The notes below the pieces were generated by a model. That model made no database searches and was not told the DNA's origin. It saw only the letters and a list, made by a program, of their open reading frames with translations. Shown piece after piece: positions 1 through 64,000 of a stretch of DNA of 64,000 bases. The stretch spans positions 306,971-370,970 of the forward strand of contig NZ_JAAAMI010000003.1 of the NCBI RefSeq assembly GCF_010500845.1. Direction: 5' to 3'. The stretch is from Flagellimonas sediminis. Its GTDB lineage: Bacteria; Bacteroidota; Bacteroidia; Flavobacteriales; Flavobacteriaceae. A program made the position numbers and the translations under genes. Within the stretch, counting starts at the first letter, position 1. Each line of letters opens with the position of its first letter.

Positions 1-545
1 AGCCCCGAGTTGGTGAACATCCCTGCGGGCGTATATGACGGCACGGCGGGCACGGCGGTTGCGCTGGCCCTGACCATTACGGGCGACACGGACGTCGAGT
101 CCGACGAGACCATCGACCTGTCCCTGGGCACCCCGACGGGGGATGCGTCCCTTGGGTCCCAGACCACAACGACCTATACGATAAACAATGACGACAGTGT
201 AACGGTCGAGTTCTCCCAGGCCACGGGCTCGGATGCTGAAAACAGCGGGGGCAACCTTCCTGTACTGCTTGTCACGGGCACGGTGGTCAACGCGACCACG
301 GTGACGGTGACGGACCTTGGCACGGGCACGGCGACCTCGGGTGTGGACTATTCCTTCACGAGCCCCGAGTTGGTGAACATCCCTGCGGGCGTATATGATG
401 GCACGGCGGTTGCGCTGGCCCTGACCATTACGGGCGACACGGACGTCGAGTCCGACGAGACCATCGACCTGTCCCTGGGCACCCCCACGGGGGATGCGTC
501 CCTTGGGTCCCAGACCACAACGACCTATACGATAAACAATGACGA
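1..545 (+). repeat. GC-rich tandem Calx-beta coding repeat
   Basis: Bases 1-184 and 361-545 are almost identical. Both begin with agccccgagttggtgaac and both end in the codons for TINNDD. The repeat period is 360 bp here; the first copy carries 9 extra bases (one additional Gly-Thr-Ala) and there are only single-base differences besides. The first unit starts at the window edge, so the array probably continues upstream. The tract is much richer in G and C than the coding sequence that follows at about 548. Confidence 0.85.
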
Positions 546-3500
546 CACCCCTATTGCAACTATTACGGCTTCTGATGATACAGCTACCGAACTTGGTACA
601 ACTCCAGGTTCTTTTACTGTGAATTTGAGTGCCGTAAACAATACGGGTTCCGATATTGTAATAGATTATACTGTGGGGGGAGATGCCACACCTGGTAGTG
701 ATTATAATACCCTTTCGGGCAGTGTTGCTATTTCCGATGGCCAAACAAATGCTTCCATATTGGTAACCCCAATTGACGACTCACTTACTGAATTGGATGA
801 AACCGTGGTGGTGACTTTGGCTGCGGGTACAGGGTATACTGTTGGTACTCCGAATAATGATACAGTGACTATAGTAAGTGAAGACGATATTCAACCGGCC
901 GGATATACTGTTATTATTAATAATGATCCGATTAATTCAGCCAATCAGAACAATGTAAGTTTCACGTTTTCCAATGCGCCAACTTTCCTAACTTCCTTTG
1001 ATTATACTTTTACCAGTGATGGTGATGGAAATGTGGCATCTGTTTCTGGAAGTGGAGCAGTTTTAACCCAAAACAGAACAGTTTCCAATATTAATTTAAG
1101 TGGCTTGCCTGATGGTCTTGTGACACTTACGGTAACAATATCAAATATTTTAGGCACCGAAGGAGCTCCAACAACGGATACAGCTATAAAACTTACTACA
1201 ATTCCTTCAGGTTATTCGGTTAGCATCAATCAAGACCCCATAGACCAAACCAATGAAAATACGGTAGGCTTTACTTTCTCAGGCGCCGAAGTGAATGCCG
1301 GTTATCAATATACATTCAGTAGTGATGGGGGAGGAACCAATGTAACGGGTTCTGGAACAATATCATCGGCCAACCAACAGGTTACAGGAATAGATTTAAG
1401 TGGATTGAACAATGGAACGGTGACCCTTTCCGTTACCCTTTCCAACACCAATGGTAGTGGAACGCCAGCTACGGACAACGTTACCAAGGAAACGTGTTTT
1501 GCTGGCTCAGGAACTCCGGTCCAAAGCGGTACACCTACCGAATTCTGTGTGGGAAATTTAGGTGATTTTACACAGAATCTAAATGATTATATAAGCAGTA
1601 CCCCACCGAGCGGGGCGGTATTGCGATGGACTACCAATGCCGATACAAGTGTTTCGGGGGATTATTTGCCTTCTAATTCCAGTGTGGTCACTGCGGCAGG
1701 CACTTACTATGGATTTTACTATGATGCATCAAACGATTGTGCCAGTCCTACTTTGGAGATTGTTTTAACGGTAAATGAGGAGCCTAATGCGGGAACTCCT
1801 TCCAATGGAGGGGCGTGTAACAGTTCCACGGATGGCATTTACCTCATCGATTTGGATGATCGTTTGACTGGGGCCGATGCAGGCAATTGGTCGATTTTGA
1901 CCACCCCCGCTGGATCATCTGCTGTCATCAATGCCGGGAACATCGTGAATTTTAACGGTCAGCCCACAGGAAGTTATGTGTTTACCTATACAACCACCAA
2001 TGCGGCACCACCTTGTGTGAATCAGAGTGTCAACGTAACGGTTACGGTAAACGATTGCTCCATTCCCTGTAATGCGGGTAGTGAAGCTCCGGGCCAAAGT
2101 GCCACTTTGGAGTTCTGTGATATCATTGCCGTGGATTTAAATGATTATGTGACCAATGCAACGCCTAACGGAACTGTGCTTACTTGGAGTGTGGACGCTG
2201 ATCCCTTGGTGGTCGATGCCCATATTGGCAGTTTTGTGGAGGGTCCAGGTACCTATTACGGCTTCTTTTACGATGAGACGAATAATTGTGCCAGTCCAAC
2301 CATGGACCTGACCTTGGAACGAAATTTTACTCCTGTGATCAACATTACAGATGCAGGGGAGCCCATCTGTGGACAAGGTACAGTTACCCTTACCGCATCG
2401 GCAACAGTGGAAGACGAAAGCACCATCACCTATCGCTGGTATGATGCCCCGACCGGTGGCACCATTTTGCAAACAGGGAATACTCTGGTCATTAATGATT
2501 TAGATACAACCACCTCTTATTACGTTTCGGCATCTGCCAATGGCTGTGAATCCGAAAGGGTGGAAGTGATTGCGGTAGTGAACGATACCCAATCCGCGGG
2601 AACTCCAACGGATATAACCGCTTGTAGCGTACAAGGCAACGGAGGACCAAACATTATCGATTTGGATGATACCCTAACCGAGGCCGATGCGGGAACTTGG
2701 TCCTTGATCACCGACCCATCCAGCGGTGCTTTGCTGATCGGTTCGGACAATACGGTTGATTTTGCCGGTTTACCTGATGGGGACTATGTTTTTGAATATA
2801 CGACAACGGGAGCTGTAGCGCCTTGTACCAATGCATCGGTACAAGTGACCATATCGGTGAGCGATTGTATTGTGGATACCGATGGGGACGGACTAACGGA
2901 TGGGGAGGAAGCCGCCTTGGGTACCAATCCGAACAATCCCGATACGGATGGTGATGGGTTGACCGATGGGGAGGAAGTTTTGGTCATCGATGACCCGGAT
3001 ACCTCCGCGGTTCCAGAAAATGCTACCGACCCATTGGATGCCTGTGACCCTTTCTTGACACCGGACTGTAACCCTGATGATATTGATTTGGCTATTACCA
3101 AGGAAGTGGATAGGGAGGAAGTATTGCTGAACGCCGAGGTCAACTTTACCATTACGGTGGAGAACTTGACCATGGATAGGGTATTGGACATTGTAGTGAA
3201 CGATTTGCTGGCATCCGGATTCAACTATATTTCGCACAATGCTTCCAAAGGAACTTATGATCCCGAAACCGGGGAATGGTCCATTGATGAGCTTACGGCG
3301 GAAGAGGTGGTTACGTTGCGGATTACGGTGACCGTCGTTACTGCGGGTCAATTACAGAATACGGCAACCATTGCCTCCACTTTCCCGAATGATGGGGTGG
3401 CCTCCAATGATACGGCTTCGGCTTCGGTGACGGTAAATGAGAGCCAATGCAAGGATCCCGGGACCATTTGCAATATATTTTCGCCCAATGGGGATGGAAT

Positions 3501-3729
3501 CAATGACACGTTGAAGTTCATCGACCCAAATAACGAATACACCAACAATACCTTTGAAGTGTTCGATCGCTATGGAAACAGTGTCTTCCAGATGGATGGG
3601 TATGACAGTTCATGGGACGGAACAGGTAAAAATGGGGAATTGCCCAAAGGAACCTACTTCTATATACTGGATCGCAAGGGAGATGGAACGGATGTGGTGA
3701 AAGGGTGGATACAAATCATTAGAGATTAA
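1..3729 (+). CDS. Giant Calx-beta adhesin with T9SS type B sorting domain (5' end outside window)
   Basis: The frame is open from base 1, so this is the last 1242 residues of a larger secreted surface protein. Visible in order: GC-rich tandem Calx-beta units (about residues 1-185), a further Calx-beta domain to about 300, Ig/PKD-like modules with paired cysteines to about 955, two thrombospondin type-3 Asp-rich motifs ([12 protein letters not shown], about 959-993, predicted to bind calcium), a DUF11-like domain (about 1030-1145), and a C-terminal gliding-motility-associated domain (about 1158-1242) that begins [12 protein letters not shown] and contains FEVFDRYGN. In Bacteroidota that last domain is the type B signal for export by the type IX secretion system. 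The PorP/SprF and OmpA genes directly downstream are the usual partners of such adhesins. Role in adhesion or gliding is inferred. Codon use changes sharply near base 548 (see findings). Confidence 0.9.
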
Positions 3730-3732
3730 GAA

Positions 3733-4725
3733 ATGCCAAAGAAATTCGGTTTATCGATATATAAGATCGCACTTTTGATGCTGTTAATGGGTATCGGGTT
3801 GCTCCATGCCCAAAAAGAACCGCAGTATACCCAATATATGTACAACATCGGGAGTTTTAATCCTGCCTATGTGGGTACGGTGGAAAGCCCAGAAATTATT
3901 GGACTGTACCGAGCGCAGTGGGTAGATATCGAAGGTGCTCCTACAACCATTAGGGCTGGGGCCAATATTCCCTTCAAAAATGAAAAAATGGGGTTAGGGG
4001 TAAATATCATAAGTGATCAATTGGGACCTTCCACACAAACCTATTTTGATGTGGCTTATTCGTACCAAATACAACTTTCCAATGATACCAAACTATCCTT
4101 TGGATTGAACGCTGGTGGCTCCTCCTTGAGCATTGATTATTCCAAGGGTTTTTTTGAAGACCCCTCGGACCCCTCACTCTTGGGCGAAAAGTACAACAAT
4201 TTTTATCCAACCGTTGGGGCTGGATTGTTCCTATACCATGAAGAAGATTGGTATCTTGGGTTGTCGGTTCCGAACTTCTTGACCAATGCCCTGTACAATG
4301 ACGAAGTGTCTACCATTGTAGAGGATAATATGCAGTTCAACGCTATTGGGGGCTATGTGTTTCAATTGGGGGATCGTACCAAGTTTAAGCCTGCTTTTTT
4401 GGTTAACTATTTGCAAGGTGCCCCGGTAACGGTAAACCTTTCCGCCAATTTCCAGTTTATTGATGCTTTGACCATTGGGGCCTCGTACCGGTTTGACAAT
4501 GCCGTTAGCGGATTGGCAGGTTTCCAGATATCAAATGGCATGTTCATTGGCTATTCTTATGATTATGCCATTAACGGATTGGGTGAGTACAGCGGTGGCT
4601 CCCATGAAGCCATTTTAAAATTCTATATTGGCAGGGGTGGATTTGGCTCCGGTAACAAGACAAAAGGCAACAACAAGAACACCAAGAATAAAGGCAAACA
4701 GATTGATTCCCCAAGATTTTTCTAA
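3733..4725 (+). CDS. PorP/SprF family type IX secretion membrane protein
   Basis: A 330-residue protein with a signal peptide (hydrophobic ALLMLLMGIGLLHAQ), followed by the family's opening motif KEPQYTQYMYNIGSFNPAY and alternating beta-strand sequence ending in a basic tail. PorP/SprF proteins are outer-membrane partners of T9SS; SprF is needed for export of the gliding adhesin SprB in Flavobacterium. The gene starts 3 bp after the adhesin stop and is followed after 1 bp by the OmpA gene, so the three form one operon and this protein most likely serves the adhesin upstream. Family assignment is firm; the specific client is inferred from position. Confidence 0.93.
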   Translation: MPKKFGLSIYKIALLMLLMGIGLLHAQKEPQYTQYMYNIGSFNPAYVGTVESPEIIGLYRAQWVDIEGAPTTIRAGANIPFKNEKMGLGVNIISDQLGPSTQTYFDVAYSYQIQLSNDTKLSFGLNAGGSSLSIDYSKGFFEDPSDPSLLGEKYNNFYPTVGAGLFLYHEEDWYLGLSVPNFLTNALYNDEVSTIVEDNMQFNAIGGYVFQLGDRTKFKPAFLVNYLQGAPVTVNLSANFQFIDALTIGASYRFDNAVSGLAGFQISNGMFIGYSYDYAINGLGEYSGGSHEAILKFYIGRGGFGSGNKTKGNNKNTKNKGKQIDSPRFF

Positions 4726-4726
4726 C

Positions 4727-6676
4727 ATGGTTCCAATAAAAAAAATAGGGTCGGTAATTTTCATGTTCTTTTTGGGCATGGTGTTTTGTGTTGCGCAAAC
4801 CAAAAAGTCCAAGGGGGATCTTTTCTTTTTTCAGTATGAATACCAAAAGGCTGTAAGTGCCTACGAGGTGCAGCTGGCCAATGGTACATTAACGCCCCAA
4901 CAATTCCTGAACCTGGCAGATTCCTATTTCCAGACCAATAATTTTGAAAAGGCCTCCGAGGCATATCTAGAGCTTTATAAAAAGGACACGCTCATGGATG
5001 GGCATCACTACAATAAAATGCTCCAGAGCTTTTCCAAAACAACCGATAAGGAGCGAAAGACAGCCTTTTTGGCTACCATGTCCACCGATTTTCCGAAGGA
5101 ATTGATGGAGAACATGGACTTCAACAACCAATTGTTGCAAAATGCTTCGGCCAATTCGGGATCGGACTATGAATTGTTCAATTTGGATGGGAACAGTCCC
5201 CAAACCGATTTTGCCCCGGCTTTTTATAAGGACAAACTTCTTTTTTCCAGCGGTAGACAACAGAACAAAAAGTTGAAGTACGATCCAGGCAATGAGGGGT
5301 ATTTCAATTTGTATGAGTCCACTTTGCAAACTAATGGGCAGATTGCTGTAATTCAACCTTTTGGACAGGTGGCCAATACCGGTTTTCATAAGTCCACACC
5401 CTTTTATTCCAATAAGTTGAACAGTGTATTTTACGTACTTTCCAACACCCAAAACGGGGAAATGACATTTGATGACAATGGAAAGAATGCCTTGTCCATT
5501 GGTATGCAAAGGATTGGTGGGGCCTTCCAATTGTTATTGAAAGATTTGAGCACTTCGTTCTACTATCCTTTTTTTGACGATGCCAGTGGCAAACTGTACT
5601 TTGCAGCAGATTTTGAGGATGGTTACGGGGGTACCGATATCTATTTCGTATATACTACCAATGGCCAGATAATGTCGGCACCCATCAATTTGGGACCAAG
5701 GATCAACTCCCCAGGTAACGAGATCGCCCCTTATATATTTGAGGATAGTTTCTATTTTGCTTCGGATGTCTTTTATGGGCTTGGAGGAATGGACATTTAT
5801 AAGGCCAATATTGAAAAGGACGGTTTTGGGATACCCATCAATCTGGGAAATGGAATCAATACCGAGTATGATGATTTTGGCTTTGTGATCCGTAATGAAG
5901 GGGAAGGTTTGTTGGGTTATTTTGCTTCCAACCGACCAGGAGGAAAGGGTAAGGATGACCTTTATGGTTTTAAAGTAAATGAAAAACCAGGTCTAAAGAC
6001 CATAACCTTTAAAGGTAGAGTGATAAAACCCTATGGTAGAGGGGAATCAATAGACAAAGCGGTGGTTCGCTTAATAGACAATACAGGTGGAATATTGCGA
6101 GAAACCTACTCCGATGAGAATGGCAATTATCGTTTGGAAATCCCATGGACCGATTCTGTGGTACTTGAAAGTACGGCAGACCGTTATTCGACCTTCAAAA
6201 AACAGTTTTCCGAAGAAGAGTTGGAAGAATTGCAAAATAGTGACGGCTACAATGTTGAACTTGCGCTTTATGATGATTTGGTAGAGGAAAAGGAGGGTCA
6301 AATGGTAGTGAAAATGGATAAGTTCTATTTTGCCAACAGTTCTACCCAGCTTACCCCTGAAATTGATGTACAATTGGACAAAGTGGTGACTTTCATGAAC
6401 GCTTTCCCAGATGCCCAGTTAAGAATAGAGACCTATACGGATAGTAGGGGAGGCAGCAGTACTAATTTTAAACTTACCCAAGAGCGTTCAGATACCATCA
6501 AAAAGTATTTGGTGAGCAAAGGGGTGCCTGCTACGAGTATTTTGTATACCATTGGGTATGGGGAGGATAAAATATTGAACAATTGTACCAACGGGGTATT
6601 CTGTATAGAAACCTTGCACAAACAGAACCAACGGTCCTTGATCGTGATCCTCAATGACAATGTTCTCTTCGACTAG
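4727..6676 (+). CDS. OmpA family protein with PD40/WD40-like repeats
   Basis: I place the start at 4727, one base after the PorP/SprF stop, because it gives a clean signal peptide (VPIKKIGSVIFMFFLGMVFC). An in-frame ATG at 4628 lies inside the upstream gene and would bury the signal. The 649-residue product has a short TPR-like N-terminal helical region, PD40-type beta-propeller repeats (motifs such as KLYFAADFEDGYGGTDIY and SFYFASDVFYGLGGMDIY), a carboxypeptidase-regulatory-like beta domain (about residues 420-500), and a C-terminal OmpA peptidoglycan-binding domain (FYFANSSTQLTPEIDVQLDK, then RGG, ERSDTIKKYL). This architecture is the usual third gene of adhesin-PorP-OmpA operons and probably anchors the export machinery to the cell wall. 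Confidence 0.92.
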   Translation: MVPIKKIGSVIFMFFLGMVFCVAQTKKSKGDLFFFQYEYQKAVSAYEVQLANGTLTPQQFLNLADSYFQTNNFEKASEAYLELYKKDTLMDGHHYNKMLQSFSKTTDKERKTAFLATMSTDFPKELMENMDFNNQLLQNASANSGSDYELFNLDGNSPQTDFAPAFYKDKLLFSSGRQQNKKLKYDPGNEGYFNLYESTLQTNGQIAVIQPFGQVANTGFHKSTPFYSNKLNSVFYVLSNTQNGEMTFDDNGKNALSIGMQRIGGAFQLLLKDLSTSFYYPFFDDASGKLYFAADFEDGYGGTDIYFVYTTNGQIMSAPINLGPRINSPGNEIAPYIFEDSFYFASDVFYGLGGMDIYKANIEKDGFGIPINLGNGINTEYDDFGFVIRNEGEGLLGYFASNRPGGKGKDDLYGFKVNEKPGLKTITFKGRVIKPYGRGESIDKAVVRLIDNTGGILRETYSDENGNYRLEIPWTDSVVLESTADRYSTFKKQFSEEELEELQNSDGYNVELALYDDLVEEKEGQMVVKMDKFYFANSSTQLTPEIDVQLDKVVTFMNAFPDAQLRIETYTDSRGGSSTNFKLTQERSDTIKKYLVSKGVPATSILYTIGYGEDKILNNCTNGVFCIETLHKQNQRSLIVILNDNVLFD

Positions 6677-6677
6677 T

Positions 6678-7922
6678 TTAAACCAAAATTTTCCAGCAAT
6701 AGTAAAGTGCAAATAGAGATAGGAACACCATGCCTGTATAAGTGAGGATTCGGAGTCCTAATTTGGGTCTGTGCTCCACAGGTATATCGTTACCCATTAC
6801 TGTTTTTAGGTTCATCCAACCCAACAAAGGGGCCAAAACAAAGGATACAAAGGTGGCCAGCGCAACAAGATTTCCCATGTTGGCACTAAATAGGGTAATG
6901 ACCATCCAGTTGATCAAGGTCATTAAAATGACCATTACGGCAAAGGCATTTTTGTTTTGAAACAGGGATTGTTCGGGATAGATTTTTTGAAGGATATCCA
7001 CACTTACCCTAGAAATTGCATCATGGGCGGTCATGCACGTACTGAACATGGTGGCAAATGCTGCCACGGCAATGAAAAAATAGGCCCAATTGCCTATATG
7101 GGTGGTGAACAGGCTCACTAACTGGTCCGCAAAGACCACCGCATTACCGCTCAATTGCGTTCCTGTGCCATATAGGGTTATCCAACCGATAATCATGAAA
7201 AATATCGCTAGCAGAGCCGTTAAAATGTAACCAACGTTGAATTCCTGGATGGCAATCTTCAATGTAGGTTTGCTTTTCATCGTCTTTAAATTCTCCATGC
7301 CCCACATGCTCACCCAACCGGAAGCTTCCACAGCGGTGGGCATCCATCCCACCAAACCGATAAGGAACAAAATACCGGCCTCGTTGAATATTTCAGGACG
7401 TTGGTAGGTTTCGGAACCGGGAACGGCACCTTTTTGCAAAACCATGATGGTAGTGATCAAAAGAGCAACAAAGAGAATAGCAATAACGGCTTTCAGCGAT
7501 TCTTCCAAAAAGCGGTATTTCCCAACAATCAATAAAAAGCTGATAAAAATGAACAACCCTAACGAAATGGTGCCAGCGCCCAAACTAGTTATATGAAACA
7601 GGTTCATGAACAATCCGGCGGTGACCACATACAACGCCGCCAAAATGGTAAAGGTGCTGATCAGGGTAACAAAGGCATAGATCCACAAATAGGTCTTGCC
7701 TAAATTCAGGTAGCCCTGGATCAAGCTTTTTTCGGTCACGGTGGTATATCGGATTCCGAACTCAAAAAAGGGATATTTGAACAGATTGGCCAAAAGGATC
7801 GGGACGACCATGATCCAACCGTATTGGGCCCCTGCCTTGGTGGACAGCACCAAATGCGAGGTGCCAATAGCCATGCTGGCGAATAGAAGGCCAGGGCCGA
7901 GTGCTTTCAACAATGCTTTCAT
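6678..7922 (-). CDS. Nramp-related (LeuT-fold) transporter with non-canonical metal motifs
   Basis: A 414-residue, roughly 11-helix inner-membrane protein. The N-terminal ALGPGLLFASMAIGTSHL and KAGAQYGW align with the first helix of Nramp metal transporters, and GLVGWMPTAVEASGW with helix 6. The canonical helix-1 DPGN is replaced by GTSH and the helix-6 MPH by MPT, so the usual Mn/Fe-binding residues are absent and the substrate cannot be assumed to be a transition metal. The gene lies 78 bp downstream of the S9 peptidase on the same strand and ends 2 bp from the convergent OmpA stop. Family membership is likely; substrate unknown. Confidence 0.82.
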   Translation of the reverse strand: MKALLKALGPGLLFASMAIGTSHLVLSTKAGAQYGWIMVVPILLANLFKYPFFEFGIRYTTVTEKSLIQGYLNLGKTYLWIYAFVTLISTFTILAALYVVTAGLFMNLFHITSLGAGTISLGLFIFISFLLIVGKYRFLEESLKAVIAILFVALLITTIMVLQKGAVPGSETYQRPEIFNEAGILFLIGLVGWMPTAVEASGWVSMWGMENLKTMKSKPTLKIAIQEFNVGYILTALLAIFFMIIGWITLYGTGTQLSGNAVVFADQLVSLFTTHIGNWAYFFIAVAAFATMFSTCMTAHDAISRVSVDILQKIYPEQSLFQNKNAFAVMVILMTLINWMVITLFSANMGNLVALATFVSFVLAPLLGWMNLKTVMGNDIPVEHRPKLGLRILTYTGMVFLSLFALYYCWKILV

Positions 7923-8000
7923 CCAGCTTGTTAGTTAATTTTCAAGCGGGAAGATATGTTTTTTTGTTCAAATTCCAGATGGGGCAACTTGTCTTCCCAA

Positions 8001-10376
8001 TTATTTTTTATCCAGCAACGCTTCCTCGAAAAGGTTGAAAATACGGGTGTATTCGTCCGTCCAACTGCTGGGCTCCACAAAGCCATGTCGCTCCACGGGA
8101 TAAACGGCCATTTCCCAATTTTCCTTGCCCAGTTCGATCAAGCGCTGGGAAAGCCTGACCATATCCTGAAAATGCACATTGTCGTCCACCATACCGTGAA
8201 GGATCAACAGTTTTCCTTTCAAACCATCCGCAAAATAGATAGGAGAGCTCCTTCGATAGGCCAAACTATCCGTAGCAGGAGTGTTCAGGATTCGGGCCGT
8301 GTAGCCATGGTTGTATGCGGCCCAGTCCCCAACAGATCGTATTGCCCCGCCGGCGCTAAAGGTGTCGGGTGCATTGAACATGCCCATCAAAGTGATGAAT
8401 CCGCCGTAGGAACCTCCATAGATGCCAATTTTATCTGTATCAATACCATATTTGTCCACTAACATTTTGGCGCCATCCACTTGGTCGGAAAGGTCTTTTC
8501 CACCCATGTGTCGGTAGATTCCGGTACGCCAATCCCGACCGTAGCCTGCACTTCCCCGATAGTCGATATCCAAAACGGTGTATCCATTGTCCACCAATAG
8601 GTTGTGGAACATATATTCCCTAAAATAGGAACTCCACCACTTGTGGGCATTCTGCAAATAACCGGCCCCGTGTACAAATATGACGGCAGCCTTATTTTTC
8701 ACTGAAGATTCAGGTTGATAGAGCCTTGCATATACGTTGGCACCGTCCTCGGCTTGGAATGTTATGATTTCCGGGTCCTTCCAATCATAGGCTTTAAAAT
8801 CCTTGGTGGTCGAATGGGTCAGTTGCACCACTTCAGTCTGTTTTTTGGCATGCACAGGGTTTTCCTGAAGATATAATTCCGTAGGCTTATTGGAGTATGA
8901 ATACAAAATGGCCATTTGGGTTTCATCAGGGGAAAGTATCACATCATTGCCACCGATCATATTGGTCAATTGTTCCCATTTCCCTCCTTTTAAGGGCATG
9001 GTGTAAAATTGTCGATCACCGGGATGGGTCTTGTTGGAACCAAAATACCATCTGGACTCATCCTTGGATATGAATGGATCGTAGATTTCAAACTCGCCAG
9101 AGGTCAATGCCTTTGCCTTTTTAGAATTGATATCCATGGCATACAAATGGGCATATCCCGTTTTTTCTGACATGAACCAAAACTCTTTGCCATTGGGCAT
9201 CCAGCCTAGGGAACCACCTCCCCATCCGCTAATGCCGGGCCCTGCGATCCAAGCCTGATCGTGTTGGCGGTCCAATTGCTCTACTTTGCCTGTTTGGGGA
9301 TCGAGAAGAACGATCCAACGGTCTTTGTAATCATTGGCTTGAATGTCCAAAATAGCCTTGGTGCCTTCTGGGTTCCATGTTGGTCCGTTGATGAAACCTA
9401 TCCTATCCTCATTTTTATAGGGTTTGTCTGGATAATCCTTGGTGTATTCCGGTACATAATCAAGTCCTTCCAAATTATCAAGGACCACGGGATAACTTTC
9501 CCGTTTGGCCAAATTGTACACGAACATTTCATATTTGGTAGGTTCGTCCCCAACTTTTGAACGGGTATTTTGGTCTTCGGTGTATCCTGATTCGGTAACG
9601 TAATGCGGTACAATGGTTCCTTTGGTTTTGGGTCTGTCAACCAAAAGATAGGTAATGTATTGGCCTGATGGGGATATTTCCAATCCCATTACGGATTTGC
9701 CGCCTGTTTCCAGTGTCAAGGGTTCCAAGGTCTCCAGTTTTTTGCTTATTGCTTCCCCAGCATCCTTTTTTGCCTTACGTTCGCTCAGTACATCAAAAAG
9801 GTCCAATTGGTCTTGGTATAGAAATTCATCCTTGGAATCCCGTTTGGCCTCCTTATCCTTTGATTTTACAAAATGGGTCATTTGCTCCGTAGTTCCAGAG
9901 GCCATGTCCCAAACATAAAGTTCATCGTCCTTGGTATAGGCAATCCCTTTTCCATTATTGGTAAAATGTGGATTGTTTTCCCTCTCCTGTGTTTTGGTAA
10001 TGGGTGTAGACTTGTAAGAAGCCATATCCAATAAGAAGATGTCGCCATTCTTGGCATAAATGGCCTTGGTCTTTTGTTGGTTATAGGTAAGTCTTGAAGA
10101 TGGCAGCGCATTGGCAGCTAAAAAGTCCACCTTCTTGATTTCTTTTTTTTCGATGGAATAGGCGTAGAGCGAATCACTCAAGGCACCATCAGGGTTCCAG
10201 TCAAAATAAAGAGTACTGCCATTGCTGGACCAATGGTGGTTGGAAGGCAGGTGGCCAACAAAGTCATCCCCTTTCATAATGTCCTTGATCTTCAGGGTGG
10301 AATTATTGCCTTTTTGGGCCAATAAACCATTGAATGTCAATAATAAAAGAGCGGTTAGAGTAAGATGTTTTCCCAT
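8001..10376 (-). CDS. S9 family prolyl oligopeptidase (DPP4/acylaminoacyl-peptidase-like)
   Basis: The start is set at 10376 because MGKHLTLTALLLLTFNGLLAQ is a good signal peptide; an upstream in-frame ATG at 10511 adds 45 unconvincing residues. The 791-residue exported protein has an N-terminal WD40-like/DPP4 beta-propeller (repeats such as KNGDIFLLDM, FTNNGKGIAYTKDDELYVWD) and a C-terminal alpha/beta-hydrolase. The catalytic triad is visible: Ser in GGSYGG near residue 653, Asp in MVDDNVH near 731, His in ERHGFVEP near 764. Expected role is cleavage of short peptides in the periplasm. It is divergent from the GMC gene across a 267-bp intergenic region and may be co-transcribed with the transporter downstream. 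Confidence 0.93.
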   Translation of the reverse strand: MGKHLTLTALLLLTFNGLLAQKGNNSTLKIKDIMKGDDFVGHLPSNHHWSSNGSTLYFDWNPDGALSDSLYAYSIEKKEIKKVDFLAANALPSSRLTYNQQKTKAIYAKNGDIFLLDMASYKSTPITKTQERENNPHFTNNGKGIAYTKDDELYVWDMASGTTEQMTHFVKSKDKEAKRDSKDEFLYQDQLDLFDVLSERKAKKDAGEAISKKLETLEPLTLETGGKSVMGLEISPSGQYITYLLVDRPKTKGTIVPHYVTESGYTEDQNTRSKVGDEPTKYEMFVYNLAKRESYPVVLDNLEGLDYVPEYTKDYPDKPYKNEDRIGFINGPTWNPEGTKAILDIQANDYKDRWIVLLDPQTGKVEQLDRQHDQAWIAGPGISGWGGGSLGWMPNGKEFWFMSEKTGYAHLYAMDINSKKAKALTSGEFEIYDPFISKDESRWYFGSNKTHPGDRQFYTMPLKGGKWEQLTNMIGGNDVILSPDETQMAILYSYSNKPTELYLQENPVHAKKQTEVVQLTHSTTKDFKAYDWKDPEIITFQAEDGANVYARLYQPESSVKNKAAVIFVHGAGYLQNAHKWWSSYFREYMFHNLLVDNGYTVLDIDYRGSAGYGRDWRTGIYRHMGGKDLSDQVDGAKMLVDKYGIDTDKIGIYGGSYGGFITLMGMFNAPDTFSAGGAIRSVGDWAAYNHGYTARILNTPATDSLAYRRSSPIYFADGLKGKLLILHGMVDDNVHFQDMVRLSQRLIELGKENWEMAVYPVERHGFVEPSSWTDEYTRIFNLFEEALLDKK

Positions 10377-10643
10377 TTCGGAATAAAGGTTTAAAGTTGG
10401 TTTGTTTCCTATGTTTTCAAATATCGGGTATTTTGCCGACTTGTGCTTGCATCGTGTTTGTTCAAATTTTGTTAAATGAAAAATTGCGGGTAGGTTTCTT
10501 TTTTTGTCCATTTTAAAAGTATCTTTAAAACCTACAAGGTTATTTTTTACCTTGTTTTGGGAAGGGTTGATTTTTGAATCCTTTGAATGGAAAATTTTAA
10601 CTTGTTGTCAAATAACTACTTACAAATAAAACCAGATTAGCCA

Positions 10644-12368
10644 ATGCAGATTATTGAAAATTCCACTGTTTACGATGCCATCATCGTGGGATCGGGGGCA
10701 GGGGGCGGGATGGCCACCAAGGTGCTGTCCGAGGCGGGCCTGAAGGTCGCCGTAGTAGAGGCCGGGCCCTTTTTTGACCCCGCCCTTCCAGAACACCAGA
10801 CCCAATTGAAATGGCCTTACGAAAGTCCAAGAAGGGGTGCCAGTACCCGTTTTAGGCCCTTTGGCGACTTCGACGCCGCTTATGGGGGTTGGGACATTGA
10901 GGGAGAACCCTATACCCAAAAGGACGGGACACAGTTTGATTGGTTCCGTTCCCGTATGTTGGGGGGAAGGACCAACCACTGGGGAAGGATTTCCCTGCGA
11001 TTTGGCCCAAAGGATTTCAAACATAAGGATATCGATGGTCATGGGGACAATTGGCCCATCAGTTATGATGACATTAAGCCATATTACGATAAGGTGGACA
11101 AACTGATCGGGGTTTTCGGTACCAATGAAGGATTGCCGAACGATCCGGATGGATTCTTTTTGCCCCCTCCAAAACCTAGGTTGCACGAGCTGTTCTATAT
11201 CAAAGGAGCAAGAAAGAGCAACATTCCCGTATATCCGGCAAGGTTATCCATGCTTACCAAAAAGCTCAACGATTACCGAGGGGTGTGTTTTTATTGTGGA
11301 CAATGTAACCGAGCCTGTCAAGTGTATGCCGATTTCTCCGCAGGGACCTGTTTGATATTCCCCGCCCAGAAAAACGGTGGCCAGGTGGACCTTTTTGTGA
11401 ACTGTATGGTGCGCGAGGTAACCACCGATGCCGAAGGAAAGGCTACTGGTGTTTCCTATATCAACAAGGAAGATAGAAAGGAATACAAATTGAAGGGGAA
11501 AGTCGTGGTACTGGGGGCCTCCGCTTGTAGCTCTGCCAGGATCCTTTTGAACTCCAAAAGCAAGCAGCACCCCAACGGATTGGGCAACAGCAGTGATGTG
11601 GTAGGGAAGTACCTTCACGATTCCACTGGTGCCGACCGTGCCGGTTTCATCCCCGATCTGATGAACCGAAAGGTATCCTACAACGAGGATGGAGTAGGTG
11701 GAATGCACGTGTATTCCCCATGGTGGGGAGACAACTCCAAGCTGGATTTCCCACGGGGCTACCACATTGAAGTGTGGGGCGGTATGGGTATGCCCAGCTA
11801 CGGCTTCGGGTTCAATGTGAACGAGTTCAACAAGTTCTTCGGGACCAAGGTCGGGGGCTATGGCGATGTACTGCGTAGCGATGCCAAAAAGTATTATGGT
11901 GCCGTGGTCGGTATGGCCGGTCGTGGAGAATCCATCGCACGGAAGGAAAACTATTGCGAGATCGATCCTACCACCGTGGATGAATTTGGTATCCCAGTAT
12001 TGCGTTTCAATTATAAGTGGTCGCAGTATGAGATCAACCAGGCCAAGCACATGCAGGATACTTTTGAAGAGATCCTGATCAATATGGGCGGAGAGCCATT
12101 GGGCCAGAAACCAGGCAAGGAGACCAACTATGGCCTTCACAACCCAGGGAAAATCATTCACGAAGTGGGAACCACCCGAATGGGTGACGACCCCAAAACT
12201 TCAGTGACCAACAAGTACCAACAGTTACACGATGTGGACAATGTGTTCATCGTGGATGCCGGGCCCTTTGTATCCCAGGCGGACAAGAACTGTACTTGGA
12301 CCATTTTGGCCCTTTCCATGCGGGCTTCTGAATATATCGTTGACCAGTTGAAACAACAAAATATATAA
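10644..12368 (+). CDS. GMC family oxidoreductase with Cys-rich (Fe-S-like) motif
   Basis: A 574-residue flavoenzyme. The N-terminal dinucleotide fold DAIIVGSGAGGGMATKVLSE binds FAD, and the C-terminal GMC_oxred_C region carries HEVGTTRMG and NCTWTILALSMR, whose His and Asn are the family's catalytic pair. Around residues 215-225 there is CFYCGQCNRAC (Cys at 215, 218, 221, 225), a CxxCxxCxxxC spacing like that of ferredoxins. Some FAD-dependent sugar dehydrogenases of this superfamily carry a 3Fe-4S cluster, so a cluster is plausible here but unproven. The enzyme has no signal peptide; its partner gene directly downstream has a Tat-like signal, so the pair may be exported together. Substrate is probably a sugar or alcohol; not determinable from sequence. 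Confidence 0.9.
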   Translation: MQIIENSTVYDAIIVGSGAGGGMATKVLSEAGLKVAVVEAGPFFDPALPEHQTQLKWPYESPRRGASTRFRPFGDFDAAYGGWDIEGEPYTQKDGTQFDWFRSRMLGGRTNHWGRISLRFGPKDFKHKDIDGHGDNWPISYDDIKPYYDKVDKLIGVFGTNEGLPNDPDGFFLPPPKPRLHELFYIKGARKSNIPVYPARLSMLTKKLNDYRGVCFYCGQCNRACQVYADFSAGTCLIFPAQKNGGQVDLFVNCMVREVTTDAEGKATGVSYINKEDRKEYKLKGKVVVLGASACSSARILLNSKSKQHPNGLGNSSDVVGKYLHDSTGADRAGFIPDLMNRKVSYNEDGVGGMHVYSPWWGDNSKLDFPRGYHIEVWGGMGMPSYGFGFNVNEFNKFFGTKVGGYGDVLRSDAKKYYGAVVGMAGRGESIARKENYCEIDPTTVDEFGIPVLRFNYKWSQYEINQAKHMQDTFEEILINMGGEPLGQKPGKETNYGLHNPGKIIHEVGTTRMGDDPKTSVTNKYQQLHDVDNVFIVDAGPFVSQADKNCTWTILALSMRASEYIVDQLKQQNI

Positions 12369-12371
12369 GTG

Positions 12372-13082
12372 ATGGATAGGAGAAAGAGTTTAAAATCGAT
12401 CGTATTAGGTTCTGTTGCCGGTGGATTGGCATTGCATGGGTGCAAGCCCGGTGCCGAGACCGAGGAATTGGTGGAATCCCCGAAAATGACCTATCCGGGC
12501 AGGGTTCCCTTGGAAGAGGAACTGATTGCCGAATTGCAGGCAGAAGAATTCCTGAACCCACATGAAGTGGCCACCCTTACTATTTTGTGCGACCTTATTT
12601 TACCGGGGAGCGAACAGTTCAAGGCGGCCAGTGATGCCGATGTGGTCGGGTTCATCGAGTTCATGGCCAAGGACAATCCACGTTACCAGCCCGATCTGCG
12701 TGGCGGGTTGATGTGGTTGGACCACAAGTGCAATACGGAATTCGCCAAAGAGTTCAAGGACTGTACCGTGGAACAACAAAAGAGCATTTTGGACCCCATC
12801 GCCTTTTATGACCCTGAGGTTCCAGGAGATGAGAGACCTTTTGAAGTGAACTTCTTCTCATTGGTCAGAAATTTGACCATGACCGGTTTTTATACCACCA
12901 AGATCGGGATCGAAGAGATCGGGTATAAAGGGAACATGCCCAACGTTTGGGACGGTGTGCCCGAGGATGTTTTGGCCCAACATGGTGTTGCCTATGAGGA
13001 AGAATGGTTGGCCAAGTGTGTGGACCAGAGCAAGCGAGGTATCAAAGCCGAATGGGACGAAGATGGGAATTTGATCACCTAA
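12372..13082 (+). CDS. Gluconate 2-dehydrogenase subunit 3 family protein (Tat-type lipoprotein)
   Basis: The ATG at 12372 is preferred to the GTG at 12369; it lies 3 bp after the GMC stop, so the two are translationally linked. The 236-residue product begins MDRRKSLKSIVLGSVAGGLA, a twin-arginine signal, followed by a lipobox-like LALHGC, then the subunit-3 domain (HEVATLTILCDLILPG, RGGLMWLDHKCN, FFSLVRNLTMTGFYTT). In known FAD-dependent sugar dehydrogenases this small subunit carries the folded catalytic subunit across the membrane and stabilises it. No cytochrome c subunit is encoded here, so the electron acceptor is unknown. Confidence 0.9.
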   Translation: MDRRKSLKSIVLGSVAGGLALHGCKPGAETEELVESPKMTYPGRVPLEEELIAELQAEEFLNPHEVATLTILCDLILPGSEQFKAASDADVVGFIEFMAKDNPRYQPDLRGGLMWLDHKCNTEFAKEFKDCTVEQQKSILDPIAFYDPEVPGDERPFEVNFFSLVRNLTMTGFYTTKIGIEEIGYKGNMPNVWDGVPEDVLAQHGVAYEEEWLAKCVDQSKRGIKAEWDEDGNLIT

Positions 13083-13101
13083 GTGATGTTGATTATAAAA
13101 T

Positions 13102-13135
13102 AAAAGGGCCGATACTTTGTATCGGCCCTTTTATT
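13102..13135. terminator. Bidirectional intrinsic terminator
   Basis: A perfect 10-bp stem GGGCCGATAC (13106-13115) with loop TTT and complement 13119-13128, flanked by A and T runs on both sides. It sits between the convergent GMC operon and the collagen-like lipoprotein gene and can serve both. Confidence 0.9.
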
Positions 13136-13807
13136 TTATTGTATTTCCTCTAAAAGATATACATCACCACTGCCTTTTACATGAAGTGGATGCGTGGAGT
13201 CATTTGCCGAAGCATCGACAAAAAAGGAATAATTGAAGGTAAGGTGGTTGTCATCCGGGTCAAAATTGAAATCGGTATATTCAATTTCTGAAGTTCCATT
13301 GGTGTTAGACTCATAAAGGTCGTCCAAAATGAAGTATTTATTATCCGTGCCGATTACTGGATGACCTTGGATCTGGACTTCGGAATAATTGATGGCTTGG
13401 GTAGTTTCCCCAAAATTTGAGATTTGGATATAAAAATGGATGAAGTTGCCATTATAATAATCATCGGGGGAACTATAAAAGCGTGTGAACTGTAAAAAGA
13501 CATCCTTGTCCTGATGTAAAATATTGCTGGAATAGGTCTCGCCATTGGTTTGCGTGAACTTAAAAATGGTGGAATAATCAATGGTAATTCCATCAGGTCT
13601 GTTTCCGTTCAATTCTAACGTAACAGATCCATATCGGGTAAGTTCATCAAAACCAATCCCGTTCGTTCCATCGGTACCATCTTGTCCGTTGGTCCCGTTG
13701 ACGCCATCTATACCGTCCATACCATCTTTCCCGTCATCACCGGAGCAGGAAATTAAGGTCATCCCCACTATAAGGGCCACCATGCCAAAAAGTTTCATTG
13801 CTTTCAT
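13136..13807 (-). CDS. Collagen-like repeat lipoprotein, paralogue 1
   Basis: The start is the ATG at 13807; the TTG two codons upstream is less likely. The 223-residue product has a lipoprotein signal ending LISC, then a short collagen-like Gly-X-Y run (DGKDGMDGIDGVNGTNG and following, about residues 21-50), then a beta-rich domain of about 170 residues with no family I recognise. The same architecture and much of the same sequence (YGSVTLELNGNRPD versus YGWVSLELSGTRPD; DNKYFILDD versus DNKYFMIND) recur in the gene immediately upstream, so the two arose by tandem duplication. Likely exposed at the outer membrane; function unknown. Confidence 0.75.
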   Translation of the reverse strand: MKAMKLFGMVALIVGMTLISCSGDDGKDGMDGIDGVNGTNGQDGTDGTNGIGFDELTRYGSVTLELNGNRPDGITIDYSTIFKFTQTNGETYSSNILHQDKDVFLQFTRFYSSPDDYYNGNFIHFYIQISNFGETTQAINYSEVQIQGHPVIGTDNKYFILDDLYESNTNGTSEIEYTDFNFDPDDNHLTFNYSFFVDASANDSTHPLHVKGSGDVYLLEEIQ

Positions 13808-13832
13808 AATCAAGTTGTTGTTATATAGGTTT

Positions 13833-14582
13833 TTATGGTGCTGTAATTAGCTCAAAAAGGTTTATGTCTACTGTACCTGAAACATTTAAAAAATGACCTG
13901 AGTCATTGTTGGCTCCTTCTACAGTAAATGAGTAATTGAAAAAAAGGTGGTAGCGATCTTCTGGATTGAATGTGAGATCTGTGATTACCATTTCGGAGAC
14001 TCCAGTGTCACCCGATTGATATTCATCATTAATCATAAAGTATTTATTGTCAGTATCTAATATGCCATGTTTTATAAAAACTACAATAGATTGAATACTT
14101 TCTGATTGTTCCCCCAAATTGAGAATGGATACTTCCCAATCGACAAAGTTGTTATTAACGTCTGTATTCGGAGTACTCAAATATCTTCGGAAATTAAAAA
14201 AATACTCTGTATCACTTCCAATTGGTGTAATCTCAACAATATTGTAATCTTCCCAATCTTCAGGATCATTTGGGGTAAACAAAAAAACCGAGGATTCCAC
14301 AAAGGCATTTTCATCAGGCCTTGTACCGCTAAGTTCTAGGGAAACCCAGCCATATTCAGCTAACGAATTGATTCCAACCCCATCCTCCCCATCTTGTCCG
14401 GCTACGCCGTTCTCCCCAGGTGCGCCGTCTTCTCCAGGAGCCCCATCCTGTCCGTTGGCCCCGTCCTTACCATCCAATCCATCGATTCCGTCAATGCCAT
14501 CCTTGCCATCTTCAATGGAGCAAGAGGTAAGGGTCAATCCTATGCAAAGGATAGACAGGCCGAGTAGTCTGTTCAGTCTCAT
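13833..14582 (-). CDS. Collagen-like repeat lipoprotein, paralogue 2
   Basis: The start is set at 14582, giving MRLNRLLGLSILCIGLTLTSC, a clear lipoprotein signal with lipobox; an earlier in-frame start at 14630 would put 16 odd residues before it. The 249-residue product has a longer Gly-X-Y tract than its neighbour (roughly residues 24-70, including GAPGEDGAPGENG), then the shared beta-rich domain. The two genes are separated by 25 bp and are probably one operon. Function unknown; the Gly-X-Y tract suggests a short rigid stalk that holds the C-terminal domain away from the membrane. Confidence 0.78.
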   Translation of the reverse strand: MRLNRLLGLSILCIGLTLTSCSIEDGKDGIDGIDGLDGKDGANGQDGAPGEDGAPGENGVAGQDGEDGVGINSLAEYGWVSLELSGTRPDENAFVESSVFLFTPNDPEDWEDYNIVEITPIGSDTEYFFNFRRYLSTPNTDVNNNFVDWEVSILNLGEQSESIQSIVVFIKHGILDTDNKYFMINDEYQSGDTGVSEMVITDLTFNPEDRYHLFFNYSFTVEGANNDSGHFLNVSGTVDINLFELITAP

Positions 14583-14795
14583 GATTTTAAAGTTTGGAAG
14601 TCTAAGGTAGTGGGGGCTGTGAACGGGCAAGGTTATAATTGATGGATGTGGTCAACCATTTGATAAAAGCTTCTTGGCAATTGACAGGCTTCCCCAATTT
14701 CATTTACCATTTGATAATGCGTAAACTAGGTAGGGTATAGGAAAATTCCTTATTTTTAAAACAATGGTTCCCCCACTATTAAAATTCAACTTCGT

Positions 14796-16097
14796 ATGGC
14801 GATACAATTCTTGGGGAACAAGACCCAACGCTTTTATTTTCAGGACCAAGGTGAACGTAAAAGCTACGTGCTTATTTATGGGGACGAGGTGGAACCACTC
14901 CAAGGCAACGCCCCAACCGCAGGTTATACCCGAATCAACTATAGGGGTAGGGACGGAGAAATCAAAAATCCGTCCTTGGTGAACAAAAGAAGCCTCGAAA
15001 TGTATTTTTTGGACGTGGGCCAAGGCGATGCCGCCTTTGTGGTGACGCCCAACGATACCAAGATCTTGGTGGACGGAGGCCTTCGCGATCGGGCCTTGGG
15101 GTTCATCATTTGGAAGTACCGCTTGGACATCCCCGGCAATACCGTGACCATAGACCATATGTTCCTGAGCCATGCCGATGCCGACCATGTGGAAGGCCTC
15201 ATTCCCCTCATCGAGCATCCACAGATTACGGTGAACAACATTTATCACAACGGTATCGGGTTGTTCGATTCTGGTTTCAATACAGAATTGGGCAATGAAG
15301 TGAACGGCGAACTGGTGACCAAACATAGCACCCTCACCGACCTAAATGGGTTTGATTTAAAAGGAACCTTTAAAAAATGGGTCGATGCCATCAAGGTCAG
15401 AGGTATCAACTACCATCGGCTGGACAAATCGACGGGGATCCTCAATATTGGCGACCCCGACATTCGTGTGGAGATTTTGGGGCCGATCCTTAAACCTAAT
15501 GGAGCTTTTGAATGGTTCGGGGGCAAGTCGCATACCATCAACGGGCATTCTTTGGTGTTCCGGATGTCCTATAACCATGTACGCACTTTTTTCTCCGGCG
15601 ACCTGAACATTGAGGGGAGCGGACTCCTATTGTCCCAACCCGATGGTGCCCTCAACGTGAATGCGCATGTGTTCAAAGCGCCCCATCACGGCAGCCATGA
15701 GTTTGACCCCGACCTGTTCAAAGCCGTGAATCCGATGGTCACGGTGGTATCTTCTGGCGAAGTGCCCGATCATGGTCACCCCAGGGCCAAATTTTTGGGA
15801 GCGATCGGAAGGGCGGTCCGCGGGGAGGAACCTTTGTTGTTTTCCACCGCTTTGTCCGCTTTGTTCGTAGATGATGAGGATGCGGAGCATGTGGCGGCTT
15901 CCAACATTATTGAGCCCACCACTTTGGGCGATTTGGATTTTTCCCTATCGGCTTCCAATACGGTGGCGAGGCGTAGGTTTAAAAAGATATTGCCGGGCAT
16001 CATCAACGTGCGCACCGATGGCGAATACATTTACGCTTATAGACGCGTGCAGATGGGCTACCAATGGGAGTCGTATAAGATGCGATATGAGAATTAG
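14796..16097 (+). CDS. Stand-alone ComEC/Rec2-like metallo-beta-lactamase-fold hydrolase
   Basis: A 433-residue soluble protein with no signal peptide or membrane helices. It carries all three hallmarks of the ComEC C-terminal hydrolase: FLDVGQGDA (about residue 70), the metal site SHADADHVEG (about 127) and HHGSHE (about 296). In ComEC this fold is thought to be a nuclease acting on incoming DNA; stand-alone versions are also found next to effector or defence genes. About 60 N-terminal residues precede the fold, and a long C-terminal tail follows. A small HEAT-like gene lies 77 bp downstream in the same direction and could be its partner. Specific substrate unknown. Confidence 0.8.
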   Translation: MAIQFLGNKTQRFYFQDQGERKSYVLIYGDEVEPLQGNAPTAGYTRINYRGRDGEIKNPSLVNKRSLEMYFLDVGQGDAAFVVTPNDTKILVDGGLRDRALGFIIWKYRLDIPGNTVTIDHMFLSHADADHVEGLIPLIEHPQITVNNIYHNGIGLFDSGFNTELGNEVNGELVTKHSTLTDLNGFDLKGTFKKWVDAIKVRGINYHRLDKSTGILNIGDPDIRVEILGPILKPNGAFEWFGGKSHTINGHSLVFRMSYNHVRTFFSGDLNIEGSGLLLSQPDGALNVNAHVFKAPHHGSHEFDPDLFKAVNPMVTVVSSGEVPDHGHPRAKFLGAIGRAVRGEEPLLFSTALSALFVDDEDAEHVAASNIIEPTTLGDLDFSLSASNTVARRRFKKILPGIINVRTDGEYIYAYRRVQMGYQWESYKMRYEN

Positions 16098-16174
16098 GGG
16101 TGACTAAGGTTTTAAACTATGTCGATGAACAGATTTATGCCTATTTTGGGGATTCAGTATAGTAACATTTACTA

Positions 16175-16531
16175 ATGGAATACGAAGAAATACCACATAA
16201 CCCTTCGCCTGAAAAGCTGTCGCTGGGGGAGACGACCCCTCTTGAAGAGAAAATAACGGGTCTGCTTGGGCTAGTACTCTATGGGGAAGACTATGATCTG
16301 GCCATGGAGAAATCGCTGGAATTTTCCAACTCACCTGACAACCTGCTCAAAGGTTGTGCGTTTATTTGCTTTGGTCATTTGGCCCGATTGTATGGAAAAC
16401 TGGACTTGGAAAAGGTCATCCCCATTTTTAAGGCTAATCAACATACGGAAGACCCTGTTTTGAAAGGAAAAATGGAAGACGCCATCAGTGACATAACCTT
16501 TTTTTTAAAGGTGGAGGATTTGTTTCTCTAA
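16175..16531 (+). CDS. Small helical (HEAT-like) hypothetical protein
   Basis: A 118-residue acidic protein, all predicted helix after residue 25, in a pattern of paired amphipathic helices (EKITGLLGLVLYGEDYDLAM, LLKGCAFICFGHLARLYG, VLKGKMEDAISDITFFL) resembling HEAT repeats. It lies 77 bp downstream of the ComEC-like hydrolase on the same strand. I do not recognise a named family; short HEAT proteins of this kind sometimes act as immunity or adaptor proteins, but nothing here proves that. Confidence 0.6.
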   Translation: MEYEEIPHNPSPEKLSLGETTPLEEKITGLLGLVLYGEDYDLAMEKSLEFSNSPDNLLKGCAFICFGHLARLYGKLDLEKVIPIFKANQHTEDPVLKGKMEDAISDITFFLKVEDLFL

Positions 16532-16638
16532 AATTAGAGAGCATAATAATTGAAGTTTTGGAAAGTTCCGATATAAAAACGTAGGGGTTTATCACATATA
16601 AGGCAACTATTCAAGTTTTACCTTAATTTGATTTATCA

Positions 16639-17217
16639 TTAATTACAAAGGCTTCTATCAACATAGGTTTTATTACCGTTACTGTTAATGTAATAACAAC
16701 CTCCTCTGGGCCCTCTAATGTATCTTCTAGAAGTTGAATAACTTTTAGTTCTTGTTGAACTTTTGTAGCTTGATGTTGGTGGATTCGAGCTTTTTTCTTT
16801 TGTTAGACTATTTGTACTTGGAGAAATCGAATTTTGGGCTGCTTTTGACTTAGAATAGTTAGTATAATACTGAAAAACGTAACCTTCACCATATTCTGAA
16901 TTTACCTTAAGATAGGCTTCTTCTTTTGATATTAAATAGATTTTGGTATTAACTGGCAATTCTACTATTATCTCACTTAAGGCTCCAGATCCTATCCGTA
17001 GTACTGCACCACGCTTGGTAAACAGAATTTGATTGTTGGAAATTGTAACCTTTTCGATTTCAATGTCCAGGGCTTTCTGAATTCGTTTTAATGAATCATT
17101 CCAGAATTTAATATTTTCTTCGACAAGAACCTTATCCTTGGATAATTTATCAATGTTTTGAATTTGTGAAAAGCCAATAATTGGTATTAAATAAAAAAAG
17201 ATAATAAAACACTTCAT
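16639..17217 (-). CDS. Secreted SH3-like protein with conserved C-terminal GPRGGCYYIN motif
   Basis: The start at 17217 gives MKCFIIFFYLIPIIGFSQ, a typical flavobacterial signal peptide; an upstream frame extension to 17238 adds nothing. The 192-residue product has an N-terminal helical segment, an SH3-like central part (VELPVNTKIYLISKEEAYLK), a Ser/Lys/Thr-rich linker, and the C-terminal YIRGPRGGCYYINSNGNKTY, a short module I have seen at the end of many Bacteroidota secreted proteins. Function unknown. It sits immediately outside the left end of the integrated element, on the chromosomal side, and was originally the neighbour of the tRNA-Leu gene. Confidence 0.65.
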   Translation of the reverse strand: MKCFIIFFYLIPIIGFSQIQNIDKLSKDKVLVEENIKFWNDSLKRIQKALDIEIEKVTISNNQILFTKRGAVLRIGSGALSEIIVELPVNTKIYLISKEEAYLKVNSEYGEGYVFQYYTNYSKSKAAQNSISPSTNSLTKEKSSNPPTSSYKSSTRTKSYSTSRRYIRGPRGGCYYINSNGNKTYVDRSLCN

Positions 17218-17362
17218 TAATGACGGGGTTAAAATCAAAGAAAAGATAAGATTTTTCTTAAAGAATCAGTGCTTAATGAACTGTTTTATAATCCTTTACT
17301 TGAAAATTTTTTACAATATGATAAAAGGGAAGATTACAAGGGAAATACAAGGTAACAATAAC

Positions 17363-17399
17363 AAAAAATCCCTAATAACCAATAGGTTAAAAGGGATTT
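17363..17399 (-). terminator. Orphaned tRNA-Leu terminator left behind by integration
   Basis: On the minus strand, arms AAATCCCT (17392-17399) and AGGGATTT (17366-17373) enclose an inner stem TAACC/GGTTA, followed by a T run. It sits right after the displaced tRNA 3' half, so it is probably the original terminator of the chromosomal tRNA-Leu gene, now separated from it by 18 kb. Confidence 0.7.
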
Positions 17400-17400
17400 C

Positions 17401-17456
17401 TGTACTCGAGGCGGGACTTGAACCCGCACGGCCAAAAAGGCCACAGGATTTTAAGT
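17401..17456 (-). repeat. Displaced 3' half of tRNA-Leu (distal attachment site)
   Basis: This matches the 3' half of the intact tRNA-Leu at 35743-35826. There is 31 identical bases in the T-arm and acceptor (17401-17431 versus 35741-35771), then a variable arm that differs (ggccaaaaaggcc here, gggcaaatgccc there), then the identical 16-base anticodon-arm core ccacaggattttaagt (17441-17456 versus 35780-35795). Beyond the core the match stops, and the 5' half of a tRNA is absent. This is the standard signature of tyrosine-recombinase insertion into a tRNA gene. Confidence 0.93.
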
Positions 17457-17561
17457 TCTGCTCTTTTTGAATTGATATGGTGTTATATGGCTTTATAATC
17501 AATTGATTATGTATTAATTATAAATTTTTCAAATTATAAAATTATGAATAAAACAGTAATA

Positions 17562-17582
17562 TGTTGTACCTATGTTGTACCT
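17562..17582. repeat. Left copy of paired TGTTGTACCT motif (candidate integrase arm site)
   Basis: Two TGTTGTACCT units in tandem, separated by one A. The same 21 bases occur in the same orientation at 35679-35699 near the other end. Their position just inside both ends, and the arm-binding domain seen in the integrase, suggest arm-type binding sites. Confidence 0.65.
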
Positions 17583-17602
17583 TTGAGTCAAATCTCACGG
17601 CA

Positions 17603-18817
17603 ATGGCATCAAGTATAAAGGTAACCCTTCGCAAAAAACCGAACAAACAGGGTGAGTATCCGCTTGTCCTTCGTATTACCAAGGATAGACGCTCTACCTA
17701 TCTCTATACTGGTCAATACATAGACCTTAAATATTGGGATGAAACTAATAGAACCGTACGCAAATCACATCCTAATGCGGTACGATTAAATAATCTGCTG
17801 TTAGTCAAACTAGCCGAAGCAAATAAAACCCTTCTTGCTTTGACCTCCGAAAAAAATGATTATTCTTCCCAATCCATAAAAAAAGAAATTACTACGCCTT
17901 TGTCGAAGGTTACCTTCAAACAAATGGCCGATGCTTATCTGGAAGAACTCAACGCAAACAAAAAAATCAATCGATATAATACCGATAAGGCGCGTATTAA
18001 TCATTTATTGCGCTTTGCTCAAAATAATTATCTGACTTTCAGAGAAATCGATGAAGCGTTTCTTAGACGCTTTATAAGCTATTTGAAAGGCGAAAAAAAG
18101 CTTTCTCCTCGTAGCGTGATTAACACCTTGATCGTGATACGAACGCTTTATAATCGGTCGATTAAACAAGGTGTTATTGAGCGCAAACATTATCCCTTCG
18201 GTAAGGATAAAATCCGAATTAAGTTTCCTGAAACTGAAAAAGTCGGTTTGAACAAAGATGAGATACAGGCTATTGAGGCACTAGATGCCCTTACGGCACA
18301 GGAAGCCCATGTGCGTAACGTTTGGCTTTTCAGTTTCTATTTGGCGGGGATGCGAGTTGGCGATGTAATCAATATTAGGTGGTCCGATATCTATGATGGT
18401 CGCTTACATTATCGCATGAATAAGAATGCAAAGCTTTTATCCTTGAAACTTCCCGAAAAGGTTATCCCAATAATTGGGAACTACAAGGAAGATAAAAAAA
18501 GCGAGGATGATTTTATTTTTCCCGAAATGAAAAAGGCAAATTTGAAAAATGCTCGGGACGTATTGGCTAAAACAAAAACGGCTACCAAAAAATTTAATAA
18601 ATACCTTTCAAGAGTTGCGGATAAAGCGAAAATTGATAAAAAACTGACCATGCATATTGCACGCCATAGTTTTGGTAATATAGCAGGGGATGCCATTCCG
18701 CTTCAGATGTTGCAAAAATTGTATCGCCATACCTCCATTACCACTACAATAAACTATCAAGCGAACTTCATGCATCAAGATACAGATGATGCCCTTGATA
18801 AAGTGATTAATTTTTAA
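17603..18817 (+). CDS. Tyrosine recombinase/integrase of the element
   Basis: The ATG at 17603 is chosen because the product then starts MASSIKVTLRKKPNKQGEY, the usual opening of Bacteroidota integrases; the longer frame from 17561 would run through the paired repeat motif. The 404-residue protein has an N-terminal arm-DNA-binding domain (about 1-95), a SAM-like core-binding domain (about 100-210) and a catalytic domain with Arg in LAGMRVGDVINIRW, HxxR in HIARHSFGN, a later His in YRHTSI and the nucleophilic Tyr in TTTINYQ. It reads into the element from the distal (left) end and should recombine the tRNA-Leu anticodon-arm core. Confidence 0.95.
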   Translation: MASSIKVTLRKKPNKQGEYPLVLRITKDRRSTYLYTGQYIDLKYWDETNRTVRKSHPNAVRLNNLLLVKLAEANKTLLALTSEKNDYSSQSIKKEITTPLSKVTFKQMADAYLEELNANKKINRYNTDKARINHLLRFAQNNYLTFREIDEAFLRRFISYLKGEKKLSPRSVINTLIVIRTLYNRSIKQGVIERKHYPFGKDKIRIKFPETEKVGLNKDEIQAIEALDALTAQEAHVRNVWLFSFYLAGMRVGDVINIRWSDIYDGRLHYRMNKNAKLLSLKLPEKVIPIIGNYKEDKKSEDDFIFPEMKKANLKNARDVLAKTKTATKKFNKYLSRVADKAKIDKKLTMHIARHSFGNIAGDAIPLQMLQKLYRHTSITTTINYQANFMHQDTDDALDKVINF

Positions 18818-19264
18818 CTTTTGTTAAAATATTTTTCTAAATTTTCCTTTTCATTTGCCAAATCCAAAAGATTTGTCAGACTTCACAAACTCCCAAGCCT
18901 GCGGGCATAGCACTTACTATCCTGTTTGGTGGATCATTGTTACGGCCTGGGCTTTCTCCGGCCTAATTGCCCATTCTCGCATCAACAGTTCATAACCATT
19001 TCCGGTTTTTCCAATCAATTCTTTTTTTTTTTTTTTTTTTTGGCTCTATTGAAATTTTGAGAAGTTGTTTTGAGAAAATAGATTCCAAGTTGATGTCACT
19101 ATAGCTGTTTATTCTTGTTTTAGACCAGATGAATTTTTGATCGAAAATTAATTTTATCAAATTATTTAGAATCAGTACAAATAATATGGGATGTGATATT
19201 TGTTTTGCTAAATAAATGTCATATTCGTAATTTCAGTACTTTCATTATAAATAACTAGCAACTT
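18818..19264. other. 447-bp intergenic region with 20-T homopolymer and a coding-like remnant
   Basis: Between the integrase and the hydrogenase small subunit there is no full gene. On the minus strand, 18917-19021 reads as 34 sensible residues (beginning ELIGKTGNGYELLMREW) up to a stop, and it is immediately preceded by a run of 20 identical bases (T at 19022-19041 on the plus strand). This looks like the tail of a decayed gene whose upstream part is gone; I do not recognise the family. The last 70 bp hold the candidate hydrogenase promoter. Confidence 0.4.
19204..19235 (+). promoter_or_regulatory. Candidate Bacteroidota-type promoter of the hydrogenase operon
   Basis: TTTG at 19204-19207, a 20-bp spacer, then TAATTTCA at 19228-19235, which matches 6 of 8 positions of the Bacteroidota minus-7 consensus TAnnTTTG. 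The implied transcript start is about 25 bp before the small-subunit ATG. No other convincing promoter is seen between here and the end of the operon. Confidence 0.45.
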
Positions 19265-20227
19265 ATGGCAAATGTACTATGGTTACAAGGAGGTGCATGC
19301 AGTGGCAACACCATGTCCTTTTTGAACGCCGAGGAACCGACCGTGGTGGAACTCATTACAGACTTTGGTCTGAACATTTTGTGGCACCCGACAACAGGCT
19401 TACAGATAGGGGACCAGGTTCAGGATCTTCTAAAAGACATTATTGCCGGTAAAGTTCAAATGGATATCCTTGTGTATGAAGGTTCCCTTATCCAAGGTCC
19501 GAACAACACCGGTTCTATGAATTTCTTTGCCGACCGTCCTATGATGGAATGGGTGAAGGAATTATCTAAAGTGGCAGGTTACGTGGTCGCCATCGGTGAT
19601 TGTGCTACCTGGGGCGGTATTCCGGCGGTCCCTCCAAACCCTAGTGAATCTACAGGATTGCAATTCCACAAAAAGAAAAAGGGTGGTTTTTTGGGTGCCA
19701 ACTACGTTTCAAAAGGCGGTTTGCCGGTAATCAATATACCTGGTTGTCCGGCGCACCCGGATTGGATTACCCAGATTCTCGTTGCCATTTCCGTGGGAAG
19801 AATCGGGGATGTGAAAATTGATGATTATCATAGACCCAAGACATTCTTCACCGATTTTGTACAAACGGGCTGTACGAACGTCGTAAACTTTGCACAAAAA
19901 GTGGACGGTGGCTTCGGTAAGCGTGGCAACGGATGCCTATTCTATGAAGTAGGCTGTAGGGGGCCGATGACCCGGGCAAGTTGCAATAATATATTATGGA
20001 ACAGACAGTCGAGCAAAACGCGGGCCAATCACCCTTGCCTGGGCTGTACGGAACCTGGTTTTCCACATCACGACCTGAAAAAGGGAAGTATTTTTAAGAC
20101 CATGAAATATGTGGGAGGCTTCCCTATGGAAGTGCCCACGGGAAGAAACAGGGTGGCCTATTATCTGGAGGCCGGTTTCCAAAAGATAATGCCAACCAAT
20201 CATAGGGTCCAGGAAGGTTCAAAATAA
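19265..20227 (+). CDS. hupS: [NiFe]-hydrogenase small subunit, group 2a (Hup/Huc) type
   Basis: The 320-residue electron-transfer subunit. It begins directly with MANVLWLQGGACSGNTMSFL and has no Tat signal, unlike periplasmic group 1 enzymes; this and the close similarity to cyanobacterial HupS place it with the cytoplasmic group 2a enzymes. Proximal-cluster residues: Cys12, Cys113 (GDCATWGG) and Cys161 (PGCPAHPDW); the usual second Cys of the CxxC is Asn15. Medial and distal cluster candidates are Cys203, 224, 231, 240, 258 and 261 (HPCLGC). Mycobacterial Huc, a high-affinity group 2a enzyme, has three 3Fe-4S clusters, which would fit the missing fourth proximal Cys. It is the first gene of the operon, 22 bp before the large subunit. 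Confidence 0.95.
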   Translation: MANVLWLQGGACSGNTMSFLNAEEPTVVELITDFGLNILWHPTTGLQIGDQVQDLLKDIIAGKVQMDILVYEGSLIQGPNNTGSMNFFADRPMMEWVKELSKVAGYVVAIGDCATWGGIPAVPPNPSESTGLQFHKKKKGGFLGANYVSKGGLPVINIPGCPAHPDWITQILVAISVGRIGDVKIDDYHRPKTFFTDFVQTGCTNVVNFAQKVDGGFGKRGNGCLFYEVGCRGPMTRASCNNILWNRQSSKTRANHPCLGCTEPGFPHHDLKKGSIFKTMKYVGGFPMEVPTGRNRVAYYLEAGFQKIMPTNHRVQEGSK

Positions 20228-20249
20228 TAGCAACGAAAAAGTACAGCAA

Positions 20250-21842
20250 ATGTCAGTTAAAGAATTAAATATATCCCCGGTCGGTCGTGTAGAAGGCGAT
20301 TTGGACGTCAAGGTCTATATCGATAACGGTAAGGTGACCCGTGCACATACCCAAGCGGCCATGTTCAGGGGGTTTGAGAAGATAATGGAAGGCAAGGACC
20401 CGCAATCGGGTCTTATCGTGACGCCAAGGATCTGTGGGATCTGTGGAGGATCCCACCTATATTGTGCGTCTTCCGCCCTTGATACTGCATGGGGAACCAA
20501 GTTGACCCCCAATGCCCTGTTATTACGTGCCATTGGCCAGGCTTCCGAAACATTGCAAAGTATTCCAAGATGGTACTATGCCATTTTTGCTACCGATTTG
20601 GCCAATAAAAAGTTTGCCGATAAACCGCTTTACAAGGAGGTGGTAAAACGTTGGGCAGCCTATGTGGGCGAAACCTTCCAAACAGGATTGACGGCGAGTG
20701 CTCTTCCTGTTCAGATCTATGCATTGTTCGGTGGGCAGTGGCCCCATTCGAGCTACATGGTGCCCGGTGGCGTTATGTGCGCCCCTACCTTAAAGGATAT
20801 CACCCGGGCACATGCCATTTTGGCGCAGTTCAAGAACGATTGGCTCGAACCGGTCTGGTTGGGCTGCTCCATCGAGCGTTATATGGAAATCAAGACGTGG
20901 GACGATATGTTGGCCTGGGTAGATGAGAATGAATCCCAACGAAATAGTGATTTAGGATTATTTATACGAGCTGGTCTGGAGTTCGGATTGGATAAATTCG
21001 GTCAGGGAGTAGGTAAGTTTTTGGCAACGGGAACGTACCTGCACAAAGATATGTACAACAATCCTACGATCGAGGGCAGAAATGCCGCTTTGATTTCGTC
21101 TAGCGGATTCTTCGATGGAGAAAATTACCATGAGTTCGATCACTTGAAGGTAAGTGAGCATGTGAAGCATTCATGGTTCAACAATCAAGCGGATGGGCTG
21201 CACCCGTGGGATGAACCGCTTCCTACACCGGCCCAATCGAGCACTTTAGAGCATACAAATTTCGATGGCCAGTATAGTTGGGCAAAAGCACCTCGTTATG
21301 ACGGGCATGCGGCAGAGGCCGGTCCTTTGGCAAGGGTGGTCATGAACGCCAATCCGAATAACAAGGAACATCAAATTAGAGACCCCTTGTTTGGTGATAT
21401 CATTAAAAAACTCGGTCCAAGCGTATTTACAAGGGTCTTGGCCAGGGTTCATGAAGCCCCGAGAATCTATAAGTTCATTGAACAATGGCTGTCGGAGATC
21501 GATCTTGATGGGGAGTTTTATACAAAACCCGTTGAAAAGGATGGCAAAGGTTTTGGTGCCACGGAAGCGGCCCGTGGAGCATTGGCCCACTGGATAGAAA
21601 TAAAGAACGGGGTCATCAAAAACTATCAGGTAATGGCACCAACCACTTGGAATGTCGGCCCACAGGATGGCAATGATAATCCGGGCCCTATAGAGACCGC
21701 ATTGCTGGGCACGACCATTGAAGATCCGCTCGACCCTGTTGAGGTGGGTATAGTGGCTCGCTCGTTCGATTCGTGTTTGGTATGTACGGTACACGCACAT
21801 GATGCGCAGAGCGGAGTGGAGCTGTCAAGGTTCAAACTATAA
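20250..21842 (+). CDS. hupL: [NiFe]-hydrogenase large (catalytic) subunit, group 2a type
   Basis: The 530-residue subunit holding the Ni-Fe(CN)2CO site. The L1 motif is RICGICGGSH (Cys62, Cys65) and the L2 motif DSCLVCTVHAHD (Cys509, Cys512). The four cysteines bind the metals. A 15-residue tail follows His515 and should be removed by the maturation protease encoded next, after nickel insertion. Other family landmarks are SPVGRVEGD at the N-terminus and GFGATEAARGALAHW near residue 440. H2 oxidation is the expected physiological direction, since group 2a enzymes are uptake hydrogenases; this is family knowledge and not visible in the sequence. Confidence 0.96.
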   Translation: MSVKELNISPVGRVEGDLDVKVYIDNGKVTRAHTQAAMFRGFEKIMEGKDPQSGLIVTPRICGICGGSHLYCASSALDTAWGTKLTPNALLLRAIGQASETLQSIPRWYYAIFATDLANKKFADKPLYKEVVKRWAAYVGETFQTGLTASALPVQIYALFGGQWPHSSYMVPGGVMCAPTLKDITRAHAILAQFKNDWLEPVWLGCSIERYMEIKTWDDMLAWVDENESQRNSDLGLFIRAGLEFGLDKFGQGVGKFLATGTYLHKDMYNNPTIEGRNAALISSSGFFDGENYHEFDHLKVSEHVKHSWFNNQADGLHPWDEPLPTPAQSSTLEHTNFDGQYSWAKAPRYDGHAAEAGPLARVVMNANPNNKEHQIRDPLFGDIIKKLGPSVFTRVLARVHEAPRIYKFIEQWLSEIDLDGEFYTKPVEKDGKGFGATEAARGALAHWIEIKNGVIKNYQVMAPTTWNVGPQDGNDNPGPIETALLGTTIEDPLDPVEVGIVARSFDSCLVCTVHAHDAQSGVELSRFKL

Positions 21843-21866
21843 TTTCTGACATATAGTTTTATTGGG

Positions 21867-21899
21867 ACTTTCCCGAGGGACAACCTTGGGAAAGTTTTT
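21867..21899 (+). terminator. Hairpin plus T run between large-subunit and protease genes (likely attenuator)
   Basis: A 12-bp stem, ACTTTCCCGAGG (21867-21878) with CCTTGGGAAAGT (21884-21895) and one G-T pair, followed by TTTT. It lies inside an otherwise tightly packed operon, so it probably ends most transcripts after the two structural genes and lets fewer reach the maturation genes. Confidence 0.8.
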
Positions 21900-21922
21900 G
21901 ATTTAATGGAAATCGGATACAT

Positions 21923-22402
21923 ATGAAGACGGCTATAATGGGTTTTGGAAATCCCGTTCGAAGCGATGATGCGGTGGGTATTTATGTAATCGAGCAGCTT
22001 CGCGGGAAACTTTCCGAATCTGAAGACATCAGCATTTTTGATATGGGTACCGCGGCCTTCGAAGTATTGTTCGGGTTAAAGGGGCATGGCCGAATTATTT
22101 TGGTCGATGCGGTTTTGAACAGTGGCGAACCGGTGGGAACCCTATTCAAACTGCCTGCAGAAGAAGTAATGAAAGCCCCTGAGGACGACCCGATGGTCTT
22201 TCTCCACGGAATGAAATGGAACCAGGCGCTGTCGTATGCGAAAAAGATTTTGCAGAACGAGTATCCGGATGATATTCAGGTGTACTTGATCGCGATCGAA
22301 AACACGAAACTGGAGGTGGATATAAGCGATAAGGTCAAGGAAGCCGGGAACAAAGTGGTACTGCATATTTTGGAGGATTTAAATCAATCGATCCCGACGT
22401 GA
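21923..22402 (+). CDS. Hydrogenase maturation protease (HupD/HyaD/HupW family)
   Basis: A 159-residue endopeptidase. The N-terminal GFGNPVRSDDAVG is the family signature, and the nickel-sensing residues correspond to Asp in the DDAVG, Asp in ILVDAV and His in FLHGMKWN. It removes the C-terminal extension of the large subunit once nickel is in place. It follows the attenuator and overlaps the next gene by 4 bp (GTGA), starting a run of overlapping accessory genes. Confidence 0.93.
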   Translation: MKTAIMGFGNPVRSDDAVGIYVIEQLRGKLSESEDISIFDMGTAAFEVLFGLKGHGRIILVDAVLNSGEPVGTLFKLPAEEVMKAPEDDPMVFLHGMKWNQALSYAKKILQNEYPDDIQVYLIAIENTKLEVDISDKVKEAGNKVVLHILEDLNQSIPT

Positions 22403-22719
22403 ATGCCAAGGTAAAGCTGAAATCCTCGCACATTTATCTGGATAGTGGTTTGGTCGAAGCCATTTTTGGGGAAGTTAATTATGCATATATAGCCTATGTC
22501 GAGGAACAGCGGAAAATTTTGATTACGCCCGTTACCAGCCAATGGTTTGTTAAAATGTACAAGCCCGTCCAGTTTCTATTAAAATCCCGTAACTTAAAAG
22601 GCGATAAAACCTTGGCGATCCGGGAAATTTTGATAGATAATGACCTGGATACGGGCGATAGGGATTTGGAGTATGAAATCATAGAAAAAACAAGTTTGAT
22701 AAAAGTGGGCATTTCATGA
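22399..22719 (+). CDS. Unknown 106-residue protein in the hydrogenase operon
   Basis: It starts with GTG at 22399 inside the stop of the protease gene (GTGA) and its own stop overlaps the next start (ATGA), so it is translated together with both. The product (MNAKVKLKSSHIYLDSGLVE ...) is a mix of short strands and helices with no signal peptide, membrane segment or Cys motif; its central IAYVEEQRKILITPV suggests a small beta domain. I do not recognise a family. Its conserved position between the protease and the TPR gene argues for a role in hydrogenase assembly or as an extra subunit. Confidence 0.75.
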   Translation: MNAKVKLKSSHIYLDSGLVEAIFGEVNYAYIAYVEEQRKILITPVTSQWFVKMYKPVQFLLKSRNLKGDKTLAIREILIDNDLDTGDRDLEYEIIEKTSLIKVGIS

Positions 22720-22973
22720 CAAAAAAAGAAAATGACTGGCTTATCGATGCCGAGGTGCAGTACAGGATTACCCCTGTAAAAGGGCGTTGGGAAGTTTCGC
22801 TCATTTTTATCAATACCAGGGACCCTAACCAAGTTTTGATCCAGACCATAGGGGATTACAGAACGGAACGTTTGGCCGAAATTTATGGAAGGAACATGCA
22901 GCAGACGGCGGCCAAAGATCCAAGGGGCACACAAAAGGTAAACAAAGATGCTTACGATATTAACAACAACTAG
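22716..22973 (+). CDS. Unknown 85-residue protein in the hydrogenase operon
   Basis: It starts with ATG at 22716, overlapping the preceding stop by 4 bp, and overlaps the TPR gene by 26 bp. The product is soluble: a beta-rich first half (EVQYRITPVKGRWEVSLIFI), a helix (RTERLAEIYGRNMQQTAAKD) and a short polar tail ending DINNN. No Cys, signal or membrane segment. I do not recognise a family. Mycobacterial Huc has a small third subunit, HucM, that builds a scaffold; whether either small gene here plays that role cannot be told from the sequence. Confidence 0.75.
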   Translation: MTKKENDWLIDAEVQYRITPVKGRWEVSLIFINTRDPNQVLIQTIGDYRTERLAEIYGRNMQQTAAKDPRGTQKVNKDAYDINNN

Positions 22974-24429
22974 CACGGGGCAACAGGTAGAGGAAGCGAT
23001 TGCATCCATAGACAGGCTGGGCGAGCTGGTCACGATTGTTGAAGGGGCGGAGGCCGTTGAAGACCTGAAAAGTATGGTGGTAGAGACCGATACCATCAAA
23101 ATTCCTTTTGATTGGTACGATGTGGAACCACCTTACGTGTTTCCCGAGCTTCCTTTTACCCGGAACAATGTACTTGCCTTGGTCTTTTATAAGATTGGCA
23201 ACCATCAAAAAGCCTTTGAATTTGTAAACGAGGATGGCCCGTTATACCATCACCTTTTGATTGCGACACATATGCAATTCGGGTATGATATTTCCGAGGA
23301 CATGCTTGGTTTCGCCCATAAGCATTCGTTGCATAATTTAGCGATACTCCATCACTATGGAGTATTACGGCAGAAGGCCGCGTTTTTAGAAATCAAGGCC
23401 CGATATACCGAGGCCTTGGACCGGGCGGAGAATGACGAGATAAAGGTTTTTACCGCCAAGCATTACCTGAATTTATTGTTGGATGCCGGTTTATTGTTGG
23501 ATGCCGTTGAAGTGGCCAAAAACCATCGTGCGATCGCTATTTCGGATGAAGCCGTCCATGCGATGGAGGTGCATTTGGCCGCCATTCGAATGGCACGGCT
23601 CTCATTGCCCCATGACCATGCGTTGTTGGGCTCCCTTTTGGAACTGCAAATGCGTAATATAGCGTTTTACGAAACTAAAGGGCTCCCTATTCAAGCAGGA
23701 CTTTTGTTGATCGATGCCGCGGAAGTCGCAAATTTTAAAGAAGATTTTATTACCTCTAAAGACCTCATAAACAAGGCCATTCAATACTTCAAGCAAGAAG
23801 ATGTTCCCGAGTTTTTGGGCGAGGCGGGTTTTAAAAAGGCGGTGTTGCTCTATACCTGGTCCAAAAACGGCAGTCCCCAATATTATAAGGCGGCCATCAA
23901 TGCTTTTCAAGACGTGTTGAAAGTGTTCAAGCGCGATACCCATCCACAAAAATTTGCCGATGTACATCACAATCTGGCACTGATCTATTCCGAGATTCCC
24001 GTGAGGCCCGAGGAAAAACCTATGTGGACCGCATTCTGTGCCTCTTCCTTTAAAGAGGTATTGGCTTTTTATACGAAAGAGGAATATCCGTACGAATACG
24101 CCATGGCGAACCATAATTATGCCACCGCTTTAATGTATTTTCCCCCTGCGAAGCTACATGACAATCTGGAAAAGGCATCGGGGCTTTTTGCCGAAGCATT
24201 GGAAATACGAACAGCCCAAGCGTATCCGTTGGAACGGGCATTGACCCTGATCAACCAATTGGAACTGTATTGGCTGACCCACAATAAGGACAGTTCGGAA
24301 GAATTGAGAAAGTATGAAGAAATGAAATCCAAGGCCGAAGAAATCAGAGGCTTGGTCAATGATCCCGATCTGATTGCCCAAGCCGATGATCATTTAAAGG
24401 AACTGGAAAAAGTCAAAAGCTTGATCTAA
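22948..24429 (+). CDS. TPR-repeat protein of the hydrogenase operon
   Basis: A 493-residue, mainly helical cytoplasmic protein with tandem helical hairpins typical of TPR repeats (LVFYKIGNHQKAFEFV, AKHYLNLLLDAGLLLDAVEV, FADVHHNLALIYSEI, YAMANHNYATALMYF). It overlaps the upstream gene by 26 bp, and its stop shares a base with the hypA start (TAATG). TPR proteins accompany group 2a hydrogenase genes in other bacteria, from memory of those clusters, and may act as a chaperone or docking scaffold. Exact role unknown. Confidence 0.82.
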   Translation: MLTILTTTSTGQQVEEAIASIDRLGELVTIVEGAEAVEDLKSMVVETDTIKIPFDWYDVEPPYVFPELPFTRNNVLALVFYKIGNHQKAFEFVNEDGPLYHHLLIATHMQFGYDISEDMLGFAHKHSLHNLAILHHYGVLRQKAAFLEIKARYTEALDRAENDEIKVFTAKHYLNLLLDAGLLLDAVEVAKNHRAIAISDEAVHAMEVHLAAIRMARLSLPHDHALLGSLLELQMRNIAFYETKGLPIQAGLLLIDAAEVANFKEDFITSKDLINKAIQYFKQEDVPEFLGEAGFKKAVLLYTWSKNGSPQYYKAAINAFQDVLKVFKRDTHPQKFADVHHNLALIYSEIPVRPEEKPMWTAFCASSFKEVLAFYTKEEYPYEYAMANHNYATALMYFPPAKLHDNLEKASGLFAEALEIRTAQAYPLERALTLINQLELYWLTHNKDSSEELRKYEEMKSKAEEIRGLVNDPDLIAQADDHLKELEKVKSLI

Positions 24430-24776
24430 TGCACGAGACATCCATTGTAAACAGCATTATGCGAACCCTTGAACAAGAGTTTGAAACGGAGAAGTTGAAC
24501 AAGATGAAGGCCATTTATTTAAAGGTGGGAATTCTATCGAACATAGAGCCACGCCTTCTACATAATGCCTATAGCGCCTATCATTTGACGAATCCGGGGT
24601 ATCATCATGTAAGCCTGCATATTGAATCGACCAGTCTTAAGATACAGTGCGAGGTGTGCAACCATATCACCGATGTTAAAAATTACCGGTTTATATGTGA
24701 CCATTGCGGACGACCGAGCAAAAATGTGATCCAGGGGGAAGAAATGCTGATCCACAAAGTGGAGTTTGACGACTGA
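24429..24776 (+). CDS. hypA: Hydrogenase nickel-insertion protein HypA
   Basis: A 115-residue protein starting MHETSIVNSI; His2 is the nickel ligand. The zinc site is formed by two CxxC pairs, CEVC and CDHC, near residues 74-95. With HypB it delivers nickel to the large-subunit precursor. Its ATG overlaps the stop of the TPR gene. Confidence 0.95.
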   Translation: MHETSIVNSIMRTLEQEFETEKLNKMKAIYLKVGILSNIEPRLLHNAYSAYHLTNPGYHHVSLHIESTSLKIQCEVCNHITDVKNYRFICDHCGRPSKNVIQGEEMLIHKVEFDD

Positions 24777-24802
24777 CAAAAAATTGATTTAAAGAAAAGA
24801 CC

Positions 24803-25498
24803 ATGATAGAAAAATCTAACAAAGCGGCACGGGGCACCGTACAATGCGAAAACACCAACATCAACTTGCTGAAGGCGAATGATTTTGTGGCGGATATCAT
24901 CAAAAAGGAAATGGCGAGGACCAAGACCCTTTTGATCAATATCACCTCCTCGGCAGGTAGCGGCAAGACCACCCTGATGCAAAAAACCGCAGAAAAGCTG
25001 AAGGACAAGATCAAGATGGCCGTTATGGTCGGCGACCTTGAAACCGAGCGCGATGCCCAGCGCATTCGCGAAACTGGAATTCAGGCCCTGCAGATCGTTA
25101 CCGGGGGCATTTGCCATTTGGAAGCGCAAATGGTCCATCAGGTGCTCGATCAGTTCGATCTGGAAACAATCGATCTCTTGTTCATTGAAAATGTAGGCAA
25201 TCTGGTGTGCCCTTCTTCCTTTGATCTGGGAGAGGATTATCGGGTGACCCTGATGGCGACCACGGAAGGGGACGATAAGCCCAAGAAATACCCAAAGATG
25301 TTTTTGACCAGTGATATGATGTTGGTCTCCAAGGCCGATCTGTTGCCCTATGTTCCTTTTTCGGTGGAGGCCGTTACCAAAGACGCGCGGGAGGTCAACC
25401 ACGAACTGGAAGTCATTCAGATTTCATCACTTACCGATGAAGGAATCGATGAATGGTGCGACTGGCTACTTGAAAAAGTACAAGAGAAGAAAGCATAA
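24803..25498 (+). CDS. hypB: Hydrogenase nickel-insertion GTPase HypB
   Basis: A 231-residue GTPase: P-loop SSAGSGKTTLM (about residue 50), GDLETERDAQRI, metal/GTP switch GGICHLEAQM and ENVGNLVCPSSFDLGE, and the base-recognition motif SKADLL. It has neither the N-terminal CxxCGC site of the E. coli protein nor a His-rich nickel store, so nickel storage must rely on uptake (see the permease at 31313). It follows hypA by 26 bp. Confidence 0.95.
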   Translation: MIEKSNKAARGTVQCENTNINLLKANDFVADIIKKEMARTKTLLINITSSAGSGKTTLMQKTAEKLKDKIKMAVMVGDLETERDAQRIRETGIQALQIVTGGICHLEAQMVHQVLDQFDLETIDLLFIENVGNLVCPSSFDLGEDYRVTLMATTEGDDKPKKYPKMFLTSDMMLVSKADLLPYVPFSVEAVTKDAREVNHELEVIQISSLTDEGIDEWCDWLLEKVQEKKA

Positions 25499-25505
25499 TG
25501 CCTGA

Positions 25506-27767
25506 ATGCCACAAACATTTCAACTTATTATTTCAGGTCAGGTTCAAGGGGTGGGTTTCCGCCCCTTTGTGTATCAGCTTGCGCGAAAACTCGATCTAAA
25601 GGGCTCGGTCTGCAATAACGAAAACGGGGTGTTGATCTTGATCAATGCATCTCGGGAGCGGGCCGTTGAATTTCTAAATGCTGTATTGGAGAAGGCCCCG
25701 GAGGCTTCGATCGTTCAATCCCATTCCATTTTGGAAACGGATCAACTGCAATTTGATGATTTTCAGATAACCACCTCGAAAACCCTACATCAAATTGACA
25801 TACCATTGACCCCCGATTTTGCGATATGCGAATCGTGTAAAACCGAGATCAGGGATACGAGCGATTCCCGGTTCGGTTATCCTTTCACTACCTGTACGAA
25901 CTGTGGCCCCCGGTATGCGATAACCACGAAATTCCCTTTTGAGAGGGAACATACAACGGTTGCCTCGTTTCAAATGTGTGCGTCATGTCAAGAAGAATAT
26001 TCCAATCCCGCTGATCGAAGATTTCATTCACAGACCAACAGTTGTGCGGAATGTGGCATACGACTTTGGCTCACAAGCGCATCGGGAGAACCGGTTTCCG
26101 TCGTTCGGAGTGAACTTTTAAAAAAGACTTCCGGACTTATTTCCGACGGAAATATCATCGCCATTAAGAATACCAACGGGTATCTATTGTGCTGCGATGC
26201 CGGTAACAAGGCGGTTATTGAGCGTTTGCGAGGTAAAAAGCAACGCCCTGCAAAACCCTTTGCCCTTTTGTATCCTTCCCTGGAAAGGGTCAAAAACAAT
26301 TTTGAACTGAACTCCGCAGAAGAGCAAGCCTTGTTATCCCCCGTCGCTCCCATTGTGATTTTGAACCCAAAGGATGAAATCAAAGGGCTGGAACAAGAAA
26401 GTATCGCCCCAGGATTGGGACAATTGGGGGTTATGCTCCCCTCATCGGCGTTATTGACCCTTTTGATGGATGAGTTACAGGCCCCGATAATCGCCACTAG
26501 TGGAAATATGCATGGTTCCCCGATCATTTCTTCGGAAAAAGAGGCCGTTGGGAAATTGTCCGAAGTTGCCGATTATTTTTTGCACCACAATCTGGAAATT
26601 TCGTTTCCACAGGATGATTCCGTCATTCGGTTCGCGGGTGAACAACAGATCATGCTCCGGCGTTCCCGTGGATCGGCACCTAATTATATGGGGCGGTCCT
26701 ATTCGGGCAAAAAGAAAGTTTTGGCAATGGGGGCCCATCTGAAAAGCTCGTTTGCCTTCGTTCCCAATTCCCATACGTATGTAAGTCCGTATTTTGGAAA
26801 CCTGGACAGCTATGACGTTTCGGAACGGTTAAAAAAAAACATCCATCAATTCATACAACTATTTCAAACATTGCCCGAGGTTGTTTTGATCGATTCGCAT
26901 CCCCAGTATCAAAGTAGCGTTCTTGGAAGGGAATTGTCTAAAGTATGGAATGCGGAGCTTATCCCGGTCCAGCATCACAAAGCCCATTTTGCCAGCGTAT
27001 TGGGCGAACACGGTCTTTTCGATTCCAAGGAAAAAATACTGGGTGTCGTCTGGGACGGCACCGGATTTGGGGAAGATGCCGCTATTTGGGGAGGGGAGTT
27101 TTTTTCGTATGATAATTACGAAATGAAACGCCTGGACCATTTCGAATATGTGGATTGGCTGGCGGCGGATAAAATGGCAAAAGAACCCCGGCTGTCATTG
27201 CTCGCCATGCTTCCTGAAGAAGAAAGGGGCCTTGCGCGGGGCAAGTTTTCCGAAACGGAATGGAAGGTCTATACCAAAATGTTGGAAGGTAATAAACTGA
27301 AAACCTCCTCAGTGGGGCGATTGTTCGATGCCGTTGCATCCCTTTTGGATACTGTCGATATTGCTTCGTATGAAGGGCAGGCCGCCATGCTATTGGAAAA
27401 TAGGGCAGGAGATTGCAAAGGAGATGGATGTATTGATTTTTTGGAAGGTGTGGCCTACGAGACCATTCCCTCTAAAAAGCTCATCAAAAACATTTGGAAA
27501 GCAAAAGAAGCGGGAGTTTCAAAGGCCCATATTGCCCATAGTTTTATCCATACCCTGGCATTGGCCGTCCTGAAAATGGCCAAACAAGGTGGCTATTCCA
27601 TAATAGCATGCAGCGGGGGTGTTTTTCAAAATGCCCTGCTGGTCGAAAAGCTCGTGAAATTGGCGGAAAAGGCCAAAGCCGATTTAAAATTTAATCGTAT
27701 ATTGTCTAGTAACGACGAGAACGTTTCGTTTGGTCAGTTAGCTTATTATCAGCATATTAAAAAATAG
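25506..27767 (+). CDS. hypF: Carbamoyltransferase HypF
   Basis: A 753-residue protein with the complete HypF order: acylphosphatase domain with GQVQGVGFRPFVYQLA (residues 9-24), two zinc fingers (CESC ... CTNCGPRYAI and CASC ... CAEC, about 107-180), a YrdC-like domain (about 205-385), and a Kae1-like carbamoyltransferase domain with metal-binding VQHHKAHFASVLGEH (about 490) and VVWDGTGFGEDAAIWGGEF. It makes the carbamoyl group that HypE turns into the CN ligands of the active site. Length and motifs are normal; it appears intact. Confidence 0.96.
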   Translation: MPQTFQLIISGQVQGVGFRPFVYQLARKLDLKGSVCNNENGVLILINASRERAVEFLNAVLEKAPEASIVQSHSILETDQLQFDDFQITTSKTLHQIDIPLTPDFAICESCKTEIRDTSDSRFGYPFTTCTNCGPRYAITTKFPFEREHTTVASFQMCASCQEEYSNPADRRFHSQTNSCAECGIRLWLTSASGEPVSVVRSELLKKTSGLISDGNIIAIKNTNGYLLCCDAGNKAVIERLRGKKQRPAKPFALLYPSLERVKNNFELNSAEEQALLSPVAPIVILNPKDEIKGLEQESIAPGLGQLGVMLPSSALLTLLMDELQAPIIATSGNMHGSPIISSEKEAVGKLSEVADYFLHHNLEISFPQDDSVIRFAGEQQIMLRRSRGSAPNYMGRSYSGKKKVLAMGAHLKSSFAFVPNSHTYVSPYFGNLDSYDVSERLKKNIHQFIQLFQTLPEVVLIDSHPQYQSSVLGRELSKVWNAELIPVQHHKAHFASVLGEHGLFDSKEKILGVVWDGTGFGEDAAIWGGEFFSYDNYEMKRLDHFEYVDWLAADKMAKEPRLSLLAMLPEEERGLARGKFSETEWKVYTKMLEGNKLKTSSVGRLFDAVASLLDTVDIASYEGQAAMLLENRAGDCKGDGCIDFLEGVAYETIPSKKLIKNIWKAKEAGVSKAHIAHSFIHTLALAVLKMAKQGGYSIIACSGGVFQNALLVEKLVKLAEKAKADLKFNRILSSNDENVSFGQLAYYQHIKK

Positions 27768-27770
27768 ATT

Positions 27771-28046
27771 ATGTGTTTGGCGATTCCAGGAAAAATTAAA
27801 AGTATAGAGACCAGGTACAATGGTACGGTACGGATGGCAAAAGTGTCGTTCGGGGGCATTACCAAAGAGGCAAGCCTCGAAATGTTACCGGATGCCGATG
27901 TCGATGATTATGTGCTGGTGCATGTTGGCGTTGCGATCAGCAAGGTCAACGAGGAAGAAGCGCAAAAAACGTTCCGGTATTTGGAAGAGATCGGCGAATT
28001 GGGCGAATTGGAAGATGTAGATGAGTATTTACCTAAACCGGAATAA
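27771..28046 (+). CDS. hypC: Hydrogenase assembly chaperone HypC
   Basis: A 91-residue protein with the invariant start MCLAIPGKI; Cys2 holds the iron-cyanide complex with HypD. It ends in an acidic tail. It starts 3 bp after hypF and is 2 bp before hypD. Confidence 0.95.
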   Translation: MCLAIPGKIKSIETRYNGTVRMAKVSFGGITKEASLEMLPDADVDDYVLVHVGVAISKVNEEEAQKTFRYLEEIGELGELEDVDEYLPKPE

Positions 28047-28048
28047 CG

Positions 28049-29143
28049 ATGAAGTACCTATCGGAATATCGCGACCCTGAATTGGCGAAAAAATACTTGG
28101 AGGAAATCAAGAATACGGTTTCCCGCCCGTGGTCGATTATGGAGGTCTGCGGCGGCCAAACGCACAGTTTGGTGAAGAACGGCATCATCGAAATGCTGCC
28201 CGATAAGATTACCATGATCCATGGGCCCGGTTGCCCGGTCTGTGTGACCCCTTTGAACCTGATCGACAAAGCGGTTTATCTGGCCTTGGAAAAAGGGGTC
28301 GTCCTATGTTCTTTTGGCGATATGCTCCGGGTTCCCGGATCGCAAAAAAGTTTGTTGGAGGCCAAGGCCGAAGGTGCCGATGTACGAGTGCTCTATTCTC
28401 CGCTTGAGGCTGTAAAGATTGCCGAGGATAATCCTGATAAAGAGGTGGTTTTCTTTGCTGTCGGTTTTGAAACCACGGCTCCGGCCAATGCCCTGTCCGT
28501 TGTGCATGCGCATCGAAGGGGCGTAAAAAACTATGCGATCTTGGCATCGCACGTACTGGTTCCCCCGGCGATAAAGGCCGTGATCGACGATGAGGAAAGC
28601 AAGATAGACGGATTTTTGGCCGCAGGGCACGTTTGTACGATCATGGGCAATACCGAATACCATCCGTTGTCGGCAACATATAAAGTACCGATAGTGGTCA
28701 CCGGTTTTGAGCCTTTGGACGTTTTGCAGGGGATCTTAATGGTCGTGCGGCAATTGGAGCAGAGCAGGTCACAAGTCGAAAATCAATATGCGCGTATCGT
28801 TCGTGAAGAAGGAAATCCCGATGCGCAAAAGATCATCAATGAGGTCTTTGAAATCCGTAATCAGGTGTGGCGCGGTATTGGTGAAATACCCGATAGTGGC
28901 TACGCCGTTCGTGAAAAGTATGCGGCCTACGATGCGACCAAAAAGTTCGATGTTGCCATAAAGGAAGCCCCCGAGAACCCACTCTGTATTTCAGGGCAAA
29001 TTATGAAGGGAATCAAAAAACCTTTCGAATGTTCGCAATTCGGGAAAACGTGCAAGCCTACGAATCCGCTGGGCGCCCCGATGGTAAGCAGTGAAGGGGC
29101 CTGTGCCGCTTATTACCATTTTTCAGGGATGGTAGAAGCCTAA
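28049..29143 (+). CDS. hypD: Hydrogenase iron-cofactor assembly protein HypD
   Basis: A 364-residue 4Fe-4S protein that, with HypC, builds the Fe(CN)2CO unit. Family motifs are present: MEVCGGQTH (about residue 31), HGPGCPVCVTP (about 60), FFAVGFETTAP, AAGHVCTIMG, and the C-terminal cysteine set CISGQIMKGIKKPFECSQFG plus EGACAAYY. It appears complete. Confidence 0.96.
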   Translation: MKYLSEYRDPELAKKYLEEIKNTVSRPWSIMEVCGGQTHSLVKNGIIEMLPDKITMIHGPGCPVCVTPLNLIDKAVYLALEKGVVLCSFGDMLRVPGSQKSLLEAKAEGADVRVLYSPLEAVKIAEDNPDKEVVFFAVGFETTAPANALSVVHAHRRGVKNYAILASHVLVPPAIKAVIDDEESKIDGFLAAGHVCTIMGNTEYHPLSATYKVPIVVTGFEPLDVLQGILMVVRQLEQSRSQVENQYARIVREEGNPDAQKIINEVFEIRNQVWRGIGEIPDSGYAVREKYAAYDATKKFDVAIKEAPENPLCISGQIMKGIKKPFECSQFGKTCKPTNPLGAPMVSSEGACAAYYHFSGMVEA

Positions 29144-29158
29144 TCGATCTAGAAATAA

Positions 29159-30220
29159 ATGTCGGAGAATAAAAAATTACGCATGCAACTGCAATGCCCT
29201 ATGCCCAAACTCGACTTTGATGTCATTACGTTGGGGCATGGAAGCGGTGGGGTATTGACCAATAAGCTATTGGATAGCGGGGTTTTTGACCTGTTGGGCA
29301 ATGATATACTCGATGAACGCCATGATGGGGCCTTTTTGGAACTGCACGGTAAGACCGCTTTTTCAACGGACAGTTTTTTGGTTTCCCCTATCTTTTTTCC
29401 GGGGGGTAACATCGGCGAACTGGCCGTAAACGGTACGGTCAACGACCTGGCAATGTGTGGGGCAATGCCCAGATATTTATCTTTGAGCTTCATTATCGAA
29501 GAAGGGCTTCCCGTAAAGGAATTTTGGGAGATACTGGTCGCCATTAAGTTCGCGTGCGAGAGGGCCGGTGTTCAGGTGGTCACGGGAGATACCAAAGTGG
29601 TCGAAAAAGGAAAAGGGGACAAATTATTCATCAATACCTCTGGTGTCGGTCCCATTCATCCCAAGGCAACGATCGGCGCAAAGAATATTCAAATGGGCGA
29701 TAGAATAATCATAAGTGGCAATATTGCTGCCCACGGTATGGCCATTATGTCTGTTCGGGAAGGTCTGGAATTCGATTCCGAGATCCGGAGCGATACCACC
29801 AACCTGAACCATTCCGTTATCGGCCTTATCGAAAAGTTCGGTCCGGATATTCATTTATTGACCGATCCGACCCGGGGCGGTGTCGCGACCGTGTTAAAGG
29901 AAATCGCCCGATCAACGGGGGTAGGCATGGATATTTTTCAAAAGGACCTGCCAATCGATGATCAGGTGGCAAACGCATGCGAACTGTTGGGCCTGGATCC
30001 TTTGTACGTTGCCAATGAGGGACTTTTTATCGCTTTTGTTTCCGAGGCCAGGGCCGATGCCGTTTTGGCCGAATTGCGAAAGGATGAAAATGGACGGAAT
30101 GCCCAAATTATAGGAAGCGTAGTCAAAGAACACCCCAAGCAGGTCATACTGGAAAGTGCCATTGGCGGCAAGCGCGTGGTCAATATGCTGCCCGGGGAGC
30201 AACTGCCCAGAATCTGCTAG
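29159..30220 (+). CDS. hypE: Carbamoyl dehydratase HypE
   Basis: A 353-residue PurM-like ATPase starting with MSENKKLRMQ and carrying LGHGSGGVLTNKLL, VNGTVNDLAMCGAMP and LLTDPTRGGVATVLKE. The last residues PRIC end in the invariant cysteine (Cys353) on which the thiocarbamate becomes thiocyanate. It starts 15 bp after hypD and is one base before the NHL gene, completing hypA-B-F-C-D-E. Confidence 0.96.
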   Translation: MSENKKLRMQLQCPMPKLDFDVITLGHGSGGVLTNKLLDSGVFDLLGNDILDERHDGAFLELHGKTAFSTDSFLVSPIFFPGGNIGELAVNGTVNDLAMCGAMPRYLSLSFIIEEGLPVKEFWEILVAIKFACERAGVQVVTGDTKVVEKGKGDKLFINTSGVGPIHPKATIGAKNIQMGDRIIISGNIAAHGMAIMSVREGLEFDSEIRSDTTNLNHSVIGLIEKFGPDIHLLTDPTRGGVATVLKEIARSTGVGMDIFQKDLPIDDQVANACELLGLDPLYVANEGLFIAFVSEARADAVLAELRKDENGRNAQIIGSVVKEHPKQVILESAIGGKRVVNMLPGEQLPRIC

Positions 30221-30221
30221 C

Positions 30222-31316
30222 ATGAACTTTGAAACCCTCGGTCGGCACGTCAGCGATTCCTATGTTTTTAAAGGTTCCCAAAAGATGCCCTTTTTGGCAC
30301 CACGGGGGGTATATACTGCAAAAAATCACCTCTTTGTTTCCGACACCGGACGGAACCGTGTTTTCATTTGGAACGGACTGCCAACTGCCGAATATCAAGA
30401 ACCCGATGTTGTATTGGGCCAGTCCGATGTATCGGAAACCGGGAGAAATTCCGGCGGCCAAGTGACGGCAGGTACGTTGCATTATCCCTCGGGAATCTGG
30501 AGCAACGGAACGTTGCTGATCGTTTGTGACGCCTGGAACCATCGGGTGCTTATTTGGAATTCGTTGCCCAGGGAAAACGGACAACCGGCAGATGTGGTCA
30601 TAGGACAGCCCGATTTTATATCGAACCTACCCAATGTACGTGGGATCGGTAAAGACCCAACGGCACGAACCCTACATTGGCCCTATGGTGTTTTCTCCGA
30701 TGGCGGGCGGCTATGGATCGCCGATACGGGAAATCGTAGAGTATTGTATTACGGGAATATCCCCAAAACCAATTATGTGCCTGCCGATAAGGTCATCGGG
30801 AAAGCCGACTTTATGACTCGTGATTATGGGCACCGTGATCCCATTTGGCCGTATTCCGTCAAGGTGAACGGTAAAAATCAAATGGTAGTTGCCGATACCC
30901 AATTTTATAGGAACCTCCTTTGGAAAAATGCGGACGAAGCTTTTTTGAAACCGGCCGATCTGATCATCGGACAGCCCGATTTTGAGGCCAACGGACAAAA
31001 TCAATTCGGATTGTTTCCCTCTTCAAGATCATTGAACTGGACGTACGATGCCTGTTTCCATAAGGACGGCCTTTTGGTGAACGACACGGGCAATAGCAGG
31101 ATATTGTGGTTTGATAAGATTCCATCCGAAAACAATCCCGAAGCTGCTGCCGTTATAGGAAAACGGGATTTTAATACCGGGAGCGAGAACAAAGAGACCC
31201 TGATGGGAACTTCAAGCTCTTTGTACTGGCCCTTTTCAATCGCCACGGAAGAAGATCGGTTATTCATTGCCGATACGGGCAATCACCGTATCGTGATCAC
31301 CAAGATGGATTTCTAG
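30222..31316 (+). CDS. NHL-repeat protein of the hydrogenase operon
   Basis: The ATG at 30222, one base after the hypE stop, is chosen over an in-frame start at 30156 inside hypE. The 364-residue product is a beta-propeller of about five to six NHL-type blades, each with a recognisable segment such as LFVSDTGRNRVFIWN, LWIADTGNRRVLYYG and LFIADTGNHRIVI, and repeated VVIGQPDF/VIGKADF strands. There is no signal peptide, so it is probably cytoplasmic like the enzyme. NHL proteins occur in other high-affinity hydrogenase clusters (family knowledge); the function is not established. Confidence 0.88.
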   Translation: MNFETLGRHVSDSYVFKGSQKMPFLAPRGVYTAKNHLFVSDTGRNRVFIWNGLPTAEYQEPDVVLGQSDVSETGRNSGGQVTAGTLHYPSGIWSNGTLLIVCDAWNHRVLIWNSLPRENGQPADVVIGQPDFISNLPNVRGIGKDPTARTLHWPYGVFSDGGRLWIADTGNRRVLYYGNIPKTNYVPADKVIGKADFMTRDYGHRDPIWPYSVKVNGKNQMVVADTQFYRNLLWKNADEAFLKPADLIIGQPDFEANGQNQFGLFPSSRSLNWTYDACFHKDGLLVNDTGNSRILWFDKIPSENNPEAAAVIGKRDFNTGSENKETLMGTSSSLYWPFSIATEEDRLFIADTGNHRIVITKMDF

Positions 31317-32020
31317 ATACTGAGATAGATCCAATAGATTCCTATAACGATGGCGAACAGGCCTCCTGCCACACGAATGCCCCTGAAGAGGGAGATATTC
31401 CCCCGATTTTTTGAATAATTGGCGATCTGGCCGAGCAAATAGGTATAAACGGTCATGGCCAGTACCGTTCCAACGGCAAACCCCAAGATGTACTGAATGC
31501 CGTCGATATGATTTTCGAATCCCAGTACCGGAAGCAATAGAATAAAATGCGCGATTCCCGCCAGACCATGCAGAACGCCAATGGTAAAGGAAGACCATAG
31601 GTTTTGCCTGACCTTTTTACGATGGGTGTGGCCATGGTTCAGTTTGTTCTCACTATGTTCGTGCTCATGGATATGAATATAGGGCTGTTCACCGCCATGA
31701 ATATGCGGATGCTTGTGGTTTTTTCCTTTATGGAAAATACCGAACAGGGCCCAAAGTCCCACGGCGATCAGTACGACCCCTACCAGTTGCTCGCTGTGGG
31801 CCGAAATCTTTTCTAGGGGAACATACTCCTTGAAGAGAAGAAAAAGCAGGCCTATGAGCAACATTCCGGTCAAATGGCCAAGCCCCCATAGCAGCCCGAT
31901 TTTCCAGACCTTGCGCCGGGTCTCGATAGCCAAAGGAGTGACTGCGGCCAAATGGTCGGGGCCCGAAACTACGTGTAGGACCGAAGCCGCTATACCGGCA
32001 AATAATGGAAAGTTGATCAT
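31313..32020 (-). CDS. Nickel/cobalt permease, UreH/NicO-like, with His-rich loop
   Basis: I use the ATG at 32020; a TTG at 32038 is possible. The 235-residue membrane protein has about six helices, an N-terminal HVVSGPDHLAAVTPLA that carries the H-x4-DH nickel-binding pattern, a second helix pair GVLHGLAGIAHF, and a long cytoplasmic or periplasmic loop rich in His (KNHKHPHIHGGEQPYIHIHE and following). It most likely imports nickel for the hydrogenase. It is the only cargo gene on the minus strand, and its stop overlaps the stop of the NHL gene by 4 bp (shared CTAG at 31313-31316). Confidence 0.85.
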   Translation of the reverse strand: MINFPLFAGIAASVLHVVSGPDHLAAVTPLAIETRRKVWKIGLLWGLGHLTGMLLIGLLFLLFKEYVPLEKISAHSEQLVGVVLIAVGLWALFGIFHKGKNHKHPHIHGGEQPYIHIHEHEHSENKLNHGHTHRKKVRQNLWSSFTIGVLHGLAGIAHFILLLPVLGFENHIDGIQYILGFAVGTVLAMTVYTYLLGQIANYSKNRGNISLFRGIRVAGGLFAIVIGIYWIYLSI

Positions 32021-32056
32021 CTGTTTACAAAAGGACAATGTAGTGAAATTTCCGGA

Positions 32057-32337
32057 AAAACGGATTTACTTCCCCCCGATGCAATACCTTATAATAAGGT
32101 GGACAACCAATTGCGGTTGAATCGTAAGATATTGAAGGAATACAATAAAGGCGGGAAGGTGACCATTAGGGCAAAGGTCCTACTGGAACTTGGTTTCGAT
32201 CCGAGGTTCTTTACACACTATTGGAAAAATAAAAAGGGGAGGTCTATCTCTTTATTTATGAATATGGGTTTTTGAAAAAGGAAGAAAACGGCAAGGACAA
32301 GTATGTGTTGGTCACATGGCAGGATTATATGGCATGA
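32057..32337 (+). pseudogene. Frameshifted, 5'-truncated remnant of a mobile-element protein
   Basis: The plus strand reads CSEISGKTDLLPPDAIPYNK and on through KVTIRAKVLLELGFDPRFF to HYWKNKKG; then the frame must shift at the G run 32236-32239 to continue GEVYLFIYEYGFLKKEENGK and DKYVLVTWQDYMA before a TGA at 32335. A one-base loss in the G run explains it. Similar proteins, from memory, sit beside mobilization genes in flavobacterial elements. Its 5' end runs into the start of the nickel permease, so the hydrogenase cargo seems to have been joined here. Confidence 0.7.
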
Positions 32338-32850
32338 TATAATGGGCCGGCGCCTACGGGGTCGGTCAAGAGGATTATTGGTGGATCTGCCCCAAGCCCC
32401 TGCGGAAGCTGAAAAACCTCCGCCTCCAAGCCCGACCGTTCGGGCGACCTTCGCCCGCCCGTACACCGTCGGCTTTCCACCTTCGGTTTCCAGCTCCCTC
32501 GGTACAGCACGAAAGCCCAACCGGCCAAAAGGGCCGTTTGACCTTTTTCCTCCCTGGCCACAAAAAAGGGGGGTAAATGATTACTTCCCAACTTTCCCAA
32601 AAAAAATTTGATGACAAAACCTGTACCCATAAAGCCTTATTTGGTTCGATATGATATAACGACAAAGCCGATCGGTTCCAAATGGTCTTATATGGTTCTA
32701 TATTTTCAATTTAAACAATTGATAATCAATTATATATATAAAAATAAATGTCTATATTTATCCACGTAGGTGGATAGCAAGTGATGTTTTGCGCACCGCA
32801 AAAACGCCTACTTCTGACGAAGTGAAAACAGATAAAAACTGGGTCAAGAA
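32338..32850. other. Non-coding region upstream of mob genes with candidate oriT
   Basis: About 510 bp with no supported gene. Bases 32340-32560 are GC-rich and contain short inverted repeats (for example ccggccaaaagggccg near 32520); several overlapping open frames here have low-complexity, unconvincing products. From 32600 it becomes AT-rich. Bases 32759-32776 form a perfect 7-bp hairpin (TATCCAC, loop GTAG, GTGGATA), and about 10 bases later GTTTTGCG-CAC-CGCAAAAAC forms another. Hairpins immediately ahead of mobC and a relaxase are the expected place for an origin of transfer. Confidence 0.5.
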
Positions 32851-33240
32851 ATGGCTAGCAACAAAGGTGGTAGAAAACGTCTCGGGGACAGGAAAAGGGA
32901 GCATGCCATAACGCTTCGGTTCAACGGTACGGAACTGGAAAAGGTCAAGTCCATATTGCAATCCTATAATCTCGATTTTAGGAAAAGGGGAACGGTCGGT
33001 CCCTTCCTGAGAAAATTGATTTTGAACGGAAAGACCATAAAGCAGAAACAGGTTCCCGACGGTCTTTCCAACCTCAGTTACCAGATCAATAGGATAGGCG
33101 CCAACATCAACCAACTCGTCAAAATAGCGAACTATAAGAACATGCGAAGCCCGAACTCGAACCTCGAAAGGGAATTGCAAAAGGCCAACGAATTGATGCT
33201 CGAACTGATAGAAACGATAAACGCCAAAAACCAGAAATGA
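32851..33240 (+). CDS. mobC: MobC-like relaxosome accessory protein
   Basis: A 129-residue basic protein with an N-terminal ribbon-helix-helix-like segment (HAITLRFNGTELEKVKSILQ) and the MobC core GTVGPFLRKLILNG and LSYQINRIGANINQLVKIAN. It should bind the origin of transfer and help the relaxase nick DNA. Its stop overlaps the relaxase start (ATGA at 33237), a usual arrangement. Confidence 0.88.
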   Translation: MASNKGGRKRLGDRKREHAITLRFNGTELEKVKSILQSYNLDFRKRGTVGPFLRKLILNGKTIKQKQVPDGLSNLSYQINRIGANINQLVKIANYKNMRSPNSNLERELQKANELMLELIETINAKNQK

Positions 33241-35522
33241 TAGCGAGGATCCTATATCGGGAAAATGTACAGGGCGTACTGGACTATGTAACGGGCAAAT
33301 CGCAAAGCACCATACTCGGTTTTCAAAATACCTATTCCGATACCGACACGGACATGAAGTTTTTCGGCAGGGTACTCTACCATCTGGGCAATCGCCACGA
33401 TTCCGAAAAAAGGTATACGCACATCTCCCTCAACCTTCCCCGTGGCGAGCATTTGAACGACACCGACTTTTTCGAGCTCTCCAAAAATTATATGGACCAT
33501 ATGGGCTATGGCGAACAGCCCTATGTGGTCATCAGACATCACGATACCAAACATGAGCATGTGCATATCGTCTCTTCCACCATCAAGGAAGACTGTTTGC
33601 AGATCAACCTTTCCAACGATATAAGGCGGAGCATAGCGACCCAGAAATACCTCGAAAAGGAATTCGGGCTTTCCCCGTCGCCAGATACGAAACAGACCAA
33701 GAAACTTCCCAAATACGAAATGCCAGAATTTCGGAACCGGGACATCAACGGGGTCAGGTTCTATATACAGGACATAACGAACATCGCTTTGCAAAAGTAC
33801 AAGGTGCGCAGTTTTGAGGAACTTAAGGAACACTTAAAGAATCATCATATCGAATTAAGGACGGTCGAGCGGAACGGCAGGATAGGAGTGTCCTATGGAG
33901 TCGCGGTAAAGGATGGCTATAAATCAAGGTTCATCAACGGGTATACCGTCCATCCCCAATTGAGCGGTCCAAAACTGCAAAAGGTCTTTGAACGGAACCA
34001 AAGCTCGAAACTGTTGCCGATGGTCAAAAAACGGCTGGAAAAACAACTACAGACCACTTACGGACTTTTCAGGACGATAGACCCCGAACATTTGCCAGAC
34101 ATCTTGGGAGCCTATCAAAACCTGGATTGCAAGATCGAATATGACAGGGAAGAAAATGCCATAGACTTTACCATTTATGACAAGTCGGGCTACGTCCTCA
34201 GAGCGGAAGAAATAGCACACACTATCGGAATCCGTCAAAACCCTCAACTCTTCAAGACCGAACACACCCAGATAAACGGGGAAAGCAAGCAGCTAAAACT
34301 GGAACTTCAAAAGTGTTACAAGGAAGCCTATAAGGACACCTATCATAGTTCGGGGAGGCAGTTTCTTTTCTCCGAACATATTGAAAAGATGCCCATAAAA
34401 CCGATAGTAACGGAAATGGTCAAATCTGAACGTTTCCAATTTATCAAAAAGTATCTGCATATCAGCAACCAAGAATTGAGCAAACTGATACGGGAACAAT
34501 TCAAAATCTCAAAGGACAAGCTGTACGTTTCGGAATCGGTCAAGGAAGAACAGCAGTTAAAAGGGAAGGTCGAACTTATAAAACAGGCTAGCGACAAGCG
34601 GTTATTCGATACGCCAAACCAACGGAAAATCCTTTTCGAGCTTGTTCGAAGCCTTGGCACCGATTATGGTAGTGGCGTTCTACGATATTCGAATTCCCAT
34701 CGATATCAGGTCAAACTGAACTTGGGCCAAATAAAATTGCCCAAGCAAATCGACTTTTATGCTTCCCCTTTCTTCATAAAGGAGAACGAAAAAATATTGG
34801 ACGGACTTCTGAACGACAATACCGAAAAAGAAATCCGCCCTAGCCCGACGGCGATATTTCTGCCATTGATGTTCCCGAACCTTTACGCGGCCATGGAACA
34901 AAGATACAGGCAACGGTTTGAACGGCTGGGCCTTAAATCCTATCATAAATATGCTGAACGTATACAGGTATCCTTCGAGAAATCCCCGAAAGATTATATA
35001 GAGTTTTTCAATGCCAAAGGATTCTATTTTGAAAGAAGGGAAGAGAGGCTTTGTGTCGGGTCGATATATTCCAAGTATCCGGTAAGCGTTCCGATCGCCA
35101 CGAAAATACAAGCCTATCTGGAATCGTCGAAAGACCTGAATATGGTTTTGGACGGGCAACCGGAAATCTTGGAGAACATCGAGACATCCGGGCGGGACGA
35201 TTTGAAAAGCCTTTGGGCCACACACTTAATAGAGCGGGGGCAGTACAAAAAGGCGGCCTATCTGTTCGTTTTGGACGGGGTAAGGCCCAACTTTCCCATA
35301 CAAATTCTGGAACATCATATGGAAAACGGGTTGAAGGAGGCTTTGGTCTCGGTTTCCCAAAAACAGATGGCCAACGAACAGGCACGTATTTTACGTAAGG
35401 GAGTCTATGCTCTTGGAAATATATTGGGAGGCAAAGGCTACAAAGAGGAAGAACTTTTCAATGGGTTCAAGGACGAGTTCACGGATTTCTCGAAATATAA
35501 GGGGAACAGTCTAGGGTTTTGA
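33237..35522 (+). CDS. MOBP-type relaxase/mobilization nuclease
   Basis: A 761-residue protein. The first 130 residues are the relaxase domain: an opening MIARILYRENVQGVLDYVTG with the likely catalytic Tyr, LYHLGNRHDSEKRYTHISLN, and the metal-binding three-His motif HHDTKHEHVHIV. The remaining 600 residues are helical and poorly conserved, as in other Bacteroidota relaxases. It nicks oriT and pilots the strand during mobilization. Full length, no internal stop. It is the last gene before the right end of the element and is followed by a short terminator. Confidence 0.92.
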   Translation: MIARILYRENVQGVLDYVTGKSQSTILGFQNTYSDTDTDMKFFGRVLYHLGNRHDSEKRYTHISLNLPRGEHLNDTDFFELSKNYMDHMGYGEQPYVVIRHHDTKHEHVHIVSSTIKEDCLQINLSNDIRRSIATQKYLEKEFGLSPSPDTKQTKKLPKYEMPEFRNRDINGVRFYIQDITNIALQKYKVRSFEELKEHLKNHHIELRTVERNGRIGVSYGVAVKDGYKSRFINGYTVHPQLSGPKLQKVFERNQSSKLLPMVKKRLEKQLQTTYGLFRTIDPEHLPDILGAYQNLDCKIEYDREENAIDFTIYDKSGYVLRAEEIAHTIGIRQNPQLFKTEHTQINGESKQLKLELQKCYKEAYKDTYHSSGRQFLFSEHIEKMPIKPIVTEMVKSERFQFIKKYLHISNQELSKLIREQFKISKDKLYVSESVKEEQQLKGKVELIKQASDKRLFDTPNQRKILFELVRSLGTDYGSGVLRYSNSHRYQVKLNLGQIKLPKQIDFYASPFFIKENEKILDGLLNDNTEKEIRPSPTAIFLPLMFPNLYAAMEQRYRQRFERLGLKSYHKYAERIQVSFEKSPKDYIEFFNAKGFYFERREERLCVGSIYSKYPVSVPIATKIQAYLESSKDLNMVLDGQPEILENIETSGRDDLKSLWATHLIERGQYKKAAYLFVLDGVRPNFPIQILEHHMENGLKEALVSVSQKQMANEQARILRKGVYALGNILGGKGYKEEELFNGFKDEFTDFSKYKGNSLGF

Positions 35523-35552
35523 TACGGTCGAAGGATATAGTCCGAGAATTTT

Positions 35553-35571
35553 GCGCCCTAAGGGCGCTTTT
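35553..35571 (+). terminator. Intrinsic terminator after the relaxase gene
   Basis: GCGCCC (35553-35558), loop TAA, GGGCGC (35562-35567), then TTTT. It lies 30 bp after the relaxase stop. Confidence 0.65.
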
Positions 35572-35678
35572 GTGGGTAGGGAGAAGAAAGAAAAACGGAG
35601 ATTAATTTAGTAATAGCATAAAATTTTAGCTGGAACAATCTAAAATTAAGATAGAAGCAGAAGATTAAAGCCGCGATT

Positions 35679-35699
35679 TGTTGTACCTATGTTGTACCT
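35679..35699. repeat. Right copy of paired TGTTGTACCT motif (candidate integrase arm site)
   Basis: The same 21 bases as at 17562-17582, same orientation, 42 bp from the tRNA-Leu end. Occurrence at both ends of the element supports an integrase arm-site role. Confidence 0.65.
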
Positions 35700-35705
35700 G
35701 ATATA

Positions 35706-35736
35706 AAAAAGCCAAGGAGTTGAATCCTTGGCTTTT
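35706..35736 (-). terminator. tRNA-Leu terminator supplied by the element
   Basis: On the minus strand, stem GCCAAGGA (35725-35732 paired with 35711-35718) with a T run after it, immediately downstream of tRNA-Leu. It belongs to the element side of the junction and replaces the displaced chromosomal terminator at 17363-17399. Confidence 0.8.
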
Positions 35737-35742
35737 CCTTTG

Positions 35743-35826
35743 TACTCGAGGCGGGACTTGAACCCGCACGGGCAAATGCCCACAGGATTTTAAGTCCGGC
35801 GTGTCTACCAGTTCCACCACTCGAGC
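35743..35826 (-). tRNA. tRNA-Leu (anticodon UAA), rebuilt at the insertion junction
   Basis: The minus strand folds as a class II tRNA: acceptor GCTCGAG with CTCGAGT (G-U at the end), D-arm with GGTAGAC, anticodon loop CTTAAAA (UAA), variable arm gggcatttgccc, T-arm GCGGGTTCAAGTCCCGC, discriminator A; CCA is not encoded. The bases 5' of the core are chromosomal; those 3' of it come from the element. One base pair of the anticodon stem (C28-U42) is mismatched. It is downstream of tRNA-Gly in the same direction. Confidence 0.95.
35780..35795. repeat. Proximal attachment core within tRNA-Leu
   Basis: The 16 bases ccacaggattttaagt, identical to 17441-17456. Sequences on both sides differ between the two copies, which confines the crossover to this stretch of the anticodon arm. 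Confidence 0.85.
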
Positions 35827-35841
35827 CTGGACTTGAAACAA

Positions 35842-35865
35842 AAAAACGCTGCAAGCAGCGTTTTT
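35842..35865 (-). terminator. Hairpin between tRNA-Gly and tRNA-Leu
   Basis: AAAAACGCTG, loop CAAG, CAGCGTTTTT: a perfect 10-bp stem with T runs on both strands. It can terminate tRNA-Gly or serve as a processing hairpin between the two tRNAs. Confidence 0.65.
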
Positions 35866-35866
35866 G

Positions 35867-35939
35867 AGCGAAAAACGGGATTCGAACCCGCGACCTCCAC
35901 CTTGGCAAGGTGATGCTCTACCAACTGAGCTATTTTCGC
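35867..35939 (-). tRNA. tRNA-Gly (anticodon GCC)
   Basis: The minus strand gives a 73-nt cloverleaf: acceptor GCGAAAA with TTTTCGC and discriminator U, D-arm AGCTCAGTTGGTAGAGC, anticodon arm ATCACCTTGCCAAGGTGG with anticodon GCC, T-arm GCGGGTTCGAACCCGT. Confidence 0.96.
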
Positions 35940-36088
35940 ATTTTAAAGAACTCTGCACTTTTTCTAAGCGCGGATGCAAATTTAATACAATTCTTTAAAA
36001 TGTAAAGTGTTTTCAAAAAAAATATAAAGAGGAAAAACGACCAAATTTTACTTCACCCCCTTTCTTGAAATGCCAAATAGGGAGCCCT

Positions 36089-36832
36089 TTAGGGCTCTTT
36101 CCGCTTGATGACCTTGTCCTTCAGCACCTTGTCCTGTACCTGCTTGGCGTAATTTCGGCTTACGGGAATTTTATGGCCTTCTTCCAAGATCAGTTCGTGG
36201 TTCTCCAAAGACCGAATTTTGGCAATGGGCACAATGTACGATTTGTGTACCCGTATAAAGGCATCCGTGTCCAGATTTTCCTCAATGGTCTTTAACGGCA
36301 TGAGACTCATGTGCTTGTCGGAAGTCGTGTGGATCAGCACATAATTTTCCAGGGACTTTACAAATAGGATTTCCGAGGTATAGATTTTTTGGTACCGCCC
36401 GTCGCACTTTACAAAAAAATAAGGTTGTTCGGTTATTGCCTCGGTAGGTTCCTGGGTGCCCGATTTATAGGAATGGTACCGCACTGCCTTGGTCACCGCC
36501 TTAAAAAAACGGTTGAAGGTGATGGGTTTCAACAGGTAATCGATCACATCAAACCGAAACCCGTCCAAAGCATAATTGGGGAAGGCCGTGGTGATGATGA
36601 CCATGGGCAGATCGTGGCGGACTTTTAGAAAATCCAACCCAGTCAGATACGGCATCTGGATGTCCAAAAAGATGAGGTCAATGGCCTGTTTTTCCAACAT
36701 TTGGTCCAGTTCCAGGGCATTTTCCACCGTGCACACCAATTCCAAATGGTCGATTACCTGCACGTATTCCTGCAGTACCTCCCTGGCGAGCGGTTCATCA
36801 TCCACGATTATGCACTTCAGCTTTTTTGCCAT
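36089..36832 (-). CDS. LytTR-family response regulator
   Basis: A 247-residue two-domain protein. The receiver domain (1-120) has the acidic pair DDE at 11-13, the phospho-acceptor Asp57 in IFLDIQMP and Lys in LLKPIT. The C-terminal LytTR DNA-binding domain (about 145-245) has YFFVKCDGRYQKIYTSEILF and FIRVHKSYIVPIAKIRSL. Its start overlaps the end of the sensor-kinase gene by 16 bp, so they are one operon. Targets are unknown; the divergent outer-membrane receptor gene is the obvious candidate. A GAGCCC/GGGCTC hairpin spans its stop codon. Confidence 0.94.
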   Translation of the reverse strand: MAKKLKCIIVDDEPLAREVLQEYVQVIDHLELVCTVENALELDQMLEKQAIDLIFLDIQMPYLTGLDFLKVRHDLPMVIITTAFPNYALDGFRFDVIDYLLKPITFNRFFKAVTKAVRYHSYKSGTQEPTEAITEQPYFFVKCDGRYQKIYTSEILFVKSLENYVLIHTTSDKHMSLMPLKTIEENLDTDAFIRVHKSYIVPIAKIRSLENHELILEEGHKIPVSRNYAKQVQDKVLKDKVIKRKEP

Positions 36833-37923
36833 TCCAGTTTCAATAGTACGGAAAATCTATCTTTTTGATCGTCAATAAGTAGCGAATGCGATTCTGGGTA
36901 CAATAAATGCAGCCTACGTTCCACGTTGGTCAGTCCAATGCCCCTGGGCCGTTCATCCTCGTTGTTGAGTCCGTCGAGGCCTTTACTGTTTTCAATGTGT
37001 AATTTGAGATAGGCGTCGGTCACTTTCAGCGTCATCCGGATAAAATTGGGTTGCCCCTTTCCTTTGGAAACGTGTTTGAACGCATTCTCCACAAACGGAA
37101 TCAGGATGAAGGGGGCAATCGATTTTTGATGCAGCGTCTGGTCCAAAATATCGAACTGCATTTCGGTATGTTCGGGGTCCAACCGCAGTTTTTCCAGGTC
37201 GATGAAGTTTTCAATGAACCGAAGTTCCTTTTCCAACGGAATCTGCTCATCGTTGCACTCGTACAATTGAAAGCGCAACATGTCCGAAAAATTGGCCAGC
37301 GATTCAGACGCCAGATCGGGGTTTTTATGGATCAACGCAAAAATGGAATTGATGGTATTGAACAAAAAATGGGGATTGATCTGCGATTTCAGGTATTTGA
37401 GCTCGGTTTCCAAGTGTTCCTTTTCCAATCGCAACCGCCTTTTCTCCGCTTGAAGCCAATTCTTGCCCAGTTTAATGCTCATCCCCAAGGTCATGCTGGC
37501 CATCGTGGAGGGCAAGGCCCACACAAAATAGATGGTAGTGAACTGGTTGGGATACACCCCAAAGAGCTCGAACAAGGTCTTTCCGGAGAGATAGGAAGCC
37601 AAAAAGTAACCGCTCACAATAAAGGCATTGCAGACCAAAATGGTAGCCAATACCGAAAAAATATAACTGGCATAGCGCCCGACATACAACAACTTTGGGA
37701 TGAGGTAATACAGGTTGAAATACACCCCAATGATCTGAAAGATCACATAAAAATAGAATTTGAGGGAAGAGTCGCTGTGGAGCAAATACTCCCAAACCTC
37801 GGAAAGACTGCCCACGTTGATGGTAAGCCATACCAAATGATACCCCAACCAAAAGGGGATATGGTACAGTTTGAGTCGCAGGGCAGTCTTTTTCAGTCGG
37901 TTGAGATCCATCAACAAATTCAT
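36817..37923 (-). CDS. LytS/YehU-type sensor histidine kinase
   Basis: I use the ATG at 37923 (37911 is also possible); the open frame to 38094 adds residues that do not look like a membrane protein. The 368-residue product has four N-terminal membrane helices (roughly residues 15-135), a coiled coil (about 150-170), and a His_kinase domain with the phospho-acceptor His in LKSQINPHFLFNTINSIFAL and the ATP-binding NAFKHVSKG, GIGLTNVERRL. It acts with the LytTR regulator encoded next. The signal sensed is unknown. Confidence 0.92.
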   Translation of the reverse strand: MNLLMDLNRLKKTALRLKLYHIPFWLGYHLVWLTINVGSLSEVWEYLLHSDSSLKFYFYVIFQIIGVYFNLYYLIPKLLYVGRYASYIFSVLATILVCNAFIVSGYFLASYLSGKTLFELFGVYPNQFTTIYFVWALPSTMASMTLGMSIKLGKNWLQAEKRRLRLEKEHLETELKYLKSQINPHFLFNTINSIFALIHKNPDLASESLANFSDMLRFQLYECNDEQIPLEKELRFIENFIDLEKLRLDPEHTEMQFDILDQTLHQKSIAPFILIPFVENAFKHVSKGKGQPNFIRMTLKVTDAYLKLHIENSKGLDGLNNEDERPRGIGLTNVERRLHLLYPESHSLLIDDQKDRFSVLLKLEWQKS

Positions 37924-38118
37924 AAATCGGTACAAGTTACTTTTTTTGATTATGTGCCCGAACCAAATTGACGACCTGCCACAAATAATTGACGACCTGC
38001 ATTTTGCATTATTATCTAGGAAAAGACGCAGGAAATCAATGAAGCATCCCCAGCGGTCAATCCAATTATGAAAGCATATTGAAGTGGCCTTCATTTGATG
38101 GAAATCAATTCAAAATGC

Positions 38119-40575
38119 ATGAAAGTCAATAGTTTAACTGCTGAAAAAATCATAGCAGGTCTTATGCTGTTCATTGGAATAGGGCAAGTCTTTGGTCAAG
38201 TTCGTGGTAGGGTGAGCGATGCACAGGACAATCCCATACCTTTTGCCAATGTGGTGCTGTATCAGGCTTCTGATACCACGTTGGTGACCGGCACCATCAC
38301 GGACGACGCGGGTCATTTTTCTTTGGAGCCAACTGGAGTAGGTCCATTTCGAGTACGGGTGACCTATCTCGGTTTTGCTGATCACTTTACGGAACCCTTT
38401 CATTTGAATTCAGGTGTGCCATCACTTCAATTGGGCACTTTGGTGTTGACCGAAAATGTGAACGAACTGGATGAGGTGGTATTGGCGGCGCGAAGGGATT
38501 GGGTACAACGCACCCCGGAAGGCCAGGTGATCAATGTACAGAGCAGTGTGATGACCAAGGGAAGCAATGCCCTGCAACTGTTGGAACGGTTACCCGGGGT
38601 GATTTTGGACCGAAGGGACGACCAGTTTTCCTTGAACGGGCAAAGTGGGGTTACCGTCCTTTTCAACGGTCGAAGGGTGTCGATGTCCATGGAAGATGTG
38701 ATGGCCCTTTTGGAGAGCACCTTGGCGGACAATATAGAAAAGGTGGAACTTGTCACCTCGCCTTCGGCCAAATACGATGCGGATGGGGGAGCGGGGATCA
38801 TCAATATTATCTTTAAAAAAGGAATGAACGAGGGCAGCCAATGGAACTACAGTGCTAGTTTGGGGTATGGCTATTGGGAAAAAGCTAGTACTTCTTTGGG
38901 CTATTCCTTCGGAACGGAAAAAATGCACCTCAATACCAGTTATTCCCTGTTCCATGACCATGGCAAAAACGGATTTGAGGGATCGGGAACGAGTTTTCAA
39001 CCTATACTTGGAGCTCCCAGTCAGGCCTTTTTTTCAACCTATTTCAATAATAACAACAATGCCCATAACCTGAATTTAGGAATGGGGTATCAAATTTCAC
39101 CAAAAGTGGAACTAGGCGGGGAACTCACTTTGAATTTTGCCAAGAACCGATCCATGTCCAATGTGAACAATGGAAGAATTATTGAAGGGCAGGATTATTT
39201 CAGGTCGCATTTGGTTTCTGACGGTACCGCTACAAAGACGAATCTGATTTCTTCCCTGTATTTGACTAACAACCTAACCGACCATTCCAGTTTTGGGGTG
39301 GATTTGAGTTATCTCAATTATACCAATGACAGCCCTGCCACCACAAAGAGCGAGTATTTTGATGAAAACGATGAGCCCTATGACCCGGAAAACGAAATTT
39401 TCACGGATGGCAATCGAGGTTTTAGCGAGTCCACCATCCAATTGGGGGTGCTCAAGTTGGATTACAGCCATACCTTCAATGATAAAGTGGAAGGCGAGTT
39501 TGGGTTTAAGGGAAGCTATTCCGACAATACCAACGATAGCAAGATTGAAACCTTGGTGGAGGATGAATGGATCGTGGATTCCCGCTCCCAAAGCCTCATC
39601 GAGAGTGATGAAACACTGTGGGCACTGTATTCGCAGTTCCATGTGCAACTCCATGAAAAATCGAAGGTCAACCTGGGTTTGCGTTATGAGGATTGGAGGC
39701 GAACCTTGTCCACTTCAGAAGAGGATTTTGCCATTCGTCAATTCTTTCCGTCTGTTTCTTATCAATACCAACTTTCCGAAAACAAACAACTCAACCTCAA
39801 TTACCATCGCCGGATCAGCAGGCCAGCCTATTCCGATTTGGTGACAAGTCTTTACTACAACGATCCCACAGCCATTTTCACCGGCAATCCCATGTTGCGG
39901 CCGGGCATCACAAATACCCTTCAACTCGAATATGTGAAAAATGGGTTTTCCATGGGATTGACGCTTCAAAAGGAAATCGATCCCATCATCCGGTATCAAC
40001 TGACGTCCACCCCGCAGAATGATATTTTGGTGATTTCCCCTCAAAATGCGGATGAGCAAAAAAGCATCGGTGTCTTTTTGAACGTTCCCGTGCAATGGGC
40101 ACCTTGGGCCAGACTCAATGTTTCATCCACTTCGGCCATTCGCGATTATAAGATTTCGTACAGCCCCAATCCGGCAGCAAAGACCTATTTCTACCAGAGC
40201 CTCAACTTTAACCAAAGCATCAAATTGCCTTGGCAAATGGATGTGGAATTATCGGGTTGGTACAATTTTGACCACTACAACGGCACCAATTCCACGGAAG
40301 GTTTCGGGGTGATGAACTTTGGGGTTTCCAAACAATTCAAGAACGATTGGGGAACCTTGCAGTTCAGTGTTTCGGATGTGTTCCGGAGTTTGGATATCCA
40401 TACCCATATCAGTGGGATGACCCCTATTGTTTTTGATATTGACACACGGTCGCGGTATCGGGATGAATCGGCTTTTACCCGAATCTTTCGGTTGACCTAT
40501 TCCAGAAGTTTTGGGGGGAACGCCAACAAAAAATCGCGAAATCTGGAAAAAGAGGAATTCAATCGGGTGAACTAG
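38119..40575 (+). CDS. TonB-dependent-receptor-like outer-membrane beta-barrel protein
   Basis: The ATG at 38119 ([20 protein letters not shown]) gives a standard signal peptide; 38098 is an alternative. The 818-residue product has a carboxypeptidase-regulatory-like domain ([20 protein letters not shown], about 30-110), a plug domain (about 115-230, with [19 protein letters not shown]), and an outer-membrane barrel of the OMP_b-brl_3 type ending [13 protein letters not shown]. It is divergent from the LytS/LytTR operon and may be under its control. Substrate unknown. Its stop codon shares CTAG with the convergent mutS stop. Confidence 0.9.
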
Positions 40576-43190
40576 GAAGTGGCCTTCTTCTTTTTGCTCA
40601 ACAATCGTTTGATCTCGTTGAGTTTCATCAAGGCCTCCACAGGGGTAAGCGTGTCGATATCCAAATGCAGGATTTCTTCCTTGATCTCTTCCAACAGCGG
40701 GTCGTCCAAGTTGAAAAAGCTCAGTTGCATCTCGTTTTGGGAAGCTTGGAGTTTATCCGAGATTTCTTCACTGGAATGTGATTTTTCCAGTTTTTTCAAA
40801 ATTTTGTTCGCTTTTTGGATGACCTGTTGGGGCATGCCCGCCATCTTGGCCACATGGATCCCGAAGCTGTGCTCACTACCCCCGGGCACCAATTTCCGAA
40901 GGAAAAGCACGTTGTCTTCCAGTTCCTTTACCGAAACATTGTAGTTCTTGATACGGGTAAAGGTGGTGGTCATTTCGTTCAGCTCGTGGTAATGGGTGGC
41001 AAAAAGCGTTTTGGCCCTGGCTGGGTGTTCGTGCAAGTACTCCGAAATGGCCCACGCAATGGAAATCCCGTCATAGGTGCTGGTGCCACGGCCAATTTCA
41101 TCCAACAATACCAAACTGCGTTCCGAAAGGTTGTTGAGGATGGAAGCCGTCTCGTTCATCTCCACCATAAAGGTCGATTCTCCCATGGAAATGTTATCGC
41201 TGGCCCCCACACGGGTAAAAATTTTGTCAATGACCCCAATTTTAGCTTCGGAGGCAGGTACAAAACTTCCCATTTGGGCCAAGAGCACGATCAGTGCCGT
41301 TTGCCGTAACAAAGCCGATTTACCACTCATGTTCGGTCCCGTGATCATGATAATCTGTTGGTCTTCACGGTTAAGCAATACATCATTGGTCACGTACTGC
41401 TCACCCAAGGGCAGCTGTTTTTCAATAACAGGGTGTCTACCTTCCGTAATGTCCAGTTCGGTAGACTCATCCATGACCGGTTGCACATAATTATTTTCGT
41501 TGGCGAGCTGTGCAAATCCGCAAAGGCAGTCCAGTTGCGCGATCAAATGGGCATTTTGTTGTACTGGGGTGATGAATTCCTGCATCCATACCAACAGACG
41601 TTCAAACAATTGTTGCTCCAAGTGCAGGATACGCTCTTCGGCCCCCAAGATCTTGGCTTCGTATTCCTTGAGTTCCTCGGTGATATAGCGTTCGGCGTTC
41701 ACCAAGGTCTGTTTGCGGATCCAACTTTCAGGAACCTTATCCTTATGGGTGTTGCGCACCTCAATATAATAACCGAACACATTGTTGGAATCGATTTTGA
41801 GGGAAGTAATCCCGGTCAGTTCCGTTTCGCGCTCCAACATTTTGTCCAGATAGTCCTTTCCGGAGAAGGCTAGGTTGCGCAACTCGTCCAATTCCTCCGA
41901 ATAACCTGTGGCGATGGTGTTGCCTTTGGCAATGTTTACGGGGGCCTCCTCGTTCAAGACCTCTTTGATCTTGGCGCGAAGGGCCTCACAGGCATCCAAG
42001 CGTTCCCAAATGTTTTGGAGGGAAGGGTTGCTGCTGTCCTGTGCCGCTAATTTTATGGGCACGATGGCTTCCAGCGAATTTTTAAGTTGGATGACTTCCT
42101 TGGGATTGATCTTTCCGGTCGCCAATTTGGAAATGAGACGCTCCAGATCGCCCATTTGCTTGATCCAATGTTGCATTTTTTCCAATTGTCCGTCATGTTC
42201 CTTCAAATGGGCCACCACTTGATGGCGCTGCTGGATTTTCTCCAGATTTTTCAAAGGAAGGGCCAACCAGCGTTTCAACAAACGTCCACCCATGGGCGAT
42301 AATGTATTGTCGATGATGTCCAATAAGGTCACCGCATTTTGGTGGGGCGAGTGGTACAGTTCTAGGTTTCTGATGGTGAACCGGTCCATCCACACATATT
42401 CCTCCTCGGCAATGCGTTGGATCTGGTTGATGTGCTGTAAGCGGCTATGCTGTGTTTCCGATAGGTAATGCAATACGGCTCCCGAGGCAATAACGCCATG
42501 GTTCAGATGGTCTATGCCAAAACCCTTAAGGGTTTTGGTGCCAAAATGGTTGTTCAGGCTTTCTTGGGCGTAATCTTCCTGAAAGATCCAATCTTCCGTA
42601 AAAAAACTATGGTATTGGTTGCCGAAGTATTCGGCAAATTCTTTTTTATGGTTTTTGGAGACCAGTACCTCGTTGGGCGCAAAGTTTTGAAGGAGTTTGT
42701 CCACCTGTTCCACGGAACCTTCGGAGGTTAAAAACTCCCCTGTGGAAATATCCAAAAAGGAGATGCCCAGTTTGTTTCTTCCGAAATGAACGGCACATAA
42801 AAAGTTATTGCTCTTGGCGGTAAGGATGTCGTCATTAAGGGCCACACCGGGGGTCACCAATTCCGTTACCCCACGTTTTACGATACTCTTGGTCATCTTG
42901 GGGTCTTCCAACTGGTCGCAGATGGCCACCCGTTGCCCAGCCTTTACGAGCTTCGGCAAATAGGTGTTTAGGGAATGATGCGGAAATCCGGCCAATTCCG
43001 TTTTATCGCCACCATTGTTCCGATGGGTCAGGATAATGCCCAATATTTTGGCGGCCTTAATGGCATCGTCCCCGAAGGTTTCATAAAAGTCGCCCACACG
43101 AAAGAGCAACAATGCATCAGGATGTTTGGTCTTGATGGCATTGTATTGTTGCATCAACGGGGTTACCTTCTTTGTCTTATTGGCTGCCAA
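40572..43190 (-). CDS. mutS: DNA mismatch repair protein MutS
   Basis: An 872-residue MutS1. The mismatch-reading Phe-x-Glu is in [13 protein letters not shown] (about residue 36); Walker A is [12 protein letters not shown] and Walker B is [16 protein letters not shown]; the C-terminal helix-turn-helix/dimer region is complete. The start is a TTG at 43190: no in-frame ATG precedes it after an upstream stop, and [17 protein letters not shown] fits the family's N-terminus. It converges with the barrel gene, and both stops lie within CTAG at 40572-40575. Confidence 0.96.
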
Positions 43191-43264
43191 ATCGATTCAT
43201 TTGAAAATTATAGACTCTATAATCAATTCCATAGTTGCGTTCAAACAAAATTTTAGAACAGTTT

Positions 43265-43333
43265 GTCATTCCGCACTTGATACGGAATCTATTCAATCGT
43301 GCTTGAGTGGATTCCTGTTTTCACAGGAATAAC
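43265..43333. repeat. REP-like palindromic intergenic repeat
   Basis: Contains gtcattccgcacttgatac and, further on, ATTCCTGT-TTTC-ACAGGAAT, a perfect 8-bp hairpin. Such gtcattcc...ggaat units resemble interspersed repeats found in many bacterial genomes. It lies between divergent mutS and the SpoU methylase. Whether it is repeated in this genome cannot be checked from one window. Confidence 0.45.
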
Positions 43334-43451
43334 AATTTGTAGGCGATTTTATTCTTTTATTTTTGCCCCAAAATTGGGTGGAAGACGAATATATCGCTTT
43401 CATCAGGTTCCGAAAATTATTGTTGATATTTTGTCCCCAATGGTTAAAAAA

Positions 43452-43991
43452 ATGAATCGAAAACTGGAAAATAGCGAATTGGAACGACTAGATGTGGCCA
43501 GTTTTAAGGAAGCGGAAAAAACGGCCATCATCTTGGTTTTGGATAACATCCGAAGTTTGAACAATATTGGTTCGGTGTTCAGGACCGCGGATGCCTTTTT
43601 GGTGCAAAAGATCTATCTCTGTGGCATTACGGCCACCCCTCCCCACAAAGATATTCGTAAAACGGCACTTGGCGCCACGGAGAGTGTGGATTGGGAATAC
43701 CGAAAGGATACCCTGGAATTGGTAGAGGAACTCAAATCCAACCAGATTAAGGTCATTTCAGTGGAGCAGGCGGAAAATGCCATCATGTTGAATGCGTTTC
43801 AAGTGAAACCGACAGAAACCATTGCATTGATTTTTGGCAACGAGGTGAAGGGGGTTTCCCAAGAAGTGGTATCGGCTAGTGATGCTGTTTTGGAAATTCC
43901 GCAATTGGGAACCAAGCATTCCCTCAATATTTCGGTAAGTGCGGGGATAGCGGTGTGGGACGTTTGGTCCAAACTTGAGCTCCAGAAATGA
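43452..43991 (+). CDS. SpoU/TrmH-family RNA 2'-O-methyltransferase
   Basis: The start is placed at 43452 (MNRKLENSELERLDV); an ATG at 43440 adds four residues, and the longer open frame passes through the palindromic repeat and is unlikely. The 179-residue SPOUT enzyme has motif 1 LVLDNIRSLNNIGSVFRTAD, motif 2 ALIFGNEVKGVS and motif 3 IPQLGTKHSLNISVSAGIAV, which form the knotted SAM site. It methylates a ribose in tRNA or rRNA; which one is uncertain. Confidence 0.92.
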   Translation: MNRKLENSELERLDVASFKEAEKTAIILVLDNIRSLNNIGSVFRTADAFLVQKIYLCGITATPPHKDIRKTALGATESVDWEYRKDTLELVEELKSNQIKVISVEQAENAIMLNAFQVKPTETIALIFGNEVKGVSQEVVSASDAVLEIPQLGTKHSLNISVSAGIAVWDVWSKLELQK

Positions 43992-44020
43992 AAAAAGCCC
44001 CTTTTTTATGGGGCTCTGTA
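43991..44020 (-). terminator. Hairpin terminator between convergent genes
   Basis: AGCCCC (43996-44001) and GGGGCT (44010-44015). Read on the minus strand it is followed by TTTTTT, so it fits best as the terminator for the folK-dNK transcript coming from the right. Confidence 0.65.
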
Positions 44021-44107
44021 TAAAGCTTGAGTTAGTTAGTTTCGTATTTTGAGGGCTCTAAGAAAATAAAACCAATCGTTATATCCAAATATTTTGCAAA
44101 AATTCTC

Positions 44108-45253
44108 TTAAATGTTTGAGGAAAGAATGTTGTCTTCCAGCTTTTGCAAAATGGTTTCATAATCCTCGGGTCGTTGCACAAAATCCATCTCACTGATATC
44201 CACGATCACACTGTTCTGATCCGGATGGCTTTTGATGAAATCCAGATAACCCCTGTTTATTTTTTCAAGATATTCAGGGTCAATGTTCTGCTCGTAATCC
44301 CTTCCCCGTTTTTTAATGTTGGCCAACAAGCGTTCCGTGTTCTGGTAGAGATATAGATAGATTTCCGGTTTTTTCACCTCCTTGTACATAAAGTTGAAGA
44401 CTTTTCGGTACAGGTTGTACTCTTCTCGTTGCAGGGTCACCTTGGCAAAGATCAACGATTTGAAGATGTCATAATCACTCACCATAAAATTCTTGAAGAG
44501 GTCAAATTGGGAGGTGTCGTCCATAAATTGTTGGTAACGATCCGCCAAAAATGACATTTCCAAAGGAAATGCATATCGCGCTTGGTCCTCATAGAATTTG
44601 GGCAGGAAAGGGTTATCGGCAAATCGTTCCAAAATCAATTTGGCATTGAAATCATGGGCAATCATGGTGGAAAGGGTCGTCTTTCCGGCACCGATGTTCC
44701 CTTCAATGGAAATCAACTGCAACTGAGAAAAAAGCCCGATTCGGTCCTTGAACAGTTTATGCTTTGTCTTGGTCAACTTGCTTTTGTCCCTGCATTCCTG
44801 GAGTAGATTTCGGGTGTCTTTCTGAAATATGGGATGGTAAAACTGCGGGGCAATATCGGACAGTGGTTTCAAGACAAAATTTCGGTGTTGCATTTGCGGA
44901 TGCGGGATGACCAAATCCTCCGTGTTGATTATTTCTTGACCATAGTAAATGATATCGATGTCCAAAGTGCGGGAATTGTACCCATCATCTTGGGAACGCA
45001 CCCGGCCAAATTCTTGTTCAATGCCCAAAAGAGTATCGAGCAAGGTCTTTGGATCCAGCGGTGTCAGCACCGAAACACAAATGTTCAGAAAATCGTCACC
45101 TTCAAAACCAACAGCAGGGTTTTCATACACAGAGGAAATATCCAGCACAAGACCTACCTGCTGTTGTATCCGAAATATTGCTTTTTGCAGGTTGGCAAGG
45201 CGATTTCCCAAATTGCTCCCGAGCGATAAATATACCTTGTGTTTTTTGCCCAT
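44108..45253 (-). CDS. folK: Fusion of HPPK (FolK) and deoxynucleoside kinase
   Basis: A 381-residue two-enzyme protein. Residues 1-160 are 6-hydroxymethyl-dihydropterin pyrophosphokinase (LSLGSNLGNRLANLQKAI; GRVRSQDDGYNSRTLDIDII), a folate-biosynthesis step. Residues 178-381 are a deoxynucleoside kinase: Walker A SIEGNIGAGKTTLS, ERFADNPFLPKFYED, LADRYQQFMDD and the arginine-rich lid IKKRGRDYEQNIDPEYLEKI, typical of the dNK family that salvages deoxynucleosides. The join is a short linker around TKTKHKLFKDR. The frame is continuous and the two halves are complete, so this is a real fusion, reported from other Bacteroidota. Divergent from sppA. Confidence 0.94.
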   Translation of the reverse strand: MGKKHKVYLSLGSNLGNRLANLQKAIFRIQQQVGLVLDISSVYENPAVGFEGDDFLNICVSVLTPLDPKTLLDTLLGIEQEFGRVRSQDDGYNSRTLDIDIIYYGQEIINTEDLVIPHPQMQHRNFVLKPLSDIAPQFYHPIFQKDTRNLLQECRDKSKLTKTKHKLFKDRIGLFSQLQLISIEGNIGAGKTTLSTMIAHDFNAKLILERFADNPFLPKFYEDQARYAFPLEMSFLADRYQQFMDDTSQFDLFKNFMVSDYDIFKSLIFAKVTLQREEYNLYRKVFNFMYKEVKKPEIYLYLYQNTERLLANIKKRGRDYEQNIDPEYLEKINRGYLDFIKSHPDQNSVIVDISEMDFVQRPEDYETILQKLEDNILSSNI

Positions 45254-45322
45254 AATCGAAGGAACAAAGTAAACAAAACAATACTACAATGGTTATATTT
45301 GGCACGTATTAAATTTTGTTGG

Positions 45323-47083
45323 ATGAACTTTTTGAGGAACCTATTGGCTTCCATTTTAGGGAGCTTGGTGGCATTTGCAATAATCATGGGGATGTTCTTC
45401 ATCTTTTTGATTTTGATGGGAAATTCGGAGGAAGGCATATTGGTGAAAAAGAATTCCATTTTGGAAATCGGACTGATGATGCCCATCATGGATTATACGG
45501 GAGTTGATGATACCGATCCCTTTGGTGGCCTTTGGGCTTCGGAAATGGGTCTGGATGAGATTATACACGCCATTAAGGTGGCCAAAACGGACGATGATAT
45601 TGAGGGAATCAGCATCACCACCAGTTTTTTACAGGCAGGGATGGCCCAAACACGGGAAATCAGGCAGGCACTGCTTGACTTTAAGGCTTCGGGCAAGTTT
45701 GTCATGGCGCATTCCGATTTTTATTCCCAGAAGGATTATTATCTGGCCAGTGTGGCCGATGAGGTATATGTGAACCCTGTCGGTGCGATGGATTTTAAAG
45801 GATTGGCCACGGAAGTCCTTTATTACAAAGACCTTCAGGAAAAAACGGGAATCAAAATGGAAGTTATCCGCCACGGAAAATATAAAAGTGCAGTGGAACC
45901 CTTTTTGTCCAATACCATGAGCGATGAGAACCGCACGCAGATCAAGGAATTGCTTACTTCTATTTGGGACGTGATCTTGGATGATGTGTCCGCATCAAGA
46001 AACATCAGCAGAGCTGATTTGAATACCATAGCCGATACATTGGGTGGCAGAACACCAAAATTGGCCGTGGCATCAGGGTTGTTGGATGGCACCCTGCATT
46101 TTGACCAGTATGAAGGATTGCTAAAGGAGAAAATGGGTGTTGGGGAAAATGACGAATTAAACTATGTTTCCTTGACGGATTATATTCAGAATACTAACAA
46201 GAACAAGCTGCTTTCCGGTTCGGATAAAATTGCCGTGATCTATGCTCAAGGGGAAATATTTTTTGGAGAAGGGGGTAAAGACTACATCGGCCAGGGACTG
46301 ATTGTGGACGCGTTGAAAAAGGCCGCCAAAAACGAAAATGTAAAGGCCATTGTGTTCCGGGTAGATTCGCCTGGGGGCAGTGCCTTAGTGTCCGATATCA
46401 TTTGGAGGGAAATGCAATTGGCCAAGGCTGAAAAGCCTTTGGTGGTCTCTTTTGGAAACGTGGCAGCTTCTGGAGGATATTATATTGGGGTAGGTGGTGA
46501 CAAGATTTTTGCCGAACCCACTACCATCACTGGTTCCATTGGAGTGTTCGGGACGATTCCCAACGTGAATGAATTGGCCAAGAATGTAGGGATCAACGCA
46601 GAGCAGGTGGGGACCAACAAAAACTCTGTGGATTATTCCTTATTTGAACCCATGAGCAATTCGTTCCGGAAGGTAGTATTGGAAAGCATAGAGGAAACGT
46701 ACGGTACCTTTTTGGAGCGTGTGGCCCAAGGCCGCAATATGACCGTGGCCCAAGTGGATTCGTTGGCACAAGGTAGGGTGTGGAGCGGTGTGGATGCCAA
46801 GGCCAATGGTCTGGTGGACGAACTGGGGAATTTGGACGATGCCATAGCTGCTGCAGCCGAAATGGCGGGATTGGAATCTTACGGCATACGTCAATATCCC
46901 AAATACAAAACCGATTTTGAACGCTTCATGGAAGATTTGGGTGGAATGAAGACCAAAATTGGGCAGGAACTCATTCAAGAAGAAATTGGAACCGAAGCAT
47001 ACAAGATGTTGAAGGAGTTTAAGGATCTGAGTAAACAGGAAGGAATACAGGCCAAGATGCCGTTTAGTTTGAATATTAAATAG
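45323..47083 (+). CDS. sppA: Signal peptide peptidase SppA, 67-kDa type
   Basis: The ATG at 45323 is chosen (MNFLRNLLASILGSLVAFAI, an N-terminal membrane anchor); the frame extends to 45239 but the added part is not conserved-looking. The 586-residue protein has two ClpP-like S49 domains: N-terminal (about 60-300) with the Lys-bearing region VIRHGKYKSAVEPFL, and C-terminal (about 310-520) with RVDSPGGSALVSDI and the nucleophile Ser near residue 383 in NVAASGGYYI, followed by ITGSIGVFG. It degrades cleaved signal peptides in the membrane. It is followed after 5 bp by the queuosine precursor transporter. Confidence 0.95.
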   Translation: MNFLRNLLASILGSLVAFAIIMGMFFIFLILMGNSEEGILVKKNSILEIGLMMPIMDYTGVDDTDPFGGLWASEMGLDEIIHAIKVAKTDDDIEGISITTSFLQAGMAQTREIRQALLDFKASGKFVMAHSDFYSQKDYYLASVADEVYVNPVGAMDFKGLATEVLYYKDLQEKTGIKMEVIRHGKYKSAVEPFLSNTMSDENRTQIKELLTSIWDVILDDVSASRNISRADLNTIADTLGGRTPKLAVASGLLDGTLHFDQYEGLLKEKMGVGENDELNYVSLTDYIQNTNKNKLLSGSDKIAVIYAQGEIFFGEGGKDYIGQGLIVDALKKAAKNENVKAIVFRVDSPGGSALVSDIIWREMQLAKAEKPLVVSFGNVAASGGYYIGVGGDKIFAEPTTITGSIGVFGTIPNVNELAKNVGINAEQVGTNKNSVDYSLFEPMSNSFRKVVLESIEETYGTFLERVAQGRNMTVAQVDSLAQGRVWSGVDAKANGLVDELGNLDDAIAAAAEMAGLESYGIRQYPKYKTDFERFMEDLGGMKTKIGQELIQEEIGTEAYKMLKEFKDLSKQEGIQAKMPFSLNIK

Positions 47084-47088
47084 GAGGG

Positions 47089-47796
47089 ATGACGCAAAGG
47101 GACAAAAGAGCGGCATTTACCATTTACCTCTACCTAGGGGCCCTGTTCATTACCTCGTTGGTGGTGTCCAACCTCATTTTTCAAAAGTTTTTTCACTGGA
47201 ACCCCTTTGGGGAAGTCACTGTTTTTGGTGCGCCGTTGTTTGAGCTTTCCGTGGGGATTTTGCCTTACCCAGTCACTTTCTTGATTACGGATTTAGTCTC
47301 CGAGGTGTATGGGCAAAGGAAGGCTAATCAGGTGGTTACGGCTGGTATTTTTGCTTCTTTCTTCTCCATGGGCATCATTCTTTTGGCCAATTTTTCAGAA
47401 GCCATTCCCACTTCTCCAGTGGATGATGTTACCTTCAGCAAGGTATTTGGCTTGTCGCCTTTGGGAGTGTTGGCCTCCATGCTGGCCTATTTGGCCGCAC
47501 AGTACATCGATATAAAAATCTATCATTATTGGAAAAAGGTTACCGAAGGCCGAATGTTGTGGCTTCGGAACAACTTTTCCACCTTTTCTTCCCAGTTTAT
47601 TGATACCCTAACCGTGATTACCCTATTGTGTCTTTTTGGGGTTTTGCCTTGGGATAAATTTTATGGTCTGCTCGTAAGCGGTGTTATTTTTAAAATTATT
47701 ATTGCGGTGTTGGACACCCCTTTCCTCTATTTGCTCGTATATCTTATGCGTAAAAGATTTAACTTAAAAATAGGGGAGGAAATTTCTTTGGATTAA
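47089..47796 (+). CDS. Queuosine precursor transporter (YhhQ/DUF165)
   Basis: A 235-residue membrane protein with six predicted helices. The family signature is present: LYPVTFLITDLVSEVYG-type sequence (here LPYPVTFLITDLVSEVYGQR), YWKKVTEGRMLWLRNNFSTF and SSQFIDTLTVITLLCLFG. It imports preQ0/preQ1 used to make queuosine in tRNA. It follows sppA by 5 bp, probably in one operon. Confidence 0.93.
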   Translation: MTQRDKRAAFTIYLYLGALFITSLVVSNLIFQKFFHWNPFGEVTVFGAPLFELSVGILPYPVTFLITDLVSEVYGQRKANQVVTAGIFASFFSMGIILLANFSEAIPTSPVDDVTFSKVFGLSPLGVLASMLAYLAAQYIDIKIYHYWKKVTEGRMLWLRNNFSTFSSQFIDTLTVITLLCLFGVLPWDKFYGLLVSGVIFKIIIAVLDTPFLYLLVYLMRKRFNLKIGEEISLD

Positions 47797-47832
47797 CAAC
47801 TTCTCCTTTATTTTGCTGTAAAACATCAAGGT

Positions 47833-50526
47833 ATGAAGAAAAAAGTCCTAAAGATTACCGGTATAACCCTACTTATCCTACTTGTTCTGATTATCGCCCT
47901 TCCATTGTTCCTTCAAGGGAAGATCGAACAGATCATCAAAGACAAAGTCAACAACAGCATCAACGCTACCTTCGATTTTGAAGATGCCAGTTTGAGCTTG
48001 CTCAAGAGTTTCCCGAATGCCAATTTGGAACTCACCAATCTCTCCCTCGTAAACAAAGCTCCCTTTGAAGGGGATACGTTGTTTTATGCGGGCGATATAG
48101 AACTCACCATGTCCATCAAGGAATTGTTCAAATCAGCGGAGGAGCCTATCGTACTTCAAAAATTGAATGTGGATCATGCTAAGGTGAACATTAAGGTAGA
48201 TGTCAATGAAAATGCCAATTACGACATCGCCAAGGAGGATGAAAGTGCTACAACAGAAACCGCAGATGCATCTGATGACAACTTCACCTTGGCCATGGAT
48301 TCCTATAGCATCACCAATTCGGAGATTGTATACCACGATCTTTCCAGTGGTATGCGTTTGGCCATTTCAGAAATGAACCATACCGGTACCGGAGACCTGT
48401 CCCTTGAAAAATCTGAATTGAAGACCATGACCGATGCCTTGGTTTCTTTTGAGATGGACAGCACGTTGTACCTGAACAAGAACAAAATCAACTTGGATGC
48501 CTTGATCGGTATTGATCTGGCCGAGAGCAAATATTCCTTTTTGGAGAACAAGGCCATGGTAAACCAGTTGCCTTTGGTTTTTGATGGCTTTGTGAAGTTG
48601 AACGACGATAACCAAGAGGTGGATATCACCTTCAAGACACCTTCTTCGGATTTCAAAAACTTTTTGGCCGTGATTCCCGAAGCGTATTCCAAAAACATTG
48701 AAACCGTGGAAACTACCGGGAACTTTGAGGTGAACGGTCAATTTAAGGGTATTGTGGACGATGAACACATTCCTACATTCAAGATTGCCATTAATTCGGA
48801 CAATGCTTCGTTCAAGTATCCGGATTTGCCCAAAGCGGTTCGCAACGTGTATATCGACACCGAGATCAACAACGAAACGGGTATCACCGAAGATACGTAT
48901 GTGAACATCAATAAATTATCCTTCTCCATTGATCAGGATAAATTCAACATGAATGCCAAGATCCGGGAACTGATGGGGAACACCAAAGTGAACGCCCACA
49001 TGGATGGTAAGATCAATTTGGCCAATATCTCCAGTGCCTATCCAATGCCCGAAGATTTCAATTTGAAGGGTATTTTGAATGCGGATGTGACCACGAGTTT
49101 TGACATGGAATCTTTGGAAAAAAAGCAGTACCAGAATACCCAAACCGCCGGAACCATGCAATTGACCGGGTTCGAATATACTTCTGAAGAAATGAAGAAT
49201 CCTGTGGCCATCAGTAATGCTGCCATGACCTTTAACCCACAGACCGTTACCCTGAATTCTTTTGAGGGGAAAACGGGCAGTACGGATTTTAACGCTACGG
49301 GAACCTTGACCAACTTGTTGGGCTTTATGTTCAACAATGAAAATGTGGAAGGGAATTTCAAGTTGACCTCGAATCAATTCGCCCTGAACGATTTTATGAT
49401 GGAGGATACGGTAGCGGAGGGCCAGACGCAAACCGAGACCACTACTACTGGCGAGGAACGAATCAAGATTCCATCCTTTTTGGACTGTACGGTGGAAGCG
49501 GCTGCCAATACCGTTTTGTATGATGACCTGAAACTGAAAAATGTGAAAGGTACTTTGGTCATCAAGGATGAAACGGCAACAGTTAAAAATCTAACTTCTG
49601 ATTTGTTTGGTGGAACCTTAGGTCTGAGCGGTGCCGTTTCAACCAAAGGGGAAAATTCCACTTTCGATGTGGATTTGGGTATGAGCAATTTCAATATCGG
49701 GGAGTCTTTTGCCGGATTGGAACTCTTTAAAGTATTGACGCCTATTGCAACCGCTATTCAGGGTAAGTTGAATTCCGAAATCAAACTAGCAGGAAATTTA
49801 AAGGAAGATTTTACCCCGAACCTAGCCACCATTTCCGGAAATTTGTTAGCTGAACTGCTTTCACCAAAAGTAGATACACAAAAGGCTCCCTTGGTTTCGG
49901 CATTGGACAGCAAACTCAATTTTTTAAATGCCAAGGAAATCAATTTGGAAGGTTTAAAGACGGCCTTGAGTTTCGATAATGGAACGGTTCAGGTGAAACC
50001 TTTCACATTAAAATACAAGGACATGGCCATAAACGTGGCCGGTAGCCATACGTTTGACAAGCAGATGAAATACACCGCCACCCTGGACGTTCCCGCCAAG
50101 TATTTGGGCACTGAAGTGAACAACTTGATAGCCAAATTGAACGACAACAGCTTACAAGAAGTGACCGTTCCTGTGACCGCCAATATTGGAGGCAGTTTTA
50201 CAGATCCCACCGTTAGCACAGACCTCACCTCTGGGGTAAAGACCTTGACGACCAAATTGGTGGAAATCCAAAAGCAGAAATTGGTGAACAAAGGAAAGGA
50301 TACCGCCAAGGACCTTTTGTCTGATGTGTTCAAAAAGGATGAGGGCGATACCACCGCTACCAAGTCTTCTGGGGTAAAAGAGGCCTTGGGTAATTTACTG
50401 GGAGGTCAAAAGGAAACCAAAACCGATACTACCAAGACCACGACCAAAGAAGAAGACGTAAAGAACACAGCAAAATCCGTTTTGGGAGGTTTGCTGGGGA
50501 AAAAGAAAAAGGATACCGTAAACTAA
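47833..50526 (+). CDS. AsmA-family (AsmA-like C-terminal domain) membrane-anchored protein
   Basis: An 897-residue protein with one N-terminal membrane helix (LKITGITLLILLVLIIALPL), then a long periplasmic region of repeated beta strands with the AsmA landmarks (DASLSLLKSFPNANLELTNL; LTMSIKELFKS) and an AsmA_2-like C-terminal part (ISGNLLAELLSPKVDTQKAP; FTDPTVSTDLTS). It ends in a low-complexity Lys/Thr/Asp tail. AsmA-like proteins are thought to act as periplasmic bridges that move lipids to the outer membrane. Function in this organism is inferred from the family. Confidence 0.9.
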   Translation: MKKKVLKITGITLLILLVLIIALPLFLQGKIEQIIKDKVNNSINATFDFEDASLSLLKSFPNANLELTNLSLVNKAPFEGDTLFYAGDIELTMSIKELFKSAEEPIVLQKLNVDHAKVNIKVDVNENANYDIAKEDESATTETADASDDNFTLAMDSYSITNSEIVYHDLSSGMRLAISEMNHTGTGDLSLEKSELKTMTDALVSFEMDSTLYLNKNKINLDALIGIDLAESKYSFLENKAMVNQLPLVFDGFVKLNDDNQEVDITFKTPSSDFKNFLAVIPEAYSKNIETVETTGNFEVNGQFKGIVDDEHIPTFKIAINSDNASFKYPDLPKAVRNVYIDTEINNETGITEDTYVNINKLSFSIDQDKFNMNAKIRELMGNTKVNAHMDGKINLANISSAYPMPEDFNLKGILNADVTTSFDMESLEKKQYQNTQTAGTMQLTGFEYTSEEMKNPVAISNAAMTFNPQTVTLNSFEGKTGSTDFNATGTLTNLLGFMFNNENVEGNFKLTSNQFALNDFMMEDTVAEGQTQTETTTTGEERIKIPSFLDCTVEAAANTVLYDDLKLKNVKGTLVIKDETATVKNLTSDLFGGTLGLSGAVSTKGENSTFDVDLGMSNFNIGESFAGLELFKVLTPIATAIQGKLNSEIKLAGNLKEDFTPNLATISGNLLAELLSPKVDTQKAPLVSALDSKLNFLNAKEINLEGLKTALSFDNGTVQVKPFTLKYKDMAINVAGSHTFDKQMKYTATLDVPAKYLGTEVNNLIAKLNDNSLQEVTVPVTANIGGSFTDPTVSTDLTSGVKTLTTKLVEIQKQKLVNKGKDTAKDLLSDVFKKDEGDTTATKSSGVKEALGNLLGGQKETKTDTTKTTTKEEDVKNTAKSVLGGLLGKKKKDTVN

Positions 50527-50530
50527 ATCA

Positions 50531-50560
50531 AAAGGGGCGAATTAATCGCCCCTTTTTTTA
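50531..50560. terminator. Bidirectional intrinsic terminator
   Basis: AAAGGGGCGA (50531-50540), loop ATTAA, TCGCCCCTTT (50546-50555), then more T. It separates the AsmA-like gene from the convergent DUF6090 gene. Confidence 0.9.
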
Positions 50561-51325
50561 TTCCCTAATCTCACTATTGATGGTTGCCAGAATCTCGTCC
50601 ATGCCTTGCATTAATGGGCTGTAGTGCATGGTTTCCGTAGTAATGCTGGTTAGGATGAACATCAACATATTGTTCTCAAATTCCGTGGATTTCAAAATGG
50701 TGAGGTTGCTCAACCGTTCCTTTCCAACCGATAATCCCAGATCACCGGAAACCCCTGTAAGGTCGTAAATGGTTTTGATGCTATATTCGTTCGTGCGGAA
50801 CATATTGATGATTTGATTCCGTTCTTGGTCCAGCATTGCCTCTTGTTTAGTGATATCCTCCAAGTTGGAAATCCAGTTGGTGAGCAAAACCCTAAGTTGT
50901 GGGTTGGACAGGTCCTTTAAACTTCCTGAATTGATCATTTCTTGAAGCAACGAATTGTTTGGGTTGAAGGAAATATCGAAAGCAAAGGCATTGTAAAATA
51001 GATTGGATAATTCTTCCTCATTGGGAAGGTCTTCAGGATCTTGCATGAAGCCGATAATCGTCTTGGAATCCTTGTAGCTCCTTTTGTTTACACTGATCAG
51101 TTCCTTCAATTTGATTTGGCTGGTTTCAAATTCCTTTTTCAGTCCGATCAGGTATACCTGTTCCTTTTCCCGTTTATTGTGTTGTTCGTTTGCATTGTCA
51201 ATGGCAAGGGCAATTAAGATTCCAATGACCACCAATACAATTTCACCAATGGCATATAGGGCATAATTGCTGATTTTTCTCTCTTCGACAAGACCTTTTC
51301 TAATTTTTCTAAAAAATTTGAGCAT
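50558..51325 (-). CDS. DUF6090 family membrane protein
   Basis: The ATG at 51325 (MLKFFRKIRKGLVEERKISN) matches the typical start; a longer frame to 51355 is not needed. The 255-residue product has one membrane helix (NYALYAIGEIVLVVIGILIA), a coiled-coil-like helical region and an otherwise helical domain. Such proteins are abundant and often multicopy in Flavobacteriaceae; function unknown. It lies 32 bp downstream of the YfcC-like transporter gene. Confidence 0.85.
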   Translation of the reverse strand: MLKFFRKIRKGLVEERKISNYALYAIGEIVLVVIGILIALAIDNANEQHNKREKEQVYLIGLKKEFETSQIKLKELISVNKRSYKDSKTIIGFMQDPEDLPNEEELSNLFYNAFAFDISFNPNNSLLQEMINSGSLKDLSNPQLRVLLTNWISNLEDITKQEAMLDQERNQIINMFRTNEYSIKTIYDLTGVSGDLGLSVGKERLSNLTILKSTEFENNMLMFILTSITTETMHYSPLMQGMDEILATINSEIRE

Positions 51326-51357
51326 GTTCAATTCTTTGGTAGTATTCGCATTCACTT

Positions 51358-52692
51358 TTATTGATAACCAATGACAACGGCAACAATAATGGCTGCGGCG
51401 CCGATTAAAAGCATGAGCGAGGTTGGTATGATGGCAAATTTAAACCATTTGTTATAAGGAACATTGCCGATGGCCAAAACAGCCATGAGGGCACCGTTGG
51501 TGGGAACGATCATATCGGCCATCACAGCACCGTATTGGTAGGCCAATACGCATGTCTGTCGGGAGAGACCTATTAAATCGGACAAGGGCACCAAAATGGG
51601 CATGGTAAGAACGGCTTGCCCAGAATAGCTGGGGACCGGAAAGTGGAGCAAAGAATGGGAAACCATCATAAGAATGCCCGAAGTGGCCGGGGAAAAGTTT
51701 TGCAAAGGCCCGAACAACCCATACACAATGGTATCCATGATCATACCGTCCGATAAAATGATGGAGATGCTATTCGACAATCCCATAATCAGGGCCGCAA
51801 AAAGCATTTCCTTCATACCATCAATATAGTTTTCGGTGGTTTTGTTCAAATTCATTTTGGCAAGTAACGCTGCTATAATGCCCAAGGCAAAGAAGCAGGC
51901 CGACATTTCATTAAAACCCCATTCCAAATAGAGGATGCCAAGAATTACGACGACGAAGGTCAGACAGAGCGACCACAAAATGACGCTATGTCGAATTCCC
52001 ATTTTTTGGTGCGTGGGATTCATCGAGATTTTCTCAATCCGGTTTTTTTGGGCATAACGCAAAAGGTAGACCATCCATACTAAAAATGCTGCTAAAAGCA
52101 CGGCCATACGAAAGGTTCCCCCAGACAATAAAGGGATTGCCGCTTCTTTCTGCGCAATAAGAACCGCAAAAGGATTGGAAGGACTGAACGAACTGCCCAC
52201 TACCGTTGAGCCATAACTTGCAAGGAGCATGGTGAGGGTATTATAACCCAAACTTTTGCCAAACAAGATCAATACAGGTGCCAAGGCGACTACTTCTTCC
52301 TGCATACCAATGGAGACCCCTCCAGCGGTAAACAATGTAGTTAAAATAATGAGGGCATAGGATTCCTTGCCATTCAACGTGTTGACCAGTTTAGCCAGCC
52401 CTTCGCTGAGTGCTCCGGTATTTTCAATGATATAGAAACACCCGCCGATCAGAAAAATCAGGACGATTAGGTCAGCCCCTTTTTCCAGTCCTTCAGGAAT
52501 GGAGACCAAAAGATCAAAAAAGCTGGGTCGTTCCGCATCAACAGAATGATAGGAATTGTTAACTACCCGTGTAATTCCGGTTTCCTCCTCCAAAAATCTT
52601 TCATAACTGCCCTGTGGAACAACATAGGTGAACAACCAGGAAAAGACAATCACCCCAAGAAGAATGACAAAGGCATTGGGAAAGTTTTTCAT
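51358..52692 (-). CDS. YfcC/DcuC-family membrane transporter
   Basis: Start at 52692 (MKNFPNAFVILLGVIVFSWL); an in-frame start at 52722 adds a polar 10-residue segment before the first helix. The 444-residue protein has 11-12 membrane helices and the family's GGVSIGMQEEVVALAPVLI and GSTVVGSSFSPSNPFAV segments (about residues 130-180), plus PVPSYSGQAVLTMPILVPL near residue 360. Related proteins carry C4-dicarboxylates, basic amino acids or peptides; the substrate here is unknown. Confidence 0.87.
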   Translation of the reverse strand: MKNFPNAFVILLGVIVFSWLFTYVVPQGSYERFLEEETGITRVVNNSYHSVDAERPSFFDLLVSIPEGLEKGADLIVLIFLIGGCFYIIENTGALSEGLAKLVNTLNGKESYALIILTTLFTAGGVSIGMQEEVVALAPVLILFGKSLGYNTLTMLLASYGSTVVGSSFSPSNPFAVLIAQKEAAIPLLSGGTFRMAVLLAAFLVWMVYLLRYAQKNRIEKISMNPTHQKMGIRHSVILWSLCLTFVVVILGILYLEWGFNEMSACFFALGIIAALLAKMNLNKTTENYIDGMKEMLFAALIMGLSNSISIILSDGMIMDTIVYGLFGPLQNFSPATSGILMMVSHSLLHFPVPSYSGQAVLTMPILVPLSDLIGLSRQTCVLAYQYGAVMADMIVPTNGALMAVLAIGNVPYNKWFKFAIIPTSLMLLIGAAAIIVAVVIGYQ

Positions 52693-52813
52693 GCGGTCGG
52701 TTTTGGTTTGGCAGGTTATCAAATTCCATAATTTGGAAAGATAACTTCCTTAAAATAAAGCTATTTTGACAAATTTTCACAAAAAGTTACTGAAAATCAA
52801 AGGGTAGCAGAAT

Positions 52814-54094
52814 CTATTTCTTACGTCGTTCCATCCATTTGTAGATGGCCTCCACGGCAAAGCAAAAGCCAATTAAGGATACAGCCACGATTACCCCCAT
52901 GATATTGGAACCGAATTGTTGTTGTAACAATGCTAACATGGCAATGGAGCAAAGGATACATCCTGTCAAGGCAATGGTCTTGTTACTTTTGGTTTCCTTG
53001 GCCAATTTGAATCCGGTTAGATTTACCATGGCGAAGATCAACAGGAACCCAACGCTACCGGCCGTGGAAATGCTTTCGAGTTTCAATGTGTTCGTTAAGG
53101 TAAGGGTAAGGATAGTGGTAATCAGAAGGCCGACGGGCTGATTCCAGAGTTGATAGGTAAATTCACGGGGCAATTCGTCATCTTCGGCAATCTCAAAACT
53201 TACACGACTACCGCCGTATAAGGAGGCATTGATGGCTGAAAAGGTAGAAATAAGGGCTGCAATGGTAATGATAGTGAAACCAACCTTTCCCAACATCGGT
53301 TTCGCCGCTTCGGCCAACACATAGTCTTGGGCCGTCGCAATTTCATTAAATGGGAGGGAACCTACGGTGACCACCGCTATGATGATGTAGAGCAAAATCA
53401 CAAATATGACTGAGATGTAATAGGCGCGTGGAATGTTTTTTTCGGGATTTTCCATATCGGGTGCCGCGTTGGCGATGAGTTCAAACCCTTCATAGGCCAC
53501 AAAAATGACCATGCCGCCAGTCAACAATTTGATGGGTGTTTCCCAATTGGCAGGTGAAAGCTGTTCCAGATTACTATTTCCCATCAACCCATAAATGCCC
53601 ACACCGATAAAGGCCAATAAAATGATCAGTTTGATGATCACGGCATACGATTCAATAGCCCCAACCACCTTGATGCTGTAATAGTTGATTCCCGATGCCA
53701 ATAGAATGATAAAGGTAGCATAGATATGAAAGTCCATTGGTCCACCAGTGATGGCGTACAAATTAGGGGCATAGGAACCAAAGGCCGAAGCATACAGGGA
53801 CAACATGATGATATAGCTCAACCAAAGCAGGTTGTTGATGCCTCCACTAAAAATACTTTGTCCAAAACCTTGGTTGATAAATTTTACGGTACCGCCGCGA
53901 TCGGGGTAGGCCAAGGATAGTTTTACATAGCTGTATGAAGTGAGCAAGGCAATGATCCCGGCAAAAAGAAACGCAAGTGGCGTACCGCCTTTGGCCAACG
54001 AAACCGCCAAACCCAGAACTGCAAAAATACCACCTCCCACCATGCCTCCAATGCCGATGGAAATCGCTTCCCTTAGTCCGATGGTTTTGCTCAT
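52814..54094 (-). CDS. APC-family amino-acid permease
   Basis: A 426-residue membrane protein with 12 predicted helices. It starts MSKTIGLREAISIGIGGMVG with the helix-1 GGMVGGGIFAVLG that binds the substrate backbone, and has FVAYEGFELIANAAPDMENP (helix 6 region, typical of APC transporters) and the NIPRAYYIS motif after it. Specific amino acid cannot be read from sequence. Confidence 0.9.
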   Translation of the reverse strand: MSKTIGLREAISIGIGGMVGGGIFAVLGLAVSLAKGGTPLAFLFAGIIALLTSYSYVKLSLAYPDRGGTVKFINQGFGQSIFSGGINNLLWLSYIIMLSLYASAFGSYAPNLYAITGGPMDFHIYATFIILLASGINYYSIKVVGAIESYAVIIKLIILLAFIGVGIYGLMGNSNLEQLSPANWETPIKLLTGGMVIFVAYEGFELIANAAPDMENPEKNIPRAYYISVIFVILLYIIIAVVTVGSLPFNEIATAQDYVLAEAAKPMLGKVGFTIITIAALISTFSAINASLYGGSRVSFEIAEDDELPREFTYQLWNQPVGLLITTILTLTLTNTLKLESISTAGSVGFLLIFAMVNLTGFKLAKETKSNKTIALTGCILCSIAMLALLQQQFGSNIMGVIVAVSLIGFCFAVEAIYKWMERRKK

Positions 54095-54115
54095 TTTGGT
54101 TTTTGTTTCAAGCTT

Positions 54116-54910
54116 TTAATTAAAATCGACCCCAACATAATATCCTTCACTACCCCGAACATTAAAGACCGTACTGTCCTCAAAAATGAGGTACTGTCCC
54201 TTGATGCCCTTTAGGATTCCTTGGTAACTTGGTGTTTTGTCCAGATTCAGGCTTTTTACCTTTTCGGGGTATTGCAGCACGGGGAAGTCCAAATGAGTCT
54301 CTTGGTTGTTATTTATAAAATATTCGGACACTTCACCAGGGATGAATGGTTTCAATTTATTGCGCCATTCCACCAGATCCACATCTTCAATTCGGTTGGT
54401 GAGCATTTTTTGCCAACTGGTCTTGTCACTTACATGGTCTTTTAGGGCCACTTCGGTAATTCCGGCTAAATACCTATTGGGTACTTCCACAATTTCTATG
54501 GCCTCATGGGCTCCCTGGTCTATCCAACGGGTAGGTATCTGGGATTTTCTGGTAACCCCGACCTTAATGTTACTGGAATTGGCCAGATACACGATATGGG
54601 GTTGCAACTGCATTTTTTTCTCGTACTCTAGGTCGCGGTCTTCCTGGTCCAAATGGGCGGTACTCAATTCGGGTTTCATGATCCAATCGCCCGCGGAAGG
54701 TGTTTCATAAAAGCATGATTTACAAAACCCTTGTCGGTATATGGGTCTGTCCTTCTCACAGTTTAAACATTGAAATTTGATAAAGTCAATTTTAAGTTCT
54801 TTGTTCAGTAACTGGTTCAGGTTCAAAAAATCGCTTCCCAAGGTTAAAAAGTATTGTATGGGGTGGCCGTTCTCTGTATGCATTTTGCGCAGGACTCCTT
54901 CGTACAGCAT
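54116..54910 (-). CDS. DUF2797 domain protein
   Basis: A 264-residue cytoplasmic protein. It has a treble-clef-like zinc site (CLNC near 49 and CKSC near 68) and a central part resembling a GIY-YIG-like fold (HIVYLANSSNIKVGVTRKSQ, then the Trp-Ile-Asp-Gln-Gly-Ala segment). The DUF2797 family is widespread in Bacteroidota and Actinobacteria; function is not established. Located 21 bp upstream of the permease on the same strand. Confidence 0.9.
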   Translation of the reverse strand: MLYEGVLRKMHTENGHPIQYFLTLGSDFLNLNQLLNKELKIDFIKFQCLNCEKDRPIYRQGFCKSCFYETPSAGDWIMKPELSTAHLDQEDRDLEYEKKMQLQPHIVYLANSSNIKVGVTRKSQIPTRWIDQGAHEAIEIVEVPNRYLAGITEVALKDHVSDKTSWQKMLTNRIEDVDLVEWRNKLKPFIPGEVSEYFINNNQETHLDFPVLQYPEKVKSLNLDKTPSYQGILKGIKGQYLIFEDSTVFNVRGSEGYYVGVDFN

Positions 54911-55007
54911 GTTGTGATGAATGTTTGTTTCTTATTTGAAAATGAATGCCAGAAAAGCTATTTTAGCTGTTGCACCCAACTGAATTTCTTGGTTAAAGAT
55001 ACCTAAA

Positions 55008-56531
55008 ATGCCCATACCATTATTCAACTCCATAGCTTCTTGGTTATTGAGAAAGCGCTACCACCAAATAGAACTTTTTCTCAAATATCCGTTGGATGTT
55101 CAGGATGAGGTGTTAAGGCAGTTGCTCGACTTTTCCCAGGAAACCATGATCGGAAAACAGTATGGGTTCGAAGACCTTCCCAAGTATGACGAATTCCGTA
55201 ACCGGGTTCCCATTGTAGGGTATGAGGATGTGGCACCCATGATAGAGCGCACCCGTCGTGGAGAACAGAACCTCTTTTGGCCCACGACCATAAAATGGTT
55301 CGCCAAGAGTAGTGGTACCACCAATGCAAAAAGCAAATTCATCCCGGTAAGTAATGAGGCCTTGGAGGACTGTCATTACAAATCAAGCAAGGATTTACTC
55401 TGTCTTTATCTCAACAACAATGAAAACTCCCAACTGTTTACCGGTAAAAGTTTACGATTGGGTGGAAGCAAGGAACTCTATGAGGACAATGGAACCTTTT
55501 TTGGCGATTTGTCCGCTATTTTAATAGATAACATGCCCCTATGGGCCGAATATAGCAGTACACCTAGCAATAGGGTTTCCCTAATGAGTGAGTGGGAATC
55601 TAAGTTGGAGGCGATCATAGAGGAAAGCATTAGGGAAAACGTGACCAGTTTGGCGGGCGTGCCATCTTGGATGTTGGTTTTGCTCAATCAGGTTTTGGAG
55701 AAGACCGGCAAAAGTCACCTGTTCGAGATTTGGGAGAACCTCGAGGTGTATTTTCATGGAGGGGTCAGTTTTACCCCGTACAAGAACCAATACAAGAAAC
55801 TGCTCCCCCGCAAAAAGTTCAATTTTTATGAAACCTATAATGCCTCCGAAGGATTTTTCGGTATACAAGATCGAAACAATTCCGATGAGCTTTTGTTGAT
55901 GCTGGATTACGGTATTTTTTATGAGTTCATTCCCATGGATTCCAATGGAATTGAAGATTGGGCCATTCCGTTGTGGGAAGTGGAGCTGGGGGTCAACTAT
56001 GCCATGGTGATTACCACAAATGCTGGGCTTTGGCGTTATAAGATAGGGGATACCGTCCGGTTCACCTCCAAAAACCCATACCGCATCAAGATTACGGGTA
56101 GGACCAAACACCACATCAATGTATTCGGGGAAGAACTGATCATTGAAAATGCAGAAGAGGCCCTGAAGCAAATTTGCCAGAAAACCGATGCGGAGATCAT
56201 GGACTATACCGCCGCACCCATTTTTATGACGGGCAAAGAAAAAGGGGCACATGAATGGATCATCGAGTTTAGAAAGCCACCCGAAGATGTGGCCTATTTT
56301 ACCGAAGTGTTGGACAATGCCCTAAAATCGCTCAACTCCGATTATGAGGCCAAGCGCTACAACAACATCACATTAAAAATGCCCAAAGTACATGTGGCCC
56401 GTAAAAATTTGTTCCATGACTGGCTCAAATCCAAGAATAAACTGGGTGGCCAACACAAGATCCCGAGGCTTTCCAATGAGCGTGGATATATTGATGAACT
56501 GCTCCGAATGAACATGGAAACAAGGGTGTAA
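55008..56531 (+). CDS. GH3-family acyl-adenylating enzyme
   Basis: A 507-residue protein similar to plant GH3 auxin-amino-acid ligases. ATP-site motifs are present: KSSGTTNAKSKFIPVS (about residue 103), YNASEGFFGIQ (about 280) and YKIGDTVRF (about 345), with KITGRTKHHINVFGEEL in the C-terminal domain. It would adenylate a carboxylic acid and pass it to an acceptor; the bacterial substrates are mostly unknown. It is divergent from DUF2797 and followed by the palindrome at 56549. Confidence 0.9.
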   Translation: MPIPLFNSIASWLLRKRYHQIELFLKYPLDVQDEVLRQLLDFSQETMIGKQYGFEDLPKYDEFRNRVPIVGYEDVAPMIERTRRGEQNLFWPTTIKWFAKSSGTTNAKSKFIPVSNEALEDCHYKSSKDLLCLYLNNNENSQLFTGKSLRLGGSKELYEDNGTFFGDLSAILIDNMPLWAEYSSTPSNRVSLMSEWESKLEAIIEESIRENVTSLAGVPSWMLVLLNQVLEKTGKSHLFEIWENLEVYFHGGVSFTPYKNQYKKLLPRKKFNFYETYNASEGFFGIQDRNNSDELLLMLDYGIFYEFIPMDSNGIEDWAIPLWEVELGVNYAMVITTNAGLWRYKIGDTVRFTSKNPYRIKITGRTKHHINVFGEELIIENAEEALKQICQKTDAEIMDYTAAPIFMTGKEKGAHEWIIEFRKPPEDVAYFTEVLDNALKSLNSDYEAKRYNNITLKMPKVHVARKNLFHDWLKSKNKLGGQHKIPRLSNERGYIDELLRMNMETRV

Positions 56532-56548
56532 CATTATTTTACCTATCT

Positions 56549-56568
56549 TTACGAAAACGTTTTCGTAA
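56549..56568. promoter_or_regulatory. 20-bp perfect palindrome, LacI-family-type operator
   Basis: The half-site TTACGAAAAC is followed directly by its reverse complement, with a central CG. This is the form of LacI/GalR-family operators. It lies 112 bp ahead of the small hydrolase gene and just after the GH3 stop. No LacI-family regulator is in the window, so the binding protein must be elsewhere. Confidence 0.6.
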
Positions 56569-56679
56569 TTTTAACCTTTTATCGTCCAAACTTTCCTTTT
56601 GAACAAATAAAAAAGGTTTTTACCCGTTTAATGTTGAATTTCCCCTAGCAAATCTTTTAAACACTAAACCATAAAGATC

Positions 56680-57219
56680 ATGGCAGAAAAACTTGTAGTT
56701 CTTTCCGATATGTGGGGAGCAAAAAAGGGCCTTTGGATAGCATCCTATTTTGGATACCTTCAACAATATTATGACATCGTATTTCATGATTGCCAGCAAT
56801 TGGGAAATATTGACCTTCCAGTTTCTTCCGAAGAAAATGTACACCGCGCCTTTATTGAAGGCGGCATTGATACGGCAGTTGCCAGTTTGCTTAAAAAGGA
56901 AACCAGGCCAGCCCATTATTTGGCTTTTAGCACCGGAGGTACCATTGCCTATAAAGCGGCATTGCAAGGTTTACCGATGAAATCGTTGACGGCGATTTCG
57001 GCGACCCGTATCCGATTTGAGGAAGATAGGCCCGATACTCGTCTTAACCTTATTTATGGCGAGTGTGATGCCAATAAACCAGATTTGAAATGGTCACAAC
57101 AAGTTGGTGCCGATTTTAGGATTGTACCCAGTTTCGGCCACATGCTCTATTCCGATGAAAAAATAATTTCGGAAGTCTGTTTGGAACTTTTGGAACAAGT
57201 CACAAAAAAAGTGGTCTGA
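56680..57219 (+). CDS. Small alpha/beta-hydrolase-fold protein
   Basis: A 179-residue soluble protein, short for the fold. The first strand is KLVVLSDMWGAKKG, the nucleophile elbow is LAFSTGGTIAYKA (Ser near residue 87), an Asp candidate lies in YGECDANKPDL, and the His is in SFGHMLYSD. The lid region is minimal. Substrate unknown. Possibly controlled through the palindrome upstream. Its stop is directly adjacent to the convergent clpX stop. Confidence 0.75.
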   Translation: MAEKLVVLSDMWGAKKGLWIASYFGYLQQYYDIVFHDCQQLGNIDLPVSSEENVHRAFIEGGIDTAVASLLKKETRPAHYLAFSTGGTIAYKAALQGLPMKSLTAISATRIRFEEDRPDTRLNLIYGECDANKPDLKWSQQVGADFRIVPSFGHMLYSDEKIISEVCLELLEQVTKKVV

Positions 57220-57235
57220 CTAGGAGACCACTTTT
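57207..57235. terminator. Bidirectional terminator whose loop holds both stop codons
   Basis: AAAAGTGGTCT (57207-57217), loop GACTAGG, AGACCACTTTT (57225-57235), with A and T runs outside. The hydrolase TGA (57217-57219) and the clpX TAG (57220-57222, minus strand) lie at the stem-loop boundary and in the loop. Confidence 0.85.
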
Positions 57236-58455
57236 AGTTTTTTTATGGTTTCGTACGACAGCTTTTCCTCTGCGTACGCTTTGCTTACCTTGAACTCGGT
57301 TTCATCACTACTTGGTAGTGTGAACATGGCATCGGTGAAGACAGCTTCACAAAGGGAGCGTAGTCCCCTTGCACCTAATTTATATTCTACCGCCTTGTCC
57401 ACAATATAACTCAATGCCTGCTCTGTAATGGTAAAGGTAATACCGTCCATGGCGAACAACTTCTCATATTGTTTGATGATGGCGTTTTTGGGTTCCGTTA
57501 AGATGGCACGCAATGTTTTGGCATCCAATGGGTTCATATGGGTGAGCACAGGTAGTCGCCCAATGATTTCTGGAATCAAACCAAATTCCTTAAGGTCTTT
57601 TGGAATGATGTATTGCAGAATATTGTCATTGTCCAACTTGTCATCGGCTTTGGACGCACTATAACCAACTGCCTGCATGTTCAAGCGTTTGGTAATGATG
57701 CGCTCGATACCATCAAAAGCACCTCCGGCCACAAAAAGAATATTTTCTGTATTTACCTCTATGAACTTTTGATCGGGATGTTTACGCCCACCTTTTGGTG
57801 GAACGTTCACCACAGTGCCTTCCAAGAGCTTCAAAAGACCTTGTTGCACGCCTTCACCTGATACATCGCGGGTGATGGATGGGTTGTCGCTCTTGCGGGC
57901 AATCTTGTCTATCTCATCGATGAATACAATACCTCTTTCCGCTTTTTCCAAGTTATAATCGGCAGCCTGTAGCAATCGGGTCAGGATGCTTTCCACATCT
58001 TCCCCAACATACCCTGCTTCGGTGAGTACCGTGGCATCCACAATGGCCAAAGGCACATTGAGCATTTTGGCGATGGTCTTCGCAATAAGGGTCTTGCCCG
58101 TACCGGTTTGCCCCACCATAATAATGTTGCTCTTTTGGATTTCTACATCGTCATCCTTGCCCTTGGGTTGCAACAGTCTTTTGTAGTGGTTGTATACCGC
58201 TACCGACATTACTTTTTTGGTCCTTTCCTGACCAATAACAAATGTGTCCAAGAAATCACGGATCTCCACTGGTTTTTTCAATTCCAGTTCAGAGGATAGG
58301 TCGTGGTTTTTGGATTGTTTGGATTCTTCCGCAACAATGCTATGGGCCTGTTCTATACATCGGTCGCAAATATGCGCATCAAGACCAGCAATCAATAAAT
58401 TGGTTTCTGGCTTTTTTCTTCCACAAAAAGAACATTCCAAGTTTTCCTTTGCCAT
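57220..58455 (-). CDS. clpX: ATP-dependent Clp protease ATP-binding subunit ClpX
   Basis: Start at the ATG at 58455 ([15 protein letters not shown]); an upstream TTG at 58464 is unlikely. The 411-residue unfoldase has the N-terminal C4 zinc domain (CSFC ... CDRC), Walker [17 protein letters not shown], Walker [14 protein letters not shown], and the sensor and pore regions of AAA+ proteins. It feeds substrates to ClpP, encoded just upstream on the same strand. Confidence 0.97.
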
Positions 58456-58542
58456 ATTTCTCAACTATTCAACCATCAATAACGCAAAAAAATGGATTTT
58501 GGTCTGCGTTAAGGGGTTGGCTTCTTAATTAATGGGTATGAA

Positions 58543-59223
58543 TTAGGATTTTTCCCTTATCAAAATTTCATCGATCATGCCATAGGCCTTGGCTTCTTCG
58601 GCCTTCATCCAGTAATCCCGGTCACTGTCGTCATACACCTTGTCAAAAGGTTGACCGGAGTGGTTGGAGATAATCTCATATAATTCGTCCTTGATCTTCA
58701 ACACCTCCTTGGCAGCGATTTCAATATCACTGGCCTGTCCCTGCGCTCCTGAAAGTGGCTGATGGATCATGACCCTGGAGTGTGGCAGGCCACTTCGTTT
58801 ACCTTTTTGACCTGCACAGAGCAGTACCGCGGCCATGGAGGCGGCTATTCCGGTACAGATGGTGGCCACATCGGGCTTGATGAACTGCATGGTATCGTAA
58901 ATGCCCAATCCGGCGTACACACTTCCGCCAGGGGAATTGATATAGATCTGAATGTCCTTGGAGGCATCCGCGCTTTCCAAAAAGAGCAACTGGGCCTGTA
59001 CAATATTGGCCACTTGATCATTGATCCCTGTTCCCATAAAAATGATGCGGTCCATCATCAATCGGGAGAAAACATCCATTGCAACTGCGTTCAATTGGCG
59101 TTCCTCTATAATGTTGGGAGTCATGTTCATAGGGTACATGCTGCTCATGATCTGGTCATAGTGCATGCTGTTTATACCGTGATGCTGGGTAGCATATTTT
59201 CTAAATTCTTTTCCGTAATCCAT
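58543..59223 (-). CDS. clpP: ATP-dependent Clp protease proteolytic subunit ClpP
   Basis: A 226-residue serine protease with the catalytic triad Ser129 (GIAASMAAVLL), His154 (SRVMIHQP) and Asp203 (SDRDYWM). The spacing of the three (25 and 49 residues) matches E. coli ClpP. It has an N-terminal extension of about 30 residues before the first conserved helix. It lies 87 bp upstream of clpX and 87 bp downstream of tig, the common tig-clpP-clpX order. Confidence 0.97.
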   Translation of the reverse strand: MDYGKEFRKYATQHHGINSMHYDQIMSSMYPMNMTPNIIEERQLNAVAMDVFSRLMMDRIIFMGTGINDQVANIVQAQLLFLESADASKDIQIYINSPGGSVYAGLGIYDTMQFIKPDVATICTGIAASMAAVLLCAGQKGKRSGLPHSRVMIHQPLSGAQGQASDIEIAAKEVLKIKDELYEIISNHSGQPFDKVYDDSDRDYWMKAEEAKAYGMIDEILIREKS

Positions 59224-59244
59224 AGGATAGTACTCGATTTATCT

Positions 59245-59281
59245 TAAAAAAAAGGTGCCGAAAAATTAGCTTTTCGGCACC
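59245..59281 (-). terminator. Intrinsic terminator after tig
   Basis: Stem GGTGCCGAAAA (59254-59264) with TTTTCGGCACC (59271-59281), followed on the minus strand by a run of eight or more T. It would end most tig transcripts before clpP, so clpP-clpX probably has its own promoter. Confidence 0.85.
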
Positions 59282-59310
59282 GTAAAGATACTTATTTTTC
59301 TTTTAGCAGA

Positions 59311-60633
59311 CTAGCTGTATGCCTCCTTGATGAAGTCGTCATAAGATACTTCCTTCACCTTAAGGTTGGCCTTCTCCTTGTATAGGTCCAACAATTTTTG
59401 GCTCATCAACTGTTCTGAAAGTCGTTTCACCTCGTCTTGATTGCTCATTACACGAACGGCGATGTTTTCCAATTCCTCCTCTTTGGGGTCCATATGGCCA
59501 TATTGTGCCATTTGCGATTTGATAAATCCTTTGGCAAATTCCTTAAGCTCATCAAATTGTACTTGAAGATTGTTTTCTTGAATGATCTTACCTTCGATCA
59601 ATTGGTAACGCAATCCTTTTTCCGATCTTTCAAATTCTTCCGTGGCTTGGTCATCGGACAACATTTGTTCCCCACTCACTTGGATCCATTTTTTCAAAAA
59701 CTCTGCTGGCAGGTCAAATTTGGTTTCCTCAATCAATTTCTCGGTGATATCGTTCAACAATTTTTGATCGGATTGCTGTTCAAACTGATTTTCAGAATCT
59801 TCTTTAATACGGTCCTTCAATTCTTTGGCAGATGTTACCTTGTCCTTACCGAACAATTTATCGAACAATTCCTGGTCCAAGGCTGCAGGTTGTCTTTCGT
59901 TGATTTCCTCAATGGTGAAAGTAACCTCGGTGTTCAGGCTATCTGCCTTGTCACGGTTGATGCCCAATGCACTAGATAAAAGATAGTCTTCCTTGAAAAG
60001 TCCTTTGGTGGAAAAGGTAACAATGTCACCTACTTTTTTGCCGACCAAGGCATCTACCGCTTTTTTAGCTTTTACCTTGTCCACCTCAATAGTGGTCTTG
60101 TTGTTGATGTCCTCGGCTTCATTGGCAAATGTTCCGGTCACCTCGTCGGCTTTGCCCACTTCGGTTTTGGATACCAACTTTCCGTATTGTTTTTGGATGC
60201 GCTCCACTTGATCGTCGATCATTTTCTTATCGGCCACGATTTTGTACTGGGTAACGGCTTTTTTGGTCTTCAACTGTACATCAAAGCTAGGCGCCAATCC
60301 CAATTCAAATTCGAAATCGAGATTTTCGTTTTCCCAATCAAAATTTTCAGGTTGTTTGGGAAGCGGGTTGCCCAAAACATCCAATTTTTCCTCGGTAAGG
60401 TATTTGTTCAGATTGTCCTGAAGCAGTTTGTTCACCTCATCCACCAAAACAGCTTTTCCGTACTGTTTTTTGATCAGTCCCATGGGAACCTGACCTTTTC
60501 TAAAACCTGGAATATTGGCTTGTTTTCTGTAGTCCTTAAGGATTTTTTCTACCTTGTCCTGATAGTCTTCTTTGCTTATGGCGACTTTTACAACTGCATT
60601 AAGATCGTCAATCTGCTCTTTAGTAATATTCAT
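59311..60633 (-). CDS. tig: Trigger factor
   Basis: A 440-residue ribosome-bound chaperone. The N-terminal ribosome-binding signature is GFRKGQVPMGLIKKQYG (about residues 42-58); the middle PPIase region (about 155-245) is present but divergent, and the C-terminal helical arms complete the protein. A recognisable purine-rich site (GTAGGAG) directly precedes the ATG, which is unusual in this window and fits a highly translated gene. Confidence 0.95.
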   Translation of the reverse strand: MNITKEQIDDLNAVVKVAISKEDYQDKVEKILKDYRKQANIPGFRKGQVPMGLIKKQYGKAVLVDEVNKLLQDNLNKYLTEEKLDVLGNPLPKQPENFDWENENLDFEFELGLAPSFDVQLKTKKAVTQYKIVADKKMIDDQVERIQKQYGKLVSKTEVGKADEVTGTFANEAEDINNKTTIEVDKVKAKKAVDALVGKKVGDIVTFSTKGLFKEDYLLSSALGINRDKADSLNTEVTFTIEEINERQPAALDQELFDKLFGKDKVTSAKELKDRIKEDSENQFEQQSDQKLLNDITEKLIEETKFDLPAEFLKKWIQVSGEQMLSDDQATEEFERSEKGLRYQLIEGKIIQENNLQVQFDELKEFAKGFIKSQMAQYGHMDPKEEELENIAVRVMSNQDEVKRLSEQLMSQKLLDLYKEKANLKVKEVSYDDFIKEAYS

Positions 60634-60732
60634 CTCCTACCTAATTTGCTGTTCAAAAATGGGATGCAAAAGTAATGCATTTTTGGTTTGACAGCAACTT
60701 TTTAAACCCTTGAATTTCAAACCAAACGAAAT

Positions 60733-61077
60733 CTATTGGTCTTCCTTTAAAATGGAATGCAAAATGGACTGTAAAATGGACAGTAACAAACTGAAAATAA
60801 TGGCCCACCAGAAGTTGACAACCTGAAACCCATCAATCAATTTTGCGGCAAAAAGAATGATGATGGCATTAATGACCAACAAGAAAAGTCCCAAGGTAAG
60901 TATGGTGATCGGCAATGTTAAAATGACAAGGATTGGCTTGACCAAAAAGTTGAGCAAGCTCAATACAACGGCCACAATAATGGCGGTGACCATGGAATCC
61001 ACACCCACACCTGGCAGAACATAGGCCAGGATTACCACGGCTAGGGCATTCAATAATAATCTTAGTATGAGTTTCAT
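60733..61077 (-). CDS. Four-helix membrane protein (phage holin superfamily IV type)
   Basis: A 114-residue, almost wholly hydrophobic protein with four predicted membrane helices (LLLNALAVVILAYVLPG; AIIVAVVLSLLNFLVKPILV; ILTLGLFLLVINAIIILFAA; WWAIIFSLLLSILQSIL) and a short polar tail. Proteins of this kind are annotated as holin-like but are common chromosomal genes; actual function unknown. Confidence 0.88.
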   Translation of the reverse strand: MKLILRLLLNALAVVILAYVLPGVGVDSMVTAIIVAVVLSLLNFLVKPILVILTLPITILTLGLFLLVINAIIILFAAKLIDGFQVVNFWWAIIFSLLLSILQSILHSILKEDQ

Positions 61078-61104
61078 AAAGGTGATTTTTGAAGTTGTTT
61101 TAAT

Positions 61105-61132
61105 AAAAAAGGCACCGTGATTACGGTGCCCT
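61105..61132 (-). terminator. Intrinsic terminator after the SGNH lipoprotein gene
   Basis: GGCACCGT (61111-61118), loop GATT, ACGGTGCC (61123-61130). On the minus strand it is followed by a T run, so it serves the gene ending at 61156. Confidence 0.85.
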
Positions 61133-61155
61133 TAAGATAACGAAATTATGTTTGT

Positions 61156-62655
61156 CTAGTTAATATAGAGCCCGGTATAATCCAATGGATTGACCATTGG
61201 TAGGTTGGACCCAAATTTTGTATTGATGGCAGTTGTAAATGCATTGGCGACAATTGCATAACCTCTGGGAGCAGGGTGTACCCCATCCAAAGAGAATCCG
61301 CCACCTGTAGCAAAATCACTGGTCACTAAACTTCCATCAGTTAACTGGATACCAGAGATATTGATGGTGCTCAACAAAGTGTTGGCATCCACAAAAGCAA
61401 GGTCGTAAGCAGAAGCCAAGGCAGCGATAGTTTGGTTGTAGGCATCGGTTGCCGTTTTTACCATCAATTGTTCTTCAGGCGTTAAAACCCATTTATCTGC
61501 CAAAGGAACCGCAACTCCATTGATTGAAGTAGGATTGTTCGGATCGGCCAAAGTTCCGATAAACGTGCTTGAGGTCAGCACCAAAAGATCATCGGCAGTA
61601 GCTTGTCTCATATTGATCAAGGCCGGGTTAAAACCAGTAAGGTCAGTTAAATCTTCATCAATTATGACCACAGCGTTGCCTTCGCCGGCAGAAAAGGATA
61701 TAGTTCTTTTTGCCAATTCCTGAGCGTCGATGATGTTCAAAGCATGTAATTGAGCCAATCCTGCATTATAGGCACCATAAGCAGCCATGCTGTTCAAATA
61801 AGCGGCAGTTTCCGCGTCCAAAGGAATGGGATTGTATGGTACGGTAGAGAAATAGGGAAGGTCGGTTACATATGGAATGTTGGCGATGGCACCATCTGCA
61901 CCATTGGCTTTCAATGTCTGTACAATGCCACTCATAACACTTGCATACACATTGGGATCTGTAATATCGGCTCTTGAATAGGTGCTGGGGTCTAAATTTC
62001 CAGTTTGGTCAGTTCCTGCTCCTCCACCTGTGGCATATAACAAAACGTCATTGGATCCAACCCACAACGTAAAGAAGGTTGCTCCTTGCGCCGCGGCGTC
62101 ACCAATAACGGTAGCCGATTCGCTGGAAGAGAATCTTGCAAAATAGGGATTGGCGGTTCCCATGGCCACTCCTGCCACACTGCCGTAGCCTGGAGCCAAG
62201 AGCTCATAACTTTTTGCCCCGGGTACCCCCATGTTGTTGAAAGATCCAGATAATTTACTGGATACTTCAGTGGAGCCTTGCCCGGAAACAGGCGTTGGTG
62301 CAGGACCATTGGCAGTGAATGCCAAATAGAGTCTGTTCCCTGCTATTGGGGTTCCCTGAAGGGTCATTCCCCCAAGGTTGTCCGCCATGAAAGGAATATT
62401 AAAAGAGCCGCCCCCTACCAAGGCAAAATTAGCCGCCAGCATATTGGGAAAAGAAGCTTCCTGGCCAGCTGTAAAAAGTGCATTGTCAGAGAATCCTGCT
62501 GTAAGGGAATTTCCTACAGCTACGTAATTGGAGAAATCCGCGGTTCCGGAAGTGTATTCAATGGGTTCGGTCGTGTTGTCAATTGGGGTCGTATCGTCTT
62601 CACATGCCATCAAGAATAAGCCTAAAACTGGGAGTAAGGCATAAAACTTTTTCAT
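61156..62655 (-). CDS. SGNH/GDSL-family hydrolase lipoprotein
   Basis: A 499-residue lipoprotein: the signal MKKFYALLPVLGLFLMAC ends at the lipidated Cys18. Block I is AVGNSLTAGF with Ser near residue 51; block III is LWVGSNDVL; block V is SLDGVHPAPRGYAI with the catalytic Asp and His near the C-terminus. It is larger than most GDSL esterases because of insertions between the blocks. Probably an outer-membrane esterase or lipase facing the periplasm or cell surface; substrate unknown. Confidence 0.9.
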   Translation of the reverse strand: MKKFYALLPVLGLFLMACEDDTTPIDNTTEPIEYTSGTADFSNYVAVGNSLTAGFSDNALFTAGQEASFPNMLAANFALVGGGSFNIPFMADNLGGMTLQGTPIAGNRLYLAFTANGPAPTPVSGQGSTEVSSKLSGSFNNMGVPGAKSYELLAPGYGSVAGVAMGTANPYFARFSSSESATVIGDAAAQGATFFTLWVGSNDVLLYATGGGAGTDQTGNLDPSTYSRADITDPNVYASVMSGIVQTLKANGADGAIANIPYVTDLPYFSTVPYNPIPLDAETAAYLNSMAAYGAYNAGLAQLHALNIIDAQELAKRTISFSAGEGNAVVIIDEDLTDLTGFNPALINMRQATADDLLVLTSSTFIGTLADPNNPTSINGVAVPLADKWVLTPEEQLMVKTATDAYNQTIAALASAYDLAFVDANTLLSTINISGIQLTDGSLVTSDFATGGGFSLDGVHPAPRGYAIVANAFTTAINTKFGSNLPMVNPLDYTGLYIN

Positions 62656-62790
62656 ATCGATAATCTGTTAGAGTTAGTTTATGTTCACTTTTATGGTAAA
62701 ATCACAATAAACCAAATCTATATCAAAATTGTTATACAGGCAATTAAATGGGCAAAAAAATTATGCATGCATAATAAAAAGGATGAAATT

Positions 62791-63561
62791 TTAAGAATTT
62801 AGAAAAGCGAAGCTCTTTTCAAAAAACTGTGCGGGGTTTTCTGCATGCAACCAATGCCCGGCATTGTCTATGGTTTCAATCTGAGCGTTGGGGAAGTGTT
62901 TTTTGATCTCTGGATAATCGTTGGGGAGTATATATTCAGACCGGTCGCCCCTCAGAAATAGGGTAGGACCATCATAAAGGGCCAATGGGGCAATGTTGTC
63001 CCCGATCTCTTCCATTTTGTTCTTGAGAACTTCAAAATTGAATCGGAACCCCAATTTTCCCTGTTCCACCCAATACAGGTTTTTCAACAAAAATTGTCTA
63101 ATACCAAAATTTCTAAGGTATTTGGAAAGTTCTTCATCTGCTTCGGTCCTGCTCGTGATCTTGTCAAAATCCAACTTGTCCAGCGCGTTTACGATATCCT
63201 GATGATGGGGGGGGTAAAACTTAGGTGCAATATCGGCAACAATGAGTTTAGTGACCCTTTCCGGGTGGGAGGTAGCCAACTGCATGGCCGTTTTACCGCC
63301 CATGGAATGCCCAAGCACAATGGATGAATCCAGTTGGTGGTGGTCCATATAATTGATGACATCCCGGGAAAGCAATTCGTAGTCAAAATCCGGGGAATGG
63401 AAACTTTTGCCATGGTTCCGTTGGTCAATGAGATGTACCTGAAATCCGTTTTCGGCGTATTGGGTGCCAAGGGTTTTCCAGTTGTCCGACATGCCCAAAA
63501 AACCATGAAGGATAATGAAAGGCTGGCCTTCTCCCAATATTTTTGAATGTAATATTTCCAT
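62791..63561 (-). CDS. Alpha/beta-fold hydrolase (YbfF-like esterase)
   Basis: A 256-residue cytoplasmic hydrolase. The oxyanion motif is LHGFLGMSDNW, the nucleophile elbow GHSMGGKTA (Ser near 95), the Asp is in LFLRGDRSEYI (about 204) and the His in DNAGHWLHAENP (about 237). It starts at the last base of the pdxJ stop (TAATG-type overlap), so it is co-transcribed with pdxJ. Substrate unknown; small acyl esters are typical of the family. Confidence 0.92.
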   Translation of the reverse strand: MEILHSKILGEGQPFIILHGFLGMSDNWKTLGTQYAENGFQVHLIDQRNHGKSFHSPDFDYELLSRDVINYMDHHQLDSSIVLGHSMGGKTAMQLATSHPERVTKLIVADIAPKFYPPHHQDIVNALDKLDFDKITSRTEADEELSKYLRNFGIRQFLLKNLYWVEQGKLGFRFNFEVLKNKMEEIGDNIAPLALYDGPTLFLRGDRSEYILPNDYPEIKKHFPNAQIETIDNAGHWLHAENPAQFFEKSFAFLNS

Positions 63562-64000
63562 TATTTCAATCTGTGTAGGTACATGTTGATGACATTTTCC
63601 AATCCCAAATAAAGGGATTCGCAGATCAATGCGTGGCCAATGGAGACTTCCAGCAAACTTGGAATATGTTGCTTGAAAAATTGAATGTTGTCCAAGCTTA
63701 GGTCGTGACCTGCATTAAGTCCAAGCCCTACTTTTTGGGCCGCTTCCGCAGCTTTTGCAAAAGGAGCAACGGCCGCTTCCTTGTTGCCTTTGGCAAATTC
63801 ATGGGCGTAGCTTTCGGTGTACAGTTCCACACGATCGGTGCCAGTCAAGGCAGCTGCCTCTACCATTTTAGGGTCGGGGTCCACGAAAATGGATGTGCGT
63901 ATGCCATTCGTTTTGAAGGTGTTGATCACATCGACCAAAAAATCTTTGTGTTTAATGGTGTCCCAGCCGGCATTGGAGGTGATGGCATCCTCTGCATCGG
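63561..64000 (-). CDS. pdxJ: Pyridoxine 5'-phosphate synthase PdxJ (5' part beyond window)
   Basis: The last 145 or so residues of PdxJ; the frame stays open to the window edge. Recognisable segments are SIFVDPDPKMVEAAALTGTD, VELYTESYAHEF, LGLNAGHDLSLDNI and the C-terminal EVSIGHALICESLYLGLENV, which carry phosphate-binding and catalytic residues of this TIM barrel. It makes the ring of vitamin B6. It is followed by the hydrolase gene with overlapping stop and start. Confidence 0.95.
   Translation of the reverse strand, partial: DAEDAITSNAGWDTIKHKDFLVDVINTFKTNGIRTSIFVDPDPKMVEAAALTGTDRVELYTESYAHEFAKGNKEAAVAPFAKAAEAAQKVGLGLNAGHDLSLDNIQFFKQHIPSLLEVSIGHALICESLYLGLENVINMYLHRLK

Follow-up and report, generated by a model that had tools for sequence, protein, structure and literature searches.

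What do two small genes of no named family do inside a hydrogenase operon? In the window analyzed here, a stretch of 64,000 nucleotides of Flagellimonas sediminis DNA, orf106 and orf85 lie within a group 2a (Huc-type) [NiFe]-hydrogenase operon whose genes are all on the plus strand, in the order hucS, hucL, HycI-family protease, orf106, orf85, TPR gene, hypA, hypB, hypF, hypC, hypD, hypE and NHL-repeat gene (Table 1). The protease gene and orf106 overlap by 4 bp, orf106 and orf85 by 4 bp, and orf85 and the TPR gene by 26 bp. ORF calls bore out these overlaps, the sizes of 106 and 85 residues and all coordinates given in the first-pass annotation. We refer to the protein families of orf106 and orf85 as A and B; the two genes probably encode undescribed assembly helpers.

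Table 1. Genes of the group 2a hydrogenase operon, with positions in the window
Feature	Coordinates	Strand	Basis
HucS, hydrogenase small subunit	19265..20227	+	Pfam, solved-structure match
HucL, hydrogenase large subunit	20250..21842	+	Pfam, alignment to Huc
HycI-family maturation protease of large subunit	21923..22402	+	Pfam, NCBIfam
orf106, family A, 106 codons, GTG start	22399..22719	+	ORF call
orf85, family B, 85 codons, ATG start	22716..22973	+	ORF call
TPR protein	22948..24429	+	Weak own Pfam TPR match (E 0.069); same-place Thermus relative annotated TPR
hypA, hypB, hypF, hypC, hypD, hypE	24429..30220	+	Named by reading; tblastn to plasmid genes so annotated; Pfam for hypC alone
NHL-repeat protein of group 2a cluster	30216..31316	+	Pfam-scanned

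The closest solved structure for both HucL and HucS is Mycobacterium smegmatis Huc (E 1.2e-205 and 2.6e-133, respectively), so that the assignment to group 2a is well supported. Alignment to Huc, whose large-subunit chain stops at the matching residue, places the mature end of HucL at H515, and the 15 residues that follow (AHDAQSGVELSRFKL) are the expected substrate of the protease. Upstream of hucS, an AT-rich block at window positions 19160-19226, roughly TTTATYTAGAATMATTCCAAAT and TTTTGYYAAATAAGTGTCATATT as read by eye, is common to several Flavobacteriaceae and is a possible promoter and regulatory site. A tyrosine-type integrase-like gene lies just upstream of hucS (window 17561-18817) and a relaxase-like ORF beyond the operon (window 33237-35522); both names come from reading the sequence, and the operon may be mobile. 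The same genome also encodes the large subunit of a different [NiFe]-hydrogenase (G000:C29:164115-164840; 36% identity over 223 residues), while A and B each match once in this genome, both times in the window.

Both orf106 and orf85 are real genes under purifying selection, with pN/pS values of 0.13-0.22 for orf106 (four relatives) and 0.08-0.16 for orf85 (six relatives). An antisense ORF of 201 codons (22494-23099) extends over both genes; its frame carries 2-11 stops in nine of nine relatives, counted with indels uncorrected, versus one, its own end, in the window. It is hardly conceivable that the two are spurious ORFs: nothing speaks for this except their small size and absent family names, and it is contradicted by the pN/pS range of 0.08-0.22 and by the conservation of the same slot across phyla.

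The absence of family names held up as the first-pass annotation had described it. No accepted Pfam match was found for either window protein, 28 members of A or 23 members of B, no accepted NCBIfam match for the window proteins or the 28 A members, and no accepted PHROGs match for the window proteins and four relatives; a confident match to a known accessory family was thus seen in none of the three databases. The best sub-threshold matches were SBB_T7 for B (best E 0.0055, in 3 of 23 members) and a P450 model (E 0.03) and NYD-SP12_N (E 0.042) for A, and no protease family in Pfam matched any of the 28 A members. Neither window protein contains a hydrophobic stretch of the transmembrane kind. 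The isoelectric point of A ranges from 4.4 to 9.3, its basic character being inconsistent among members, and its most conserved stretch, LLKxRNxxGD[KR], begins the second half of the protein. B has a conserved KDxRGT stretch close to the C-terminus. The conserved C-terminal tail of B partly overlaps the start of the TPR gene, and part of its conservation may stem from this overlap; KDxRGT occurs also in the upstream B copy of Runella (as KDQRGT), which overlaps no annotated gene.

Within Bacteroidota, the two families follow the group 2a enzyme closely. A scan for close relatives of orf85, one genome per species, gave 17 loci, from Flavobacteriaceae and their relatives among the Bacteroidota, and the protease, orf106, orf85 and the TPR gene occur in identical order in all 17. 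Among 59 genomes, our own included, orf106 was found in the same eight that encode a group 2a HucL and A in none of the four with only another NiFe enzyme. One weak partial A match (E 6e-4) in a genome lacking a group 2a enzyme (G030) was judged to be due to chance, and this locus (L009) was excluded from the counts. In a Bacteroidota sample of 395 genomes, five had a group 2a HucL (at least 78% identical) and 98 had other NiFe enzymes (at most 44% identical). The A and B profiles each matched all five group 2a genomes and, at E ≤ 0.1, none of 65 others, which comprised 45 of the 98 with other [NiFe]-hydrogenases and 20 of the 292 without any HucL match. This agrees with the earlier suggestion of undescribed, hydrogenase-dedicated components: in the samples tested, A and B occur with the group 2a hydrogenase only. 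Three Bacteroidota loci (G246, G094 and a Runella plasmid) have a B copy upstream of hucS, as a second or the only copy of B. In G094, a full-length second HucS paralogue (L087:2433-5561; 65% identical to the window HucS) sits between this upstream copy and the normal hucS.

The first-pass annotation had proposed profile searches of group 2a clusters in other phyla, and these extended A well beyond Bacteroidota. A HucL search of plasmids matched 131 records, at least 17 of them group 2a (at least 52% identity) among the matches listed. Fifteen of the 17 are from outside Bacteroidota (H3-H17); eight of these were read and, together with Runella and Hymenobacter, make up ten loci, while six Bradyrhizobium plasmids (H10-H15, of the same identity as H9, which was read) and one Roseovarius plasmid (H17) were left out. 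A adjoins the protease in all eight operons read outside Bacteroidota, which span Actinomycetota, Deinococcota, Bacillota and Alphaproteobacteria, and B is present in two of the eight. A Bacteroidota-only A profile was searched against the 2,873 ORFs (stop to stop) of the ten plasmid loci; ranks 1-9 all fell on the ORFs that adjoin the protease, and the next ORF had an E of 0.37. Two of these nine matches are training rows (Runella and Hymenobacter) and seven are independent, at E 3.7e-7 to 0.15; Mesorhizobium A was reached at E 0.15 only. The A half of the Sulfobacillus protein was missed by this profile and was reached via Thermus and Mycobacterium (phmmer MintA to ThermusA, E 7.4e-26; ThermusA to Sulfobacillus, E 1.6e-11). 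The B profile matched M. intracellulare at E 1.3e-8 and Sulfobacillus weakly at 0.26, the latter being reached by phmmer from MintB at E 8.2e-7. Profile-profile comparison gave 97.5% for Bacteroidota versus alphaproteobacterial A and 95.4% for B versus B, against 5.6% for the control of A versus B. Searches covering the whole plasmid records, but no chromosomes, gave no B match for Hymenobacter, Thermus or five alphaproteobacteria.

Across all loci counted, A is present in 39 of 39 and B in 32 of 39, although the profiles contain many of those rows. Because A led to L002-L008 and B to L010-L026, and several of these strains are nearly identical, only the 14 loci ascertained through HucL (L027-L036 and L086-L089) give a fair count. 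In these, which come from five phyla, A occurs in all 14 and B in seven of the 14. The profiles include some of these rows, and the independent test is the profile search of the ten plasmid loci; the A proteins of L032 and L035 are almost the same. The absence of B from half of these loci indicates that B is not universally needed. The A gene of Thermus thermophilus (L030:11110-11409), between the protease and the TPR gene, is unannotated in its record. In alphaproteobacterial group 2a operons, a further pair of small proteins is encoded after hucL and before the protease gene (L032:10680-11389, with equivalent positions in L033, L034 and L036). This pair ends in the motif CxxCMYY...C...C.LWRI and is possibly metal-binding; the one member scanned had no Pfam match.

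Two gene fusions bear directly on function, each seen in one plasmid record. The protease gene of M. intracellulare has 257 codons, of which about 155 encode the protease and the C-terminal remainder a full A domain, which the Bacteroidota profile matches at E 0.0055. In Sulfobacillus, the gene between the protease and the TPR gene has 165 codons and encodes A then B in a fused form. Together with the 4-bp overlaps, these fusions link the protease, A and B as one functional unit. A search of viral contigs for more protease-A fusions gave two pattern matches, neither of them a relative.

We propose, with a probability of roughly 0.6, that A and B are accessory families, as yet unnamed, that are dedicated to group 2a and act in HucL/HucS maturation with the protease and the TPR protein. 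A would assist the maturation endopeptidase as its partner or adaptor and would bind the nickel-loaded HucL precursor. Such binding would lead to the C-terminal 15 residues of HucL being cut at the right moment, for the group 2a hydrogenase only. B would take part with A and the TPR protein in a single short-lived assembly complex and might act on the HucS side, as the B copies upstream of hucS in three Bacteroidota loci may indicate. Both would leave after HucSL assembly. Parts of one report describe purified M. smegmatis Huc as having three subunits, HucL, HucS and HucM (PMC10017518), which favours a transient role of A and B, with the caveats that a 9-kDa protein can escape a gel and that M. 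smegmatis homologues of A and B stand outside our comparison.

That preparation also bears on the suggestion, made in the first-pass annotation, that one of the two proteins is the counterpart of HucM. HucM (MSMEG_2261), the scaffold of M. smegmatis Huc, resembles A and B in its small size and as an extra component of a group 2a operon, but it belongs to the DUF1641 family and is encoded upstream of hucS, whereas A and orf85 come after the protease and the upstream copies in the three Bacteroidota loci are family B, not DUF1641. The M. intracellulare operon has a true HucM as a separate gene (E 2.9e-34 to 7uus_Q) along with the protease-fused A and B; A and B are therefore additional to HucM. 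No DUF1641 match at E ≤ 1 was found in 28 A and 23 B members, and the identification with HucM was rejected. It is distinctly unlikely that A, B or both form part of the structure of the mature enzyme at all, as a HucM-like scaffold or docking subunit. Their linkage to group 2a would fit this, and another scaffold is conceivable in our own genome, which has no HucM (DUF1641) match at E ≤ 1. Yet HucM, A and B coexist in M. intracellulare, the Huc preparation is described as having three subunits (parts of PMC10017518), the PDB chains of Huc that we encountered are HucL, HucS and HucM, and an A joined to a protease would be odd for such a role.

A second function suggested earlier, docking of an electron carrier, found nothing positive in its favor. 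Parts of the literature on M. smegmatis describe the operon and report that HucE is needed for Huc activity (PMC6883350). A complete HucE (NifU-Rieske) was not found in eight Bacteroidota group 2a genomes, which gave short domain-level matches only, which leaves room for a redox or docking role of A or B at the electron exit in Bacteroidota. It is nevertheless very improbable: as had been noted, the window proteins contain no cysteines for a cofactor, none are conserved across either family, and neither model gave a convincing redox-fold match. Since no DUF1641 match was found in our own genome and no full HucE in the eight genomes, what the Bacteroidota loci and the mycobacterial cluster have in common beyond hucSL and the hyp genes is the protease, A, B, the TPR protein and the NHL protein.

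Predicted structures raise the possibility of another use for A. AlphaFold2, given 14 sequences, modeled A with confidence (best model mean pLDDT 92.5, pTM 0.85; the other four models 79-84), and the models of A and B were compared with known folds by Foldseek and VIA-align. In VIA-align, five MraZ entries ranked first for A (Z 8.1-8.5, 91-92 residues, rmsd 2.7-2.9), well ahead of B3 DNA-binding domains at Z 4.6 or lower; models that lack a clear Foldseek match typically reach a best Z of 7 to 8. MraZ was not seen by Foldseek, which returned nothing below E 0.001 for A (best E 0.6). The predicted fold of A as an MraZ/AbrB-type pseudobarrel of two swapped-hairpin repeats can thus be regarded as good but not certain. 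No sequence match of A to MraZ or AbrB was found in Pfam (0 of 28 members at E ≤ 1) or among PDB sequences, and A2 and A3 had no significant sequence relatives among solved structures (best E 0.17 and 0.16). The model of B (pLDDT 77.4) consists of three strands and one helix; Foldseek gave nothing below E 0.001 (best DHX29, E 0.032, probability 0.99, 59 columns) and VIA-align ranked AP2 first at a weak Z of 5.2; AP2/dsRBD-like domains were considered for B. The high ranks of plant AP2 for B and B3 for A were read as small folds in common, not as kinship.

DNA-binding proteins have the fold predicted for A, a point against the maturation reading. In the main rival reading, A, partnered by B, would bind DNA in the manner of MraZ/AbrB and autoregulate the hydrogenase operon. 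Beyond the MraZ and B3 ranks, the best-conserved loop of A, LLKxRNxxGD[KR], is basic, and it lies at what we take to be the position where AbrB-type proteins carry their DNA-binding loop. CalA is an AbrB-like protein. Purified CalA binds the hupS upstream region in Nostoc punctiforme, according to a part of PMC3126725. The AT-rich block kept upstream of hucS in several Flavobacteriaceae could be a site for such a regulator, but no clear operator was found upstream of hucS beyond this block. TGGG-type direct repeats were looked for in the window upstream of hucS and not found there. Fusion to a protease in M. intracellulare, the lack of any MraZ/AbrB match in Pfam or PDB sequences and a pI that is not consistently basic (4.4-9.3) further make this regulator unlikely.

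The maturation reading can accommodate the barrel in a more specific form, in which A would serve the endopeptidase as a dedicated substrate adaptor, its DNA-binding-type barrel forming a checkpoint that would read the nickel-loaded large subunit, with B and the TPR protein, in group 2a (atmospheric-H2) hydrogenases only. We hold this form tentatively, as a possibility that is rather less than even. If true, metalloenzyme maturation would use the MraZ/AbrB fold in a new role; we know of no description of this fold in metalloenzyme maturation, and a literature search gave no title on it among the matches listed.

Comparison with known systems places A and B apart from named factors. The HycI/HyaD-type maturation protease (HupW in cyanobacteria) is encoded by the neighboring gene and forms one polypeptide with A in M. 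intracellulare, but A itself matches no protease family. MraZ/AbrB pseudobarrel proteins are alike in predicted fold, while A differs from them by the lack of a sequence match, the hydrogenase-maturation operon context and the one protease fusion. The assembly factors HupGHIJ of group 1 uptake hydrogenases are likewise hydrogenase-specific, and their genes lie between the structural genes and the hyp genes, as parts of PMC3126725 describe; at the level of Pfam, A and B are set apart from them by having no accepted match. In the extended hyp-operon of Nostoc, asr0689 and asr0690 are likewise two small genes of unknown function beside TPR, NifU-like and NHL genes of the uptake hydrogenase, and a role of the extended hyp-operon genes in HupS maturation is proposed (parts of PMC2408588 and PMC3126725). 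Two transmembrane regions are reported there for asr0689/asr0690, unlike in A and B of the window, and on this ground they were rejected as homologues. Small hydrophobic genes after the alphaproteobacterial TPR gene look like candidate counterparts of asr0689/asr0690. The Nostoc genes beside hupW (alr1422 and Npun_F0373) were considered as possible relatives by their position.

A Parageobacillus group 2a locus has a hypothetical gene, IMI45_RS09615, in the same slot between protease and TPR genes (part of PMC12976888), and portions of another paper mention six proteins with unclear roles at the Parageobacillus locus (PMC6036681). We infer from gene order that IMI45_RS09615 is PhbG. "Hypothetical proteins" near hucL are mentioned in a passage of PMC7784904, and the portions of PMC2670836, PMC2799521 and PMC12727194 at hand leave A and B unnamed. 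A literature search, mostly at the level of title listings, found no paper that names either family.

Trace H2 can sustain aerobic bacteria that have group 2a hydrogenases, enzymes that also attract biotechnological interest and whose operons hold still-hypothetical genes beyond hypA-F. Because A is present in all HucL-ascertained loci and is once fused to the protease, it offers a concrete candidate for a maturation factor still missing, and it may prove useful for heterologous production of these enzymes.
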